64,000 nucleotides of DNA, taken from assembly GCA_030651765.1 (NCBI GenBank), contig JAUSBY010000005.1, positions 1-64,000 of the forward strand. Direction: 5' to 3'. Under the pieces are notes generated by a model. The model was not told the origin of the DNA, made no database searches, and saw only the letters and a program-made list of their open reading frames with translations. A program made the translations under genes and the position numbers. This document shows positions 1 to 64,000 of this stretch, piece by piece; within the stretch, counting starts at the first letter, position 1, and the number at the start of each line of letters is the position of its first letter. This DNA is from Coriobacteriia bacterium (lineage in GTDB: Bacteria > Actinomycetota > Coriobacteriia > Anaerosomatales > Anaerosomataceae).

Positions 1-1
1 G

Positions 2-217
2 CACGCCTACGACGGTCTGTATCTCGTGGTCGAGGCTCTGAAGAGGCTCGACGAGGGCTTCACCTCGGCAGACCTTCGTGACGAGATCGAGAAGACGAGT
101 GGATTTGCCGGCATCGGCGGCGTGTTCACCTTCTCGGCCACAGACCACAACGGCATGACGGCCGATGACATCGTGATGTACCGCATCGAAGACGGGCGTT
201 GGGCGCTGGCCGAGTAG
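2..217 (+). CDS. Branched-chain amino acid ABC transporter substrate-binding protein, C-terminal end only
   Basis: Only the last 71 codons are in the window; the reading frame is open from the left edge, so the 5' part lies outside. The residues AYDGLYLVVEAL followed by GFAGIGGVFTFSATDHNG match the C-terminal lobe of LivJ/LivK-type periplasmic binding proteins, which end with a 'G..G.v.F...gd' segment after a helix of this kind. It would capture the ligand outside the membrane and deliver it to the LivHM permease encoded directly downstream (27 nt gap). The ligand cannot be deduced from this fragment; the nearby phenylacetate-CoA ligase leaves both branched-chain amino acids and aromatic acids possible. 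Confidence 0.8.
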   Translation, partial: HAYDGLYLVVEALKRLDEGFTSADLRDEIEKTSGFAGIGGVFTFSATDHNGMTADDIVMYRIEDGRWALAE

Positions 218-244
218 GGCGACGCGAGGCAGGGTGGGGACGAC

Positions 245-1123
245 TTGGAGACGTCAGAGCTCTTGCAGCTCGCCATAGCGGGCCTGAAGAACGGCTCGAT
301 CTACGCGCTGCTGGCTCTGGGCTTCACGATCGTCTACGCCGCGACGAACGTCATCAACTTCGCGCAGGGCGAGTTCTACATGCTCGGCGGGATGTTCGCC
401 GTTTTAGCGTTCACGCAGTTCGAGCTTCCGCTCCTCGTCTCGGTGCCGCTCGCCGTGCTGGTGGTCGCGGGCATCGGCATGCTCTTCGAGACCCTCGCCA
501 TCCGTCCGCGCAAGGATGCCGAGCCGATGGCTCTCATCATCATCACGGTCGGTGGGTCGCTCGTCTTCGCGTCGCTCGCACGCCACGCGTTTGGCAGTGA
601 CGCGCTGCCGCTGCCCGAGTTCACCGCGGGCCCGTCGTTTCTCTTCGCGGGCGCTGCAATCGAGCGGCAGACGGTGTGGATCTGGGGGATCGTGCTTGTC
701 ACGGTCGCGGGGCTCACGTTCCTGTACAGCAAGACCCGTCTCGGGAGGGCCATGCGCGCGTGCATGCAGAACCGCGAGGCTGCGCGCCTCATGGGGATCG
801 ACACCGCGCGCGTCGTGATGATCAGCTTCGGCCTCGCCGCCGCGCTCGGCGCGGTCGCAGGCGTCGCGGTGACGCCGCTGACATCCACGCGATTCGACAT
901 CGGCGCCGGGATCGCGGTCAAGGGCTTTGCAGCCGCCATCCTCGGCGGGCTCGGAAGTCCGCTGGCCGCAGTCGCCGGCGGACTGCTGCTCGGACTGATC
1001 GAGCAGGCGGTGATCCCGTTCTCGTCCGCGCTCAAAGACGTGGTGGCGCTTGGCGTCTTGCTTGCGGTCCTGTTCCTCCGTCCCCAGGGCCTGTTCCGGC
1101 GGGCCCGCCGGGAGAAGATGTAG
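245..1123 (+). CDS. livH: LIV-type ABC transporter permease LivH
   Basis: A 292-residue integral membrane protein, the usual length for LivH. It opens with the family signature NGSIYALLALGFTIVYAATN (residues ~17-36), followed by INFAQGEF, and shows about eight hydrophobic segments. The coupling region facing the ATPases is around residues 165-185 (RACMQNREAARLMGID). With LivM it forms the membrane channel for ligand delivered by the upstream binding protein. The start is a TTG preceded by a GGGTGGGGA ribosome site; no ATG fits the conserved N-terminus. livM begins 1 nt after its stop, so the two are translationally coupled. Confidence 0.93.
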   Translation: METSELLQLAIAGLKNGSIYALLALGFTIVYAATNVINFAQGEFYMLGGMFAVLAFTQFELPLLVSVPLAVLVVAGIGMLFETLAIRPRKDAEPMALIIITVGGSLVFASLARHAFGSDALPLPEFTAGPSFLFAGAAIERQTVWIWGIVLVTVAGLTFLYSKTRLGRAMRACMQNREAARLMGIDTARVVMISFGLAAALGAVAGVAVTPLTSTRFDIGAGIAVKGFAAAILGGLGSPLAAVAGGLLLGLIEQAVIPFSSALKDVVALGVLLAVLFLRPQGLFRRARREKM

Positions 1124-1124
1124 C

Positions 1125-2153
1125 GTGAGGGCGACGCGGATGCGCAGTTCGATCCGGGCGGCCGTGATCGTCGCCCTGACGATTGGCGTGGCTATCACAC
1201 CGTTCGTCATGACGGACCGCTACATCCTGCGGATACTCACGTTCGTCGGCATCAACCTGATCATGGTCGCGGGGCTCTCGCTGCTGTTCGGCTACGCGGG
1301 CCAGATCTCCCTCGGACAGGCCGCCTTCTACGGCCTCGGCGCGTACACGTCCGGCTACCTCGCGAAGGCCGGCGTCCCGTGGCTTCTCGCACTCGTCGGC
1401 GGGGTCGCGGTCGCGGCCATCGGTGGACTGCTCATCGCGTTGCCGAGTCTCCGGCTCAAGGGGCACTATCTTGCGATGGCGACGCTGGGCTTCGGCGAGA
1501 TCATGCTGTTCTTCTTCACCGAGACGGAGTCTGTCACCGGTGGCTCGAACGGACTGCGGGGCATCCCGGCGGCAAGCATCGGACCGCTCGAGTTCGCCAC
1601 GCCGGTGGCCAAGTACTTCCTGGTGTGGTCCGTCGTCGGCATCGTGCTCGTTCTGGCCGCCAACATCGTCCGCCGACGGCCGGGGCGCGCGCTGCGTGCC
1701 ATACACGGCTCCGAGACCGGTGCTCAGGCGTGCGGCATCGACACGGTGAGGGTCAAGATCCAGGTCTTCGTGCTCTCGGCCGGGCTTGGCGGGCTCGCCG
1801 GCGTCCTGTACGCCCACTACGTCGGCTTCGTGTCACCGTCCACGTTCACGCTGCACTACTCGCTCATCCTGGTGACGATGGTGGCCCTTGGCGGTATGGG
1901 GTCGCTGGGAGGCGCGGTCGCTGGGACGGTTCTGCTCACACTGCTGCCGTACGTCGACGCGATCATCCCGGGTCTGCCGAGGAGCACCGTGGAGCTCATC
2001 CAGGACTGGACGAACGATATCTACGGAATGGTGCTCATTCTTGTCATGCTGTTCATGCCGCGCGGTCTCGCGGGCTGGGCCACGTCGCTCGTCACGCGCT
2101 TCGGCGAGCGTGACCGGGCCGGCGACTCCGTCGGGCAGGGCGGTGGGGCATGA
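1125..2153 (+). CDS. livM: LIV-type ABC transporter permease LivM
   Basis: A 342-residue permease paired with LivH. Residues ~45-70 hold the LivM signature (GLSLLFGYAGQISLGQAAFYGLGAY), and the coupling helix region reads HGSETGAQACGID. The frame is open further upstream, but the GTG at 1125 is preferred: it lies just after the livH stop and 7 nt behind GGAGAAG. An ATG at 1140 is the alternative. The 3' end overlaps livG by 4 nt (ATGA), consistent with one transcript for livH-livM-livG-livF. Confidence 0.92.
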   Translation: MRATRMRSSIRAAVIVALTIGVAITPFVMTDRYILRILTFVGINLIMVAGLSLLFGYAGQISLGQAAFYGLGAYTSGYLAKAGVPWLLALVGGVAVAAIGGLLIALPSLRLKGHYLAMATLGFGEIMLFFFTETESVTGGSNGLRGIPAASIGPLEFATPVAKYFLVWSVVGIVLVLAANIVRRRPGRALRAIHGSETGAQACGIDTVRVKIQVFVLSAGLGGLAGVLYAHYVGFVSPSTFTLHYSLILVTMVALGGMGSLGGAVAGTVLLTLLPYVDAIIPGLPRSTVELIQDWTNDIYGMVLILVMLFMPRGLAGWATSLVTRFGERDRAGDSVGQGGGA

Positions 2154-2920
2154 GCATGCTCTCGGTCAGGGGGGTCACGAAGCGTTTCGGTGGCGTGACG
2201 GCCGTCGACGACGTGTCGTTCGAGGTCTTCGAGGGCACCATACACGCGGTCATCGGCCCGAACGGTGCGGGCAAGAGTACGGCGTTCAACGTCATGACGG
2301 GCTTCGACAGGCCGGATGCAGGCAGTGTCGTGTTCGAGGGCGCGACGATCACCGGCATGCGCCCGCATCGGATCGTCCGGTTGGGCGTGGTGCGCACGTT
2401 CCAGAACACGATGCTGTTCGACGAGATGACGGCGCTCGAGAACGTGCTCGTAGGCATGCACGCGCGTACGCGCGTGGGATTCCTCGGCGCGGCACTCTCG
2501 CTCCCGGGCGTGCACGCCGAGGAGCGGCTTGCGCGCGAGCAGGCGCATCGGATCCTTCGGCTCGTCGACATGGACGACGTTCACGCCGTCCCGGCCGGCG
2601 ACCTGCCTCACGGGCAGCGCCGTCTGCTCGAGATCGCGCGCGCACTGGCGACCGAGCCGCGGATCATGTTGCTCGATGAGCCCGCTGCAGGGCTCAACAA
2701 CGTCGAGACCGCGCAGCTCGGCGAGACGCTTCGCCGGATCCGGGACACCGGGGTCACCGTGGTCATCGTCGAGCACGACATGGGGCTCGTGATGGAAGTG
2801 AGCGACGAGATCGTAGTCCTGAACGAGGGGCGCAAGATCGCCGAGGGTCCGCCCCTTCTGATCCAGAAGGATCCCGCCGTCATCGAGGCCTATCTCGGAG
2901 AGGAGACGCCCGATGCTTGA
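2150..2920 (+). CDS. livG: LIV-type ABC transporter ATP-binding protein LivG
   Basis: A 256-residue ATPase. Walker A is GPNGAGKST (residues ~38-46), Walker B is IMLLDEPAAGL and the switch histidine lies in VIVEHDMG. The ABC signature is written LPHGQRR rather than LSGGQ; LivG proteins usually carry LSYGQQR there, so this is a moderate deviation. The C-terminus (IQKDPAVIEAYLGEE) is the typical LivG tail. It overlaps livM by 4 nt and livF by 8 nt. It pairs with LivF to energise import. Confidence 0.95.
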   Translation: MSMLSVRGVTKRFGGVTAVDDVSFEVFEGTIHAVIGPNGAGKSTAFNVMTGFDRPDAGSVVFEGATITGMRPHRIVRLGVVRTFQNTMLFDEMTALENVLVGMHARTRVGFLGAALSLPGVHAEERLAREQAHRILRLVDMDDVHAVPAGDLPHGQRRLLEIARALATEPRIMLLDEPAAGLNNVETAQLGETLRRIRDTGVTVVIVEHDMGLVMEVSDEIVVLNEGRKIAEGPPLLIQKDPAVIEAYLGEETPDA

Positions 2921-3641
2921 GGTCGACGCCTTCGTTGCCGGATACGGACGGATCCCGGTGCTGCATGGCGTGTCGCTCAAGGCGGGCGCCGGCCAGATGA
3001 TCACGCTTGTCGGCGCCAACGGCGCGGGCAAGTCGACGCTGCTCAAGGCCATCGCGGGCGTGTTGCCGGCGCGTTCGGGCAGGGTGATCCTCGAAGGGGA
3101 GGACGTCACCAGCGTCCCCGTCCACCGGCGGGTCGGCAAGGGCGTGGTGCTCGTTCCCGAGGGGCGGATGCTCTTCGGGGCGATGTCGGTCGATGAGAAC
3201 CTGACGCTCGGTGCGTACCTCAGGACGGGGGGCGAGGCCCGGCGCGAGGCCGAGGCGGAGCGCGAGCGCGTATTCGAGCTCTTCCCGATCCTCGCGCGAC
3301 GGCGTACGCAGCCCGCAGGCACGCTCTCGGGAGGCGAACAGCAGATGCTTGCTGTGGGGCGGGCGCTGATGTCCGATCCCAAGGTGTTGCTGCTCGATGA
3401 GCCGTCACTCGGCCTGGCGCCGAAGGTCATCAGCGAGATCTTCGCGGTGCTCGACCGACTCCGCGAAGGAGGCCTGACGATGGTGCTCGTCGAGCAGGAC
3501 GCCAGACTCGCGCTCAAGCACGCCGACTACGGCTACGTGATGCGCACGGGATCGGTGGCGCTTGAAGGCAGCTCGGCCGATCTGCTCGCCAACGACGATG
3601 TCCGCCTGATCTACCTGGGCGCCTGGCACGGAAGAGAGTAG
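2913..3641 (+). CDS. livF: LIV-type ABC transporter ATP-binding protein LivF
   Basis: A 242-residue ATPase with Walker A GANGAGKST (residues ~34-42), signature LSGGEQQ, Walker B VLLLDEPSLGL and the H-loop replaced by EQD (VLVEQDARLAL), as is normal in LivF. It ends in a YLGAW motif close to the usual 'YLG' terminus. The start overlaps the livG 3' end. It is the second ATPase of the transporter and is probably co-transcribed with the ligase gene starting 9 nt downstream. Confidence 0.95.
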   Translation: MLEVDAFVAGYGRIPVLHGVSLKAGAGQMITLVGANGAGKSTLLKAIAGVLPARSGRVILEGEDVTSVPVHRRVGKGVVLVPEGRMLFGAMSVDENLTLGAYLRTGGEARREAEAERERVFELFPILARRRTQPAGTLSGGEQQMLAVGRALMSDPKVLLLDEPSLGLAPKVISEIFAVLDRLREGGLTMVLVEQDARLALKHADYGYVMRTGSVALEGSSADLLANDDVRLIYLGAWHGRE

Positions 3642-3650
3642 GGGAGTCGC

Positions 3651-4955
3651 ATGCCCATCTGGAACGCCGAATACGAGTCCATGTCACGTCCGGCTCTCGA
3701 GGAACTGCAGCTCAGGCGCCTGAAATCGGTGGTGGCGTGGGTGTACGAGCGCGTCCCGCACTACCGCGAGGCGCTCGATGAGCGGGGAGTGAAGCCCCGC
3801 GACATCAAGTCGCTCGCCGACATTCGTCTGCTGCCGTTCACCGACAAGGGCGCGCTGCGCGACACGTACCCGTTCGGCATGTTCGCGGTGCCGATGGAGC
3901 AGGTCGTCCGCGTGCACTCGTCTTCGGGCACCACCGGCAAGCCGATCGTCGTCGGCTACACAAAGGGCGACCTCAACACATGGACGGAGCTCACCGCCCG
4001 AATCGCCTCCGCGGCGGGCGTGACCTCGCGCGACCGGGTGCAGATGCTCTTCCTCTACGGCATGTTCACGGGTGGCTGGGGCATGCACTACGGCATCGAG
4101 CGCGTCGGTGCGACCGTGTTCCCGGCCGGCGCAGGCAACACCGAGCGCCAGCTCATGATGATGCAGGACTTCGAGACGACCGCGATCGTCGGGACGCCGA
4201 GTTACGCGTTGTACATCGCCGAGGTCGCCGAGACGATGGGCATCGACGTCGCGTCGATGCCGCTTCGGGTGGGTTTGTTCGGTGGGGAGCCGTCGGGCGA
4301 GGGTATGCGGGCGGAGATCGAACGCCGCCTGGGAATCATTGCCACCGACAACTACGGCCTGTCCGAGGTCATGGGGCCCGGCGTCTCCGGCGAGTGCGAG
4401 CATCAGTCGGGACTCCACATGGCCGAGGACCACTTCCTCTTCGAAGTCGTCGATCCCGCCACTGGCGAGCCGGTGTCGGAAGGGGAGGAGGGGGAACTCG
4501 TCATAACGACCCTTACCAAAGAGGCGTTCCCCGTTCTGCGCTACCGGACGCACGATCTGACGGTCATCGATACATCGGCGTGCCAGTGCGGCCGAAGTCT
4601 GGCGCGCATGCGCAAGGTGCGGATGCGCACCGACGATATGCTCATCATCCGTGGCGTAAACGTCTACCCGAGCCAGATAGAGGACGCTCTCCTTCAAGTC
4701 GAGGGCGTCGAGCCCCACTACCTCATCGTCGTGGACCGGGCCGGTGCGATGGACACGCTCGAGGTGCAGATCGAGGTGGCTGGAGAGATGTTCTCGGACA
4801 TGATGTCGGACATGGTGGCGTTCACGGGCCGCGTGAGTGCCCGTATCCAGTCGGTCATCGGGCTCCAGGCCAAAGTCACCCTCGTAGAGCCTGGTACTAT
4901 AGAGCGGACGGTCGGCAAGGCGCGCCGCGTGATCGACAACCGTCCGGTGCTTTAG
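3651..4955 (+). CDS. paaK: Phenylacetate-CoA ligase (AMP-forming)
   Basis: A 434-residue adenylate-forming enzyme, the normal PaaK length. It would activate phenylacetate or a related aryl acid with ATP and CoA in the cytoplasm. Visible motifs are the phosphate loop SSSGTTGKPIVVGYT (residues ~87-101), YGLSE (adenine-binding region) and the hinge RTDDMLIIRGVNVYPSQIE that precedes the small C-terminal domain. The start ATG lies behind GGGGAG, only 9 nt after livF. In anaerobes, paaK beside liv genes is common near aromatic amino acid fermentation genes, so the substrate may be an aryl acetate made from Phe, Tyr or Trp; that last step is inference. Confidence 0.9.
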   Translation: MPIWNAEYESMSRPALEELQLRRLKSVVAWVYERVPHYREALDERGVKPRDIKSLADIRLLPFTDKGALRDTYPFGMFAVPMEQVVRVHSSSGTTGKPIVVGYTKGDLNTWTELTARIASAAGVTSRDRVQMLFLYGMFTGGWGMHYGIERVGATVFPAGAGNTERQLMMMQDFETTAIVGTPSYALYIAEVAETMGIDVASMPLRVGLFGGEPSGEGMRAEIERRLGIIATDNYGLSEVMGPGVSGECEHQSGLHMAEDHFLFEVVDPATGEPVSEGEEGELVITTLTKEAFPVLRYRTHDLTVIDTSACQCGRSLARMRKVRMRTDDMLIIRGVNVYPSQIEDALLQVEGVEPHYLIVVDRAGAMDTLEVQIEVAGEMFSDMMSDMVAFTGRVSARIQSVIGLQAKVTLVEPGTIERTVGKARRVIDNRPVL

Positions 4956-4980
4956 GTCCCGGTCCCATCAGGAGGTCCCT

Positions 4981-5523
4981 GTGCTCGCCGAGTATGTCCC
5001 GTACCTCATCATCGGACTGGTCGCCGCCGCGCTGATCGCGGTCACGATCGTGTTTGCGCGGCTTGCCTGGCGCCGCCAGGTGCGCCGATATATCGTGGCG
5101 CTCGTCGGCCGCAGGGAGGCCATCATGGCATCTCTCAAGGCCATCGACGGCGTTCTCGCGGGACTTGCGAGCGGTAGCGTCGATGACGTGCTTGCATTCG
5201 CGCACTCCGAGTCAGAGGAGCGGCGCGTTATCGCCGAGATAGCGACCCGGATGAGGATCCAGGGCGGAGAGCTTGCCGAACTGCCGCTTCCCAAGAAGCT
5301 GTGGCCGCTGGCGGATCTGCTGGATGAGGCCGTCGCGGCCATCGGATCGTCCGCGGCGGCAGTTGGCGAGGCCGAGGGCGATGCGGTGCTCGATGCGCTC
5401 GGGGCGCTCGATCTCAAACCACCGAGAACGGCGCTTGCCGACGCTGAAGCGGAGATCGTCCGGCTGGCGGAGGTCTACGATCTGACCGATCCCTCGGTCT
5501 ACGGCGGCGGTCTGTACATCTGA
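4981..5523 (+). CDS. Membrane-anchored protein of unknown function
   Basis: A 180-residue protein I do not recognise. A single transmembrane segment spans residues ~6-28 (YLIIGLVAAALIAVTIVFA), followed by a positively charged stretch (RLAWRRQVRRY), which predicts a cytoplasmic C-terminal domain. That domain is helical and rich in Ala and Glu, ending with DLTDPSVYGGGLYI. The GTG start sits behind AGGAGGT, a strong ribosome site. It is 25 nt downstream of paaK and 18 nt upstream of the SH3-domain gene, so it probably belongs to the same transcript, but nothing links it to the ligase biochemically. Confidence 0.7.
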   Translation: MLAEYVPYLIIGLVAAALIAVTIVFARLAWRRQVRRYIVALVGRREAIMASLKAIDGVLAGLASGSVDDVLAFAHSESEERRVIAEIATRMRIQGGELAELPLPKKLWPLADLLDEAVAAIGSSAAAVGEAEGDAVLDALGALDLKPPRTALADAEAEIVRLAEVYDLTDPSVYGGGLYI

Positions 5524-5541
5524 GCAGCGGGAGGTCGGAGC

Positions 5542-5988
5542 ATGGCGGGTGGAGGATACGCGGGAGGGGACAGCATCGGGGTGCGCGCGGTCAAGATCGT
5601 GATTCCGTGGGTGCTCCTTGTACTGATCGCGCTCCTCGTGTGGGGCTATCTGAGCCAGTACCGTGATGCGTCGGGCGGCAGTGTACCGGCAGGGGAGTCG
5701 CCCGCGGGGGAGACCACGCCGACTGCAGGTTCCGCAGGCACCACGGAAGGTGTCGGTGGCGACGTACCTGCCGATGCGGGAGACGCCAAGCCGTACGTGA
5801 CGGTTCTCACCGAGGGTCTCAATATGCGAAGTGGGCCGATGACGACAGCGGGTGTCGTCAAGACGCTCACCGAGGGGCAACGACTGACGTTGCTGGAGAA
5901 GGGTACCGGATGGTACCGCGTCAGGGATGGCGCCGGTGCTGAGGGGTGGGTAGCGGCCGGCGGTCGCTACACGGAACTGGTCGAGTGA
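5542..5988 (+). CDS. Membrane-anchored bacterial SH3-domain protein
   Basis: 148 residues. A transmembrane helix (residues ~12-35, KIVIPWVLLVLIALLVWGYL) is followed by a Gly/Ser/Thr/Pro-rich linker (~38-80) and a bacterial SH3 domain (~83-145) with the signature LNMRSGP and the closing GWVAAGGRY. Such domains bind cell-wall peptides or other extracytoplasmic ligands, and the topology puts the SH3 fold outside the membrane. The ribosome site GGAGGT precedes the ATG. It is flanked by two unknown genes in a short + strand run. Confidence 0.78.
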   Translation: MAGGGYAGGDSIGVRAVKIVIPWVLLVLIALLVWGYLSQYRDASGGSVPAGESPAGETTPTAGSAGTTEGVGGDVPADAGDAKPYVTVLTEGLNMRSGPMTTAGVVKTLTEGQRLTLLEKGTGWYRVRDGAGAEGWVAAGGRYTELVE

Positions 5989-6000
5989 CGGAGGACGATT

Positions 6001-6312
6001 GTGGCCAAGGCGATCGGTAGCGCGGCGGACTTCTATCGCGTGAGGATCATGCGCGTGGACGCGACCGAGGCGGTGGACTTCGAGTGGCGTGACGATATCC
6101 TCTACCGCCGCCCGGAGTCATCCACAATCGTGGAAGACGAGTGGTTCAGGGTCGAAGCCGTGCTTCTGGACGATGAAGACGTGACGACCGAGATCGCCAC
6201 CTTCGATGACGCGGACGCCGCGCAGACGTTGCTCGACGAGTGCCAGGAGGCGCTCGCGGACATGACGAAGTCCGGTTTCGAAGAGCGGTACCTCGGCGCC
6301 AGCGTCGACTGA
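6001..6312 (+). CDS. Small conserved-looking protein of unknown function
   Basis: 103 residues, no membrane segment, strongly acidic, no family recognised. The sequence alternates short beta-like stretches (FYRVRIMRV, WFRVEAVLL) with a helical, Asp/Glu-rich second half (DDADAAQTLLDECQEALADM). The GTG start lies behind GGAGGA and 12 nt after the SH3 gene stop, so it is translated with that gene. The protein is cytoplasmic by sequence. It is the last gene of the rightward run; the next gene is convergent. Confidence 0.68.
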   Translation: MAKAIGSAADFYRVRIMRVDATEAVDFEWRDDILYRRPESSTIVEDEWFRVEAVLLDDEDVTTEIATFDDADAAQTLLDECQEALADMTKSGFEERYLGASVD

Positions 6313-6467
6313 CCGTCTGAACGGGTGCGTGGGAGATCCCCCCGGGCGGAGAGGACATGGGCCGAGTTCCATACTTCTCGACTTGCCATAAGATACATTA
6401 TCGGGCGTAGACGATGGCACGAGGCGACCACGGATGCACGATTCAGGTTTGTGCGCCCGGGCGGTAT
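6313..6467. other. Intergenic region between convergent genes
   Basis: 155 nt separate the unknown gene ending at 6312 (+) from the glycosyltransferase ending at 6468 (-). It contains the perfect palindrome CGCCCGGGCG (near 6458) but no hairpin with an adjoining T-run, so I cannot name a terminator for either gene. The stretch around 6385-6410 is clearly AT-richer than its surroundings. Confidence 0.4.
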
Positions 6468-7940
6468 CTATACGGCTGAGGACTCAGGTTCGGCAAGCTC
6501 GGCTTCGAGTTGGTGCGAGATGTCGCGACGTGTGACGACCCAGTCGGTCTTCTTGAACAGCTGGTCGTACATCGCCACGAGCACGATCGCGTTCTTGAGC
6601 ATGACGAACACGATGACGGTGAGCCCGTAGATGAGTCCGTACCACCAGTGATAGCGGATGTGGGCGTTCTTCATGGCCGAGATCGTCGCTATCGGTCCAC
6701 TGGCCAGTGTCGCGACCGTACTCAGCCAGAGGAACCAGTGCGTTCGGAGCGGTACGTCGCCCTGGTACAGCCAGAGGCTGATGACCACCGGGAATATCTG
6801 GAGCGTTATGAGCGGATACAGCTCCCGGTACAACAGCAGGTACGTCCAGTGAAGCTTCTGGAGCGCCGTAAGGTGCTTGGTCCGCCACAGCGGCCCCTGG
6901 TGCTTGAGGCTCACCTGGAGCCACCCCTGCGCCCAACGCTTGCGCTGGCACCAGAAGGCGTGGAACGTCGTCGGTGCGAGTTCGGTGGAGATGATGCTGC
7001 GGTCGTGCGCGATCCTATAGCCCGCAAGGATGGCGCGCGCCGACGCGTCGATGTCCTCGGTCATCATCGATTGGTCCAACCGGACAGCGCGCAGCGTGTC
7101 CGTGCGCCAGTACCCGTTCGATCCACCGAAGATGGCGGTATCCAGTGCAAGGGACCGTGCGGTGTGGCTCACCGCGTAGATGCACTCGAACTCGACCGCG
7201 ATCATACGTGTCAGCATGTTGGTTTCGTGATTGCGGACGACACTGCGGCCCTGCACCACGTCGTAGCCCTGCGCGAGCCATCGCCAGGCACGGGTGATAC
7301 AGTCCGGGCACGGGTGATGATCCGCGTCCAGGATGCTCACGATGGCACCCGTGGCGATCTCGATCGCTGCGTTCACGTTTTGCGCCTTGGACTCGCTTCC
7401 CTCGACGCGGAGGAGTCTGAACGCGGCGTCGTCTGCCGCGATCGCGGCGAGCTCGTCCTCGACGTGCAGGTGTGCCGGCGTGTTGTATGCGAGGATGACC
7501 TCGAAGCCCCCCGCGGGCCGATGGATCTGCGTGAGCAGGTGCCGCACGGTATCGACGATGATCTCGCGCTCGTTCGGGAGGAACGCCGCGACGATGATGG
7601 TGGCCGAGGGTATGGGCGGCACATCGGCAACGGTGAGCCGACCGCCGGCTGTGCCGAGGAGGCGAGGCAGCAGTCTCGGGCGGGATCCATCGGGGTCGTC
7701 ACGCGATGCGCGCTTGCGCGTGAGGGTGATGAGCGCCTCCCACATCAGCACGACCGCGGTGATGAAGTACGTCGTGGCGACCACGATGTGCAGCCAGAAC
7801 AGGTCGTGACCGGCCACACGCAGGTTGTAGTAGACAAGCGTCGGCAGCACGACCACGATCAGATGCATCAGTGTCACGCGACCCCAGCCGTACGGCGTGC
7901 GGCGTATCGGCGCGTCTTCGACCCGTGTGTCTCCAGTCAC
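6468..7940 (-). CDS. Membrane-bound family 2 glycosyltransferase, processive type
   Basis: 490 residues. Two N-terminal membrane helices (residues ~23-70) lead into a GT2 catalytic domain (~110-340) and three or four C-terminal helices (~350-460), the cellulose/hyaluronan-synthase-like architecture. Catalytic elements are visible: the nucleotide-sugar site DADHH (~205-209), TEDID (the general-base region, ~288-292) and QRKRWAQGW (the QxxRW motif, ~325-333). It would polymerise or transfer a sugar at the inner face of the membrane for an exopolysaccharide; the sugar is unknown. The start is a GTG behind GGGGGAT. No BcsB-, BcsC- or PilZ-type partner lies nearby, so it acts alone or with distant genes. 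Confidence 0.88.
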   Translation of the reverse strand: MTGDTRVEDAPIRRTPYGWGRVTLMHLIVVVLPTLVYYNLRVAGHDLFWLHIVVATTYFITAVVLMWEALITLTRKRASRDDPDGSRPRLLPRLLGTAGGRLTVADVPPIPSATIIVAAFLPNEREIIVDTVRHLLTQIHRPAGGFEVILAYNTPAHLHVEDELAAIAADDAAFRLLRVEGSESKAQNVNAAIEIATGAIVSILDADHHPCPDCITRAWRWLAQGYDVVQGRSVVRNHETNMLTRMIAVEFECIYAVSHTARSLALDTAIFGGSNGYWRTDTLRAVRLDQSMMTEDIDASARAILAGYRIAHDRSIISTELAPTTFHAFWCQRKRWAQGWLQVSLKHQGPLWRTKHLTALQKLHWTYLLLYRELYPLITLQIFPVVISLWLYQGDVPLRTHWFLWLSTVATLASGPIATISAMKNAHIRYHWWYGLIYGLTVIVFVMLKNAIVLVAMYDQLFKKTDWVVTRRDISHQLEAELAEPESSAV

Positions 7941-8058
7941 CTGATCCCCCCGGATGCGTGTGTGTGATTCTCGATGCAGTCACGAATGCTGGAATCCTAC
8001 CACGCGTGACGTGCGGCATGGCCTCAATTAAGGAACATAAGTCCAGAGACCGGCGAAG

Positions 8059-8093
8059 CGGCCCCGGACCGCGCGTAGCGCAGCCCGGGGCCG
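8059..8093 (-). terminator. Long GC-rich hairpin downstream of the uracil permease
   Basis: CGGCCCCGG (8059-8067) pairs perfectly with CCGGGGCCG (8085-8093), and the loop holds a second hairpin, GCGC-gta-GCGC (8071-8081). It lies 39 nt after the permease stop on the same transcript. There is no good T-run, so termination may need another factor; a role in mRNA 3'-end stability is equally possible. Confidence 0.5.
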
Positions 8094-8131
8094 TCGTCAG
8101 CAGGCGCGCGAACGCCCCTGCGCGGCACGCG

Positions 8132-9478
8132 TCACTCAGACGCGGAAGCCTCTGCGGCCTCTTCGGCCATCTCGCCCCTGAAATCCGGTGAGTCGAGCGC
8201 GAGTCCCTTGCTCTCTCGCGGCAGGATGAGGTTCAAGATGACGCCTACGAGTGTGGCGAGTGCCATGCCGGGGACGACGTACTCCCCAACCGGTATCTTG
8301 ATCTCGGCGACTTCCATGCCGATGCCGAGGACGAGGACCACGCTCGAGAGGATCAGGTTGCGACTGTGGCTGTAGTCGATGCCGCTGTCCACGAGCATGC
8401 GCAGTCCCGAGGACGCGATGAGTCCGAACAGCAGGATCGAGACACCTCCCATGACCGGCGTCGGAATGCTTCGGATGAGGAATCCGAGTTTGGGCACGAA
8501 CCCGCCGATCACGAACGCGAATGCGCCGGCGTACCAGAACATCTGCACCGCATAGACGCGCGTGACGGCCATGACGCCGATATTCTCGGCGTATGTGGTC
8601 GATGGCGTACCGCCGACCAGGGCCGAAAGTGATGTGGCCAGACCGTCGCCCGCGAGCGACTGCGGCAGCATCGGATTGAAGTCCTTGCCCGTGATCTCGT
8701 TGATGACGAGCAGGTGGCCGATGTGCTCGATGATGACGACGAGCGCCACCGGAGCGATGAGCATGATCGCCGAGAACTCGAACTTAGCTATCGTGAGCGT
8801 CGGTAGACCGATCCATGCGGCGTCGAGCACCGGCTGGAAATCAACCAGACCGAACGGGATCGCGGCGATATAGCCGACGACGATACCGAGCAGGATCGGG
8901 ATCGTGGCGATGAAGCCCTTGAAGTAGCTGGAGAATGCGATCGACGCCCCGAGGGTTATCGCGGCCACCGCCACAAGGTTCCAGTCGAGCCCGAGCTCCG
9001 GGTTCGCGTACGGGAACAGCGACATCTTGAGAGCGATGCCGGCGAGGCCGAGTCCGATGATGATCACCACGGCTCCGACGAGTGCAGGTGGGAGCAGCCG
9101 GTAGAGCCACTTCGTACCGAAGGCCTTGATGATGGCGGCTACGACCACGTAGACGAGACCGGCCACCACGAGCCCGCCAAGCGCATAGGGGACCTTCGCC
9201 GGATCGGCCTTCCCGTCGACCACGGCAGCCACGGCGGCTATCGGTGCGATGAACGCGAACGATGAGCCGAGGAAGCTCGGGATCTTCCCGCGAGTCAGCA
9301 CGAGGTACAGGATCGTACCGGCGCCTGATGTCATGATGGCGACCGACGGATCGAGTCCGGTGAGCAACGGTACCAGCACGGTGGCGCCGAACATCGCCAT
9401 GAGGTGCTGGAATGCGAGCGGGATGACCTGGACGAGGGGAAGCTTCGCGTCTGTAGGGACGATGGGGCGCTGCGTCAT
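8132..9478 (-). CDS. uraA: Uracil permease / NCS2 nucleobase symporter
   Basis: 448 residues with 12-14 membrane helices, of the UraA/PyrP branch of nucleobase-ascorbate transporters: a proton symporter for uracil in the cytoplasmic membrane. Family motifs include QHLMAMFGATVLVP near the N-terminus, IEHIGHLLVINEITGKDF (first substrate-binding motif, ~245-260) and LVGGTPSTTYAENIGVMAVT (second, ~280-300), with the conserved Glu residues present. The frame is open for 15 further codons upstream, but the ATG at 9478 (MTQRPIV) is preferred because AGGGGGAGGGAC precedes it and the family N-terminus fits. It begins only 10 nt after the purine permease gene, so the two are probably one transcript. 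Confidence 0.93.
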   Translation of the reverse strand: MTQRPIVPTDAKLPLVQVIPLAFQHLMAMFGATVLVPLLTGLDPSVAIMTSGAGTILYLVLTRGKIPSFLGSSFAFIAPIAAVAAVVDGKADPAKVPYALGGLVVAGLVYVVVAAIIKAFGTKWLYRLLPPALVGAVVIIIGLGLAGIALKMSLFPYANPELGLDWNLVAVAAITLGASIAFSSYFKGFIATIPILLGIVVGYIAAIPFGLVDFQPVLDAAWIGLPTLTIAKFEFSAIMLIAPVALVVIIEHIGHLLVINEITGKDFNPMLPQSLAGDGLATSLSALVGGTPSTTYAENIGVMAVTRVYAVQMFWYAGAFAFVIGGFVPKLGFLIRSIPTPVMGGVSILLFGLIASSGLRMLVDSGIDYSHSRNLILSSVVLVLGIGMEVAEIKIPVGEYVVPGMALATLVGVILNLILPRESKGLALDSPDFRGEMAEEAAEASASE

Positions 9479-9488
9479 GTCCCTCCCC

Positions 9489-10862
9489 CTAGCCGAACAA
9501 CGTCGTGAAGACGCCGGCTGCATCCAGGAACGCGATGACGAACGCGGCGCTGATCACGTACATCAGCGGATGGATCTCTTTGAACTTGCCCGTAGCCATC
9601 TTGATCAGCGTGTAGCTGATGAAACCGAAACCGATGCCGTAGCTGATGTTGTACGTGAGCGGGATGCCCACGATGGTGATGAACGCCGGGAACGCGTCGG
9701 CGATGCTGTCCCACTCGATCTCCTTGACGCCCTTCATCATGAAGAAGCCGACGATGATCAGTGCGCCAGCGGTGATCGGGTAGATCGTGCCGCGGTCCTC
9801 GAACATGATGCCGCCACCGACCATGGCGATGATCGGTGCAAAGAAGGCCGCCAGAGCGAAGAAGATGCCCGTGACGATCGGTGTGAGGCCGGTGCGGCCG
9901 CCCTCGGCAACACCTGCCGCCGACTCGATGTACGTGGTGATGGAGCTGGCACCGAACAGGCCGCCGGTCACGGCCGCAGCCGAGTCGACCGCGAGGATAC
10001 CCTTGGCGCCGGGAATCGTGCCGTCCTCGTTAATGAACTCGGCCTGCTCGCCGATAGCCACGACGGTACCCATGGTGTCGAAGAAGTCGGTGAGCATGAT
10101 CGCGAAGACCGCGACAAGCAGCGTGGGCGTGAGGATCTGCATCAGCGCCATGCCGCCTTCGACCTGCTGGAACGGGGCGAAGAACGTAGAGAAATCGAGC
10201 TTGCCGAGCACGGCCGCGGGCAGTTCGGTCACGCCAAGGACGAGCGCGGCGACCGTCGCGACCGCCATGCCGAGGAGGATGTCGCCCTTCACCTTGAACG
10301 CCATGAAGATGATGATGGCGAACAGGCCGATGAGTGATACCCACACGTATGGCTGCGAGAAGTCGCCGAGCTTCACGAGCGTGATCGGATCGGGGCCGAT
10401 GACGCCACTCTCGTTCAGACCGATGGTCGTGATGAACAGACCGATGCCCACGCCGATCGCACGCTTGAGGCTCATGGGGATCGCATTCATGACTGCCTCA
10501 CGGAAACCGGTCATGACGAGGAGCAGGATGATGAGCCCCTCTACGAAGATGACGGCCATGCCGACCTGCCAGGGCACGTTGGCCTCGGCGAAGCCGATCA
10601 CAGAGAAGGCGACGACGGCGTTCAGGCCCATGCCTGAGGCGAGCGCCAGGGGGCGGTTGCTTATGAGGCCCATGGCGATGCACATGAGTGCAGCGCCGAG
10701 CGCGGTCGCGGTGGCGGCGCCTTCGAATGGCACGCCGGCAGCCGAGAGGATGCCAGGGTTCACGAAGATGATGTACGCCATCGTCATGAACGTGGTGATC
10801 CCGGCGATCACCTCGGTGCGCAGGTTCGTCTTGCGCTCCGCGAACTTGAAGAAACTCTCCAT
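9489..10862 (-). CDS. Adenine/guanine/hypoxanthine permease, AzgA family
   Basis: 457 residues, about 12 membrane helices. It opens with FKFAERKTNLRTEVIAGITTFMTM-type sequence (residues ~5-28), the hallmark of AzgA/PbuG purine permeases, and carries the conserved LTDFFDTMGT and SSITTYIESAAGVAEGGRTG segments. It imports purine bases in symport with protons. The start ATG at 10862 is chosen over a 36-codon upstream extension because the extension is unconserved in character and AAAGG lies about 10 nt upstream. It is followed by the uracil permease, giving a nucleobase-salvage pair; dut lies upstream in the same orientation. Confidence 0.93.
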   Translation of the reverse strand: MESFFKFAERKTNLRTEVIAGITTFMTMAYIIFVNPGILSAAGVPFEGAATATALGAALMCIAMGLISNRPLALASGMGLNAVVAFSVIGFAEANVPWQVGMAVIFVEGLIILLLVMTGFREAVMNAIPMSLKRAIGVGIGLFITTIGLNESGVIGPDPITLVKLGDFSQPYVWVSLIGLFAIIIFMAFKVKGDILLGMAVATVAALVLGVTELPAAVLGKLDFSTFFAPFQQVEGGMALMQILTPTLLVAVFAIMLTDFFDTMGTVVAIGEQAEFINEDGTIPGAKGILAVDSAAAVTGGLFGASSITTYIESAAGVAEGGRTGLTPIVTGIFFALAAFFAPIIAMVGGGIMFEDRGTIYPITAGALIIVGFFMMKGVKEIEWDSIADAFPAFITIVGIPLTYNISYGIGFGFISYTLIKMATGKFKEIHPLMYVISAAFVIAFLDAAGVFTTLFG

Positions 10863-10970
10863 AGCATCAGCCTTTCGTTCGTGGTGCTTGCAGGATGTGT
10901 GGCTGCGCACGTTCTCGTGTGCGCCGCGCCATGGGTCTTCGGTGGGCCCCGCCCTCCTTCCCGGAATCAT

Positions 10971-10984
10971 CTGTCGGCCGACAG
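10971..10984. promoter_or_regulatory. Perfect 14-nt palindrome upstream of the purine permease, possible operator
   Basis: CTGTCGGCCGACAG lies 109 nt upstream of the permease start, next to a weak candidate -10 (TAGACT on the minus strand). I saw no purine-riboswitch consensus in the 154-nt leader. A repressor of nucleobase uptake is a reasonable guess, but no regulator gene is nearby. Confidence 0.4.
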
Positions 10985-11016
10985 TCTATTCAGGATTCGT
11001 ACGGCACAGGCAACAA

Positions 11017-11448
11017 TCAGTGTCCCGTGCTCCCGAAGCCCCCCTCTCCCCGCTCGGTCTCATCCAGCACGTCAACCTCGGTAGGCCGAGCGTGTTCGAC
11101 GCGCTGGATGACGAGTTGCGCGATCCTCTCGCCGCGGGAGATGACGAGCGGCGCTGCGGGATCAAGATTGATGGCGATGAGCATGATCTCGCCACGGAAA
11201 CGGCTGTCGATGAGTCCCGGCGTGTTGACAAAAGAAAGGCCTCGCTTGATAGCGAGGCCGCTTCGGGGCTGGATGAACCCGGCGTAGCCGTCGGGAATGG
11301 CCACGGCAATGCCGGTGCGGACGAGTCCGCGCTCGAACGGGGCCAGCGTGCGATCCTCTGCAGCATACAGATCGAGTCCCGCGTCGCCCGCGTGAGCATA
11401 CGATGGTAGCGGGAGGTCCGTATCGAGGCGCTTGACGCGGAGTTCCAT
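11017..11448 (-). CDS. dut: Deoxyuridine 5'-triphosphate nucleotidohydrolase (dUTPase)
   Basis: 143 residues, trimeric dUTPase length. All five motifs are present in order: [10 protein letters not shown] (1), [11 protein letters not shown] (2), [10 protein letters not shown] (3), [10 protein letters not shown] (4) and the C-terminal arm [10 protein letters not shown] (5), which closes over the active site. It hydrolyses dUTP to dUMP and pyrophosphate, limiting uracil in DNA and feeding dTMP synthesis. The ATG at 11448 starts 1 nt after the stop of the thioredoxin-like gene (TGA-G-ATG), so the two are translationally coupled. The proximity to nrdR fits a deoxynucleotide-supply theme. Confidence 0.96.
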
Positions 11449-11449
11449 C

Positions 11450-11704
11450 TCAGTTGGCCACAACGGCGCGCAGATCCGCCGGATCGGGCGCTTCGCCGCG
11501 CCAGCCCGCGATCTCCCGACCGGCTGAATCGACCACGACGATGGAGGGTGCGGACTTGATGGCGTAAGGAGATGCGGCGGCGATGCCCTCGATCTCTCCG
11601 ATGTCGTAGACCGACAGGTTGGTGAGTCCTTCGCATGCGTGAGCGGCTGCGGCGCAGCCGGGGCAGTCCTGCCTCACGAACAGCTTGACCTCCACATGCC
11701 CCAC
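11450..11704 (-). CDS. Small thioredoxin/glutaredoxin-fold protein
   Basis: 84 residues with the redox motif CPGC at residues 14-17 and a thioredoxin-like core ([19 protein letters not shown] ... [24 protein letters not shown]), including the cis-Pro context SAPS. The size is that of minimal thioredoxins or NrdH-like redoxins. Its place between nrdR and dut suggests a role as electron donor in ribonucleotide reduction, but the motif CPGC is not the usual NrdH CVQC and no reductase is in the window, so the partner is inferred. It is coupled to dut downstream. Confidence 0.78.
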
Positions 11705-11752
11705 CTCCCGGGCGACTGTCCGGCGCCACCGCTCACGAGAGTCTCCATCTGA

Positions 11753-12199
11753 CTAACCGAGCCGCTTCAGTTCAGCCGTGAATCCATCAAGGTCGTTGAA
11801 CTCCTTGTAGACCGACGCGAAGCGAATGTACGCGACCTTGTCGATCTCGAGAAGCCGACGCAATACCATGTCACCAAGCTGTTTGGCGGGGATCTCGTAC
11901 TGCATAGCGTTGTGCAGCTCCGACTCGATGTCGTCTATCAGACCCTCGAGGACCGAAGAAGGAACAGGGCGCTTGGCGGTGGCGACGACAAGGCCGCGGA
12001 GCAACTTGCCCCTGTCGAACGGCTCGGTGGAGCCGTCCTTCTTCACGACCACGAGCGGCATCTCTTCGCGACGCTCGTAGGTGGTGAAGCGCTTCGCGCA
12101 TTCGAGGCACTCACGTCGCCGCCTGATCGCATCCTGAGAATCGGAATCGCGAGAGTCGACGACCTTGGTCTCACTGTGGCCACAGAATGGACACCGCAT
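11753..12199 (-). CDS. nrdR: Transcriptional repressor NrdR
   Basis: 148 residues. An N-terminal zinc ribbon (MRCPFC ... RRRRECLEC, residues 1-34) is followed by an ATP-cone domain (~49-139, VVVKKDGSTEPFDRGKLLRGL). NrdR senses ATP/dATP and represses ribonucleotide reductase genes through NrdR boxes. The frame is open 20 codons upstream, but the ATG at 12199 starts the conserved MRCPFC and has GGGGGTGG upstream. The order lexA, LysM gene, nrdR is also found in mycobacteria, which supports the assignment. No nrd structural gene is in the window. Confidence 0.97.
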   Translation of the reverse strand: MRCPFCGHSETKVVDSRDSDSQDAIRRRRECLECAKRFTTYERREEMPLVVVKKDGSTEPFDRGKLLRGLVVATAKRPVPSSVLEGLIDDIESELHNAMQYEIPAKQLGDMVLRRLLEIDKVAYIRFASVYKEFNDLDGFTAELKRLG

Positions 12200-12324
12200 C
12201 GAAGCCACCCCCACATCTAGGTCATTGAGCAGCCTAGCACACAAGATATGGGGTGACAATCGTTGTCAGAATCGATGCCCGAGTGGGCAAGGCCGATGCT
12301 CCTGAACTCGGGTATTCCTGTCGG

Positions 12325-12702
12325 CTACGGACGTGCGGCGAGTGCTGTCGAGGGAGAACCTGAGGGAACCTCGACCCGTTGTCCGATGACGAGTGATGGC
12401 TCCGTGAGATCGTTGTGCGTGCGGATCATCGCGACGGTCTCAGCGGTCGTGAGATCGGAGATCGGGTGCTGCCGCGCAAGATCCCAGAGAGTCGCCTGCT
12501 CCGAGACGAGGACGGGCTTCCACCCAGCGGGCTCAGGACGCGTGGGTGCAGCTGCCGCTCCGAGAAGCGCGAGCAACAGGACCGCGCCGCACACGGAAAC
12601 GAGTGTGATGTCAGTGATGCCGATCGCGCGCACCGGACGGGCACGTCTGCCCGTTTGCGAGCTTCGGAGCCGTACGTTGGCCGTGCACGCGCTGTACCCC
12701 AT
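12325..12702 (-). CDS. LysM-domain SOS protein, YneA/ChiZ-like cell-division inhibitor
   Basis: 125 residues: a short basic cytoplasmic N-terminus, one membrane helix (~28-51, IGITDITLVSVCGAVLLLAL) and an extracytoplasmic LysM domain (~62-110, ending SLVIGQRVEVP). It is divergent from lexA, and its promoter holds two LexA boxes. YneA of Bacillus and Rv2719c/ChiZ of mycobacteria have the same domain plan and the same location, and both halt division during DNA damage. The start ATG at 12702 has an AAGGG site about 9 nt upstream; the 45-codon extension further up would run through the promoter and operators and is rejected. Function is inferred from architecture and context, not from a catalytic motif. 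Confidence 0.8.
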   Translation of the reverse strand: MGYSACTANVRLRSSQTGRRARPVRAIGITDITLVSVCGAVLLLALLGAAAAPTRPEPAGWKPVLVSEQATLWDLARQHPISDLTTAETVAMIRTHNDLTEPSLVIGQRVEVPSGSPSTALAARP

Positions 12703-12771
12703 GACGTCCGCCCTTCTTCGATGTCGCGCAGATCCTACCCGACGGCTCTGACATGGACTGCGTGCGCACAC

Positions 12772-12785
12772 CGAACATACGTTCG
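12772..12785. promoter_or_regulatory. LexA-binding site (SOS box 1)
   Basis: CGAACATACGTTCG, an exact match to the Gram-positive SOS consensus CGAAC-N4-GTTCG. It lies at the expected transcription start of the LysM gene (minus strand), where a bound repressor would block initiation. The identical 14-mer is found at recA. Confidence 0.93.
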
Positions 12786-12792
12786 CTCTGAT

Positions 12793-12821
12793 AGCGTACC
12801 GAACACGCGTTCGCCTGTCAA
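12793..12821 (-). promoter_or_regulatory. Promoter of the LysM division-inhibitor gene
   Basis: On the minus strand, TTGACA (12821-12816) and TACGCT (12798-12793) are separated by exactly 17 nt. A LexA box fills the spacer, so repressor and RNA polymerase cannot both bind. The expected start is near 12786, inside SOS box 1. Confidence 0.8.
12800..12813. promoter_or_regulatory. LexA-binding site (SOS box 2)
   Basis: CGAACACGCGTTCG, an exact consensus palindrome, placed between the -35 and -10 of the leftward LysM-gene promoter. It is 28 nt from box 1 and 31 nt from box 3, about three helical turns each, so the repressors would bind on nearly the same DNA face. Confidence 0.93.
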
Positions 12822-12830
12822 CAGCAAAGA

Positions 12831-12844
12831 CGAACATGTGTTTG
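12831..12844. promoter_or_regulatory. LexA-binding site (SOS box 3)
   Basis: CGAACATGTGTTTG, one mismatch from the symmetric consensus (TTTG for TTCG). It overlaps the -35 of the rightward lexA promoter, the expected place for autorepression, and being the weaker box it would release lexA early. Confidence 0.85.
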
Positions 12845-12870
12845 CATGACCGGCGAGGTTGCCGTACACT
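12841..12870 (+). promoter_or_regulatory. Promoter of lexA
   Basis: TTTGCA (12841-12846) and TACACT (12865-12870) with an 18-nt spacer precede the lexA start by about 40 nt. SOS box 3 covers the -35 element. Confidence 0.6.
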
Positions 12871-12909
12871 CGGGGCGTAAGAGCGGCCCGAGTCACCCAG
12901 GGGGTCTCA

Positions 12910-13542
12910 ATGGTGTACAAGCGGGAACTCACGGCTCGTCAGCGCGAGATCCTAGACTTCATCCGCGCAGAGATCCACCGGCGCGGCTTTCCGCCGTCCG
13001 TCCGTGAGATCGGTGAAGCGGTCGGACTGTCGTCCTCGTCCACGGTGCACTCACATCTGGCCGCCCTGGAGACCAAGGGCCTCCTGCGTCGGGATCCCTC
13101 GAAGCCACGCGCACTCGAAGTGCTGGACTACCGGGACACCGAACGCGGCATAGACTACGAGCGCGTGCAGGCGGTGCCCCTCGTCGGGCAGGTCGCCGCT
13201 GGTCAGCCGATCCTCGCTGCCGAGAACATCGAAGCGACCCTCCCCCTCCCCGCCTCGTTCGCGGGAGAAGAGACGTTCATCCTGAGGGTCAAGGGCGAGA
13301 GCATGATCGACGCGGGGATCCTCGACGGCGACTTCGTCGTGGTCCGGCAGCAGAGCGACGCCACCAACGGCGACATCGTCGTTGCGATGATCGATGAAGA
13401 GGCCACCGTCAAGCGCTTCTTCAGGGAGGGCGACCGGATCAGGTTGCAGCCGGAGAATGCGGCCCTCGACCCCATCTATGCCGATGGACACAGCGACTTC
13501 GCAGTCCTCGGCAAGGTCGTCGCTCTGTTCCGCAGGGTCTAG
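12910..13542 (+). CDS. lexA: SOS-response repressor and self-cleaving protease LexA
   Basis: 210 residues. The N-terminal winged helix (residues ~1-70, [12 protein letters not shown] ... [19 protein letters not shown]) binds SOS boxes. The C-terminal S24 peptidase domain shows the Ala-Gly cleavage site (VGQVAAGQP), the nucleophile Ser in [10 protein letters not shown] and the general-base Lys in EATVKRFF. RecA filaments trigger self-cleavage. The ATG at 12910 is chosen over a 17-codon extension because AGGGGG precedes it and the family starts here. The stop codon overlaps the hflX stop on the other strand (CTAG). Autoregulated through SOS box 3. Confidence 0.98.
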
Positions 13543-14834
13543 GCGCCGCTCTCTTCCACGAACTGCTCGAAACGCGCGCGTACTTCGGCATTGGCTGCAA
13601 GCGTGAGGCGCGTGCCGGTTCCCGTGTGTTCCTCGGCGATGATGTGTGTCTGTTCGTGCGCGAGGCGCACAAGGTCACCCCGGTCGTAGGGCACGAGAAC
13701 GGTCACGGGCCGGTCTTCTCTCGCGGCGATGACCGCGATGCGCTCGAGCAAGGCGTCGAGTCCCGTGCCGGCCGCTGCGGCGATGGCGACCGCTCCGGGA
13801 AGCGCTGCCAGCCGCTCGACTTCCGCCGACGGGAGCAGGTCGGTCTTGTTGTAGGCGATCACCTGCGGGTTCTCGGCTGCTTCGATCTCATCGAGCACGA
13901 CTCTGACCGACTGGATCTGCGCGTCCGCGTTGGGGTGCGACGCGTCAACGACGTGAACCAGCAAGTCGGCCTCGCGCACCTCGTCGAGGGTCGACTTGAA
14001 CGCTTCCACCAGTCCGTGCGGCAGCTTGTTGATGAAGCCGACCGTGTCGGTGAGCGTCACAGCCCGTCCGTCCGGCAGTTCGAGGCGCCGGGTAGTGGCA
14101 TCCAGCGTGGCGAACAACTGGTCCTGCACGAGGACTCCTGCGTCGGTGAGCGCGTTTAGGAGCGTCGACTTCCCGGCGTTCGTGTAGCCGACGAGCGCGA
14201 CACGGAAGACGCCCGAGCGCGCCCGTGACGCGCGCTGGGTCTCACGCGCCCGCGAGACGACCTTGAGTTCCCGCTTGAGCTCCGAGATCCGCCTGCGCGT
14301 GAGCCGCCGGTCCGTCTCGAGCTGCGACTCGCCGGCGCCGAACCGCGCTCCCCTACCTCCGCCGAGGCGCTCGGCCACCAGGTGGCCCCACATGCCGCGA
14401 AGGCGAGGCAGCACGTACTCGAGCCTGGCGAGTTCGACCTGCAACTTGCCCTCGTGGCTCACCGCGTGCGCCGCGAATATGTCGAGGATCATCTGGGTGC
14501 GGTCGATGACCCGGATATCCGGCAGGAGCTCTTCGAGGTTCGCCTGCTGACTCGGGCTCAGCTCGTCGTCGAAGACGATGACCGTGGCCGATAACTCCCG
14601 CGCGAGCGCTTCTATCTCGGCCGCCTTGCCCGACCCGACGAAGGTGCGTGGATTGGGACGTTCCATCCGCTGGGTGACCGCACCGGCGACGACCGCTCCT
14701 GCGGTATCGACGAGACGCTCGAGCTCGGCGAGGTCGTCTTCGAGCGTCCAGCCGTCGGTGCGTGGCCGGTCGATGCCTACAAGGAGTGCGCGCTCCTGAA
14801 CGTCGTGTACGACCTCGTAGGCTTCGCGTGGCAT
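13539..14834 (-). CDS. hflX: Ribosome-associated GTPase HflX
   Basis: 431 residues. The HflX N-terminal domain (~1-190), with the glycine-rich [19 protein letters not shown] stretch, is followed by a coiled region and a G domain: G1 [10 protein letters not shown]3 DTVGF, G4 NKTD. HflX splits stalled 70S ribosomes. The start ATG at 14834 lies 17 nt after the dapL stop, with AGGAG about 10 nt upstream that overlaps the end of dapL. It is the last gene of the leftward run from spoVS and ends tail-to-tail with lexA. Confidence 0.95.
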
Positions 14835-14850
14835 GTGTGTGTCGAGTCTC

Positions 14851-16020
14851 CTAGAAGGTGTCCGCGATGCGCTGCAGGGCTTCTTTGAGCCTATCGTCGG
14901 GTGTGGCGAGTGAGATGCGGATGTAGCCCTCGCCATTGGGCCCGTATGCATTGCCCGGTGCCACGATGACGCCGGCGCGGTCCAGCACCAGTCCCGCATA
15001 CTCGGCCGAGCTGTAGCCTTCGGGGATTCGGGCCCACACGTAGATGGTGCCCTTGGGCGTGCGGGCCGAGAGGCCGATGGAGCCGAGCGTCTCCATCACG
15101 AGATCGCGGCGACGCTGGTACAGCGCGCTCATCTCGAAGGTGTCGTCTTGCGGGCCCAGCATCGCTTCTATCGCCGCATCCTGCACCGCGGTGAAGATAC
15201 CCGAGTCGATGTTGGACTTGACCGTGCCGAGCGCCTTGATCGCCTCGGCATTGCCAGCTGCGAACGCGACACGCCAACCGGTCATGTTGTAGGCCTTGGA
15301 GCAGCTGAACAGCTCGATCGCGACGTCGCGCGCGCCGGGGCGCTCGAGCAGGCTCGATGGACGGTAACCATCGAAGCCGATCTCGGAGTACGCGTTGTCG
15401 TGGACGAGCAGGATGTCGTGTTCGCGCGCGAAGGCGATCGCACGGTCGAAGTACTCTACCGGCGCGATCGCCGAGGACGGGTTGTTCGGGTAGCTCAGGA
15501 ACATCATCTTGGCGCGCGCGAGCACATCGGCCGGCGTGGACTCGAAGTCGGCGAGCCAGTCGTTCGCGTCGTTCATCGGCATCCAGTGGGTCTCGCCGCC
15601 GATAAGGATGCCCCCCGTGTGATAGACAGGGTAGCCGACGCCCGGTACGAGGGTGACGTCGCCCGGGTCGATGAAGGCCGGGAAGAGGTGCGCGATACCC
15701 TCCTTGGACCCGATGAGCGCGAGCACCTCGGTGTCCGGATCGAGCGCTACGCCGAAGCGCCGCTTCATCCACTCGGCACACGCCGTGCGGTACGGCTTGG
15801 AGCCGGCGTACGCGGGATACTGGTGGTTCTTGGGGTCGGTGATGGCCGTGGCCATCGCGTCGATGATGCGCTGCGGGGTCGGCATGTCCGGATCGCCGAT
15901 ACCGAGCGAGATGACGTCGACACCCTCGGCCTGCTTGAGGGCCTTCTTGCGGTCGATCTCGGCGAACAGGTACGGGGGAAGGTTGGCCATGCGGCTTGCG
16001 ATTCTCACGGAGGACGTCAT
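14851..16020 (-). CDS. dapL: LL-diaminopimelate aminotransferase
   Basis: 389 residues, fold-type I PLP enzyme. The N-terminus (SRMANLPPYLFAEIDRKKAL, then DVISLGIGDPDMPTP) is characteristic of DapL. The PLP lysine lies in SCSKAYNMTGWRVAFAAGN (~235) and SYPNNPSSA binds the cofactor. It converts tetrahydrodipicolinate directly to LL-DAP with glutamate, skipping the succinylase or acetylase steps. The product is the substrate of DapF, encoded immediately upstream in the same direction, which strengthens the call over a generic aspartate aminotransferase. The ATG start is followed by a typical charged N-terminus. Confidence 0.9.
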   Translation of the reverse strand: MTSSVRIASRMANLPPYLFAEIDRKKALKQAEGVDVISLGIGDPDMPTPQRIIDAMATAITDPKNHQYPAYAGSKPYRTACAEWMKRRFGVALDPDTEVLALIGSKEGIAHLFPAFIDPGDVTLVPGVGYPVYHTGGILIGGETHWMPMNDANDWLADFESTPADVLARAKMMFLSYPNNPSSAIAPVEYFDRAIAFAREHDILLVHDNAYSEIGFDGYRPSSLLERPGARDVAIELFSCSKAYNMTGWRVAFAAGNAEAIKALGTVKSNIDSGIFTAVQDAAIEAMLGPQDDTFEMSALYQRRRDLVMETLGSIGLSARTPKGTIYVWARIPEGYSSAEYAGLVLDRAGVIVAPGNAYGPNGEGYIRISLATPDDRLKEALQRIADTF

Positions 16021-16095
16021 CCCCTTCTCATGTGACGCTGACGGTTCTGGACATGGTAGCAGAGCGGCACGCCGCAGGAGAGTCGCACCGGCGGA

Positions 16096-16974
16096 CTATG
16101 CGCCATCCTCGTCTTCAGGCAGATCGATGGTGCCGGTAAACGACGTGGCCGCAGAGCCGGTCAGGTAGACATGCTCGTTCTCGTGCCACCGCACCAGCAG
16201 ATCGCCCCCGGGCAGCTCGATCGTGGCCTGACGACCGGTGCGACACGAGAGTACGGCTGCCACGAGTGTGGCGCACGCTCCGGTGCCACAGGCGAGCGTC
16301 TCGCCGACGCCCCGCTCCCAGACGCGCAGGCGGATGTGATCGGGATCGACGAACTCGGCGAACTCGACGTTGGTCTGTCGGGGGAACGCTTCGTGAGTCT
16401 CGATGAGCGGGCCGAGCGTGTCGACCGGCGCGGCGTCGACATCATCGACCCAGACCACCGCGTGGGGGTTGCCCATACTGACGGCGGTTACGCGGACCTC
16501 GCCCAGTGTCGTCTCGATCGGGCAGTCGTAGACCTGCTCGCCGCTGAAGGTGGTGGGGATCTCCTCGGGTGCGAGTATCGGCTCCCCCATGTCCACGGTA
16601 GCGGAGTCAAGCAGCCCGTCCGTGTTCCTGGTGAACGTCACGGGCCTGAGTCCGCCGAGCGTCTCGATCACAAGGGCGTCCGTCTCGGCGGGTACCAGGC
16701 CGTGGTCCACGACGTACTTAGCGAAGCACCGAGCGCCGTTGCCGCACATCTCGGCGAGCGAGCCGTCGGCGTTGTAGTAGTGCATGTAGTAGTCGGCACC
16801 TTCGGCCGTCGCTGGGCGGACGAGGATGAGCCCGTCCCCTCCGATGCCGAAGTGGCGGTCGCACAGCCACGCCACCGCATCGGGGGTGAAATCGAGATCT
16901 CCCGCGTGGTCCTCGATCATGACGAAGTCGTTGCCGAGGCCGTTCATCTTGGTGAATGCGAGGTGTGCGGTCAT
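16096..16974 (-). CDS. dapF: Diaminopimelate epimerase
   Basis: 292 residues in two mirror-image lobes. The catalytic cysteines are in MCGNGARC (~76-83) and ACGTGACA (~232-239). It converts LL-DAP to meso-DAP for peptidoglycan and lysine. The start ATG at 16974 overlaps the miaA stop by 4 nt (ATGA) behind GGAGGGG; a 39-codon open extension upstream lies inside miaA and is rejected. It is followed after 75 nt by dapL, placing the last two steps of DAP synthesis side by side. Confidence 0.97.
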   Translation of the reverse strand: MTAHLAFTKMNGLGNDFVMIEDHAGDLDFTPDAVAWLCDRHFGIGGDGLILVRPATAEGADYYMHYYNADGSLAEMCGNGARCFAKYVVDHGLVPAETDALVIETLGGLRPVTFTRNTDGLLDSATVDMGEPILAPEEIPTTFSGEQVYDCPIETTLGEVRVTAVSMGNPHAVVWVDDVDAAPVDTLGPLIETHEAFPRQTNVEFAEFVDPDHIRLRVWERGVGETLACGTGACATLVAAVLSCRTGRQATIELPGGDLLVRWHENEHVYLTGSAATSFTGTIDLPEDEDGA

Positions 16975-17921
16975 GAGTCCCCTCCGGTGTGTCCGACTGA
17001 TTCTATCAGGTCGACCGCGGCTTCCCCGGCCGCGTCGGATGACAGTGACGTGACGTCGAGCCAGTGCACGCGCGGATCGGCGCGGAACCACGTGAGCTGT
17101 CGCTTCGCGTAGCGTCGGGTGGCTCGCTTGACGGCCTCGACTGCGTCGACGAGGGGCGCCCCATCCTCCAGCACTCCCACGAACTCCTTGTAGCCGATGG
17201 CCTGTGTGGCGGTGAGCGCATCACGGAAGCCAGCGCCGACGAGCGCGCGCACCTCGTCGAGCAGTCCGGATGCGACCATCGTGTCTACCCGCTCGTCGAT
17301 CCGACGGTAGAGCACGGAGCGCTCCATGGTGAGTCCCACCAGGATCGTGTCCGGGTAGTGGGACTTCCGGTGGGCGAAACCCGCGGCTTGCTCCGCGTAC
17401 GAAGCTCCGTGTGCCGCCATCTCGAGGGCGCGCACGACGCGTCGTACGTTGTTGGGATGGATGACGGCGGCAGAGTCCGGGTCGAGAAGCGCGAGTTCGG
17501 CAAAGAGCGCCTCGGGCCCCTCGGCCACCACCCGGCGCTCGAGAACGTCGCGAAGCGAGTCGTTGAGATCTCCGGCCGGGAAGGACATCTCATCGAGGGC
17601 GGCTCTCACGTAAAGCCCCGTCCCGCCGGCGATGACCGGCACCGCGCCGCGCGCGAGGATGTCGCCGATGGCCATGCGCGCGTCACGCTGGTAGACCGCG
17701 GCCGAGTACGGCACTCCCGGATCGACGAGATCGATGCAGTGGTATGAGACCCTGCGTTCTCGTGCCGGGGTCTTCGCGGTCCCGACATCCATGTCGCGAT
17801 ACACCTGCATCGAGTCGGCGCTCACGATCTCGCCGCCAAGGCGCAGGGCGAGGTGTTCGGCGACTTGGCTCTTGCCGGCGGCCGTCGGGCCGACGATCGC
17901 TATGATGCGGGTCGGCATCAC
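16971..17921 (-). CDS. miaA: tRNA dimethylallyltransferase
   Basis: 316 residues. The P-loop GPTAAGKS (~10-17), SADSMQVYRDMDVGTAKT and GGTGLYVRA are MiaA signatures, with the tRNA-gripping insertion at ~115-190. It adds an isopentenyl group to A37 of tRNAs reading UNN codons, making the substrate of MiaB, encoded two genes upstream. Start is a GTG directly followed by an ATG (17918); both are plausible, and neither has a clear ribosome site, suggesting coupling to the AMMECR1-fusion gene that ends 2 nt before. Confidence 0.96.
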   Translation of the reverse strand: MMPTRIIAIVGPTAAGKSQVAEHLALRLGGEIVSADSMQVYRDMDVGTAKTPARERRVSYHCIDLVDPGVPYSAAVYQRDARMAIGDILARGAVPVIAGGTGLYVRAALDEMSFPAGDLNDSLRDVLERRVVAEGPEALFAELALLDPDSAAVIHPNNVRRVVRALEMAAHGASYAEQAAGFAHRKSHYPDTILVGLTMERSVLYRRIDERVDTMVASGLLDEVRALVGAGFRDALTATQAIGYKEFVGVLEDGAPLVDAVEAVKRATRRYAKRQLTWFRADPRVHWLDVTSLSSDAAGEAAVDLIESVGHTGGDS

Positions 17922-17923
17922 GC

Positions 17924-19303
17924 TCAGTGGTACCGCTCGACTCTGAAACGCTCGAGCCGATAGTGCTCACCCGGTGAGATGCCGGCCTTGGCCAGCGCGA
18001 TGGCGACCTGCTCATCGGCGGTGTCCACGCCCTCGAGATCGGGCAGGAGCAGTCCGCGCCGCCAGTCGGTGGAGACGATGACGCCGTACGTGCGCGGATC
18101 GAGATCGGTCATCGTGGCAGGCTCGGCAGGGTGAAGCACATCAACGGAGATCTCCAGGTCGCCGAGTTCGTCGGGCGCAAGGGGATCGAAGCGCGGGTCC
18201 GCGGTGGCGGCCTGGATGGCGTTGTGGATGATCTCCTCGGCCAGCGTGGCGCAGGTCGGCGCTATCGTGCCGATGCAGCCGCGCAGATCCCCTCCTGTGT
18301 GAAGGCTGACGAACGCGCCCGAACGCGATGCGAGAACGCCCTCGAGCTCGTCGGGCGGCACGACGACCCTCCGCTCGCGAACGTACGTCTCGATAGTCGC
18401 GCGCGCCAGGCTGACCGGGGGCGACTCAGGTACAGCGTCGTCGCCCGCCCCCTCGCCCGCATCGCGGTCACGGTCGAGAAGAGCCATGAGTCGCGGCGAA
18501 GCGACGACCGCGGTGAGATAGCCGACGCCCCACGGCGCCTCGTACGCGAGCACACGAGTGCGCGCATCGCTTCGGGCGACGTAACCGCCAAGCGTCACGA
18601 ACGACCGCAGTCCGCACTCCCCGGCCGCCTCGATCAGCGCCGGATCGAGCTGTTCGAGTCCGTCGAAGTCCCCTCGCGACAGGAGTCGCACGAGCTCGGC
18701 GTCGAATTCGGCGGCGTGTGGGGAGTAGCCGGCCGGTGCGTCGCGGGTGAGCCGGTGGCTGCAGTCGCCGCTTGCCACGAAGGCGACTTTGCGCCCGGTC
18801 TCGCGTACCGCAGCCCTGATCGCGTGGCCGAATTCGCGGTGGGTAGACAGCGGCAGGAACGACAACGAGAGCTCGACGACAGGGTAGCGTCCCGCCCGGT
18901 CGAGGAAGCTCAGCGGGACCATCGCGCCGTGGTCGAGCGTCCCGGGCTCGAGTAATGGGCTTTCGGAACGCGGCATGACGGGGATCGATGCCGCGGCGGC
19001 CTGTCTCATGATCGCGTCGGCGAGGTCCGGATCGCCCTTCAAGCGAAGCGCGACGCCGGGTGCGCCGAACTGCCCGAGGTCGCCCTCGAGCAGCGGGCCG
19101 TCCTCGATGACGAACGTCCCGCGTGCCACCGGCGCATGCGGGGACATCACAACGAGTGTCTCCGGCTCGAAGCTCTCAAGCAACGCGGCCGCGTCCGCGA
19201 GCGCGCGTGCGGAGTCGGCGGTCACGCGGGCGCGCTCCCCTCCGACCTCGGGCACCATGATGGGCGGATGCGGGGCGACGATGCCGAGGATCTCATCGGT
19301 CAT
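17924..19303 (-). CDS. LigB-AMMECR1 fusion, AmmeMemoRadiSam system protein A
   Basis: 459 residues, two domains. Residues ~1-265 resemble class III extradiol dioxygenase (LigB/MEMO-type) folds, with the putative metal ligands in APHPP, MSPHAP, LDHG and SGDCSH. Residues ~285-459 form an AMMECR1 domain with its signature LRGCIGT. Such fusions are the A component of the AmmeMemoRadiSam set (AMMECR1, Memo and a radical SAM protein), whose reaction is not established. The ATG at 19303 is preferred over a GTG at 19312 because GGAGG lies 8 nt before it. It sits between miaB and miaA; the radical SAM partner is not in the window. Confidence 0.88.
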
Positions 19304-19340
19304 CGGACTCACCTCCAGGCATCGTGTCCATTCCCGCGCG

Positions 19341-20684
19341 TCACGACTCGCTAACGGGTCGTCCGGCTAGCTCACCGGTCAGGAACCACGGGTGTGCCCC
19401 GGTTATGCGGATGTCGGCGACGGTGCCGGCGAGCGCGGAGGCCGTGTGAGCCGAGTCGACCGGGACGTGGACCAGCCGGTTCTCCGGCGTGCGCGCCGAC
19501 AGGACCGACTCGTCGCGCTTTGAGGAACCCTCGATGAGGCATGTGCGAACCGCGCCGATCTCCCGTTCGTTGGATGCGAAGGACAGTTCACGCACGAGTT
19601 GCGCGAGGCGGTCGAAGCGCTCCTGGGCGAGTGCGCGGGGCACGCTGTCGGTCAGTGCCGCCGCCGGCGTTCCCTCCCGGGGCGAGTAGATGAACGTGAA
19701 CGCATGGTCGAAGGCCACATCCCGCACCACGTCGAGCGTCGCTTCGAAGTCCTCGTCGGTCTCGCCGGGGAAGCCGACGATGATGTCGGTCGAGAGCGCG
19801 ATTCCGGGCAGCGCCTCGCGGAGTCGCGCCACGCGACTCAGATACTCGTCGCGCGTGTAACCGCGGTTCATGGCGGCCAGGATGCGATCCGAGCCGTGCT
19901 GGATCGGCAGATGGAGGTACGGCATGAGCGCCGGAACCTCGGCGAGCGCGCGTATCGTCTGGTCCGAGAGGTCTTTCGGGTGGCTCGTCGCGAACCTGAC
20001 GCGCCTGATGCCCGTGGCGGCGACTGCTCGCAGCAGCTCGGAGAAGCGCGGCTCACCGTAGCGATCGCGTCCGTAGGAGTTGACGTTCTGACCGAGGAGC
20101 GTGACTTCGACAACCCCCTCGGCGACGAACGACGATACCTCGGTCACGACGTCCTCGAAGTCACGGCTACGCTCGGCGCCACGAACGCGCGGCACGATGC
20201 AGTACGCGCAGTGGTTGTCGCAGCCGACGGTGATCGGCACCCACGCGTGCCACGGCTTCTCGCGCACGGACGGCAGGTCGCTTGCGAAGGCCTCGCCCTC
20301 ATCCAGCACGTGGATCGCTGGCCGGCCTGAAGCGGCTGCCCGGAGCAGTGCAGGGAGTTCATCGATGTTGTGCGTGCCGAACACCACGTCGACGTGCGGG
20401 ACCTCGCGCAGGAGCGCTGCCCCGTCGCGCTGGCCGATGCAGCCGCCCACGGCGATCAGGACGTCGGGCCGCCCGCCGGTCTTGATCGCCTTGAGCGAGG
20501 AGACCTGGCCGAGCAGACGGTCATCCGCGGTCTCCCGGACGCAGCACGTGTTGAAGACGATGACGTCGGCCTCCTCGAGCACTCTTGCGGGAGTGAGACC
20601 AACGGACTCGAGAAGGCCCGCCATGCGCTCGGAGTCGTGTTTGTTCATCTGGCACCCGAACGTGCGGATCGCGTAGGTTCTCAC
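19341..20684 (-). CDS. miaB: tRNA-2-methylthio-N6-dimethylallyladenosine synthase
   Basis: 447 residues, methylthiotransferase family. The N-terminal domain has the three auxiliary-cluster cysteines (FGCQMN, NTCCVRE, VGGCIGQ), the radical SAM domain has CDNHCAYC (CxxxCxxC, ~155-162), and a TRAM domain closes the protein. It converts i6A37, made by MiaA, to ms2i6A37. MiaB rather than RimO is indicated by TFGCQMN and the [10 protein letters not shown] segment; a separate RimO is encoded at 29324. Starts with GTG overlapping the PHP gene stop by 4 nt. Confidence 0.96.
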
Positions 20685-21520
20685 CGGCCCGTCCCCGTGT
20701 CCTGAGACCCGTGCGCGGCACGAAGCGACGCGAGGACTGCGTCGGGTACGTCGGCCGAGCCGAGCGGGTTGCCCTCGGCATCGTCACCGTGGAAGTCCGA
20801 GCCGCCGGTGCAGACGAGCCCGTGGGCGGCGGCAAGCCTGATGTAGCGTTGCCGGGTCTCATGGTCGTGGCTGCCGTGGTACGCCTCGATACCCACGATG
20901 CCGAGGGAGGCCAGTTGACCGATGAGGTCGTCGACGCCGCTCAGCGCCGGATGCGCCAGCACGGCGACGCCACCCGCTTCGCGGATCCAGCCGATGACTT
21001 CGGCGGCGGTGCCGGTGGGCTTGGGGACGTGGTGCGGTCGCCCGCGGCCGAGCAGCCGGTCGAACGCGTCGGAGACAGACGACGCGTGGCCGCCGGCGAC
21101 CAGGACGTGTGCGATATGGGCGCGCCCGACCGCACCCCCGTCGGCGGCGTCGAGCACGTCGTGGAACGTGACGTCGAGCCCGCTGCGCTGAAGCGACGCC
21201 ACGATGCGCTCGGCACGGTCGATCCGCACCGAGCGCAGGTGTGTGAGGCGGATGGCAAGCGTAGGATCGGCAGAATCGATGAAGTAGCCGAGGATGTGCA
21301 TACCGCGGCCGTCGAGCTCTGCCGAGAGTTCCACCGCCGGGATGACCTCGAGAGCACGATCCCGCCCTGCTTCCAGCGCGGCTCCCACGCCGGCGACCGT
21401 GTCGTGGTCGGTGATGGCGATGGCCGGAAGTCCGAGTGCGGCCGCACGGGCCACTATCTCCTGAGGTGCGAGGGCACCATCCGATGCGTTCGAGTGTATA
21501 TGAAGGTCCGGGCCGGGCAT
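20681..21520 (-). CDS. PHP-domain phosphoesterase, YciV/RNase AM-like
   Basis: 279 residues, PHP metal-dependent hydrolase of the YciV type. Metal-binding motifs are DLHIHSNASDG (~5-15), ITDHDTVAG (~37-45), VAVLAHPA and GGSDFHGDD. Relatives hydrolyse 3',5'-bisnucleotides or act as 5'-exonucleases on RNA (RNase AM); which applies here cannot be read from the sequence. It lies between spoVS and miaB with an ATGA-type overlap to miaB, fitting the RNA-processing character of the run. Confidence 0.88.
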   Translation of the reverse strand: MPGPDLHIHSNASDGALAPQEIVARAAALGLPAIAITDHDTVAGVGAALEAGRDRALEVIPAVELSAELDGRGMHILGYFIDSADPTLAIRLTHLRSVRIDRAERIVASLQRSGLDVTFHDVLDAADGGAVGRAHIAHVLVAGGHASSVSDAFDRLLGRGRPHHVPKPTGTAAEVIGWIREAGGVAVLAHPALSGVDDLIGQLASLGIVGIEAYHGSHDHETRQRYIRLAAAHGLVCTGGSDFHGDDAEGNPLGSADVPDAVLASLRAAHGSQDTGTGR

Positions 21521-21528
21521 GCCTGGCC

Positions 21529-21804
21529 CTACGGGTGGCGCGGCGCGCGTGGTTCGACGAGTAGCCGGATGGCGGTGCGCTCCTCGCCGTTGATCTCGAT
21601 GTCCGCGAAGGCCGGCGTGCAGATGAGGTCCATGCCGCTTGGCGCTACGAATCCGCGCGCGATGGCGATGGCCTTGACGGCCTGATTGAGTGCTCCGGCT
21701 CCTACAACCTGTATCTCGACGGCTCCCTGCTCACGGATGACACCGGCAAGCGCACCGGCGACGGAGTTGGGGCTGGACTTGGTCGAGACCTTGAGCACTT
21801 CCAC
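21529..21804 (-). CDS. spoVS: Stage V sporulation protein S
   Basis: 91 residues, near full-length identity in character to SpoVS: LKVSTKSSPNSVAGALAGVI at the N-terminus, then VVGAGALNQAVKAIAIARGF, with the C-terminal EINGEERTAIRLLVEP. SpoVS is a small Alba-like nucleic-acid-binding protein that affects sporulation in Bacillus but is also present in non-sporulating lineages such as Thermus. The GTG start lies behind AGGAGG. No other sporulation gene is in the window. It is the first gene of the long leftward run and has its own -10. Confidence 0.95.
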   Translation of the reverse strand: MEVLKVSTKSSPNSVAGALAGVIREQGAVEIQVVGAGALNQAVKAIAIARGFVAPSGMDLICTPAFADIEINGEERTAIRLLVEPRAPRHP

Positions 21805-21908
21805 GGTGCCTCCTGCGGTGTGTCATCACTACTGCGATCACTGCTACGTTTGAGGTGCGACTGAGGGCGTCACTTGTGGTGTGACCGCCGGAGGCGGTGT
21901 GCTGCCGA

Positions 21909-21914
21909 GTATAA
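21909..21914 (-). promoter_or_regulatory. -10 element upstream of spoVS
   Basis: TATACT on the minus strand, about 105 nt before the spoVS start; the matching -35 is poor. Below it the leader contains GTCAC-ttgtg-GTGAC-like and CCGCC-gga-GGCGG inverted repeats. The 175-nt gap between the GHKL ATPase gene and spoVS holds no open frame. Confidence 0.45.
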
Positions 21915-21979
21915 CCCATCGACTTCGCGCAGACGACCACGTGGGTCCGGTCGGCAGGGCTTGAGATCGGAGGGCGGGA

Positions 21980-23056
21980 CTAGTCGTCCTTCTCGATGCC
22001 GAAGCGCACATTGATGGTGTCCCGCCCGATCGTGACGCGGGGCTCGCCCTTGAGCGTCAGGTAGTAGCGCTCCGCGAGCACATCGAACGCACGCGTCAGT
22101 TCACGGCGGAACGCGCCGAGGTCGGAGTGGTGTATCCGCAACGATCGTCGGTCCCGGTAGATGTCGGGGGCCGGCTCGGGGGTCGGATCCTCGGAACCGG
22201 TGAGCTGCGCCGACAGCGCCTCGAGACAGACGAGTTCGCCGCCGAGGATGCGGTGGGCGGTACGCTCGGAGACAGCGAGTCCCATCGCGGTGGCGACCTC
22301 GGTCAGCTCGGCCGCGTCGGAGCACGCGGCGGGCCTCTGCCACACGTGCAGACGCTCGAGGTCGTCGCAGAACATGAGGTCACCCACGTCGAGGTGCGTC
22401 CTGCCGAGGCTGTAGAGCGTCGACAGGACCTCGGTGGGCGTGCCGAGGTAGAGTTCGAGGGCGGGATGCTCGCAGGCGAATTCCACCACCCGGCGGATGA
22501 TGTTGTGCGGGCCGCGAGCGACCTTGAGCGCCCCGCTCTCGTCGACATCGACGGTGGGCCAGGTCGACTGATCGGCACGCTCGGGCAGCGTCGACGTATC
22601 GGCGATGACGGCGATGGCCGAGCCCTTGTGGGGTGCCGAGGCGGCCACCTTCGCCACGGTGACGTTCGACCTGACCGAGAACAGGGCCATGCCCCGGCCG
22701 TGGACGCCCCATCGGTCCATGACCATGGTCTCGAGCTTGGAGGTGACCCTCGGCTCGAAGATCGTCTCATGAAGGGCGGTCGGTACACCGACGCCGTCAT
22801 CGACCATCGTCAGGACGCGGTCGCTCCCATCGCGGGTGGTCGCGACGAAGATCCGCTGCGCGTGGGCATCGCGGGCGTTGCGCAGCAGCTCGACGACGAT
22901 GTCTTCAAAGCTCCGTACGTCGTGCTTTGCCTGTCTGCGCTCGGCCTCGGGGACACGCAGGCGTACGTACCCGTTGCCGAGGGCTTCCTCGACTTTGAGG
23001 TAGCCGTCGCCCGAGACCGCGGTGACGAAGTCTATGAGGGGGTCGGTGTCGCTCAT
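21980..23056 (-). CDS. GHKL-type ATP-binding protein of unknown function
   Basis: 358 residues. A GHKL/HATPase fold occupies ~40-165: N box ELLRNARDA (57-65), G1 DDGVG (86-90), a FEPRVTSK segment like those of MutL, MORC and topoisomerase VI-B, and the ATP lid GVHGRGMALF (117-126). There is no histidine dimerisation domain, receiver or membrane segment, so it is not an ordinary sensor kinase. The C-terminal half (~170-358) is unrecognised and may bind a partner or nucleic acid; it contains a helical stretch VATAMGLAVSERTAHRILGG resembling a helix-hairpin. It lies between rny and spoVS in the same orientation. Confidence 0.75.
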   Translation of the reverse strand: MSDTDPLIDFVTAVSGDGYLKVEEALGNGYVRLRVPEAERRQAKHDVRSFEDIVVELLRNARDAHAQRIFVATTRDGSDRVLTMVDDGVGVPTALHETIFEPRVTSKLETMVMDRWGVHGRGMALFSVRSNVTVAKVAASAPHKGSAIAVIADTSTLPERADQSTWPTVDVDESGALKVARGPHNIIRRVVEFACEHPALELYLGTPTEVLSTLYSLGRTHLDVGDLMFCDDLERLHVWQRPAACSDAAELTEVATAMGLAVSERTAHRILGGELVCLEALSAQLTGSEDPTPEPAPDIYRDRRSLRIHHSDLGAFRRELTRAFDVLAERYYLTLKGEPRVTIGRDTINVRFGIEKDD

Positions 23057-23096
23057 GACGTCTGCAAGCGTGACACGGCGCTCGTCCTATCTCAAG

Positions 23097-23126
23097 GCCG
23101 AGGGGACCTCAGCGGGTCCCCTCGGC
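23097..23126 (-). terminator. Perfect 12-bp hairpin after rny
   Basis: GCCGAGGGGACC (23097-23108) pairs without mismatch with GGTCCCCTCGGC (23115-23126), loop TCAGCG. It lies 44 nt after the rny stop and 41 nt before the GHKL gene start. The minus strand continues TTGAG, so a T-run is nearly absent, but stem quality and position fit a terminator or an mRNA 3' border. Confidence 0.65.
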
Positions 23127-23169
23127 GAACACGATACTGTTCTCTGCCCCGAGAGACTCGGCGGTCGCG

Positions 23170-24699
23170 CTACTTCGCGTACTCGACCGCGCGGCTCTCG
23201 CGGATGATCATGACCTTGATCTGGCCGGGATACTGGAGCTCCTCTTCGATCTGCTTGGCGAGGTCGCGGGCCATGAGCGTGGCATCGGCGTCGCTGATCT
23301 CGTCGGGCTTGACCATGACGCGAATCTCGCGTCCGGCCTGCATCGCATAGGACTTCTCGACTCCCGGGTGGGCCTCGGCGAGGGCCTCGAGCTTCTCGAG
23401 ACGCTTGATGTAGCTCTCCAGGGTCTCGCGACGGGCGCCCGGACGTGCGGCGGAGATGGCGTCGGCGGCCTGGACGATGACGGCCTCGACGGTCTGGGGC
23501 TCGACGTCGCCGTGGTGGGCCTCGATGCAGTGCACGACTTCCTTGTTCTCGCCGAGACGTCGCGCGAGGTCGGCGCCGATGACGGCGTGCGGCCCCTCGA
23601 TCTCGTGGTCTATGGCCTTGCCGAGGTCGTGCAGAAGTCCGGCACGCTTGGCGAGTGTGGGATCGAGTCCCAGCTCGGCGGCCATGACGCCGGCGACGTA
23701 CGCCACCTCGAGCGAGTGGTTGAGCACATTCTGGCCGTAGCTTGTGCGGTAGCGCAGACGCCCGAGCGTGCGAACCAGGTCCGCGTGCAGGTTGTGGACG
23801 CCGGTGTCGAAGACTGCCTGCTCCCCTGCTTCGTGCACGTGCTGGTCGACAAGCACCTCGGCTTTCTTGAACATCTCCTCGATGCGCGCGGGGTGGATGC
23901 GACCGTCGGCGATGAGGTTCTCGAGTGTGATGCGGCCCACCTCGCGACGGACCGGATCGAAGCTCGACAGAATGACCGCTTCGGGGGTGTCATCGATGAT
24001 CAGGTTGATGCCGGTGAGCTGCTCGAAGGCACGGATGTTGCGGCCTTCGCGGCCAATGATGCGTCCCTTGAGGTCATCGCTCGGGATGTGGACGACCGAT
24101 ACGGTCGACTCGGCGGTGTGATCGGCTGCGACGCGGCCGATCGCGATGCTGATGATGTTGCGCGCCTTGCGGTCGGCCTCTTCACGCGCCCGCTGCTCGC
24201 CCTCGCGAATCACGATGGCGGAGTCGTGGGCGACGTCTTGCTTCACGCGCTCGAGCAGTACCGCCTTGGCCTGGTCCGAGGACATTCCGGCGAGTGCTTC
24301 GAGGCGCGACTTCTCCTCGGCTATGGCCTCGTCGAGCTCCTGTTCGCGCTTGACGATCTGCCCCGCCTGGCTGGAGAGCTGGTGCTCGCGTTTGTCGATG
24401 GACTCGCTGCGTCGTTCGATCGACTCCTCGCGCTGAAGCATGCGGTTCTCGAGGGCGTTGATCTCCTTGCGGCGTTCCTTGATCTCCTCGTCGGCCTGTG
24501 CCTTGAGCTGGAAGATCTCATCCTTGGTTTCGAGTAGCATCTCCCTGCGAGTCGTCTCGGCTTGCTTCTCGGCATCAGCCAGCGCGTGTTCGGCCGCAGT
24601 GCGGGCCTGGTTCGCCTTGCCGGCGACCACGAAGCGGTTGATGACGAAGCCGAGGACGAAGCCGACAGCGAGTCCGATGAGTGCGTAGATCGGGCCCAT
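23170..24699 (-). CDS. rny: Ribonuclease Y
   Basis: 509 residues, normal RNase Y length. Layout: N-terminal membrane helix (~3-27), long coiled coil (~28-165), KH domain (~195-260, [23 protein letters not shown]), HD metal-dependent hydrolase domain (~315-420, with [11 protein letters not shown] and [12 protein letters not shown]), and the conserved C-terminal domain ending [12 protein letters not shown]. It is the membrane-bound endonuclease that starts mRNA decay. The start ATG has GGAGGGGA upstream. A structured leader or small RNA lies about 120 nt upstream. Confidence 0.97.
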
Positions 24700-24814
24700 C
24701 GCGCGTCCCCTCCCTATCCGGGTTCATGTGTGACGTGTCTCGGTGATGCGGCCTCCGGGCCCGGATGATCGGACCGGAGGAGACGGCGAGTCGCAGACTG
24801 CTGGGTGCCAGATA

Positions 24815-24991
24815 CGACAAAGCCGGACGACATCTCGTCCGGCAAGCGCGGCCCAGGTACGGGGTTCATTGGTCCCACATATATGCCAGCGGCCACCCCC
24901 ATGGGGTGGCTTCGGGCGGTGAGTACATAAGAACCACATACGATACGACACACCGCGATCATGCCGGCTGTCGTCTCGGTCACGTTTACCG
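24815..24991 (-). ncRNA. Candidate small RNA or terminated leader of rny
   Basis: Starting at the predicted start (~24991), minus-strand 5' GCGCGG (24994-24989) can pair with CCGCGC (24851-24846), closing a domain. Inside are GCGGTG/CACCGC (24956-24951 with 24921-24916) and the perfect hairpin GCCACCCC-ATG-GGGGTGGC (24910-24892). The domain ends directly against an intrinsic terminator. This 'closed junction then terminator' plan is what riboswitches and terminated small RNAs look like. I do not recognise a known family (no match to 6S, tmRNA, SRP, c-di-GMP, cobalamin or purine consensus that I could see). Confidence 0.45.
24822..24843 (-). terminator. Intrinsic terminator upstream of rny
   Basis: GCCGGACGA (24822-24830) pairs perfectly with TCGTCCGGC (24835-24843), loop of 4 nt, followed on the minus strand by TTTGTCG. 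It lies 231 nt past the recX stop and 123 nt before the rny start, so it can end recA-recX transcripts or terminate a leader of rny. Confidence 0.75.
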
Positions 24992-24996
24992 CGCCC

Positions 24997-25026
24997 ATCG
25001 TACTCGCGAGGCACTGTCCGCGTCAA
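24997..25026 (-). promoter_or_regulatory. Promoter for the small RNA or rny leader
   Basis: On the minus strand TTGACG (25026-25021) and TACGAT (25002-24997) are 18 nt apart, close to the sigma70 consensus. The start would fall near 24990, 48 nt after the recX stop. Confidence 0.6.
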
Positions 25027-25073
25027 GATGGCAACGCCTCTGAGCAGCGAGAACGACCCTTGTGCGTGCGCTC

Positions 25074-25727
25074 CTAGAGATGCTCCTCAGGTTGGGCCGT
25101 GTCTTCCCTATCGGCCATGGCAGACTCTGCCGCATCACGTGCGTCCCCGAACGAGAATCCGCGTCGTACGAGCCGTGCGGTGAGGCGGTCGACCGAATCG
25201 CCGGAGCGGAGTGCCCGCGTAGCCGCGTTGCCGGCGCGGGTGCGCTCGTCGTGTGCGGGCGCGCATTCGTCGAGTTCTTTCATGGCGAGGTCATCCGGAA
25301 CGCCCTTGCGGGCCATCTCGCGCAGTGCGCGCTGCCGTCCGATACCGCGCACCGATACGAGGGAGTGCGCGAGTATCCGCGCGAACCGTTCGTCGTCTAC
25401 GAGGCCCGAACGGACCAGGTCTGCGATCAGTTCGGACACCACGGAGGAGGGGTACCCATCCGCGTGCAACGTGTCCGCGAGTTCGGTGGTGCCCCGCTCG
25501 CGATACGCGAGGAGCCGGTAGGCACGCGCGCGTGCCTCCTCCGGCTCTAGTGCGAGCGCTCGCGCGTCGATGTCCGATGGGTCGATCACATCGCCCAACG
25601 CGAGCCCGAGCTGCCTGAGAACCGGTGAGGCGATGGCCCGCCAGGCTTCGTCATCGAGATAGATGGTCCTTCGTGACGAGCCCCGCGTGCCGCGGATCTC
25701 GGTGACGGTTCTGAGATCCGCGGCCAC
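25074..25727 (-). CDS. recX: Regulatory protein RecX
   Basis: 217 residues, helical three-repeat RecX fold: RAYRLLAYRERGTTELADTL, then SGLVDDERFARILAHSLVSVRGIGRQRALREM and the C-terminal RLTARLVRRGFSFGDARDAAE. RecX binds inside RecA filaments and limits their activity. The GTG start lies 3 nt after the recA stop, so the two are co-translated and share the SOS promoter. It is longer at the N-terminus than E. coli RecX, as in many actinobacteria. Confidence 0.93.
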   Translation of the reverse strand: MAADLRTVTEIRGTRGSSRRTIYLDDEAWRAIASPVLRQLGLALGDVIDPSDIDARALALEPEEARARAYRLLAYRERGTTELADTLHADGYPSSVVSELIADLVRSGLVDDERFARILAHSLVSVRGIGRQRALREMARKGVPDDLAMKELDECAPAHDERTRAGNAATRALRSGDSVDRLTARLVRRGFSFGDARDAAESAMADREDTAQPEEHL

Positions 25728-25730
25728 GAT

Positions 25731-26783
<1,053 letters not shown>

Positions 26784-26835
26784 GCTCACTTCTGCTCCTT
26801 TACGCCGTCCGGACGACCCCCTGAAGGTCGTCACG

Positions 26836-26864
26836 ACCGTACACGAACATACGTTCGGTGTCAA
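26836..26864 (-). promoter_or_regulatory. recA promoter
   Basis: On the minus strand TTGACA (26864-26859) and TACGGT (26841-26836) are 17 nt apart, and a LexA box fills the spacer: the same design as the LysM-gene promoter. The -35 begins immediately after the thpR stop codon. Confidence 0.8.
26844..26857. promoter_or_regulatory. LexA-binding site at recA
   Basis: CGAACATACGTTCG, identical to SOS box 1 beside lexA, lying wholly between the -35 and -10 of the recA promoter. It predicts SOS induction of recA and recX. Confidence 0.95.
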
Positions 26865-27446
26865 TCATCCGCCGAGGGGCAGCGCCGCGATCTCCCGGTA
26901 GACGGGACCCGTTGGCGTGAGGACGGACGAGTAGAGGGTAACCTCCTGCACTGACATCGATCGCGAACGTTCGTCGGCACGGTGGAGCGCATGCTCGAGA
27001 GCATCGAATACCGGCGGAGCAAGGCGCCGTGGACGTCGGGCACGGCAGAGTGTGGCGTGGGTCCGGAAGCGTCGCCTGTCGGATGGCGGTACGAGACCCT
27101 CAAGCGCCGCGTCGACCACAGCAGCAAGCGCCGCGGTGTCTTCGGCTCCGGGCCCGCCCTCGGCCCATATGAGTGACGCGACCCGCAGGCGCGGTACGAC
27201 CGCCACGCGGTCCAGTGTGAGCCGGTAGGGCTCGATGCCTCGCACCGCGGGGAGGAGGCGGGAAACGGCCTCATCGGCGACCGACGCCTCGATGTCGCCG
27301 AGAAAGCGGACGGTGACGTGCAGGTTCTCCTCGGCCACCCACTTCTCGCCGCGCCACGACGGATCAGCGCCTATCGCGGCTGTGCGACACGCGGTGAGCG
27401 CCTGGCGCGTACGCTGAGGGAGCGCCAGGCCGAGGAAGGCGCGCAT
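26865..27446 (-). CDS. thpR: RNA 2',3'-cyclic phosphodiesterase
   Basis: 193 residues, 2H phosphoesterase family (formerly 2'-5' RNA ligase). Both catalytic motifs are present: HVTVRFLGD (~43-51) and HATLCRAR (~129-136). It opens 2',3'-cyclic phosphates on RNA ends. The ATG shares one base with the cinA stop (TGATG), so translation is coupled; a long upstream extension in the same frame lies inside cinA and is rejected. It is the last gene before recA, whose promoter starts at its stop codon. Confidence 0.93.
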   Translation of the reverse strand: MRAFLGLALPQRTRQALTACRTAAIGADPSWRGEKWVAEENLHVTVRFLGDIEASVADEAVSRLLPAVRGIEPYRLTLDRVAVVPRLRVASLIWAEGGPGAEDTAALAAVVDAALEGLVPPSDRRRFRTHATLCRARRPRRLAPPVFDALEHALHRADERSRSMSVQEVTLYSSVLTPTGPVYREIAALPLGG

Positions 27447-28699
27447 CACGCATCGTCTCCGGAGCCGGCAGGCGTGCGTAACGCGCGGAGGAGCAGGCCG
27501 AGGGCAGCCACGGTCGCGCGGGTCCGCACGCCATCGCGGTCTCCGGGAAGCATGCGGCACTCGGCGTGTGTCTCCGCAGGCGTCGCGATCGCGAACCACA
27601 CGGTACCGACCGGTTTGGCGGGGCTCCCGCCTGTCGGCCCGGCGATCCCCGTGGTGGCGACAGCGATGTCCGCGCCGAGGCACGTCCGGGCCCCCTCGGC
27701 CATCGCGATCGCCGTCTCGGCGCTGACGGCCCCGTGCGCTTCGAGAGTCGCCGAGCTCACCCCAAGGATGGCGGACTTGACGGCGTCGGCGTACGCAACG
27801 ACCCCGCCGGCGAAGGCCGCCGAGGAGCCGGAGACGTCGGTGAGGGCGGAAGCGACCATGCCGCCCGTGCAGGACTCAGCCGTGCCGAGGCGCAGTCCGC
27901 GCCGTGCGGCGGCGCGGACGATGGTCTCGGCGAGCGTGGAGCCGTCGGTGCTGTAGCACGCATCGCCGAGCTCCGCAGCCGCGGCGTGGGCCGCGGTATC
28001 GAGTGCGGTCTCCCCTGCCCCGCCGTCCCGCAGGATCACGTCGACCAGTCCGGCCGATGCGAGGATGGTGAAGGCGATGCCCGACGATCCGGCGAGCGCC
28101 CCTTCGACGAGCAGTTGGATGTCGGACTCGGGGTGCCCGATGGTCCGCAGTATCCGCGGGGAGGCGTGGATGGACCGGTCGCCCAGGAGCATCCGGAGCA
28201 TCGGCCTCATCTCGTGGGGTGGTCCCGGCAGCAGCGCGAGCGTGCCGTGCTCATGCTCGAGCACCTGACCCGGCGCGGTGCCGAGCGTGGGCGTGAGGAT
28301 CCGGGCGCCGTCTATGATCTCTGCCTGGCGTAGCACCCGGGCACCAGCCTCGGCACTCCCGTGCCTGGCGACGGCCGGACCGAGGGACTGGAGCAGTCCC
28401 TCGTCGCACGTGAGTGTCCGCCCGAGGGCTCGCGCGGCAGCTTCGCGGGTCACGTCGTCGTGTGTCGGCCCGAGCCCGCCCGTGACGACGATCAGGCGGT
28501 GACGTGGAAGCGCCCGGGTGAGGAATGACGTGATCGCGTCGGCGTCATCGGGAAGCGCGGTCACCGAGCGAACGTCGTAACCGGCGTCCTCGAGAGTGCG
28601 GGCAACCTCCGGGCCGTTGGTGTCAGAATGCAGGCCGCTCGTGAGCTCGGTGCCGACGACCAGGACGGCGGCGGTCGGCGATGCGGGCTCAGGATCCAT
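27446..28699 (-). CDS. cinA: CinA family protein (nicotinamide-nucleotide amidase type)
   Basis: 417 residues, two domains. The N-terminal molybdopterin-binding-like COG1058 domain (~8-170, VVGTELTSGLHSDTNG, TGGLGPTHDDVTREA) and the C-terminal PncC-type amidase domain (~255-410, LGTAESCTGGMVASALTDVSG). Full-length CinA proteins deamidate NMN and hydrolyse ADP-ribose in NAD recycling. The ATG at 28699 is internal to a frame open 15 codons further and overlaps pgsA by 11 nt. cinA just upstream of recA is a widespread arrangement. Confidence 0.94.
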   Translation of the reverse strand: MDPEPASPTAAVLVVGTELTSGLHSDTNGPEVARTLEDAGYDVRSVTALPDDADAITSFLTRALPRHRLIVVTGGLGPTHDDVTREAAARALGRTLTCDEGLLQSLGPAVARHGSAEAGARVLRQAEIIDGARILTPTLGTAPGQVLEHEHGTLALLPGPPHEMRPMLRMLLGDRSIHASPRILRTIGHPESDIQLLVEGALAGSSGIAFTILASAGLVDVILRDGGAGETALDTAAHAAAAELGDACYSTDGSTLAETIVRAAARRGLRLGTAESCTGGMVASALTDVSGSSAAFAGGVVAYADAVKSAILGVSSATLEAHGAVSAETAIAMAEGARTCLGADIAVATTGIAGPTGGSPAKPVGTVWFAIATPAETHAECRMLPGDRDGVRTRATVAALGLLLRALRTPAGSGDDA

Positions 28700-29327
28700 C
28701 GCGAGATCCACGCTCCCACGGGCCGGTGAGGATGTCCCGCGCATGGTAGAAGTAGTCGATCATGGACAGCATCGTCATGATGACGGCTGCCGCCATGACG
28801 AGCCATGACAGGGTCTCGAACGCCCCCCACAGCGGCGGGGAGAGCCACTCCTCGAGCGTCGCGCTCCCCCGCACCAGAAACGCGACGATCGCGACGATCT
28901 GGAGGACGGTCTTGATCTTCCCGTAGTCAGAGGCGGCGATCACCCGGCCCTCGGCAACCGCGACCATCCGGAGGCCGCTGACGACCAGCTCACGGCTGAT
29001 GATGACGAGCGCGACCCACGAGGGAATCCGGCCGAGGTCCACGAGCGCCACAAGTGCGGCGGTCACGAGCAGCTTGTCTGCGAGCGGGTCGATGAACTTC
29101 CCGAAGGTGGTCACCTGGTTGCGGGAGCGTGCGATATACCCGTCGACGGCGTCGCTTGCCGCGAGTGCGACGAAGATGGCTGCGGCGAGCCATGGTTGTG
29201 CCAGAAGCCACCACGCAGGCGCGCGGATCCCCTCGGGAAACGAGCCGAGGAGGACCACGAGGAACACCGGGATGAAGACGATCCGCGCGAGCGTGATGCG
29301 GTTGGCGAGGTTCATGTTGCGGATCAC
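28689..29327 (-). CDS. pgsA: CDP-diacylglycerol--glycerol-3-phosphate 3-phosphatidyltransferase
   Basis: 212 residues, CDP-alcohol phosphatidyltransferase. The catalytic motif D-x2-DG-x2-AR-x8-G-x3-D-x3-D reads SDAVDGYIARSRNQ ... GKFIDPLADK (~59-86). Six membrane helices. It makes phosphatidylglycerophosphate in the inner membrane. Starts with GTG overlapping the rimO stop (GTGA); an ATG four codons later (29315) is the alternative. pgsA beside cinA and rimO is a conserved neighbourhood, which favours PgsA over other CDP-alcohol transferases. Confidence 0.93.
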   Translation of the reverse strand: MIRNMNLANRITLARIVFIPVFLVVLLGSFPEGIRAPAWWLLAQPWLAAAIFVALAASDAVDGYIARSRNQVTTFGKFIDPLADKLLVTAALVALVDLGRIPSWVALVIISRELVVSGLRMVAVAEGRVIAASDYGKIKTVLQIVAIVAFLVRGSATLEEWLSPPLWGAFETLSWLVMAAAVIMTMLSMIDYFYHARDILTGPWERGSRDGS

Positions 29328-30619
29328 TCGACCACCCCCACCAGATCGTAGCCGATGGCGTCGGTGATGCGAACCTGTACGAACCCGCCTGGCGCTGCAT
29401 CAGTCGAGATGAAGGTGATGCCGTCGACCTCGGGTGCCTGCCCGCACGTGCGTCCCCACAGGGCGCCGTCCTCGTCCACCCCTTCGACGAGTGTCTGCTG
29501 GAGCATCCCTATTCGTGCAGTCGCGCGCTCGAAGCCGACAGTATCGGCCAGGTCACGGAGTCGCTGGGCACGCTCGAGGCGCACGTCTGCGGGTATCTGG
29601 CCGGGCATGACCGCGGCGCGGGTGCCGTCTTCGGGTGAGTATGCGAACACCCCGACGTAGTCGAAACCGGCCTCGGCTACGAACGCCTCGAGTTCGGCGG
29701 ACTCGGCATCGGTCTCCCCCGGGAATCCCGTCATGACCGTGGTCCTGAGTGAGACGCCGGGAAGCGCTTCGCGGATGCGACCGAGCAGCGCGAGGTGGTG
29801 CGCCGAATCGCCGGTGCGGCCCATCGCGTCGAGCACGCGCGCCGAGGCGTGCTGCAGGGGGAGGTCGAGGTAGCGGCAGACTCGTGGATCGGCAGCCATC
29901 GCCTCGAGCAGGCGCGGCGTGATGCCGTCGGGCTGGACGTACATGAGGCGGACGCGGAAGTCGCCCTCAAGCGAGCCGAGACGCTCGACGAGTGAGGCGA
30001 GGTCGCCGTCGTCTGAGTCCCTCCCCCACGAGGAGATGTCTTGCCCGATGAGCACGATCTCGCGTGCTCCACGTCCGACGAGGAACGTTGCCTCGGCGAG
30101 CAGCGTGGAGACTGGTGCGGACACGAACGGTCCCCTGATCGTCGGGATCGTGCAGTATGCGCAGCGGCGGTCACACCCCTCGCTGACTTTGAGGTATGCG
30201 GTCGTTCCGGGCGTCGTGCGGCCTGGGACGGAAGCACGTGGCGATGCGGGGACTCCCGTGATGCGCTCTACGACCTCGAGCAGGCTTCGCTCGTCGGCCA
30301 CCGCCACGAAGGCGTCAGGCTCCGGCATCGCGTCGGCTAACTCGTCTCCGTACCGCGAGACCATGCAGCCGGCCACGATGAGTCGTCTGCCGGTGCGCGC
30401 GGGACGCCATGAGTCCGCGAGATCGAACGCCTCGGCGATGGACTCCTCGGTGGCCGCCTCGATGAACGAGCAGGTATTGAGGACGACGACGTCGGCCTCC
30501 GACGGGTCGGCGACCAGGCGATATGCCGATGCTTCCACCGCAGCCGCCATCCGGTCGGAGTCGACCTCGTTCTTCGGACATCCGAGGGTGACGAACGCGA
30601 TGGCCGGCGCGTGGGGCAT
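29324..30619 (-). CDS. rimO: Ribosomal protein S12 methylthiotransferase RimO
   Basis: 431 residues. Auxiliary-cluster cysteines in TLGCPKNEVDSD, NTCSFIEAATEE and VAGCMVSRY, radical SAM motif CDRRCAYC (~149-156), and C-terminal TRAM domain (PGGFVQVRITDAIGYDL). LGCPKN and CSFI are the RimO rather than MiaB signature. It methylthiolates Asp89 of S12. The ATG at 30619 with AGGG six nt upstream is chosen; the frame is open 86 codons upstream but through yajQ. It ends overlapping pgsA by 4 nt. Confidence 0.96.
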   Translation of the reverse strand: MPHAPAIAFVTLGCPKNEVDSDRMAAAVEASAYRLVADPSEADVVVLNTCSFIEAATEESIAEAFDLADSWRPARTGRRLIVAGCMVSRYGDELADAMPEPDAFVAVADERSLLEVVERITGVPASPRASVPGRTTPGTTAYLKVSEGCDRRCAYCTIPTIRGPFVSAPVSTLLAEATFLVGRGAREIVLIGQDISSWGRDSDDGDLASLVERLGSLEGDFRVRLMYVQPDGITPRLLEAMAADPRVCRYLDLPLQHASARVLDAMGRTGDSAHHLALLGRIREALPGVSLRTTVMTGFPGETDAESAELEAFVAEAGFDYVGVFAYSPEDGTRAAVMPGQIPADVRLERAQRLRDLADTVGFERATARIGMLQQTLVEGVDEDGALWGRTCGQAPEVDGITFISTDAAPGGFVQVRITDAIGYDLVGVVE

Positions 30620-30627
30620 GCGGGACC

Positions 30628-31125
30628 CTAACGGTAGTTCGTGAACTGGAGCGGGATGCCGTAGTCGTGCTCCTTGATGAAGGCGATGACGGCCTGCAGT
30701 TCGTCGCGGCTGGCGCTGAAGATGCGCAGCTTGTCGCCTTCGATCTGGACCTTGACCTTGAACTTCTGGTCGCGCACCTCCTTGTTGATGCGCCGCGCGA
30801 TCTCGGCGTCGATCCCGTTGACCACCGTGGCTGTCCGCCCGGCGGAGCCGCCCGACCCGGCCTCGATCTTGCCCCAATCGAGCGCCATGAGGTCGATGCC
30901 ACGCCGGACGAGTTTCCCGTCGAGGATGTCCTTGACCTGCCCCAAGACGAAGTCGCTCGGCGCGGTCAGTGAGATGGTACCGGCGGCACGATCGAAACTG
31001 ACCGCCGAGTCGGTTCCCTTGAGGTCGTAGCGCTGCGCAAGTTCCTTCACCGTCTGCTGCACGGCGTTGTCGACCTCTTGCATGTCCACCTGGGACACGA
31101 CATCAAAGCTCTGGTCCTTGGCCAT
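30628..31125 (-). CDS. yajQ: YajQ-family nucleotide-binding protein
   Basis: 165 residues, full-length UPF0234/YajQ: SFDVVSQVDMQEVDNAVQQ at the N-terminus and GDKLRIFSASRDELQAVIAF ... LQFTNYR at the C-terminus. Two ferredoxin-like halves; members bind nucleotides, and in Xanthomonas a homologue binds c-di-GMP. No c-di-GMP enzyme is visible here, so the ligand is open. It lies 8 nt upstream of rimO and is probably transcribed with it. Confidence 0.94.
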   Translation of the reverse strand: MAKDQSFDVVSQVDMQEVDNAVQQTVKELAQRYDLKGTDSAVSFDRAAGTISLTAPSDFVLGQVKDILDGKLVRRGIDLMALDWGKIEAGSGGSAGRTATVVNGIDAEIARRINKEVRDQKFKVKVQIEGDKLRIFSASRDELQAVIAFIKEHDYGIPLQFTNYR

Positions 31126-31153
31126 CAGGACACCTCCGTCATGTGGTGTGCGG

Positions 31154-31921
31154 TCATTCCTCCGCGCTCAGGCGCACCTCGGCAGTGCCGGTGCCGAGCG
31201 GGACGTCGACGGCTGCGCCGTCACGGGTGACGGTCACCGCGGCGGGCTTCCCGATCCGCACGGTGGCTTCGTCGGTGACGCTGTAGCTCTTCTGTTGCCC
31301 GCCGGGTAGCGTTCCTTCGTAGGCGGTCAGGCCGTCGACCTCGATCTTGAGCCACGACGACTGTCCCTCGGCCACCGAGACCACGAGCGTGAAGGCTCCG
31401 GCAGCCGGAGTCCCCTCGGCGTCGGCTGTGGGCGTCGCGATATCCGCGCCGGTCACTCCCGGCACCGTGGCGGTCGCCTCCGGACTCTCTGTCGTTGCGG
31501 GCGGAATCGGCGGCGGGGTGTCGTCTCCGCTCAGGAGCACCGTGACGCCCCAGATGGCAAGACCGATGACGGCCACGACGACCACCAGCAGGATCCAGAC
31601 CTGCCGTGGCACCGAGTGTATCTCGCGCTGTTGCGGAACGATGGTCCTGCCGGGGATGCGCGTGAGTCTGGGCGCGGCCGTCGCGGCGCCGAGGTCGGCC
31701 GCGTACTCGGCAAGCAGCGGTGCCGGATCGATGCCGAGCGCCTGAGCGTAGTTCTGGATGTAGCCCTTCACGTAGACCTGGGACGGCAGGTCGTCCCAGC
31801 GCTCGTCTTCGAGCGCGTTGAGCGTGCGCCCCATGATGTGCGTGGCGGCCTGAATATCGGCCAGGGACTTGCTCTGGCGGCGACGCGCGGCGGCGAGTGT
31901 CTTACCAACGGGCACGATCAC
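31154..31921 (-). CDS. RodZ-like membrane protein with helix-turn-helix domain
   Basis: 255 residues. N-terminal HTH domain (~7-75, TLAAARRRQSKSLADIQAATHI ... VYVKGYIQNYAQALGID), one membrane helix (~106-130, VWILLVVVVAVIGLAIWGVTVLL), a Pro/Thr/Ala-rich linker (~133-175), and an extracytoplasmic beta domain (~175-255, DUF4115 type). This is the RodZ plan; RodZ links MreB to cell-wall synthesis. No mreB is in the window. Start is GTG at 31921 with a second GTG two codons on. It follows ftsK by 30 nt, as in many Gram-positives. Confidence 0.85.
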   Translation of the reverse strand: MIVPVGKTLAAARRRQSKSLADIQAATHIMGRTLNALEDERWDDLPSQVYVKGYIQNYAQALGIDPAPLLAEYAADLGAATAAPRLTRIPGRTIVPQQREIHSVPRQVWILLVVVVAVIGLAIWGVTVLLSGDDTPPPIPPATTESPEATATVPGVTGADIATPTADAEGTPAAGAFTLVVSVAEGQSSWLKIEVDGLTAYEGTLPGGQQKSYSVTDEATVRIGKPAAVTVTRDGAAVDVPLGTGTAEVRLSAEE

Positions 31922-31951
31922 GCCTTCCTACGACGGCAGCGTACGGCCAGC

Positions 31952-34186
31952 TCACGCATCGGAATCGCGCTCCTCGCGCTCGAAGAGCTTGAGCGCTTCG
32001 AGATCCTCGATATCGACCTGGACTTCCCGGGGGCGGCTGCCGTCGGGAGGTCCGACGATGCCCTTGGATTCGAGCATGTCCATGATGCGTCCCGCTCGAG
32101 CATACCCGACCTTGAGCCGCCGCTGGAGAAGCGACGTCGAGCCCATGCCGCTCGTGACCACCATGTCGGCGGCCTCCCACAGGAGCGGATCGTCATCGTC
32201 GCTGCGCTCGAGACTACCCGAGGCCCCCGTCACCTTCAGGTGCAGGATCTCCTCGTGGTACTCGGGTTCGGCCTGCCCCTTGATGTGCGTGACGATCGTC
32301 TCGATCTCTTCCTCGGTCACGAATGCGCCCTGGATGCGGCGTGGTTTGGGCCACGCAGGTGTGGAGAAGAGCATGTCGCCGAGCCCGATGAGCTTCTCGG
32401 CGCCGGCAGTGTCGAGGATGACGCGGCTGTCGATGCCGGAGGACACCGCAAACGCGATGCGGTGCGTGATGTTGGTCTTGATCAACCCGGTGATGATGTC
32501 GGTGGACGGCCGCTGTGTGGCCACGATGAGGTGGATACCGGCGGCACGGGCGAGCTGCGCGAGGCGTACGATCGAGTCCTCGACCTCCTTGGCGGCCACC
32601 ATCATGAGGTCCGCCAGCTCGTCGATGATGATCACGAGGTACGGCAGCTCCTCGGTGCCTTCGGGCGCCTTGCCGGTGCGGACGTTCATGTTGTACTGCG
32701 CGATGTTTCGGGCACCGAGCTTCTGGAGCTTCTTCAGGCGAGCATCCATCTCCCCCACCGCCCAGTGCAGAGCCGAGGCAGCCTCCTTGGCCTCGGTGAC
32801 CACGGGCACGTAGAGATGCGGAACGCCGTTGTAGAGGTTGAGCTCGATGCGCTTGGGGTCGATGAGGATGAGCCGGACCTCGGCGGGGGTCGCCCGCATG
32901 AGGATCGACATGATGAGCGCGTTGATGCAGACGGACTTGCCCGTGCCGGTGGAGCCAGCGATGAGCATGTGCGGCATCGCGGCCAGGTCCGCCGCGATTT
33001 GCTCGCCTGCGACATCCTTGCCGATGGCGAGCAGGAGCGGGCGCGGATCGGCGATGAGACCGGAGTGCAGGACGTCGCCAAGGGTGACGGTGGTCCGCCC
33101 GGCGTTGGGAACCTCGATGCCGACGTAGCTCTTGCCGGGGATCGGCGCCAGGAAGCGGATCGTGGGCGCGGCGAGTGCCAGGGCGAGGTCGTCGGAGAGT
33201 GCGGTCACGCGGTTGAGCTTCACGCCCTTGGCGATCTCCAACTCGAACATCGTGACCGTCGGGCCCGGTACCCAGCCGACGACACGCGAGGCGATGTCGA
33301 ACGTGGCGAGCGTCTGCTCGATGAGGTCGGCGGTCTGGCGAAGCTCCTTTTCCGAGGCTTTGTGCTGCGCGGCGGTTTCGGGAGTGCACTTGAGTGCGCC
33401 GACAGGCGGCAGTTCGAAGCCCTCGAGCGATCGCGGGGGTGCCGGTTGCGCTGTGGGTAGCGTCTCGCGCGAGGCCTCGGGATCCGAGGTGCCGCGCCTG
33501 CGTGCGGCGGGGCGCTGGGACGTGCGAGCGAACTCGGACTCGGCCTCGAACTCGGCAAGCGGCGTGGTCTTCGCGGCCCGGCGCCTGGATGCTTGCACCG
33601 GCGTCTCGAACTCGGTCTCGGCGGGGCTGAGCTTCTCGCGGAGCCGATCGAACAGTTCGGAGATCGAGAGTCCGGCGATCACGAGGCCGACGAGGATGAG
33701 TGCGATCGAGACGACGTAGGCGATCGGCGTGCCGAGGAGGCTCCTCAGCAGCCACGCGGATCCTCCACCGATGTAGCCGCCCGTGCCGGTGAGCGTGAGT
33801 GGTTCCCACTGGGTGACGGGGTCGTTGCCGACCGACAGCGACGTGATGGCAGCCACGAGCACGACCGCCAGACCGAGGCCGACACGCACCTCGTCGACCC
33901 GCACCGAGCGGACGAAGAACGTGACCGCCCACAGGAGAACGATGACCGGTATGGCGTAGGCACCGAGGCCGAACCCGAGACGCATCGCGCCGGAGATCGC
34001 CTGCGGGATGATGCCGCTGGACTGCGTCAGTACTGCGATCGCCAGGGCTATCGCAGTGGCCGCGAGGACGATGCCGAATATCTCGTGGCGGCTATCGGTG
34101 TCGAGCACCGGCGGCGGCGCTGGTGCTCGCTTCGCTGTCGTGCGTGACGGCGAGGACCGTTTAGTCGCCTTCTTCTGTGTCGCCAT
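31952..34186 (-). CDS. ftsK: DNA translocase FtsK/SpoIIIE
   Basis: 744 residues. Four or so N-terminal membrane helices (~33-175), a linker (~180-290), then the motor: Walker A AGSTGTGKSV, LILIDPKRIELNLY, Walker B LVIIIDELADLM, and the C-terminal gamma winged helix (~680-735, LLWEAADMVVTSGMGSTSLLQRRLKVGYARAGRIMD) that reads KOPS/SRS sequences. It pumps chromosomes through the division septum. The ATG at 34186 fits the basic N-terminus (ATQKKATKRSS); the 42-codon extension reads into uppP. Confidence 0.96.
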   Translation of the reverse strand: MATQKKATKRSSPSRTTAKRAPAPPPVLDTDSRHEIFGIVLAATAIALAIAVLTQSSGIIPQAISGAMRLGFGLGAYAIPVIVLLWAVTFFVRSVRVDEVRVGLGLAVVLVAAITSLSVGNDPVTQWEPLTLTGTGGYIGGGSAWLLRSLLGTPIAYVVSIALILVGLVIAGLSISELFDRLREKLSPAETEFETPVQASRRRAAKTTPLAEFEAESEFARTSQRPAARRRGTSDPEASRETLPTAQPAPPRSLEGFELPPVGALKCTPETAAQHKASEKELRQTADLIEQTLATFDIASRVVGWVPGPTVTMFELEIAKGVKLNRVTALSDDLALALAAPTIRFLAPIPGKSYVGIEVPNAGRTTVTLGDVLHSGLIADPRPLLLAIGKDVAGEQIAADLAAMPHMLIAGSTGTGKSVCINALIMSILMRATPAEVRLILIDPKRIELNLYNGVPHLYVPVVTEAKEAASALHWAVGEMDARLKKLQKLGARNIAQYNMNVRTGKAPEGTEELPYLVIIIDELADLMMVAAKEVEDSIVRLAQLARAAGIHLIVATQRPSTDIITGLIKTNITHRIAFAVSSGIDSRVILDTAGAEKLIGLGDMLFSTPAWPKPRRIQGAFVTEEEIETIVTHIKGQAEPEYHEEILHLKVTGASGSLERSDDDDPLLWEAADMVVTSGMGSTSLLQRRLKVGYARAGRIMDMLESKGIVGPPDGSRPREVQVDIEDLEALKLFEREERDSDA

Positions 34187-34199
34187 CAGTATCGGGACC

Positions 34200-35003
34200 T
34201 CATCCCAGCAGCTGCCACACGATGATGCCGAGTCCCGCAACCGCGCAGTACGCCGCGAACGGATAGAGCGGTCGCTTGCGCAGGTACGCGAGCAACCCTG
34301 CGATTGCAGCATAACCGCTCACAGCGGCCGCAAGAAACCCGAGAGCGCTCACGCCGGGCGACGGCATGACGACACCCCCGCCGAGCAGCTCACGAGCGGC
34401 CCATCCACCGGCGAGCAGGATGCTCGGCACAGAGAGCAAGAACGAGAAGCGCGCGGCCTGCTCGCGATCGAGCCCGATGGCGAGTCCCGCAGCCATCGTG
34501 GAACCGGCCCGCGAGATCCCGGGCGCTATCGCCGCCCCCTGCGCGACGCCGATGAGCGCCGCCTGCCACCAGCGCATATCGGACGGATCGTGCTCTCGCT
34601 GGCGCGACAGCCACTCGGCGAGCGTGAGGATGATGGCGGTCACGATGAGGAAGACACCGACGTACAGTACCGCGCCGAAGAGGCGTTCGAAGACGTCATC
34701 GAACGCAAGGCCGATAAGGCCGGTCGGGATGGTGCCGATGATGATGAGCCATGCAAGCCGGCGCTCGGGGGCGCGTTCGGGAGCGGTGGAGAAGAACCCG
34801 CGCACCATGCGCCACAGGTCGGCCCGGAAGTAGACGATGACGGCCAGCAGGGTGCCGAGGTGCAGCAGTACGTCGAAGGCCACAGCCGGCTTGTCCCACC
34901 CGAACAGCGCGGGGACGATCACGAGGTGTCCCGATGACGAGATGGGCAGGAACTCCGCGGCCCCCTGGGTGATGCCGAGGATGATCGCCTCGAGGACCGT
35001 CAC
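34200..35003 (-). CDS. uppP: Undecaprenyl-diphosphatase (BacA/UppP type)
   Basis: 267 residues with about eight membrane helices. Catalytic motifs GAAEFLPISSSGHL (~14-27) and PGISRAGSTM (~160-169) are intact. It dephosphorylates undecaprenyl diphosphate to recycle the lipid carrier for cell-wall synthesis and can confer bacitracin tolerance. The GTG start lies directly after the rnj stop. It is 13 nt upstream of ftsK, so cell-wall and division genes share this transcript. Confidence 0.96.
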   Translation of the reverse strand: MTVLEAIILGITQGAAEFLPISSSGHLVIVPALFGWDKPAVAFDVLLHLGTLLAVIVYFRADLWRMVRGFFSTAPERAPERRLAWLIIIGTIPTGLIGLAFDDVFERLFGAVLYVGVFLIVTAIILTLAEWLSRQREHDPSDMRWWQAALIGVAQGAAIAPGISRAGSTMAAGLAIGLDREQAARFSFLLSVPSILLAGGWAARELLGGGVVMPSPGVSALGFLAAAVSGYAAIAGLLAYLRKRPLYPFAAYCAVAGLGIIVWQLLG

Positions 35004-36674
35004 CTAGACCTCCATGACGATAGGGATGATCATCGGACGCCTGCGCGCGGTCTCCCAGACGTACTGCGAGAAGGAGTCGCGAAGGGCCTTCTTGATCACG
35101 GCCTGGTCGGTCACACCCTCCCCCGACGTGCGCTTGAGGATCTTGTCGAGACGGACGCGACCGGCCGCAAGCGCGCCTTCGGTGTCCGAGCCGAGGACGA
35201 GGCCGGCGGTGACGAACTCGATGTCGCCTGCGATCGCACCCGTCCGTGTGTCCAGCGCCACGACGATGACCGCGATGCCGTCGTTGGAGAGTACCTGCCG
35301 GTCGCGGAGGATGACGTGGCCGAGGTCGCCTACGGCCAGTCCGTCCACGTACACGACGCCGGAGGTCACCTGCTCGGCGAGACGGACGCCGTCCTCGTCG
35401 ATCTCCAGGCATCGACCGTTCTCGAGGATGAAGATGTTCTCTTCGGGGATGCCGACGTCACGGGCGAGTCCCGCGTGGGCGTAGAGGTGCCGGGTCTCTC
35501 CGTGGATGGGCATGAAGTGCGTCGGCTTCACGAGGTTCAGCATCATCTTGAGCTCTTCCGATGCACCGTGACCCGAGACGTGGACGCGGGCCATGCCCTT
35601 ATGGACGACTTTCGCCCCCGCCTTGTACAGGCGGTTCATGACGCGGCTGACGGCCTTCTCGTTGCCCGGAATCGGCGTGGCCGAGATGACGACCGTGTCG
35701 CCCTCCTCGATCCGTACGGTGCGGTGATCGCCGTTGGCGATCCGTGCGAGCGCCGAGAGCGGTTCGCCCTGGCTGCCCGTACACATCACGACCACCTTGT
35801 CCGCGGGGAGGTCGCCCATCTGGAAGGCATCGAGAAGGTCCTCGTCGGCGATGTGAAGGTAGCCGAGTTCGCGCGCGATCTTCGTCGTGTTGATCATCGA
35901 GCGACCGGTGACGACGACCTTGCGCCCACAGGCCACGGCAGCGTCGCAGACCTGCTGGACGCGGTGGATATGTGACGCGAACGACGCCACGATGATGCGC
36001 TGGTCGGCGGCGGCGAAGATGTCGCGGAGGGTCTTGCCCACCACCGCTTCGGAGGCCGTGCTTCCGTGACTCTCGGCGTTCGTCGAGTCCGACATCATCA
36101 GGGTGACGCCGGCCTTGGATGCCCGCGCGAATGCGGCGTAGTCCGTGAACCGCCCATCTATCGGGGTCTGATCGAGCTTGAAGTCACCCGTGTGGAGAAT
36201 CGTCCCCACCGGGGTGCGTATGAATATGCCGACACCATCGGGGATCGAATGGTTCACCGCCATGAAGTCCATGCCGAACAGCCCGAGGTTCACGTGGCCT
36301 CCGGGCTTGATCTCGCGGAGCTTCGGCTTCTTGATCTTGTGTTCGTCGAGTTTGCCCTGGATGATGCCGAGCGTGAGCCTCGTGCCAAGCACGGGCACCG
36401 GCTGACCCAGGTCTTTGAGCAGGTAGGGCAGCGCCCCGGTGTGATCTTCGTGGCCGTGAGTGATCACGATGCCGCGAAGCTTCTCCTTGCGCTGCACGAT
36501 GTAGCTGTAGTCGGGCAGGATCAGGTCGATCCCGGGGTGGTCGTCGTCGGGGAACATGAGCCCCGCGTCGATGACCACCATGTCGTTTCCGTACTCGAGC
36601 ACGGTCATGTTCTTGCCGATCCCGTCGAGCCCACCGAGCGGGATGACGCGGAGGCGGTTCTTCTTGGATGTCAT
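35004..36674 (-). CDS. rnj: Ribonuclease J
   Basis: 556 residues, MBL-fold/beta-CASP nuclease. The metal site THGHEDHTGALPYLL (~75-89), HTGDFKLD, SDSTNAESHG and the beta-CASP histidine in HVSGHGASEELKMM are present, with a C-terminal domain ending in the QYVWETARRRPMIIPIV segment. It has 5'-exonuclease and endonuclease activity on RNA. Together with rny and pnp, the window encodes most of a Gram-positive-type degradation machinery. A 73-nt gap separates it from dapA upstream. Confidence 0.96.
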   Translation of the reverse strand: MTSKKNRLRVIPLGGLDGIGKNMTVLEYGNDMVVIDAGLMFPDDDHPGIDLILPDYSYIVQRKEKLRGIVITHGHEDHTGALPYLLKDLGQPVPVLGTRLTLGIIQGKLDEHKIKKPKLREIKPGGHVNLGLFGMDFMAVNHSIPDGVGIFIRTPVGTILHTGDFKLDQTPIDGRFTDYAAFARASKAGVTLMMSDSTNAESHGSTASEAVVGKTLRDIFAAADQRIIVASFASHIHRVQQVCDAAVACGRKVVVTGRSMINTTKIARELGYLHIADEDLLDAFQMGDLPADKVVVMCTGSQGEPLSALARIANGDHRTVRIEEGDTVVISATPIPGNEKAVSRVMNRLYKAGAKVVHKGMARVHVSGHGASEELKMMLNLVKPTHFMPIHGETRHLYAHAGLARDVGIPEENIFILENGRCLEIDEDGVRLAEQVTSGVVYVDGLAVGDLGHVILRDRQVLSNDGIAVIVVALDTRTGAIAGDIEFVTAGLVLGSDTEGALAAGRVRLDKILKRTSGEGVTDQAVIKKALRDSFSQYVWETARRRPMIIPIVMEV

Positions 36675-36747
36675 CAGGTGTTGAGTCGTACTCCTTAAGT
36701 CGTGGTGCGTGTGCAGGTCACGCGGCCCTTTCGAGGTCGCGTATCGG

Positions 36748-37641
36748 TCAGTCTACGAGGCCGAGGTGACGCATGATGCGCGCGAGCTCGGCGGTCTGTT
36801 CGTCGGTGGCGGGAATGAGCGGCAGGCGCGTCTGACCCACCGGGAAGCCGACGAGTTCGAGCGCCTTCTTGACCATGATGGGGTTGGCGGTCATGAACAG
36901 CGCCTTGAACAGCGGCATCAGCTCGAGGTGGATCTTGAGCGCGCGGGTGTGGTCACCGTTGGCCTGCGCCGAGAGCATCTCGGCCAGCTGCGGACCCGCG
37001 ACGTGCGAGGCGACGGAGATGACGCCCGTGGCGCCGAGGCCCATCATCGGCAGCGTGTCCTCATCGTTGCCCGACAGGACCTCGAACCCGAGGGGAGCTC
37101 CGTCGATGATGGAGGCGATCTGGGTGAGGTTGGAGCTCGCCTCTTTGACCGCCACGATGTTCTCGAAGTCCGCCGCCAGTCGCAGCGTGGTCGAAGCATC
37201 GAGGTTCACGACACTTCGTGCCGGGATGTTGTAGAGGATGACCGGGACACTCACGGCAGACGCGATGGCGCCGAAGTGGCGGTAGAGCCCCTCCTGCGGT
37301 GGCTTGTTGTAGTACGGCACGACGGCCATGATCGCGTCGACGCCCAGGTCCACGACCTTGCGCGCGAAAGCCACCGAGTCGTCGGTGCAGTTGTCGCCGG
37401 CGTTCGCGATGACCGGTGCCTGGCCGTCGACAGCCTCGAGTACGGCTTCGAACAGGCGCAGCTTGTCGTCGTAGAAGACCGTCGGCGATTCGCCCGTGGT
37501 GCCGCACACGACGAGGGCGTCGCTACCTTCGTCCAGCAGGCGAAGCGCGAGTTCGCGCGCACGTGGAAGGTCGAGTCCACCGTCGGGCGTGAATGGCGTG
37601 ACCATGGCAGTAAGAAGTCGTCCGAATCTGGGCTCAGTCAT
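36748..37641 (-). CDS. dapA: 4-hydroxy-tetrahydrodipicolinate synthase
   Basis: 297 residues, TIM-barrel class I aldolase. GTTGESPTV (~47-55), YYNKPPQEGLYRHF (catalytic Tyr) and the Schiff-base lysine in VAVKEASSN (~162) are present. It condenses pyruvate with aspartate semialdehyde, the first committed step to DAP and lysine. The ATG at 37641 (MTEPRFGRLLTAMVTPF) has GGGGG upstream and fits the family; a 30-codon extension is rejected. dapA next to rnj is common in actinobacteria. Confidence 0.96.
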   Translation of the reverse strand: MTEPRFGRLLTAMVTPFTPDGGLDLPRARELALRLLDEGSDALVVCGTTGESPTVFYDDKLRLFEAVLEAVDGQAPVIANAGDNCTDDSVAFARKVVDLGVDAIMAVVPYYNKPPQEGLYRHFGAIASAVSVPVILYNIPARSVVNLDASTTLRLAADFENIVAVKEASSNLTQIASIIDGAPLGFEVLSGNDEDTLPMMGLGATGVISVASHVAGPQLAEMLSAQANGDHTRALKIHLELMPLFKALFMTANPIMVKKALELVGFPVGQTRLPLIPATDEQTAELARIMRHLGLVD

Positions 37642-37782
37642 AGCGGATCGCCCCCACTTCGAAAGGCGTCGCTCGGGCGCCGGGTAATCGTCTCTATCCG
37701 AAGTATTGTGCCACACAGCGACGACATTCACCCGATGGCGGTTGCTGAGAGGTTGACGAACGGTCCTCAGAAGCTGTCGAAG

Positions 37783-37805
37783 GAGCTAAGACCACGACTT
37801 AGCTC
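37783..37805 (-). terminator. Hairpin at the end of the kinase gene
   Basis: GAGCTAAG (37783-37790) and CTTAGCTC (37798-37805) pair perfectly with a 7-nt loop; the right arm overlaps the kinase stop codon. On the minus strand it is followed by CTTCG, a poor T-run. It separates the kinase gene from dapA. The remaining ~140 nt to dapA hold no further element I can name. Confidence 0.5.
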
Positions 37806-39216
37806 AGTCGTCATCATCATTGGGCTTGCCGCGCGTGTTCGGGTCGGTGCCGAGGCTGAGCACGTAGGTGACGACCGAGCCCTGTGGCGCCATCTCCTCG
37901 TCGAGCGGTGTCTGCTCGATCACGGTGCCCTTGCGTACGTCACTGTCATACCGCGGACGCAACGCCTCCGGGATGAACCCGGCACTCTCGAGTTCCGCTA
38001 CCGCTTCGTCTTCGCGCATGTCGATGATGTCGGGGACTTCGACCATCTCCGGAGCTTCGGGCACGATCACGGGGTCGGCGACCGGCTCCACCTCCGGTAC
38101 TGCATCCACGGCCGGGACGAGTGGGTCCTGGCTGCTGCGCGGACCGATGCTCCACATTGCGCCGAGGGCGGCAACCACGAGGAGTGCGGCCAGTACGATC
38201 CAGGGCCACACCAGCCTGCGCCGCGGCGGCGAGTCGGGCGCAGGGGCCTGAGGGGCCTCCACGGCTTCCGCGGGGTCGACGCTCCCCTGCTCCGGGGCTG
38301 CTACCTGCGACATCACGGCGGTTGGCGCCACGTGCGGCGCCGCGCCCGGCACGCCGAGGCCTGCGACCATGCCGGCGTACCCGGCCGCGACGTCGCCAGA
38401 ACGGCCCTGCGCGATGGCGCTCAAGTCCCGCTGGAGGTCACCCGCCGAGACGTAGCGGTCGGCCGTCTGCTTCTGCATCGCTTTCACGATGACGGCGTCC
38501 AATGCAGGCTCGATGTCGGGGTTCACGAGGCGCGGTGACTCCGCCTCCTCGTTGACCTGCTTCATCGCCACGGCCACGGGCGTGTCGCCGTCGAACGGCA
38601 CGTGACCGGTGGCGGCTTCGTAGAGGACCACACCAAGGGAGTACAGGTCGCTGGCAGGGGTGAGCGGCGTGCCGAGCGCGGCTTCCGGGGAGAGGTACTG
38701 CGCGGTGCCGAGGACCGACCCGGTCTGAGTCTTCATCGACGGGCCCGCCCGCGCTATGCCGAAGTCCATGAGCTTCACCGCACCATCGGCCCGCACCATG
38801 ATGTTGTGCGGCTTGATATCGCGGTGGATGATGCCGTACCCGTGGGCGACTGACAGCGCAGCACACACCTGCACGCCGATCTCGGCGACGGTGCGCGACG
38901 GCAGTGCGCCCTCCCGCTCGATCATCGACTTGAGATCGGTGCCGTGTACGTACTCCATCACGATGTAGAACGTGCCGTCGTCCTGGCCCCAGTCGTACAT
39001 GTTCACGATGTTGGGGCTCTGGAGGTTGGCGGCCGCCTGGGCCTCGTGGCGGAACCGCGCTGCGAACGAGGGGTCGTCGGCAAGATCGGCGTGCATGACC
39101 TTCACGGCCACGGTTCGCCCGAGGACTTCATCGACCGCCTTGTAGACGTCGGCCATGCCCCCGGTACCGATCTGCTCGGTGGCCCGGTACCTCTGGCCGA
39201 GGAACAACTCCTCCAC
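37804..39216 (-). CDS. Membrane Ser/Thr protein kinase with one PASTA domain
   Basis: 470 residues. Kinase domain ~9-275: glycine loop IGTGGMADVYKA, VAVKVM lysine, catalytic HRDIKPHN, DFGIARAG and a threonine-rich activation loop (KTQTGSVLGTAQYLSPE). A membrane helix follows (~338-358, WPWIVLAALLVVAALGAMW) and then a single PASTA domain (~395-460, VEVPDIIDMREDEAVAELESAG), where PknB-type kinases usually have three or four. PASTA domains sense muropeptides or lipid II outside the cell. The GTG start is 5' of an EELFLGQRY-type N-terminus. No phosphatase or division cluster adjoins it. Confidence 0.92.
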   Translation of the reverse strand: MEELFLGQRYRATEQIGTGGMADVYKAVDEVLGRTVAVKVMHADLADDPSFAARFRHEAQAAANLQSPNIVNMYDWGQDDGTFYIVMEYVHGTDLKSMIEREGALPSRTVAEIGVQVCAALSVAHGYGIIHRDIKPHNIMVRADGAVKLMDFGIARAGPSMKTQTGSVLGTAQYLSPEAALGTPLTPASDLYSLGVVLYEAATGHVPFDGDTPVAVAMKQVNEEAESPRLVNPDIEPALDAVIVKAMQKQTADRYVSAGDLQRDLSAIAQGRSGDVAAGYAGMVAGLGVPGAAPHVAPTAVMSQVAAPEQGSVDPAEAVEAPQAPAPDSPPRRRLVWPWIVLAALLVVAALGAMWSIGPRSSQDPLVPAVDAVPEVEPVADPVIVPEAPEMVEVPDIIDMREDEAVAELESAGFIPEALRPRYDSDVRKGTVIEQTPLDEEMAPQGSVVTYVLSLGTDPNTRGKPNDDDD

Positions 39217-39416
39217 GCGTCACATCCGAACTGGTTGCCGAGGGAAGGGACTGCGTACTCCCTGAATCTACCCCAGTTGCGGAGCGGGGGGTGCTGCGTG
39301 CGGGTGGCGGGCGGCCGGTACAGGGGTGACAGGCGCCCAGCATGCTTGGGGATGAGCGGCGAGCAGAGCGAGGCGGCTCGATCTCGGGTTAGGTAGGCGT
39401 CCTAGCTTCCAGACGC
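39217..39416. other. 200-nt intergenic region at the left border of the accessory segment
   Basis: Contains the upstream region of the kinase gene and, at its right end, a GTTAGGT half-site and a hairpin. No ORF of coding character. Base use is GC-rich with G-runs (GCGGGGGGTG, near 39281-39291) and differs from the flanking nuclease gene. Confidence 0.5.
39388..39397. repeat. Inverted repeat, left copy (GTTAGGTAGG)
   Basis: GTTAGGTAGG is repeated in inverse at 40271-40280 (CCTACCTAAC), so the two copies bracket the nuclease gene. The first seven bases fit the integron R' core GTTRRRY. Confidence 0.65.
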
Positions 39417-39420
39417 CTAC
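39393..39420 (-). terminator. Hairpin overlapping the nuclease-gene stop
   Basis: GTAGGCGTC (39393-39401) pairs perfectly with GACGCCTAC (39412-39420), 10-nt loop; the right arm contains the TAG stop of the nuclease gene. It is not followed by a T-run. It partly overlaps the inverted repeat, so it could be part of a recombination site instead. Confidence 0.5.
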
Positions 39421-40196
39421 TCAATCGTTTCGCTTGCAGGGGTGCAGGATGTCGCTGGCTTCCTGGGCGCTGCTTTCGCGGCACGCTGCACCCGCTTCAG
39501 TTGCTTGTCGACCGTAGCTCCCTGAGCTTCTGGCCGGATGACGCAGTCGACCAGAATCTGTCCGAGTTCATCTAGCGCGACGCGGTTGCCCGAGTCCGCC
39601 TTGATCTCCGCACGTAGCCGCGTGAGCACTGACTCGCTGAGCAGGAGCCTGGCGATATTGGAGCCGGCCAGAGCCCTCATTCGCTGGTAGTGCGTCTCCA
39701 GCTCGTCCTTGCGCTGCGCCTCCGGCGTGAGCAGATACATCAGCTCAGCTTTGTCCTTGGGCTTCATGACCTCGTCGAGCAGGCTCACCTCGAATATCAG
39801 CTCGTGCTCAACCGGCTTGTTGAACAGAACACGATAGAGCCGCCACTCAGCTCCATTTGTGAGGATGACCCATTCGACGCCCTGGTTGGCGGCGTACGAA
39901 ACCGCCTGGTAGAGGTGCTTCTCATTCAGGGTCGTCGCGATCGCCTTCACCTCGATGATGATGAAGTGCTTGCCGTCCTTGCGGATGACGAAGTCCGCGT
40001 AGCTCCCCTTGATGCGAAACTCGCCAGTTAGGTTGTCGAAGGCGTCCCACCCGAGAGCATCGCTCACGATGGAGGACACGATCATGCGCGTGTCGCTCTC
40101 CTTGGCTCCGTTGGCGCGCGCCTTCTGCGCGACACTCTTGTACTTACGGAGACCCTTCGAGACCCGTTCGAGCGCCTTGTCCTGGTAGACGGCCAT
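39417..40196 (-). CDS. Orphan type I restriction enzyme HsdR_N-like nuclease-fold protein
   Basis: 259 residues. Residues ~35-125 resemble the N-terminal PD-(D/E)xK domain of HsdR: a helix with DTRMIVSSIVSDALGWD, the catalytic-type Asp in SYADFVI (D68), the E-V-K triad end in IIIEVKA (E82, K84), then QAVSYAANQGVEWVILTNG, a motif typical of type I R subunits. The helicase motor is missing and no hsdM or hsdS is nearby. The rest (~130-259) is helical with a basic tail. Codon use looks less GC-rich than its neighbours, suggesting transfer. ATG start behind GGGGGG. Flanked by inverted repeats. Confidence 0.8.
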   Translation of the reverse strand: MAVYQDKALERVSKGLRKYKSVAQKARANGAKESDTRMIVSSIVSDALGWDAFDNLTGEFRIKGSYADFVIRKDGKHFIIIEVKAIATTLNEKHLYQAVSYAANQGVEWVILTNGAEWRLYRVLFNKPVEHELIFEVSLLDEVMKPKDKAELMYLLTPEAQRKDELETHYQRMRALAGSNIARLLLSESVLTRLRAEIKADSGNRVALDELGQILVDCVIRPEAQGATVDKQLKRVQRAAKAAPRKPATSCTPASETIE

Positions 40197-40270
40197 CGCA
40201 TCCCCCCGACATCGACTGCGACTTCAACCCGAGTGTAGCCCAAGGATGTGACCCGCGCCCCCGCACCGGC

Positions 40271-40280
40271 CCTACCTAAC
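40271..40280. repeat. Inverted repeat, right copy (CCTACCTAAC)
   Basis: Exact inverse of GTTAGGTAGG at 39388-39397; together they flank the nuclease gene. It also forms the left outer box of the attC-like site. Confidence 0.65.
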
Positions 40281-40370
40281 GTCTTAGCGCGTAACCTGCG
40301 CCGCGCTCCTACTGCTGCACTGCCGAGATTACCTCACATGCGCGGCGTCTGGTTGACGCGCGGGTTAGAT
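40274..40370. repeat. Integron attC-like recombination site candidate
   Basis: Outer boxes ACCTAAC (40274-40280, fits RYYYAAC) and GTTAGAT (40364-40370, fits GTTRRRY) are near-complementary. Inner boxes GCGCGTAACC (40287-40296) and GGTTGACGCGC (40351-40361) pair fully except for one extra G at 40355, like the extrahelical base of attC sites. The centre has a further stem, CGCCGCGC with GCGCGGCG (40299-40306 and 40340-40347). Total 97 nt, inside the attC range. Spacer lengths between outer and inner boxes are unequal (6 and 2 nt), which is atypical. Confidence 0.5.
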
Positions 40371-40601
40371 GTGCCTTGCCCGACGAGCACCAGCCTCTGC
40401 GGAGCGCTGCACGGAGTGCGGCGCTCCGCTCAGCCGCGACTCGACCGCTCGCATCTGACCTACCCCGAGCGGCCCGGGGCGGACCTGCGCCCTCGCTGCG
40501 TGGCACCTGGCGAGTGCGCGCGCCGCTCTTGCCGACACGGAAACGGACCTGGATCCACGCCGCTGGAGGACCACCAGGATGTGCAGCTACATCTAACCCG
40601 C
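40360..40601. repeat. 242-nt segment with 13-nt terminal inverted repeats
   Basis: GCGGGTTAGATGT (40360-40372) and ACATCTAACCCGC (40589-40601) are perfect inverses. The interior contains the hairpin GCGGAGCGC ... GCGCTCCGC (40399-40429) with an inner GCAC-gga-GTGC. It may be a cassette without a gene, or a MITE-like element; no target duplication is evident. Confidence 0.6.
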
Positions 40602-40745
40602 AATTCTGCGGTCTGCGCTCATCCCCCGATGCGCATATCCGCGTTCCGTCTATGGGCACGCCACTCCGAGTGGTGCCCGAATGGCAGCATAACACCTGCG
40701 CTTACGCAGTCTGCATAACCGGCCAACCGGCAGCTCCCCCCGCTC

Positions 40746-41963
40746 CTACTCCCCCAACCCGAACCCTTCGTGCAGCGCCCCCACGGCACGCTCGGCATCC
40801 TCGGCGGGCACCAGTACTGAGATGGTGGTGTGGCTGTCGGCGGTCTGCAGGACGTGCACTCCGGCGCCGGCAAGTGCCTCGGCCATGCGGGCCATCACGC
40901 CGGGTACCCCGTGCATCCCCGCGCCCACAAGGGTCACCTTCGCAAGTCCGTTTCGGACCTCGTGTGGGAGGCCGAGAGTGGTGATGACCTCGCATGCGCG
41001 ATCGAGGTCACCTGCAGCGACGGTGAACATCAGCGTGACGCCCGAGGGGGTGAACATGTCGAGCGAGACTCCCGCATCGGCCATCGCGCGGTAGACGCGC
41101 GCCTGCACGGCCATGTGTGCTGCGGCGTCCTCTTCGTCCGGCAGCTCAACGCGGATGCGGGAGACGCCCGAGGCGTGCGATATGGCGGTGGCGACCGATG
41201 AGGGCCGAAACGAAGCGATATCGGCCACCAGCGTGCCCGGGTGGTCGGTGTAGGTGTTGCGCACGCGCACCTGCAGGCCGCTTGCGAGCGCAAGCTCGGC
41301 AGCCGGCGTATGTACCACGCGCGAACCGTGTCGGGCCATCTGGAACAGCTCGTCGGCGCGAATCACATCGAGCACCGTGGCCCCGGCAAGCGCACGCGGG
41401 TCAGCGGTCATCACACCGTCCACGTCGGTGTAGATCTCCACGGCCTCGGCCTCGAGCGCCACACCGAGCGCGCAGGCAGTGGTATCGCTGCCGCCGCGGC
41501 CAAGCGTGGTGACGCATCCGTCCGCGTCGATGCCCTGGAAGCCGGCGACCACCGGAACCTCGCCCCGAGCGATGGCGTCGAGAAGCGGCGCCGGGTAGAT
41601 GTCGGTCACGGCAGCGTTCTCGTGCACGCCGTCGGTGCAGATCCCGGCTTCGCCGCCGGTGAGCGCGGTCGCGTCGATTCCGGCGGCGCGAAGCTCGTGT
41701 GCCACGACCACGGCGGATATCAACTCACCAGTGGATGCGAGCAGGTCGCGCTCGCGCGCGTCGGTCGGGAGGTCCGCCACGAGCGCGAGCAGCGTGTCGG
41801 TGGCATACGGCGCTCCGGCGCGACCCATTGCCGAGACCACGACCACCGGCGCAGTCTCGAGCTCGAGCGCCTCGGTGACGCGGCTGGCGATCGCTCCCCT
41901 GCCCTCTGGCGTTGCAACAGACGTCCCGCCGAACTTCATGACGACGATCGGACGCTCGGCCAC
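40746..41963 (-). CDS. Aspartate kinase
   Basis: 405 residues. N-terminal kinase domain (MKFGGTSVATPEGR, ~9-22; STGELISAVV; GRGGSDTTA, TDVDGVMTADPR) and two C-terminal ACT domains (~262-400), where lysine and/or threonine inhibit. It phosphorylates aspartate, opening the Asp-family pathway to DAP, lysine, threonine and methionine. GTG start 1 nt after the dapB stop, so coupled. Which LysC subclass it is cannot be decided by eye. Confidence 0.94.
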   Translation of the reverse strand: MAERPIVVMKFGGTSVATPEGRGAIASRVTEALELETAPVVVVSAMGRAGAPYATDTLLALVADLPTDARERDLLASTGELISAVVVAHELRAAGIDATALTGGEAGICTDGVHENAAVTDIYPAPLLDAIARGEVPVVAGFQGIDADGCVTTLGRGGSDTTACALGVALEAEAVEIYTDVDGVMTADPRALAGATVLDVIRADELFQMARHGSRVVHTPAAELALASGLQVRVRNTYTDHPGTLVADIASFRPSSVATAISHASGVSRIRVELPDEEDAAAHMAVQARVYRAMADAGVSLDMFTPSGVTLMFTVAAGDLDRACEVITTLGLPHEVRNGLAKVTLVGAGMHGVPGVMARMAEALAGAGVHVLQTADSHTTISVLVPAEDAERAVGALHEGFGLGE

Positions 41964-41964
41964 G

Positions 41965-42744
41965 CTAGACCTCCAGGTAATGCTCGAGGCCGACGATCAG
42001 GCCCGAGCGCTTCACCGTCTCGCGGATCGCGAGCACGACGCCGGGCATGAAACTCGTTCGGTCGATGCTGTCGTGACGGATGGAGAGTGTCTGCCCCTGT
42101 CCGCCGAAGAGGACCTCCTGGTGTGCGACCAGGCCGGGAAGCCTCACCGAGTGGATCGTGACCTCATCGACGATCGCGCCCCGTGCACCTTCGGCCAGCT
42201 CGGTCTCGCGCCCCGGCGCGTCAGGAACGTGTGTGCGGGCGCCTGCGATGAGTTCTGCGGTGCGAAGAGCCGTCCCGCTCGGCGCGTCGGCCTTGCGGTC
42301 GTGATGGAGCTCGATGATCTCGACGTGCGGCATGTACCGGGCCGCCGTCCGAGCGAACTGCATCATGAGGACCGCGCCGATGGCGAAGTTCGGGGCCATG
42401 AACAGGCAGGTCCCGTCCGGAGCAGCGGCAGCGAGCGACTCGAGCGTGGCAGTCGTGATGCCGGTCGTCCCGACGACGCAGTGCACGCCGCGACCAAGAG
42501 CGGTCGCGATCGCGGGCTCGACGACACCGGGGTTGGTGAAGTCGACCATCACATCGGGGCGTGCGGCCTCGATGGCCTCGGCCAGGTCGCCGACGATGGT
42601 GAGGCCGCTCTGCTCCCCGAGCGCCTCGCCTGCATGCGCCGGATCCACGGCCGCGACCAGGCTCAGGTCGCCCTCGGCAAGCACCGCTCGCACGACCTCG
42701 GTCCCCATACGGCCCCGTGCGCCGTTGACCAGTACCTTGATCAT
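41965..42744 (-). CDS. dapB: 4-hydroxy-tetrahydrodipicolinate reductase
   Basis: 259 residues. NAD(P)-binding VNGARGRMG (~6-14), DFTNP, GTTG and the substrate motif ELHHDRKADAPSGTA (~148-162) with the catalytic His-His are all present. It reduces the DapA product to tetrahydrodipicolinate, the substrate of DapL. It lies between the M16 peptidase gene (13 nt) and ask (1 nt) in one run. Confidence 0.97.
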   Translation of the reverse strand: MIKVLVNGARGRMGTEVVRAVLAEGDLSLVAAVDPAHAGEALGEQSGLTIVGDLAEAIEAARPDVMVDFTNPGVVEPAIATALGRGVHCVVGTTGITTATLESLAAAAPDGTCLFMAPNFAIGAVLMMQFARTAARYMPHVEIIELHHDRKADAPSGTALRTAELIAGARTHVPDAPGRETELAEGARGAIVDEVTIHSVRLPGLVAHQEVLFGGQGQTLSIRHDSIDRTSFMPGVVLAIRETVKRSGLIVGLEHYLEV

Positions 42745-42757
42745 CTCGAGTCCTCCC

Positions 42758-44005
42758 CTACACCAGGTGCGCGACGTCGTGTTCGTCGAGCGGGGCGATC
42801 ATCGCGAGCGCGTGGTTGCCGTCGAAGATGCGGCGGGCCAGTTCGTGTACGCCGTCGGTGGTCACGGCATCGATGCGTTCCACGATCTCGTCGAGCGACA
42901 GGAGTTCGCCGAGCGTCACCTGGCTCTTTCCGAGTCGCGTCATCCGGCTCCGGGTACTCTCGAGTCCGAGGACCATCTGTCCCTTGATGCTTTCGCGGAC
43001 GCGCTCGAGCTCGTCGGAGGTGATGCCGTCGGCGCAGAGGCGATCGACCTCGCCGCGGATGAGGCGGATGACCTCGGCGGCATTGTCCGGTCGCGTACCC
43101 GCGTAGATCACGAACTGCCCGGTGTCCTGGTACTGCGCGTGATACGAGTAGACCGCGTACGCGAGCCCGCGCTTCTCCCGGATCTCCTGGAACAGGCGCG
43201 ACGCCATGCCACCGCCGAGGACGCCATCGAGTATCGCCAGGGTGAACCGGTCCTTGTGGCGCGCATCGAGACCCGCCACGCCGAAACAGATGTGCGCCTG
43301 CTCGGTGTCCTTGCGCACTACCTTGAGAGCCGGCTCGGTCGTCGGGATGGCGTGGACGCGCTCGCTCCGCGGGCCTGTCGGCAGCGTCAGGCGCTCGCGC
43401 ACCGTACGCACGATCTCGTCGTGATCGAGCGCGCCTGCTGCTGCCACGACGACGTTGCCGGTCCGGTAGTGCTGCTGGTGGAACGCCGCGGCTGCGACGT
43501 GGTCGAACGCGGAGACCGTCTCCTTGGTCCCGATGACGGGAAGCCCGAGCGGATGCGACGGCATGAGCGTGCCGGAGAACAACTCATGGATCTGATCGTC
43601 GGGCGAGTCCTCGTAGCGGGAGATCTCCTCTAACACGACCTCACGCTCGGAGGCGATCGCATCGTCGGCGAGCAGCGAGTCAGCGACCATGTCCGAGAGG
43701 ATCTCGATCGCCGAGTCCGTGTGCTGGTCGAGCAGTCGTGCGTAGTAGCAGGTGTACTCCTTGCTCGTGAAGGCGTTGAGCTCGGCGCCGAGACGGTCGA
43801 ACGCCTCCGAGATCTCCGCGGCACTACGCGTCGGCGTGCCTTTGAACATCATGTGCTCCATGAAGTGCGACATGCCGGCCTCGGGCGGGGACTCATCCCG
43901 GCTGCCTACGGCGAACCAGATGCCGAGTGCGACGGAGCGAACGGTGTCCATGGACTCGGTGATGACCGTGATGCCGTCGTCGAGCACGGTGCGATCGTAG
44001 AACAT
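42758..44005 (-). CDS. M16 family zinc peptidase
   Basis: 415 residues, two M16 domains. The inverted zinc motif HFMEH (~47-51, HxxEH) with the distal Glu in the SEREVVLEEI region (~123) marks the catalytic half; the second half contains GLAYAVYSYHAQY and binds the substrate. These processing-peptidase-like proteins usually adjoin pnp or dap genes in Gram-positives; the substrate is unknown. The ATG start is 94 nt from the divergent hydrolase gene. Confidence 0.93.
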   Translation of the reverse strand: MFYDRTVLDDGITVITESMDTVRSVALGIWFAVGSRDESPPEAGMSHFMEHMMFKGTPTRSAAEISEAFDRLGAELNAFTSKEYTCYYARLLDQHTDSAIEILSDMVADSLLADDAIASEREVVLEEISRYEDSPDDQIHELFSGTLMPSHPLGLPVIGTKETVSAFDHVAAAAFHQQHYRTGNVVVAAAGALDHDEIVRTVRERLTLPTGPRSERVHAIPTTEPALKVVRKDTEQAHICFGVAGLDARHKDRFTLAILDGVLGGGMASRLFQEIREKRGLAYAVYSYHAQYQDTGQFVIYAGTRPDNAAEVIRLIRGEVDRLCADGITSDELERVRESIKGQMVLGLESTRSRMTRLGKSQVTLGELLSLDEIVERIDAVTTDGVHELARRIFDGNHALAMIAPLDEHDVAHLV

Positions 44006-44099
44006 GCGGCTCCTTCATGCGGAGGGTGAGGACGTCCCTGCATTCTAGCGCTCGCGAGCAGACGCGGCCATCGCGGGCGGCTTCGGGAATAGACACCCC

Positions 44100-46121
44100 A
44101 TGCGCCACGTCACCGACTTCCCGCACACGATCGTCGAGATCCAGAACACGTGGATCCCGATGCGTGACGGCACCCGCCTCGCGGCCCGCATCTGGATGCC
44201 GGAGAATGCCGAGTCACTCCCGGTACCGGCCGTACTCGAGTACCTTCCGTACCGTAAGGACGATGCCACCGAGGCGGCGGACGCCGCGCGGCACCCCTAC
44301 TTCGCGGGACACGGCTACGCTTCGGTCCGCGTCGATCTGCGGGGGACCGGCTCCTCGGACGGACTGCTTCGCGGCGAGTACCTCCCACAAGAGCACGAGG
44401 ACGCCCTCGAGGTGCTTCGGTGGCTCGCTGCCCAACCCTGGTGTACCGGGAACGTGGGGATGATCGGCTACTCATGGGGCGGGTTCAACGGGCTTCAGGT
44501 GGCGACGCTGCGTCCGCCCGAGCTCAAGGCCGTCATAACCCACGCATCGACAGACGATCGCTACCTCGACGACTGCCACTATATGGGCGGCTGCATGCTC
44601 GGCTCGGACATGCTGAAGTGGGCGACGTCGATGCTCACCTACACGCTGCAGCCGCCGGATCCTCGCTTCGTCGGCGATCAGTGGCGGGATATCTGGCTGC
44701 ACCGGCTGCGCCACGCTCCCGAGCTGGCGCGAGACTGGATCACGCATCAGCGCAACGACGAGTTCTGGCGACATGGGTCGGTGGCCGAGGACTACTCGGC
44801 TATCGAGTGCCCGGTCTTCGTGGTCGGCGGGTGGGCGGACGCCTACACCAACGCGGTGCCGCGGCTGCTGGAGCACCTCAGCGTGCCGAGGATCGGGCTG
44901 ATCGGTCCGTGGGGTCACATGATGCCCTACGAGGGTGTGCCCGGTCCCGCCATCGGGTTCTTACAGGAGTGCGTGCGTTGGTGGGATCGCTGGCTCAAAG
45001 GCGTCGACAACGGGATCGACGACGGACCCGCGTGCCGGGTATGGCTGCAGGAGTACGTGCCGCCGGCCTCCTATCACGCGAAGCGTCCCGGTCGATGGCT
45101 GGATCTGGATGCGTGGCCACAGGAGCCGGCAGGATCGCTGTCACTGCGGCTCGGAAGTGAGTCCCTGCCCGCCTCAGAAGACGTGGACGCCTCAGACGTG
45201 GTCGTGATTCGCGGGCATCAGCAGTGCGGACAGACGGCCGGCGTGTGGTGTGCCAACGGCAACGCGGACGAGATCGCTACCGACCAACGTTCGGACGACG
45301 CGCTGTCTCTGACTTTCACGACCCCCCCACTCGAGGAGGCCGTCGAGGTCCTGGGCTCGCCGCTGGTCGCGCTGTCGCTCAGCTCGGACATGTCGTTGGC
45401 CCTCGTCTCGGCACGCGTGGAGGATGTCGCGCCGGGCGGTGAGTCGCTGCTCGTGAGTTGGGGCCTGCTGAATCTCGCCCATCGCGATGGGCACGACACC
45501 CCCAGGCCGCTCGATACGGGCGAGGTCATCGGCGTTGAGGTCGCCCTGCGCGTGTGCGGCCATCGGTTCGCTCCGGGCCACCGCATCCGCCTCGCGCTCT
45601 CACCGACCTACTGGCCGCACGCCTGGCCGTCCCCGGAGACAGCGACACTCGGCATCCACCTGTCCGAGAGCACGCTCGAGCTGCCGCTGCACCGCGGTGG
45701 CCAGTCAGAGGAGCCTGCGGTGCGCTTCGGGCGACCCGAGGTGGCGGCCGATCCGCGCGCCGACGGACAGGACACGGACGAGCGCACCAGGGAGATACGT
45801 CTCGACGCGCGGACCCGTCGTCACGACATCATCGATCGCGAGCTGCACGCACGTACGGTGCGCGCCACCGGCGCGCCGTATCGGGAGCAGTCGCACGATA
45901 CCTACTCTATCGTCGAAGACGATCCGTTATCGGCGGAAGTGCGCTGCATGCGCGAGACGTCCTCGGAGTGCGCGGGGTCTCGCTGGACGGTGACGGTCGA
46001 GTCCGAGATGACGTGCGATGCCGATTCGTTCACGGTGATAGAGCGCTGGGTGGGAGTCGAGAACGATACGGAGCTCTACTCCTCTACCCGCACGCGCCGC
46101 ATCCCCCGGGACCATCTGTAG
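44100..46121 (+). CDS. CocE/NonD family hydrolase (X-Pro dipeptidyl-peptidase S15 type)
   Basis: 673 residues. Alpha/beta-hydrolase core (~20-350): IPMRDGTRLAARIWMP, oxyanion region LEYLPYRK, DLRGTGSSDG, nucleophile elbow GYSWGGFNG (Ser ~126), acid in GGWADAYTN, and His in GPWGHMMP. The C-terminal jelly-roll (~360-530) is typical of CocE/NonD, and ~150 extra residues follow (~530-673), an unrecognised beta-rich extension. No signal peptide, so cytoplasmic. It could cleave esters or amides; substrate unknown. No strong ribosome site before the ATG. It is the only + strand gene between 13542 and the right end. Confidence 0.9.
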   Translation: MRHVTDFPHTIVEIQNTWIPMRDGTRLAARIWMPENAESLPVPAVLEYLPYRKDDATEAADAARHPYFAGHGYASVRVDLRGTGSSDGLLRGEYLPQEHEDALEVLRWLAAQPWCTGNVGMIGYSWGGFNGLQVATLRPPELKAVITHASTDDRYLDDCHYMGGCMLGSDMLKWATSMLTYTLQPPDPRFVGDQWRDIWLHRLRHAPELARDWITHQRNDEFWRHGSVAEDYSAIECPVFVVGGWADAYTNAVPRLLEHLSVPRIGLIGPWGHMMPYEGVPGPAIGFLQECVRWWDRWLKGVDNGIDDGPACRVWLQEYVPPASYHAKRPGRWLDLDAWPQEPAGSLSLRLGSESLPASEDVDASDVVVIRGHQQCGQTAGVWCANGNADEIATDQRSDDALSLTFTTPPLEEAVEVLGSPLVALSLSSDMSLALVSARVEDVAPGGESLLVSWGLLNLAHRDGHDTPRPLDTGEVIGVEVALRVCGHRFAPGHRIRLALSPTYWPHAWPSPETATLGIHLSESTLELPLHRGGQSEEPAVRFGRPEVAADPRADGQDTDERTREIRLDARTRRHDIIDRELHARTVRATGAPYREQSHDTYSIVEDDPLSAEVRCMRETSSECAGSRWTVTVESEMTCDADSFTVIERWVGVENDTELYSSTRTRRIPRDHL

Positions 46122-46142
46122 GGGCGCGATGGCGCCCCGAAG

Positions 46143-46964
46143 TCAGCCTCGCTCGAAGTAGCTGCCGCTTTGCGCAGCGCTGCTCACGCGGTCGGTCAGC
46201 CCGGGTGAGAGCGGCGCACGACGGGCACACGTGCGGGAGATCTCGACCTTTCGGGCATCGGTCTCGTAGCGCCGCATGCTGTCCAGCAGCCCGTCGACCA
46301 CCTCACCGAGCACATCGACCGGGATGCCGACACCGAGATGGTGTACGTCCCAACCGCCCTCGGAACGGGCTGCCGAGCACAGCATCGAGGCGCAGGCTTC
46401 GCCTGTGACGAGTGGAAGGGCTGTGCACTCGGCGCATATCCCGTGCATGCCGATATTGTCGCTCCGAAGCCGATGTCCCGAGTACGCTGCCGCTTGCGTG
46501 AGGCGCATGACTCCGTGGGGGCTCACCGCGACGATGACTACGTGAGGCGCTTCGGCGGCGCTGAACTCGGCCAAGGGGCGCACGAGTATCGCCAGGGTAC
46601 CATCGAGCACCGGCACATCGGCGAGCATCCGGTCGGCGGTCTCCCGATCGCGGTACAGGCCGCAGGTGACGTAGCTTTGGATGAAGTCGTCGTCGTGGAA
46701 CCCGGGCTCGAGCCCTAGCACCCGGGGCGACGTATCGCAGGCGATCGCCGCCGCGTCGAGCAGAAGCGACTCTCCCCGACCGGCCCGGCTGACTGCACCG
46801 CAATACGAGAGAGGAGCGGGCGGCCGCAGGCACGAACACGCTGAGACCTCCGCAGCCGAGTGGATGATGCGCACGCCGACAGGGCTGGCGTCGAGCATGA
46901 GCGCTACTTCCAGCGCCGCGGAGAGCGTTGCATAGTCACGATGAGTGTGCGGCTCGTGCGTCAT
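46143..46964 (-). CDS. DUF169 family protein
   Basis: 273 residues. The DUF169 pattern is visible: PVGVRIIHSAAEV near the N-terminus, then ACSCLRPPAPLSYCGAVSRAGRGESLLLD with several Cys, and GICAECTALPLVTGEACASMLC (~180-201). The clustered cysteines suggest metal or cluster binding, but no function is established for the family. The ATG at 46964 has GAGG 5 nt upstream. It starts 7 nt after the yehW-like permease and is the last gene of the osmoprotectant operon. Confidence 0.82.
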   Translation of the reverse strand: MTHEPHTHRDYATLSAALEVALMLDASPVGVRIIHSAAEVSACSCLRPPAPLSYCGAVSRAGRGESLLLDAAAIACDTSPRVLGLEPGFHDDDFIQSYVTCGLYRDRETADRMLADVPVLDGTLAILVRPLAEFSAAEAPHVVIVAVSPHGVMRLTQAAAYSGHRLRSDNIGMHGICAECTALPLVTGEACASMLCSAARSEGGWDVHHLGVGIPVDVLGEVVDGLLDSMRRYETDARKVEISRTCARRAPLSPGLTDRVSSAAQSGSYFERG

Positions 46965-46971
46965 GGGCACC

Positions 46972-47688
46972 TCACAGGGCCTGGTCGATGATCAGAGCGA
47001 GCAGGATCGCGGGCACGGCTCCGTACGCGACGACCGCGTTGTTGAACGAACCGATGCCGGACATGATCGGGACGCCGAGGCCGCCAGCACCGACGACGGC
47101 ACCGAGCGTGGCGGCGCTGACGAGGATGACGAGCATCGTCCGGATACCCGTCATGATCACCGGCATGGCCAGAGGCATCTCAAGCTGGATCAGACGCTCG
47201 GTGCGTGTCATCCCCATGCCCCTCCCCGCTTCGACGACGGACCGGGGGACCGACTCTACGCCCGCAACGACATTCACCATGACCGGCAGGATGCTGTAGA
47301 TCACCAGCGCCAGGAGCACGGGCCGTGACCCGTATCCGAGCGAGGGGACGGCGAGCGCCATGATCGCCACCGAGGGCACGGACTGGCCGAAGTTGGCGAT
47401 ACGCAGCACGATATCCCTGAACGGGCGCCCGATCGGACTCACCACGATAAGGCCGCCTATCGTGCCGAGGACGATGGCGATGATGCCTCCGACGGCGACA
47501 AGGGCCAGGTGCTCACCGATGAAGCGTGTAAGCGGAGAGCGATCGTAGACGAGCCTGGTCTCGCCGGGAAAGATGAAACGAAGCACGGCCTCCACGCCGG
47601 GCGTATAGAGAACCCAGAGCGCGAGAACCGCGGTGAGCAGACCGACGCCGAATGGGTTGCGCCGTATGCCCGGGATGTAGGTGGTCAC
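46972..47688 (-). CDS. yehW: Osmoprotectant ABC transporter permease, YehW-like
   Basis: 238 residues, about six membrane helices of the BPD_transp_1 fold. The EAA loop reads EAGRGMGMTRTERLIQLEMPLAMPVI (~153-178), close to YehW/OpuCB sequences, followed by GAVVGAGGLG. It forms the channel with the larger YehY-like permease. The GTG start overlaps the ATPase gene stop by 4 nt. The order binding protein, large permease, ATPase, small permease matches E. coli yehZ-yehY-yehX-yehW. Confidence 0.88.
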   Translation of the reverse strand: MTTYIPGIRRNPFGVGLLTAVLALWVLYTPGVEAVLRFIFPGETRLVYDRSPLTRFIGEHLALVAVGGIIAIVLGTIGGLIVVSPIGRPFRDIVLRIANFGQSVPSVAIMALAVPSLGYGSRPVLLALVIYSILPVMVNVVAGVESVPRSVVEAGRGMGMTRTERLIQLEMPLAMPVIMTGIRTMLVILVSAATLGAVVGAGGLGVPIMSGIGSFNNAVVAYGAVPAILLALIIDQAL

Positions 47689-48623
47689 AGCGATTCACGC
47701 ACCTGCGTGACGATGTCGCAGAAGCTCAGGCCGCCGACGACCCGTTCGCCGTCGAGGATCGAAACACGCTCCACCGACTCGGTGACCATGATGGCCAGGG
47801 CATCCCTCAGGTTGGTGTCGAGGTGTACCCGCGCGGACGCCCCCTGTGGTGCCGCGCCGGGCTTGAGGTCGGCGATCCGGTGCCGGGAGAGGATCCGCAG
47901 GCCGAACTCGTCTCCAAAGAAGTCCCGCACGAACTGATGCTCGGGGCCGCGCCAGAGCTCCTCGGGCGAGCCCGTCTGCACGATCCGTCCCTCACGCATG
48001 AGCACGATCCGGTCGCCGAGCAGGACCGCCTCTTCGATGTCGTGCGTCACGAAGACGACCGTCTTGCCCAGACGGCTGTGCAGCGACGCGAACTCACGCT
48101 GCAGGCGCTCGCGATTGATGGGGTCCAATGCGCCGAACGGCTCGTCCATCAACAACACCGGAGGATCTGCCGCAAGCGCACGGGCAACACCGATGCGCTG
48201 AGCCTCGCCTCCTGAAAGTTCCGCCGGGCGCTTGTCTGCATATGCGACCGGATCCAGGCCGACGAGCGAGAGAAGCTCGGTGACACGTGCCTCTATCCGG
48301 GCGGTCTCCCAGCCGAGCAGGCGCGGTACGGTGCCGATGTTGCGCCGCACGGTCATGTGCGGGAAGAGCCCGACGCTTTGGATGGCATACCCGATGTGGC
48401 GACGTAGCACCTCGGGTGGTGTGCTCCGGACAGACTGTCCGTCGATAAGCACCTCACCGGCATCAAGCTCGACCATACGGTTGATCGTGCGGAGCAAGGT
48501 GGTCTTGCCGCAGCCACTCGGGCCGAGAAGAATGGTCAGCTCTCCGTCCGGCACCGTGAGCGTGACGTCGTCCACGGCCACGGTCGTGTCGTAACGCTTC
48601 GTCACGTTCCGTAGTTCGATCAC
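47685..48623 (-). CDS. yehX: Osmoprotectant ABC transporter ATP-binding protein, YehX/OpuCA-like
   Basis: 312 residues. Walker A GPSGCGKTT (~34-42), signature LSGGEAQR, Walker B VLLMDEPFGALD, H-loop VFVTHD, then a CBS domain region (~250-308) that in OpuA/OpuC senses ionic strength. The start is GTG at 48623, overlapping the upstream permease stop (GTGA) with GAGGAG nine nt upstream; the long extension beyond it reads through the permease gene and is rejected. Confidence 0.92.
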   Translation of the reverse strand: MIELRNVTKRYDTTVAVDDVTLTVPDGELTILLGPSGCGKTTLLRTINRMVELDAGEVLIDGQSVRSTPPEVLRRHIGYAIQSVGLFPHMTVRRNIGTVPRLLGWETARIEARVTELLSLVGLDPVAYADKRPAELSGGEAQRIGVARALAADPPVLLMDEPFGALDPINRERLQREFASLHSRLGKTVVFVTHDIEEAVLLGDRIVLMREGRIVQTGSPEELWRGPEHQFVRDFFGDEFGLRILSRHRIADLKPGAAPQGASARVHLDTNLRDALAIMVTESVERVSILDGERVVGGLSFCDIVTQVRESL

Positions 48624-49849
48624 GCGTACGACTCCTCGCTTCCGCCCGCCATGCGCTCGACGACACGCAGTCCTGCGTCGAAGACGAGTGCGAGTGCCAC
48701 TATCGGGAGAACGCCCACTAAGACGAGATCCATGCTCGTCTGCTCGAGTCCGAAGAACATGATCGTGCCGAGTCCGCCGCCGCCCACGAACGCTGCGAGG
48801 ATGGCGCCAGCGGTGCTCTGGACGAGCGCGATGCGGACGCCAGCGAGGACGACCGGGAAGGCAAGCGGCATCTCCACTTCGAACAGTGATCTCCACCTGC
48901 CCATGCCCATGCCCCGTGCGGTGTCGAGGACCGCGGGGTCGATCTGTCGTATGGCTACGAGTGTGTTGCGGGTGACCGGGAAGAGCGCGTACACGAGCAG
49001 TACGACGAACACAGGCGCCCACCCGATCCCGGATATGCCGAGCGCCTTGACGGCGGAGAAGCGGTCGCCGAGAGCACCCAGGATGGGCATCATGATGCCG
49101 ACGAAGGCGAGCGCCGGGAAGACCTGCCCGAGGTTCAGGCTGCCCATGATGGCGGTCTCGGCATGGCGGCTGCGGGCCGAGAGGACGCCCATCGGTATGC
49201 CGAGCGCTATCGCCCCCCCGGTGGCTCCAAGTGCGTAGAACAGGTGGCGGCGGAGTTCGCGAACGAACGTCGGGCGCGTAAGCACCCACTCGCGCACGAT
49301 GCCGAGTTCAGCCAGTGCTCCCGTGGCCGTCAGGGCGACGAGGCCGATGATCGGGAACAGTGCGATGACGGTCCTGCCGCGTCTGCCGGGAGTCTCGGCG
49401 GATGCGGAGTACGAGACCAGGAACGCGGCAAGCAGGGCCAGGTAGAAGCTGGCGCCGAACGACGTGCGGGCGGCCGCCCCCTGGACTGCCGCGAAGGACG
49501 CCGCCTCCGCGCCGGCTGCGGCGAGCAGGGTCAACACAGCACCCGAGCCAAGAGCTGCGCGCGCGACACCCGTCCACGCCCGGGGGCGCGTGAGCGCCAC
49601 GAGCGCGGACAGTGCCCACAGCGCAAGGGCCAGCCACCCGAGTGGCCCGAATGCCTCGAGTGCGGTCTGGGACAAGCCGTCGACGATGCGGTTCGGCCGA
49701 AATGACAGGTACGGGCCCATCACCGTCGTGAGCATGCCGAGCCCTGCGCCGGTCAGGCCTATGACGACGTCTGACTGACGAGCGCGAGCGGCAGCACCCT
49801 GTATCGGGCCGGCTGCGGGTCGATCGCCGCTAGTTGTCGAGGAAGCCAT
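48620..49849 (-). CDS. yehY: Osmoprotectant ABC transporter permease, YehY-like
   Basis: 409 residues, larger than the second permease because of ~4 additional N-terminal helices (~25-180), as in YehY. The transport domain (~185-400) has the EAA loop LDTARGMGMGRWRSLFEVEMPLAFPV and FVGGGGLGTI. The ATG lies inside the last codons of the binding-protein gene (20-nt overlap) with GGAGGAG just before it, so translation is coupled. Confidence 0.9.
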   Translation of the reverse strand: MASSTTSGDRPAAGPIQGAAARARQSDVVIGLTGAGLGMLTTVMGPYLSFRPNRIVDGLSQTALEAFGPLGWLALALWALSALVALTRPRAWTGVARAALGSGAVLTLLAAAGAEAASFAAVQGAAARTSFGASFYLALLAAFLVSYSASAETPGRRGRTVIALFPIIGLVALTATGALAELGIVREWVLTRPTFVRELRRHLFYALGATGGAIALGIPMGVLSARSRHAETAIMGSLNLGQVFPALAFVGIMMPILGALGDRFSAVKALGISGIGWAPVFVVLLVYALFPVTRNTLVAIRQIDPAVLDTARGMGMGRWRSLFEVEMPLAFPVVLAGVRIALVQSTAGAILAAFVGGGGLGTIMFFGLEQTSMDLVLVGVLPIVALALVFDAGLRVVERMAGGSEESYA

Positions 49850-50795
49850 TCTCCTCCAGGTACGACGTGGCTACGGCACCCGGATCCTCGCCGCCGAATG
49901 CGATGCGCGCATTGAGTGCCTGGAGCTTGGACTGGTCGAGGCTCAGGAAGACCGGCTCGAGGATCTCGGCGATCTGCGGATATGCCTCCATGATCTCGCC
50001 ACGGAAGATGGGTGTGGGTTCGTAGACGGGTGGGATGTCCTCGGTATCGGTGATGATAACCAGATCGAGGTCCGCCATCTGGCCGTCGGTGCCGTACGCC
50101 AGCGAGAAGTTGATGCCATCGGTCGCCTTGGCGAGCGCAGACAGCATCTCGGCGGTGTTGCCCGTGGATAGTGCGATGAGCTGGTCATCTCCCAGCGTGA
50201 ATCCGTACGCCTCCTCGAAACCCAGGAGGCCGAGCGGGTTGTCGATCCAGGTCTGCGAGGCGATGAGCTTCACCGGCTTGCCGTCGTTGACGTACGTGGC
50301 GAAGTCCGCCATGGTCTCGATCCCCTCGGCTGTGGCAAGGGCGCTCGTGGTGGCGATGAACTCGGAGTTGTTCGCCGGCGCGGGGGTGAGCCAGGCAAGG
50401 TCGTTGACCTCTGCGTCGAGCTGCTTGATGGCGGCGTACGCCTGCTCGGCGTTCTTCCACTTGGCGTCGCCCTCTTCGCCTTCGTGGTAGTACTGTCCCG
50501 AGCCGGTGTAGTCGATCGTTGCGTCGATCTCGCCTCCGAGCAGCGCCGCGCGCACCACGTCAGGCGTGCCGAGCTTGGTCTTGTCCTCGGTGGGGATGCC
50601 GTTGGCCTCGAGCATATCGATGACCATCGAGCCGAGGAGTGTCCCTTCTGCATCGAGTAGTGATCCGACGCGAACAACAGGACCCTCCTGCCGTGCGGGC
50701 TCATCCGTTGCCGGAGTGCCGGTATCAGTTTCTGCACAACCGAACGCGGAAAGCGTCAGAGCTGCCGCGAGGGCGAGTCCAAGAAGCCGTCTCAT
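49830..50795 (-). CDS. yehZ: Osmoprotectant-binding lipoprotein, YehZ/OsmF-like
   Basis: 321 residues. Lipoprotein signal peptide: MRRLLGLALAAALTL ... LSAFGC, with the lipobox Cys at about residue 20. The mature part is an OpuAC/PF04069-type binding protein with the ligand-box sequence DYTGSGQYYHEGE and IDNPLGLLGFEEAYGF. It would capture glycine betaine, choline or similar solutes at the outer face of the membrane. The ATG at 50795 has GGAGG 6 nt upstream; 18 codons of open frame before it are rejected. First gene of a five-gene operon. Confidence 0.9.
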   Translation of the reverse strand: MRRLLGLALAAALTLSAFGCAETDTGTPATDEPARQEGPVVRVGSLLDAEGTLLGSMVIDMLEANGIPTEDKTKLGTPDVVRAALLGGEIDATIDYTGSGQYYHEGEEGDAKWKNAEQAYAAIKQLDAEVNDLAWLTPAPANNSEFIATTSALATAEGIETMADFATYVNDGKPVKLIASQTWIDNPLGLLGFEEAYGFTLGDDQLIALSTGNTAEMLSALAKATDGINFSLAYGTDGQMADLDLVIITDTEDIPPVYEPTPIFRGEIMEAYPQIAEILEPVFLSLDQSKLQALNARIAFGGEDPGAVATSYLEENGFLDN

Positions 50796-50844
50796 AAGAG
50801 CCTCCACATCATCGTAGAACGTGACAGTGAACGAGGTTATACGA

Positions 50845-50873
50845 AGCATACCGATACGCTATAGCGCCCGCAA
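50845..50873 (-). promoter_or_regulatory. Candidate promoter of the osmoprotectant operon
   Basis: On the minus strand TTGCGG (50873-50868) and TATGCT (50850-50845) are 17 nt apart, about 50 nt before the yehZ start. The spacer contains the perfect palindrome CGCTATAGCG (50857-50866), a possible operator. Confidence 0.5.
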
Positions 50874-50910
50874 GTGACGCTCCCCCTGTGGGGGTATTCC
50901 CGAAACGACG

Positions 50911-50946
50911 CGACCCCGGTCCTCCAGAAGCGGAGAACCGGGGTCG
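50911..50946 (-). terminator. Terminator of pnp
   Basis: CGACCCCGGT (50911-50920) pairs with ACCGGGGTCG (50937-50946), with an inner CTCC/GGAG pair, 22 nt after the pnp stop. A second hairpin CCCCC-tgt-GGGGG lies at 50882-50894. The minus strand after the first stem reads CGTCGTTTCGGG, a weak T-run. Confidence 0.7.
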
Positions 50947-50968
50947 GATGTCAGCAGCGGAGTGCGTG

Positions 50969-53137
<2,169 letters not shown>

Positions 53138-53212
53138 CCTCGTCCTCTTCTCCGGCCGCGCGCCCCCTTGGCGGCGACCTCATCTGGCGGGGCCTCGTGC
53201 CCCAACGTCAGC

Positions 53213-53236
53213 GGTGGCGGGGCCTTCCCCACCACC
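53213..53236 (-). terminator. Hairpin between rpsO and pnp
   Basis: GGTGGCGGGG (53213-53222) and CCCCACCACC (53227-53236) form a 10-bp stem (one G-T pair) with a 4-nt loop, 14 nt after the rpsO stop. No T-run follows. In other bacteria this spot carries a partial terminator and the processing site that controls pnp; which applies here is not evident. Confidence 0.55.
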
Positions 53237-53250
53237 ACGTGGTTCTGCTA

Positions 53251-53520
53251 CTAGCTGCGGAGACCGAGCTTCGCGACGATGGCGCGATAGCGCTCGATGT
53301 CGTTCTTCTTGAGGTAGTTCAGCAGCCGACGGCGCTGGCCGACGAGCTTCAGGAGCCCGCGACGGCAGTGGTGATCGTGCGTGTGCGTCCGCAGGTGCTC
53401 GGTGAGATCGCGGATCCGCTGCGTGAGCAGCGCGACCTGGACCTCGGCGGAGCCGGTATCGCCCTCGGAACGGGCGTGCTCGGCGACGATGGACGTCTTG
53501 ACGTCCTTGGGAAGCGGCAT
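53251..53520 (-). CDS. rpsO: 30S ribosomal protein S15
   Basis: 89 residues, exact family length. Conserved features: [17 protein letters not shown] (~19-35), [19 protein letters not shown] and the rRNA-binding end [17 protein letters not shown]. It binds 16S rRNA helix 22 early in assembly. The ATG at 53520 has AAAGGTG upstream; the frame extends 35 codons further without family resemblance. It has its own extended -10 promoter. Confidence 0.98.
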
Positions 53521-53613
53521 ATTCTGTTCACCTTTCTTGAGGAGTCGCCTGCCTCCGAGAGTGGCGTCGGTGAGTCGCCGGTCCAGGAGACAGGTCAGTA
53601 GCACAACCAGCGG

Positions 53614-53622
53614 AGTATAGCA
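53614..53622 (-). promoter_or_regulatory. Extended -10 promoter of rpsO
   Basis: TGCTATACT on the minus strand (TG-n-TATACT) lies 95 nt before the rpsO start, just after the ribF stop; no good -35 is present, as expected for an extended -10 element. Confidence 0.6.
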
Positions 53623-53649
53623 CACGCGTTCGGCCGGGCGGCCCCGGAC

Positions 53650-54597
53650 TCAGGGCGTGTCCGGTTGCGCGATAGCATCGAGCAGTGCGGCGGCGCGCCG
53701 GGCGTCCCGGCCGATCGCCCGGGCAAGTGACCCGGTGTCCGGGAACGCACGCTGGTCGCGAAGACGCTCGACGAACTCGAGCATGATCTCGGCTCCGTAG
53801 AGGTCGCCATCGAAGTCGACGAGCATGGTCTCGAGTTCGCACGTGGCGTCCGGGAACGTCGGCGGTACGCCCACGGAGACCGCCGCCGTATAGCGGCCTG
53901 CCGGAACGGTGGCCCGGGCAGCGTAGACGCCAGGTGCGGGAAGCGCGAAGCGCGCGTCGACGTCGAGGTTGGCCGTGGGCGTCCCGAGCGTGCGTCCGAG
54001 ACCGCGGCCGCGGATGACCGTGCCGTGCAGGCGGTGCGGGCGGCCGAGCAGTGCCGCGGCCGTTGCGACGTCGCCAGCGCCGACGAGTGTGCGGATGCGG
54101 CTCGAGGTGACGGGCTCCCCCTCGGCGACGACGAGATCATAGGCCACGACGTCGAAGCCGTGCCGTCCGCCGAGCGTGGCCAGTGAGTCGACGGTGCCCT
54201 CGGCACGGTGGCCGAAGCGGAAGTCCCGGCCCACCACGCACACGACCGGCCGACAGGCGTCGAGTACGACCTCATCGAGGAAGGCCTCGGGAGAGAGGGC
54301 CGCCAGGGCGCGGTCGAACGGCACGACGAGTATCGCGTCCGGTCCGAGTGAGGCGATGAGGTCGAGCTTGTCGTCGAGCGTGGTGAGTTGTGGTGCCGCG
54401 CGTTCAGGGGTGACGACCTGGTCGGGGTCGCGGTCGAACGTGAGAACGCACGAGGCCACGCCCCTTCGGCGAGCGTGGGCGATAGCCTCCGTGATGAGCG
54501 CCTGGTGGCCAAGGTGAACGCCGTCGAACACCCCGAGCGCGATGGCCGCCGCACCTACGTCGTGCACGCCGGGTTCGTGTCGGATGACGACCGTCAT
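53650..54597 (-). CDS. ribF: Bifunctional riboflavin kinase/FMN adenylyltransferase
   Basis: 315 residues. N-terminal FAD synthetase domain (~1-185: ALGVFDGVHLGHQALI, VVGRDFRFGHRAEGT, SSRIRTLV) and C-terminal flavokinase domain (~190-310: RTLGTPTANLDVD, LPAPGVYAA). It converts riboflavin to FMN and FAD. The ATG at 54597 overlaps the truB stop (ATGA). The long open extension upstream lies in truB and is rejected. Confidence 0.95.
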   Translation of the reverse strand: MTVVIRHEPGVHDVGAAAIALGVFDGVHLGHQALITEAIAHARRRGVASCVLTFDRDPDQVVTPERAAPQLTTLDDKLDLIASLGPDAILVVPFDRALAALSPEAFLDEVVLDACRPVVCVVGRDFRFGHRAEGTVDSLATLGGRHGFDVVAYDLVVAEGEPVTSSRIRTLVGAGDVATAAALLGRPHRLHGTVIRGRGLGRTLGTPTANLDVDARFALPAPGVYAARATVPAGRYTAAVSVGVPPTFPDATCELETMLVDFDGDLYGAEIMLEFVERLRDQRAFPDTGSLARAIGRDARRAAALLDAIAQPDTP

Positions 54598-55511
54598 CGG
54601 TCGATCCCCGGGTCGAGCACGGTCTCGGCGCGGAGCGCAGACCCCGAGCGCCGGTAGACGCCGATCAGCTTGTCGCCCGCCGTCACCGCGACGCATTCGC
54701 CCTCGGCGACCGGCAGAACCTCGGCCGAAAGGGGCCGACCGTCGCGGGCAGAGGCAGGATCCACCACGGCTGCTGGGAAGCCGAGGAGGGCCACGGGGTC
54801 TGTGAAGAGCGCGGGAAGCCGGCCGGCCGTTCCTGCATCGCTGAGGGCATCGATCGTGTGTGCCGCCGTGACATCCACAGCGCCGATGGCCGTGCGGCGG
54901 AGCGCGCCGAGGTGTGCGACGGTCCCCGCAGCGAGTCCCACGTCGCGCGCGAGCGAGCGGATGTAGGTGCCTTTCGAGACCGAGAACGACACGTCCCACG
55001 CGCGCTCATCGGGATGCACGGCGATGAGGGTGGCTTCGTGTACGACGATGCCTCTGGGCTCGAGATCGGGCTCCTTCCCCGCTCTGGCGAGACGGTGAGC
55101 GGCGACCCCGTCGCGTTTGATGGCCGAGTACGCGGGCGGCATCTGCTGTGCCGGGCCGACGAACGAGGCAAGGACCCCGGCCGCCCGCGTCCGGTCGAAC
55201 AGCGCGCCGTCGACAGGCCGGGTCTCGGTGACCTCGCCGTCGGCATCCAGCGTGTCGGTCGCGGTGCCGAACACGATGCGTGCGTCGTAGCTCTTGTCGT
55301 GGCCAGACAGATAGCGCTCGAGGCGCGTCGCACGCCCGACGAGGACGAGCAGCAGGCCGGTGGCCATGGGGTCGAGCGTTCCCGCGTGGCCGATGCGACG
55401 CTCCCCTGTCGCACGCCTGAGGGTGGCGACGACGTCGTGGCTCGTCGGCCCGGCCGGTTTGTCCACGAGGAGTACGCCAGCGAGGTCCGTGGCGCCTCTG
55501 CGGGCGATCAC
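54594..55511 (-). CDS. truB: tRNA pseudouridine-55 synthase
   Basis: 305 residues. The catalytic Asp is in HAGTLDPMATGLL (~41-53), with LLVDKPAGPTSHDVV near the N-terminus, KSYDARIVFG and KGTYIRSLARDVG, and a C-terminal PUA-like part. It makes pseudouridine 55 in the T loop of tRNAs. GTG start overlapping the nrnA stop by 4 nt. Confidence 0.96.
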   Translation of the reverse strand: MIARRGATDLAGVLLVDKPAGPTSHDVVATLRRATGERRIGHAGTLDPMATGLLLVLVGRATRLERYLSGHDKSYDARIVFGTATDTLDADGEVTETRPVDGALFDRTRAAGVLASFVGPAQQMPPAYSAIKRDGVAAHRLARAGKEPDLEPRGIVVHEATLIAVHPDERAWDVSFSVSKGTYIRSLARDVGLAAGTVAHLGALRRTAIGAVDVTAAHTIDALSDAGTAGRLPALFTDPVALLGFPAAVVDPASARDGRPLSAEVLPVAEGECVAVTAGDKLIGVYRRSGSALRAETVLDPGIDR

Positions 55512-56479
55512 CGTCGGCCCCCCGGAAGGTGGGGCAGCAGCTCGGCGAGCAGGGAGTCGAGGTCGCCGGCGAACGTGAAACCGGCGGCGGCACGGTGCCC
55601 GCCCCCGCCGAACCTGCGCGCGACAGCACCGACATCCGTGTCGGTCTTCGCGCGGAGGCTTCCTTTCACCGTCTCACCGTCGGTCTTCGCGAGCAAGACG
55701 ACGTCGACACCGCGAAGCGCACGTACGTGATCGATGAGGTTCTCGGCCTCTTCGGGCAGCGCTCCGGTGTTCGCGAAGTCCTCGGCGGTGACCCAGGAGT
55801 ACGCGACGAGGCCCTCGTTGACCGGTGTGATGCGCTCGAGAGTGAGGCCGATGAGGCGCTGTGCGGCTGCCGACCGGTTCTCATACGTCGCTACGTACAG
55901 ACCGTTCGGGTCGGCCCCGGCCTCGACCATAGCGGCCGCGGTGCGGAGCGCGTCCGGCGTGGTGTTGGAGTAGCTGAATCGGCCCGTGTCGGTCAGCAGC
56001 GCCGTATAGAGGCACGATGCGATCTCGGCGTCCGCCGTGACGTCCAAGTGAGCCAGAAGCTCCCACACCAGGCAGCCGGTGGCCGCGGCGGCGCTATCGA
56101 AGACGTTCACGCGCCCTTCGGGCACCGCGTCTGGGTGGTGGTCGATCATGACGATTGTGGAGGCCGAGCGCGCGAGACCCTCGGCTGCACCGAGGCGGCG
56201 GATCTCGGGACTGTCAAGAGCCACGAACACAGCTGGCGCAGCGACAGTGGCCGGGTCACGGAAACGGTCGATCCCGGGCAAGAACGCGTAGGTGGCCGGC
56301 ACGGATGAGCCCGACGCGAGCACGACCTCGCACGGGATGCCCGCGTGATCGAGTGCGCGCGCGAGGCCGAGGCACGAGCCGATGGCGTCGCCGTCCGGAT
56401 CCACGTGCGAGCCGATGACGACCGAGCCTGCCGAGCGCAACACCCCGGCGACTGCCCGATGATCGGCGGCGTCGGCCAC
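55508..56479 (-). CDS. nrnA: DHH-DHHA1 phosphoesterase, NrnA-type nanoRNase/pAp phosphatase
   Basis: 323 residues. DHH domain motifs GSHVDPDGDAIGS (~22-34), ALDSPE and the DHHPD signature, then DHHA1 with GGGGHRAAAGF (~292-302). NrnA degrades 2-5-nt RNA and dephosphorylates pAp. The GTG at 56479 (VADAADHRAV) sits 4 nt after the rbfA stop with AGGAG 8 nt upstream; open frame beyond it lies in rbfA. Its place between rbfA and truB is widely conserved. Confidence 0.93.
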   Translation of the reverse strand: MADAADHRAVAGVLRSAGSVVIGSHVDPDGDAIGSCLGLARALDHAGIPCEVVLASGSSVPATYAFLPGIDRFRDPATVAAPAVFVALDSPEIRRLGAAEGLARSASTIVMIDHHPDAVPEGRVNVFDSAAAATGCLVWELLAHLDVTADAEIASCLYTALLTDTGRFSYSNTTPDALRTAAAMVEAGADPNGLYVATYENRSAAAQRLIGLTLERITPVNEGLVAYSWVTAEDFANTGALPEEAENLIDHVRALRGVDVVLLAKTDGETVKGSLRAKTDTDVGAVARRFGGGGHRAAAGFTFAGDLDSLLAELLPHLPGGRR

Positions 56480-56483
56480 CGTG

Positions 56484-56849
56484 CTACTCCTGGTCGTCTG
56501 CGAGACCGGGCGGCACGTCCTTGAGGGCCTCGTAGATCCGCATGCCCTCGTCGACGGACGTGTCCAGGTGGTACCGGAGCTCCGGGATGAAACGCATCTG
56601 GACTCGCCGGGCGAGGCCCGCGCGCAGCCGCTTGTCGGCCGAGCGGAGACCCTCGAGCAAGGCATCGTAGCGCTCCTGGTCACCGTGCGCCGTGACGTAG
56701 ACGTCAGCGACGTGAAGGTCCGCGCTCACCTGGACCGATGTGATCGTCGCGAGTTCGAGCCGGGGGTCCTGGACCTCGGTCAGGAGCACGTCGGCCAGGG
56801 CCTCCCGGACGTTCTCGCCCAGCTTGCGCGTGCGCGGTGTGCTCTTCAC
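56484..56849 (-). CDS. rbfA: 30S ribosome-binding factor A
   Basis: 121 residues, single KH-like domain: RTRKLGENVREALADVLLTEVQDPRL at the start and RRVQMRFIPELRYHLDTSVDEGMRI near the end, both diagnostic. It assists 16S 5'-end maturation, notably in cold. It begins 3 nt after the infB stop. Confidence 0.97.
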   Translation of the reverse strand: MKSTPRTRKLGENVREALADVLLTEVQDPRLELATITSVQVSADLHVADVYVTAHGDQERYDALLEGLRSADKRLRAGLARRVQMRFIPELRYHLDTSVDEGMRIYEALKDVPPGLADDQE

Positions 56850-56852
56850 GGC

Positions 56853-59288
56853 CTACTCCTCCCGTGCGACTTCGACCACACGGTAGGACTCGATGATGTC
56901 GCCGACCTTGATGTCGCTGAAGCCCTCGATGCCGATGCCGCACTCGTAGCCGGCCTTGACCGACTTCACGTCGTCTTTGAAGCGACGCAGCGAGTGGAGC
57001 TTGCCGTCGTGCACGATGGTGCCGTGACGGACGATCCGCACGCGGTCGTCCCGGACGATCTCGCCCTCCTGCACCAGGCATCCGGCGATGGTCCCGATCT
57101 TCGGGACCTTGAACAGTTCGCGCACCTCGACGCGCGCGGTGTCGCGCTCTTCGATGGTCGGAGCGAGCATGCCGATGCGGGCTGCGTTGATCTCTTCGAT
57201 CGCCTGGTAGATGACGCGATACAGGCGCATGTCGACCTTCTCGCGCTCGGCGAGATCGCGCGCCTCGGGAAGCGGACGCACGCCGAAGCCGATGATGATC
57301 GCTTCAGAGGCGGTTGCGAGCATGACGTCGCTCTCGGTGATACCACCCACGCCGGAGTGGATGATGTTGATGTGGACCTCGGTCTGGTCCATCTTGTCCA
57401 GCGTATCGCGCAGGGCCTCGATCGACCCCTGGACGTCGGCCTTGACCACGAGGTTGAGGTCGCGGATCTCGCCTTGCTGGATGCGGGTGAACAGGTCGTC
57501 GAGCGAGACGTGCGATCTACGCTCGTGCTCGAGCAGCCGCTGCCGGAGCGCACGGTCCTCGGCGAGGTCTCGTGCGTCGCGTTCGTCGGCGAACACGCGG
57601 AACTCGTCACCGGCCGAAGGAACGCTCGAGAGGCCGAGCACCTCGACCGGGTCGGCGGGCGACGCCAGGTCCACCGGGGTGCCCTTGGGGTCGACGAGCG
57701 CGCGGACGCGGCCGTGGCTTCGTCCGGCGACGATGGCGTCCCCCGGCGTGAGCGTGCCGCGCTGGACGAGGACGGTGGCTACCGGGCCCCGACCCTTGTC
57801 CAGCTTGGCCTCGATGACGACACCACTTGCGAGGGCGTCGGGGTTGGCCTTGAGTTCGAGCACCTCGGCCTGGAGCAGGATCATCTCGAGAAGGTCCTGG
57901 ATGCCGATGCGCTTCTTGGCCGAGACGTCGACGAAGATGTTGGTGCCGCCCCACGCCTCGGGGACGATCTCGTGCTCGGTCAGCATCTGGCGGACCTGAT
58001 CGGGATTGGCGCCGTCCTTGTCGATCTTGTTGACGGCGACGATGATCGGCACGCCGGCCGCCTTGGCGTGATGGATCGCCTCGACCGTCTGCGGCATGAC
58101 GCCGTCATCGGCTGCGACAACGAGGACCGCGATATCGGTGACTTTGGCGCCGCGTGCGCGCATCGCGGTGAACGCTTCGTGACCGGGTGTGTCGATGAAC
58201 GTGATCTGCTTGCCGTCCTTGTGGACGACGGACGCGCCGATGTGCTGGGTGATGCCGCCGGCTTCGGTCTCGGCCACGCCAGTCTCACGGATGGCGTCGA
58301 GCAGCGACGTCTTGCCGTGGTCGACGTGTCCCATGACGGTGACGACCGGCGGACGGCCCTTGAGTTCCGCGGGATCGTCGTGGAACACGAAGCCCGGCTC
58401 CTCTTCGGGAGAGACGACCTCTATGGTGATGCCGAGGTCTTCGGAAAGGATGTCTATGACGTCGCGGCCCATCGGCTGATTGACGGTGTGTGGCTCGCCG
58501 AGCATAAGGAGCCGCTTGATGACCTCGCCGGGCGTGATGGCCAGGGCGTCCGCGAACTGCGCGACGGTGACGCCGTCGGTAAGCGTGACGGTGTCTCCGG
58601 CGACGACGGGAGGAGCCTCTTCGACCTGGGGATGAGGGTGCACGGCCGCTTCGCGTCGGCCAGACGGCTTCTTGGTCTTCCTCTTACGCTTGTCAGCGTG
58701 GCTCTGGGCCATCTTGGCCGCTTCGGCGATGAGGTTCGTCGGTGCCGCTGCGGGGGCCTGGGTCGCCTCGGCGTCGCGCGCCATCTGACGGTAGCGGTCG
58801 GCTTCTTCCTGCTCGAGGCGAGCCGACTCCTGAGCGAGGAGGGCACTCTCCTCGGCGGCCTTGGCTTCGGCCTCCCGGCGAGTGGCCTCCTCGGCCTCGC
58901 GGCGGGCACGCTCCTCTGCCTCGCGCTGGCGCTCCTCCTCCTCGAGGCGAAGACGCTCGGCATCGACGGCGGCCTGGGCTGCGGCCTCCTCGGCGGCCTT
59001 GGCGGCCTCTTGCGCGACGCGCGCTGCAGCTTCGGACTCGCGGCGGGCGCGCTCCTCCTCCTCGCGCTGGCGCTCCTCCTCCTCGAGGCGGAGACGCTCG
59101 GTCTCGAGCTCGGACTGCCGCTCCTCGATGACCGACGCGAGGTCCTTGCGGATCTTGTCGACGTACGCCTCAACCAGCGTCGACGCGTGGTTGCGGGCAG
59201 GGATCTTCAGCCGGGCAAGATGCTCGAGGAGCTCTTTCGAGGACATCCCGAACTCTTTAGCAAGCTCATGTACGCGCATAGCAGGCAT
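56853..59288 (-). CDS. infB: Translation initiation factor IF-2
   Basis: 811 residues. N-terminal IF2 domain ([21 protein letters not shown]), a charged helical linker (~45-215) with duplicated Glu/Arg repeats, a second small domain (~225-300), then the G domain (~315-480): [27 protein letters not shown]. Domains II-IV follow to the C-terminus. It positions initiator tRNA. Two ATGs three codons apart (59288 and 59279) are possible starts. Flanked by ylxR and rbfA as in most bacteria. Confidence 0.97.
58897..59101. repeat. 64-nt in-frame direct repeat in infB
   Basis: Positions 58897-58960 and 59038-59101 match at 60 of 64 positions and lie 141 nt (47 codons) apart in frame. They encode two copies of the linker segment [13 protein letters not shown] followed by (A/E)EERARRE. 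The duplication is confined to the non-conserved linker. Confidence 0.85.
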
Positions 59289-59294
59289 TGCGTG

Positions 59295-59597
59295 TCACCG
59301 TCCAAGTCGCGAGGACTCGCGATCCGTTTCGATCGCGGCCTCGAATTCGTTCCGCAGTCGCTCCACATCTTCTTCGGCCAGACTCGCACGGAGCGCCGGT
59401 GCGAGTCGCCGTCGGGCGATCGCCGCCTCGAAGCAGGCGGACTGGGCACAGAGGTACGCTCCTCTTCCGGGAGCCTTGCCGCTGGGATCCACGTGCGTGT
59501 AGCCGTCCGCGTCTCTGACGATGCGCACGAGCGCACGCTTGTCGGTCTCGCGGCCGCAGGCGACACAGGTTCTCAGCGGCGTCTTCCGTGCCTTCAT
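59295..59597 (-). CDS. ylxR: YlxR family RNA-binding protein
   Basis: 100 residues, DUF448/YlxR: RTCVACGRETDKRALVRIVR near the N-terminus, GRGAYLCAQSACFEAAI in the middle. Always located between nusA and infB; in recent work on relatives it modulates RNase P. ATG at 59597, 4 nt after the nusA stop. Confidence 0.93.
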   Translation of the reverse strand: MKARKTPLRTCVACGRETDKRALVRIVRDADGYTHVDPSGKAPGRGAYLCAQSACFEAAIARRRLAPALRASLAEEDVERLRNEFEAAIETDRESSRLGR

Positions 59598-59601
59598 ACG
59601 G

Positions 59602-60738
59602 CTACTCAGCGGCCTCCTTCTCGTGAACACCGCAGTAGCGGCTCCCCGGCCGGGCCTGATTGCGGCACCGGATGCCGGAACTCGTGACGGCTACGCAGCG
59701 CCCGTCACCATCATCGGCCTCGCCCTCGGCACCCACGATCGCGGGTGCGAGGCCAGCGGCGTGAGCCTGACCCATGCTCTTGATGTCGATGCGCCAGCCC
59801 GTGAGCTTGGCGGCGAGTCGGGCGTTCTGGCCCTCCTTGCCGATAGCGAGCGAGAGCTGATCGTCGGGGACGATGACCGTCGCGGTGTGATCGTCATCGG
59901 AGACCATGACGCGGGACACCTTGGCCGGTGAGAGCGCGTTGCCGACGAAGGTCGCCGGGTCCTCCGACCACGGGATGACGTCGATGCGCTCGCCACGGAG
60001 CTCGGCCACGACCATGCGGACGCGGCTGCCCTTCGGGCCGACACACGCGCCGACGGGATCGAGCCCGGGCTCGCGTGAGGAGACGGCGATCTTGGAGCGC
60101 AGACCCGGCTCGCGCGCGACGCTCTTGATCTCGACGATGCCGTCGTAGATCTCGGGCACCTCGAGTTCGAAGAGCCGCTTGAGCAGGTTGGGGTGTGTGC
60201 GCGACACCACGATAGACGGCTCGTTGGACGTCTTGCGCACGTCGATGATGAGCGCCTTGAGACGCTGGTTGTGCTCGTAGCGCTCGTTTCCGGGCTGCTC
60301 GGCCGAGGGCAGGAGCGCCTCGACGCCTTCGCGGATCTTGACGAGCGTGTAGCGCGAGTCGGACTGCTGGACGGTACCGGTGATGCTGTCGCCGATGCGG
60401 TCCGCGTACTCCTCGAAGATCTGCTCGCGCTCGGCCTCGCGGATCGACTGTGTGATGACCTGCTTGGCAGCCTGCGCCGCGAAGCGGGAGATGTCAGAGG
60501 GCGTGACGTCCTTGGCCTCGAGGACAGGCTCCTCCTCGGTGCCACCGACCGGCACGAGCTCGTACACGTAGATGCGGCCGCTCTCGCGGTCGATCGTCAC
60601 CGTGCAGTCGTTCTCGGTGTCGAGCATGCGCTTGTACGTGAGCGCGAGCTGCTGCTCGAGACGCTCGAGCATGTCGTATTCGTCGATGTTCTTCTCACGC
60701 GCGAGCTCGCGCAGTGCATCCATCAGGTCGGAGCTCAT
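59602..60738 (-). CDS. nusA: Transcription termination/antitermination protein NusA, with C-terminal Cys/His extension
   Basis: 378 residues. N-terminal RNA polymerase-binding domain (~1-125), S1 (~133-200), KH1 and KH2 (~205-340, CVGPKGSRVRMVV, AIGKEGQNARLAAKL). After KH2 (~345-378) there is an unusual C-x9-C-x10-C-x2-H tail (CVAVTSSGIRC ... YCGVH) resembling small zinc-knuckle motifs of many uncharacterised proteins; standard NusA of this group ends shortly after KH2 or in an acidic tail. ATG overlaps the rimP stop (ATGA). Confidence 0.96.
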   Translation of the reverse strand: MSSDLMDALRELAREKNIDEYDMLERLEQQLALTYKRMLDTENDCTVTIDRESGRIYVYELVPVGGTEEEPVLEAKDVTPSDISRFAAQAAKQVITQSIREAEREQIFEEYADRIGDSITGTVQQSDSRYTLVKIREGVEALLPSAEQPGNERYEHNQRLKALIIDVRKTSNEPSIVVSRTHPNLLKRLFELEVPEIYDGIVEIKSVAREPGLRSKIAVSSREPGLDPVGACVGPKGSRVRMVVAELRGERIDVIPWSEDPATFVGNALSPAKVSRVMVSDDDHTATVIVPDDQLSLAIGKEGQNARLAAKLTGWRIDIKSMGQAHAAGLAPAIVGAEGEADDGDGRCVAVTSSGIRCRNQARPGSRYCGVHEKEAAE

Positions 60739-61229
60739 ATGAGGTCTCCCGTTCCTCTCACTACACTCTCATCGAACTCGGGCTTCAGCCGCGCACGCTC
60801 GATTGCGTCCAGCGGCACGCGGAGTTCCTGTCCGTCGATCACGATTACGACATCGTCGTTCTCCAGGCCGGCAAGCTCACCGGTGAATCGCGAACGGCCG
60901 CCGAGCGGGCGGCTCGTGTGGAGCATGGCGCGTTGCCCGTTGAAACGCTCGAAGTCCCGCCTGGTCCGCAAGATGCGATCGAGGCCGGGTGAGGAGACCT
61001 CAAGGGTGTACGGACCTGAGAGCGACCGCATGCCATCGAGGGCCTCTGCCACCCAGCTGTTGGCCCGGGCGACCGTCTCGATGTCGATGCCGCCCTCACG
61101 GTCGAGGTAGACGCGCACCACCATCGAGCGATGACCGCCGACGACCTCCACGGCCACCAGATCGAGTCCGTGCTCTGCTGCGAGAGGCTCGAGGTGAGCG
61201 GTCAGTTCATCGGTCAGTGCGGTGCTCAT
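60735..61229 (-). CDS. rimP: Ribosome maturation factor RimP
   Basis: 164 residues, two-domain RimP: LEPLAAEHGLDLVAVEVV, then GIDIETVARANSWVAEALD, LEVSSPGLDRIL and the C-terminal Sm-like domain with FTGELAGLENDDVV. It assists 30S assembly. The ATG at 61229 has AAGGAGG 6 nt upstream, the strongest ribosome site of the window. First gene of the nusA-infB operon. Confidence 0.95.
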   Translation of the reverse strand: MSTALTDELTAHLEPLAAEHGLDLVAVEVVGGHRSMVVRVYLDREGGIDIETVARANSWVAEALDGMRSLSGPYTLEVSSPGLDRILRTRRDFERFNGQRAMLHTSRPLGGRSRFTGELAGLENDDVVIVIDGQELRVPLDAIERARLKPEFDESVVRGTGDLI

Positions 61230-61244
61230 TCGAACCTCCTTCCA

Positions 61245-61275
61245 GAACAAAAGAAGCGGGGGTAAGCCCACTTCT
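61245..61275 (-). terminator. Intrinsic terminator in the rimP-nusA leader
   Basis: AGAAGCGGG (61252-61260) pairs with CCCACTTCT (61267-61275), one wobble, 6-nt loop, followed on the minus strand by TTTTGTTC. It lies between the operon promoter and the rimP ribosome site, so operon transcripts must read through it. It can also end proS transcripts. Confidence 0.75.
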
Positions 61276-61301
61276 CACGGGACGTTTGTTCGTTCGGGCA
61301 G

Positions 61302-61329
61302 ATTGTAGCACAGCGCCTGGGTCGGTCAA
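61302..61329 (-). promoter_or_regulatory. Promoter of the rimP-nusA-infB operon
   Basis: TTGACC (61329-61324) and TACAAT (61307-61302) on the minus strand with a 16-nt spacer and an extended TG-n element. One of the best promoters in the window; start near 61295, about 66 nt upstream of rimP. Confidence 0.75.
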
Positions 61330-61367
61330 AGGCGCCGAGGGGGGTCGAAAGGCGGCGCGGCCGAGGC

Positions 61368-63089
61368 CTAACGGTAGCGTTCCCGCTCGTCGGCGACACG
61401 CGCCGCGACCAGGGCGACTGCCTCGTCCACCGGCACGGTACTCCGCTCTCCTGTCGCGCGGTCCTTGAGTTCTACGACCCCGTCTGCGAGCCCTCGCTTT
61501 CCGACGATGATCTGGAGCGGCCAGCCGATGAGATCGGCGTCGGCGAACTTGACGCCGGCTCGCTCGTCGCGGTCGTCGAGCACCACCTCTACTCCGGCCT
61601 CGGCGAGTCCCTCCCACAGCCGCTCGGCCGTGGGGTAGACGAGGTCGTCGCCGACCTGCAGCGGGATGACCGCGACTTCGAGCGGAGCGATGCTCATCGG
61701 CCATGCGACGCCGTCGTCGTCGTGATGCTGCTCGATGACGGCGGCGAGCGAGCGGGTGATGCCCACGCCGTAGCAGCCCATGATGAACGGATGTTCCGCG
61801 CCCGACTCGTCCGTGAACGTCGCTCCCATGGTCTCGGAGTACTTGGTGCCGAGCTGGAAGACCTGCGAGACCTCGATGCCGCGTGCCGAGGAGAGCTTGC
61901 CACCGCATTCGGGGCAGCCGTCGCCCGGCTCGGCGACGATCAGGTCGGCCCATAGGTCGACCGCGAAGTCGCGCCCGGGCTCGGCGCCGGTGAGATGGTA
62001 GCCGTCCTGGTTGGCGCCGACGATCCACGCGTGCGAGCCCTCCAGCGAGCGGTCCGCGAGCACGAGGGTTCCCTCGGGTGCGCCGACCGGGCCGAGCGAG
62101 CCCCGCGGGATGCCGAGCGAGCCGAACTCCTCCTCCTGGAGGAGGTTGAGACCGCCGGAAGCGCGGTCGGCCTTGAGGGGGTTGAGCTCGCGGTCACCGG
62201 GAACGCAGAGATAGACGAGACGGCCATCGGCTGATCGGCCGGCCATCGTCTTGACGGTCGCAGCTGGCTCGACGCCAAAGAACGCGGCCACCTCGGCGAT
62301 GGTGTGCGCGTCCGGCGTGGAAACCTTCTCGAGGGCGGCGGGCTCTCCCCCGCCCCGGCGCACGACTGTCTCGGCCACCTCGACGTTGGCTGCCCACCCG
62401 CACCCGCAGTACACGAGGGCGGCCTCCCCGCTGTCGGCGAGCGCCATGAACTCCGTGGTGACGGATCCGCCGATCTGGCCGGAGTCGGCCACGACCGGAC
62501 GCCAGGCCAGGCCCAGACGGTCGCAGATGCGGCCGTACGCGCCAGCCATGGCGTCGTAGTGCTCCTGGAGTGACTCCTGAGTGTCGTGGAAGGAGTACGC
62601 GTCTTTCATGATGAACTCGCGTCCGCGCAACAGCCCGAAACGCGGACGCATCTCGTCGCGGAACTTCGTGTGGATCTGATAGAGCGAAACAGGCAGCTCG
62701 CGGTACGAACGGAGCTCGTCGCGAACGGTCGCCGTGATGATCTCCTCGTGCGTCGGGCCGAGACAGAACTCTCGTCCCTGCCGGTCGGTGAGGCGCGCGA
62801 GCTCGGGTCCGTAGACGTCCCAGCGGCCGGACTCCCGCCACAACTCGGCCGGTTGCACGACAGGCATCAGCACCTCCTGGCTGCCGATGGCGTCCATCTC
62901 CTCGCGTACGATCTGCTCCACCTTGCGCACCGAGCGGTAGCCGAGCGGCAGGAAGGTGTAGATGCCCGCGGCTGCCTTGCGCATCAGACCGGCGCGGAGC
63001 ATGAGCCGATGTGAGGCGATCTCGGCCTCGGCAGGTTCCTCCTTGAGTGTGGGGGTGTACAGCGAGGTCATCTTGAGCGCGACCGTCAT
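61368..63089 (-). CDS. proS: Prolyl-tRNA synthetase, bacterial type
   Basis: 573 residues. Class II motifs: RLMLRAGLMRKAAAGIYTFLPLG (motif 1 region), FRDEMRPRFGLLRGREFIMKDAYSF (motif 2) and GCYGVGITRSLAAVIEQHHDDDG (motif 3). The bacterial-type editing insertion (~225-380) is present, with KTMAGRSADGRLVYLCVPG. It charges tRNA-Pro. ATG start; promoter of the next operon begins after its stop. Confidence 0.97.
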   Translation of the reverse strand: MTVALKMTSLYTPTLKEEPAEAEIASHRLMLRAGLMRKAAAGIYTFLPLGYRSVRKVEQIVREEMDAIGSQEVLMPVVQPAELWRESGRWDVYGPELARLTDRQGREFCLGPTHEEIITATVRDELRSYRELPVSLYQIHTKFRDEMRPRFGLLRGREFIMKDAYSFHDTQESLQEHYDAMAGAYGRICDRLGLAWRPVVADSGQIGGSVTTEFMALADSGEAALVYCGCGWAANVEVAETVVRRGGGEPAALEKVSTPDAHTIAEVAAFFGVEPAATVKTMAGRSADGRLVYLCVPGDRELNPLKADRASGGLNLLQEEEFGSLGIPRGSLGPVGAPEGTLVLADRSLEGSHAWIVGANQDGYHLTGAEPGRDFAVDLWADLIVAEPGDGCPECGGKLSSARGIEVSQVFQLGTKYSETMGATFTDESGAEHPFIMGCYGVGITRSLAAVIEQHHDDDGVAWPMSIAPLEVAVIPLQVGDDLVYPTAERLWEGLAEAGVEVVLDDRDERAGVKFADADLIGWPLQIIVGKRGLADGVVELKDRATGERSTVPVDEAVALVAARVADERERYR

Positions 63090-63148
63090 GGTTCTCCCTG
63101 GTTGGTGGCGTGCACGGGCGTGGTTGCGGCGATGTGCGGCTGGTGACG

Positions 63149-63541
63149 CTAGCCGACACCGGTGTCGTGCGGGTGGAGGGTCGGCGCGAGCGTGTCGTCG
63201 CCGGTCGCCAGCGTCATCAGGAGACGGGCGACGAGGTCGTGGACGATGATCGTGTCGCTGTTGCCCTGCGCGCGGAACGCCTGCTTGAGCGAGGGTTTGA
63301 CCGATCGGTCACCGCTCACCTCGATGATCAGGTCGATCTCATCGGCCTTGGCGGCAAGCACGTCGGCGTCGGGCGTGAAGAAGATGCCGCGTTCTCTCGC
63401 GATGACCGCGCCGGGACTGTCCTCGTCGCGGTCTGCGACGCCGACGACCTGCAGGTACGGTAGCGCAAGGAGCGCTTCGAGCAGCGGGCCTCCCGTGCGT
63501 CCCCCACCAACGATTGCGACCGAGATGATGTCGTCGGCCAT
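63149..63541 (-). CDS. Stand-alone NAD(P)-binding Rossmann-fold protein
   Basis: 130 residues. IISVAIVGGGRTGGPLLEALLALPYLQVVGVADRD (~4-38) is a clear GxGxxG dinucleotide-binding start, resembling the N-terminal half of homoserine dehydrogenase-type and semialdehyde dehydrogenase-type enzymes. The protein ends right after the Rossmann domain, with no catalytic domain, so it is either a regulatory or partner domain. The ATG at 63541 has AAGGAGG 6 nt upstream. It lies between ispG and proS; function not assigned. Confidence 0.75.
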   Translation of the reverse strand: MADDIISVAIVGGGRTGGPLLEALLALPYLQVVGVADRDEDSPGAVIARERGIFFTPDADVLAAKADEIDLIIEVSGDRSVKPSLKQAFRAQGNSDTIIVHDLVARLLMTLATGDDTLAPTLHPHDTGVG

Positions 63542-63623
63542 GGTTGCCTCCTTCGATGCGCGGACGATGCGACCTCTCGGGAGAGGATACCGTAGCGCGC
63601 CTGCCACGACCACGGCCGATCCG

Positions 63624-64000
63624 TCACTCGCCGAGACGCGCGACCTCTTCCATCAGGGCGTCGACGATCTCAGCTTCGGGCACCTTGCGAACCGGCGTAC
63701 CGTGGGCGAACAGAAGTCCGACCCCCTTGCCGGCGGCAACGCCGACGTCGGCCTCGCGCGCCTCGCCCGGGCCGTTCACGACACACCCCATGACCGCGAC
63801 CTTCACCGGCGCCGCTACGGCGCGAAGCCGCTCCTCGATCTCGCGCGCGATGGGAACGAGGTCGACCTCGCAGCGGCCACAGGTGGGACACGAGATGAGT
63901 TCGGGCCCACGTCGCCTGATGTCGAGGGCGGCGAGGATCTCCCACGCGACACGCACTTCCTCCTCAGGGGGTGCGGTGAGCGAGACACGCAGCGTGTCGC
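63624..64000 (-). CDS. ispG: 4-hydroxy-3-methylbut-2-enyl diphosphate synthase (flavodoxin), C-terminal part
   Basis: The frame is open to the right edge; only about 125 C-terminal codons are present. It contains DTLRVSLTAPPEEEVRVAWEI-type sequence, then SCPTCGRCEVDL with two iron-sulfur cysteines and VAVMGCVVNGPGEA with the third plus the catalytic Glu region, as in IspG (GcpE). It makes HMBPP in the MEP isoprenoid pathway, which also supplies the prenyl groups used by MiaA and undecaprenol. An apparent GTG start at 63956 is internal, not the true start. Confidence 0.95.
   Translation of the reverse strand, partial: DTLRVSLTAPPEEEVRVAWEILAALDIRRRGPELISCPTCGRCEVDLVPIAREIEERLRAVAAPVKVAVMGCVVNGPGEAREADVGVAAGKGVGLLFAHGTPVRKVPEAEIVDALMEEVARLGE

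Follow-up and report, generated by a model that had tools for sequence, protein, structure and literature searches.

The window, as we call the whole 64,000-nucleotide stretch of DNA analysed here, contains an array of two cassettes that very probably (about 0.85 in our estimate) lies at an integrase-less copy of the attI site of this lineage, just downstream of and co-directional with the host gene ask. Judged from its sequence, the locus is a genuine integron cassette array, small and partly eroded, running in the minus direction from ask to a kinase gene. The order in that direction would be ask, attI (cut between 40597 and 40596), cassette 1 with attC1, cassette 2 with a truncated attC, and the kinase. 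The array starts at position 40597, 149 nt past the ask stop codon. The following features were assigned:

40746 to 41963, minus strand: ask (aspartate kinase), the host gene immediately upstream of the attI-like module
40591 to 40720, minus strand: attI-like module, a two-box module as found directly 3' of intI in relatives
40280 to 40596, minus strand: cassette 1, gene-less, 317 nt (TTAGAT...G), in first position
40274 to 40370, minus strand: attC1, with R'' ATCTAAC, a long inner stem, a loop with TAATCT and R' GTTAGGT (covariance model)
39385 to 40279, minus strand: cassette 2 with the nuclease gene, starting at TTAGGTAGGGCC and ending in a truncated attC
40232 to 40237, minus strand: promoter-like -10 box TACACT in the cassette 2 leader
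40202 to 40207, minus strand: ribosome-binding-site-like GGGGGG run in the cassette 2 leader
39420 to 40196, minus strand: orphan HSDR_N_2-type nuclease, 259 aa (to 39417 with the stop codon)
39385 to 39394, minus strand: attC2 remnant, R'' ACCTAAC plus CCG, with unrelated sequence beyond (comparison with G003 and G019)
37804 to 39216, minus strand: PASTA Ser/Thr kinase, at the far end of the array

A first-pass annotation of this DNA had read the region as integron cassettes, and this interpretation gained support from an integron integrase in the genome, further attC sites and the cassette boundaries, all of which were favourable. The four core sites it listed were observed at their places (39388 GTTAGGT on the plus strand, 40274 ACCTAAC, 40364 GTTAGAT and 40591 ATCTAAC), but the statement that they occur nowhere else did not hold, as GTTAGRY is also present at 40027, within the nuclease gene, and at 61366. 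The count of this motif in the window was at chance level (6 versus 6.7 expected), so motif enrichment was dropped as evidence for an integron, and the case must rest on arrangement, structure and comparisons. The lack of enrichment, together with the moderate z-scores of the hairpin described below, would suit sites that have nothing to do with an integron, such as transposon inverted repeats, a terminator or a chance hairpin; we give this almost no weight given the covariance model match, the IntI in the genome and the cassette boundaries seen in other genomes.

The middle two core sites had been proposed to form a 97-nt attC-like hairpin, and both the DNA fold and a covariance model agree that the hairpin at 40274 to 40370 is real. 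Folding energies were -24.3 kcal/mol (z -3.4) for the top strand and -22.5 kcal/mol (z -2.2) for the bottom strand, and the site carries R''/R' boxes fitting RYYYAAC/GTTRRRY together with a folded inner stem. A single extrahelical base had been claimed for this stem; more than one interruption was observed, likewise in the attC sites of relatives. Our covariance model (R1) comprised 25 aligned attC sites from eight relatives, with the window site and its closest relative excluded, and its consensus fold consists of 21 pairs, 11 of them with compensatory changes. When the suggested covariance search was run, R1 matched the 64-kb window once, at 40274 to 40370 on the minus strand (72.8 bits, E 1.5e-17). 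Among 90 distinct attC sites collected with R1, 94.6% of cells were paired and 16 of the 21 pairs showed double-sided changes, compared with 22-40% paired when the partner was slid by 1-3 columns, although this alignment was fitted to the R1 model and is thus biased towards it. An attC from the intI-linked array of a genome of the same genus (G001) also matched the window site over 94 nt, with 94.7% identity. On these comparisons, attC1 is a member of the attC family of the genome's own integron. The further matching sites that the cassette interpretation called for were found: R1 matched the window's genome 16 times at E <= 1e-3, attC1 included, and the others form one run on contig C7 and one on contig C11, both reaching contig ends. 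Within one family, 25 of the 27 genomes contained attC sites, and almost all had IntI.

The attC loops had a feature of their own. A TANNNT box was observed directly after the L'' arm in 80 of the 90 distinct attC sites (15 loci, alignment A2, window site 40274-40370 included), whereas shuffled loops would give 10.4 and the opposite strand gave 28. The commonest boxes were TAGACT, TAGGCT, TACACT and TACAAT, and a conserved G lay two bases upstream in 66 of the 80. This box looks like an extended -10 box aimed at the next cassette, a resemblance in sequence that we take as a lead only, as kinship among the attC sites inflates the figure.

The genome containing the window (G000) measures 2.26 Mb in 15 contigs and is 97% complete. 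The first-pass annotation had suggested a search for an integron integrase, and an IntI with its own attI was found on another contig, at C13:672-1613 on the minus strand (TIGR02249, 475 bits versus the curated cut-off of 265). Contig C14 has no IntI reaching this threshold; two other tyrosine recombinases, encoded at C14:73629 and C14:283085, score below it. Of 199 relatives sampled, 46 have IntI over the cut-off, as do most genomes of the window's family, and in many relatives intI is followed by a two-box site and then an array co-directional with intI. The intI-linked two-box site consists of TTAYRCAGACTGYR and, about 100-120 nt further on in the sites compared, a core of CAGACTGCAGAATCATT followed by GTTRRRY. 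In some genomes, including on C13, a toxin-antitoxin-like gene or pair separates intI from the attI core; BrnA/BrnT-like toxin-antitoxin genes were observed to split the attI repeat from the core at L009:205-432 and in the relatives L045, L059, L060 and L067. The intI-linked array of G000 is cut by the end of C13, and the minus-strand attC run at the end of C7 (C7:231896-241897) could continue this array (C13:1-672). Such a layout, with intI reading towards attI, is known from Treponema (PMC3607928), and the sedentary chromosomal integron of that type shares with the present one an IntI over the family cut-off, an attI directly 3' of intI and a co-directional array. Here, unlike the Treponema type, a second attI with its own array is found far from intI, behind ask, and the host is actinobacterial.

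No intI was found adjacent to the ask-linked module, and the locus itself is not a complete integron. The module is composed of the repeat TTATGCAGACTGCG (40705-40718) and the core CAGACCGCAGAATTGCGG followed by GTTAG (40593-40615), which predicts a cassette entry point between G 40597 and T 40596. Two copies of the repeat TTAYNCAGACTG are present in the 2.26 Mb genome, one directly behind intI and one behind ask in the window, and as about two chance copies of a 12-base repeat are expected at such a genome size, the evidence here is its position and not its count. A core matrix trained solely on 20 intI-linked cores, with a free spacer of 2-5, ranked the window core first of the 961 GTT sites of the window (13.1 bits, with the next at 8.0), and the exact core pattern occurred once in the window and 0 times in shuffles. 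An ungapped version of the matrix had missed the window core, its spacing being off by one, and the matrix with the 2-5 spacer recovered it. From repeat to GTT the distance was 121 nt in the window and 99-121 nt in the compared sites. The window core ends in GCGG before GTT versus CATT before GTT in most intI-linked cores, and its spacing differs too. The outer site at 40591-40597, described earlier as lacking a partner, is the core of this attI-like module and requires no hairpin partner. The symmetry of the sites had been said to allow either orientation, with minus agreeing with the gene; formally this symmetry holds, and the relatives fix the direction as minus. The plus orientation, which would place an attC at 40591-40650 ending in GTTCCGT, with a small hairpin after 40591, was rejected because comparison with relatives identifies what lies beyond 40597 as the attI module.

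An attI module and array behind ask, with no integrase adjoining, were also observed in G018, G013 and G003, all three of another genus, while in the same-genus genome G001 ask is directly followed by dapA with no array or other insert. The ask array of G018 is homologous to that of the window and has many attC sites. G013 has ask followed by attI, the array, the same kinase and then dapA, and the kinase promoter region is 93% identical between the window and G013. This shared gene order suggests, at the level of sequence, a common ancestral island at ask. The PASTA Ser/Thr kinase was observed in the ask-dapA interval of two genera (window 37804-39216, L085:9500-10915) and did not turn up at this place in any other relative examined.

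Arrays of attC cassettes without a neighbouring intI are commonly described as CALINs (IntegronFinder, PMC9024848) and may hold a conserved genomic position, as in Xanthomonas (PMC12444791). The window array differs in being headed by a recognisable attI module with intI elsewhere in the genome, and the window holds one intact attC, where the IntegronFinder default for a CALIN is at least two. It is unlikely that the locus is a plain CALIN whose cassettes entered at a casual attG-type genomic site beside an accidental resemblance to attI. Such an origin would fit the conserved-locus CALINs of Xanthomonas (PMC12444791), the cassette insertion described at attG (PMC12901181) and the eroded second attC. 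However, attG needs hardly more than the core, whereas here four genomes from two genera have both attI boxes, 99-121 nt apart, and the window core ranks top among the GTT sites of the window. We likewise consider it improbable that a former complete integron behind ask lost its intI and left an inactive attI, with the C13 intI belonging to a separate integron. The attI-array order suits such a stump, and G013 has the ask-attI-array order with no detectable IntI, but no intI remnant was found in the roughly 30 nt between ask and attI in any of the four genomes (4/4), and the attI copies behind unrelated genes would require repeated identical losses.

The integrase-less attI copy is followed by a gene-less first cassette, with the nuclease gene carried by the second; the first-pass annotation had likewise proposed one cassette with the nuclease-like gene and one without a convincing gene. 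The cassette that stands first behind intI in G001 shares 70-71% identity with cassette 1, and its counterpart in first position behind ask in G018 about 68%. It contained no convincing ORF and had no Rfam match, and a DNA search with it across the genomes returned nothing at E <= 1e-5 but G001 and the window itself, the G018 relative being weaker. A gene-less cassette family without a shared ORF was seen at first position in three arrays (window 40371-40596, L070:11176-11407, L084:18983-19188). Promoter activity is described for gene-less cassettes in Vibrio and Treponema (PMC11014356, PMC6557892), and cassette 1 resembles them in having no convincing gene and in standing first, beside attI. 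By analogy, a promoter role for cassette 1 is plausible.

The boundaries of cassette 2 were visible in other genomes. Breakpoints at G^TTRRRY had been named as a check on the cassette reading, and the nuclease cassette was found within attC arrays of two other genera, in G019 (L155) and G003 (L153), collinear with cassette 2 of the window. These cassettes become homologous to the window precisely at G^TTAGGT, at GTTAGGTAGG, behind a different attC. Between G019 and G003 identity was 91% after G^TT and 54% before it; across the window, G003 and G019, the different attCs upstream of G^TT showed 54-69% identity (shuffled sequence about 60%) and the sequence downstream 73-91%. From G^TT to the end of R'' the cassette measured 893 nt in the window and 890 and 894 nt in the collinear cassettes of G019 and G003. 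A full attC (CCTACCTAACCCGGGCGTCGAGCAGAAAGCGCG...CACGCCCAAAGAC followed by GTT) closes the cassette of G003 and that of G019, while the window retains CCTACCTAACCCG and then has about 100 nt of unrelated sequence up to the kinase promoter region. R1 gave no match at the attC2 remnant (39385-39394) in the scan of the 64-kb window. Because an intact attC stands in G003 and G019 where the window breaks off, the 39388-39394 site, also said to lack a partner, is the R'' box of a second, broken attC, the rest of which was lost or has decayed. The leader GGGCTACACTCGG is conserved in G003 and G019, and its TACACT box is kept in most other homologues. By these comparisons cassette 2 is a discrete unit with mobile boundaries, ending at G^TTRRRY and present in other arrays and contexts.

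The 259-aa product of cassette 2 matches PF13588 (HSDR_N_2) over the cut-off (E 2.4e-9), and its PD-(D/E)XK residues D68, E82 and K84 were invariant across 10 homologues. Structure prediction gave an alpha/beta core with moderate confidence (mean pLDDT 68.7); a search with the predicted fold returned nothing at E <= 0.001, the top weak PDB matches including DrdV and an HsdR fragment. PADLOC named no defence system for the nuclease and gave weak domain matches only; the defence role suggested in the first-pass annotation is putative. The PF13588 match and the invariant D, E and K are shared with the HSDR_N-type domains of type I and IIG restriction enzymes. Unlike these enzymes, the window nuclease is free-standing, with no methylase, helicase or specificity gene adjoining. 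The cargo is probably a small restriction-type nuclease, as predicted from its sequence. Of the 69 genomes searched in the order, 12 encode it, with up to 91% identity in other genera; it was absent from the same-genus genome G001. Its cross-genus identity (91%) exceeds that of ask (80-81%) and of the kinase (78%).

Further attI-like copies were observed away from intI. Within G000 there are two such cores (L119, L247, L248): one at C11:315832-315852 has two attC sites behind it, and one at C11:268477-268497 has none, lies near a gene in common with G011 (L137) and is possibly on a mobile element. In relatives, attI-like sites were found behind uvrC (G009), ABC transporter genes (G007, G014), a glutamate-synthase-like gene (G026) and others, the gene names being our reading of translated ORFs rather than the result of a family search. 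Several, though not all, of the dispersed sites have attC within 1.5 kb downstream. Repeat hits within conserved coding genes were discarded (L125, L131, L133, L135, L136, L141, L142, L147, L149). The orphan cores (window, L084, L123, L124, L127, L138, L150) mostly have GG before GTTAG, and intI-linked cores mostly ATT; from their sequences the orphan cores are perhaps a distinct subtype.

We infer that IntI probably fills the ask-linked attI in trans. IntI made elsewhere in the genome would cut the folded bottom strand of attC in circular cassettes and insert these at G^TT of the ask-linked attI, as at the primary attI, and both cassettes would have arrived by such insertion. Cassette 2 would no longer be excisable alone because its attC lost the R' half. 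Transcription running on from ask into the array, together with small promoters located in attC loops and in the cassette leaders, would probably drive expression. The ask array could instead be an old vertical remnant and not a site in use. A broader reading, which we hold tentatively and at somewhat less than even odds, is that one IntI serves dispersed attI copies behind different host genes (ask, uvrC, ABC transporter genes and others) by capture in trans and that, with a -10 box in the attC loops, each cassette could bring its successor's promoter.

The cassette array itself is of an ordinary, known kind; less ordinary is that an integrase-less attI with its array is kept behind ask in two genera. 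In the published view Actinobacteria are without complete integrons, or integrons are nearly absent from them, and this lineage contradicts the view that they lack complete integrons. One attI near the integrase has been described as typical (PMC9024848), and PMC12901181 describes attG sites as well as truncated attI copies carried within cassettes. In the literature searched, mostly outside subscription journals, we found no description of a single IntI serving complete attI copies at dispersed places. If the attI copies are used in trans, the textbook single attI beside intI would not be the sole layout of an integron, and such use would bear on the origin of CALINs at conserved loci.
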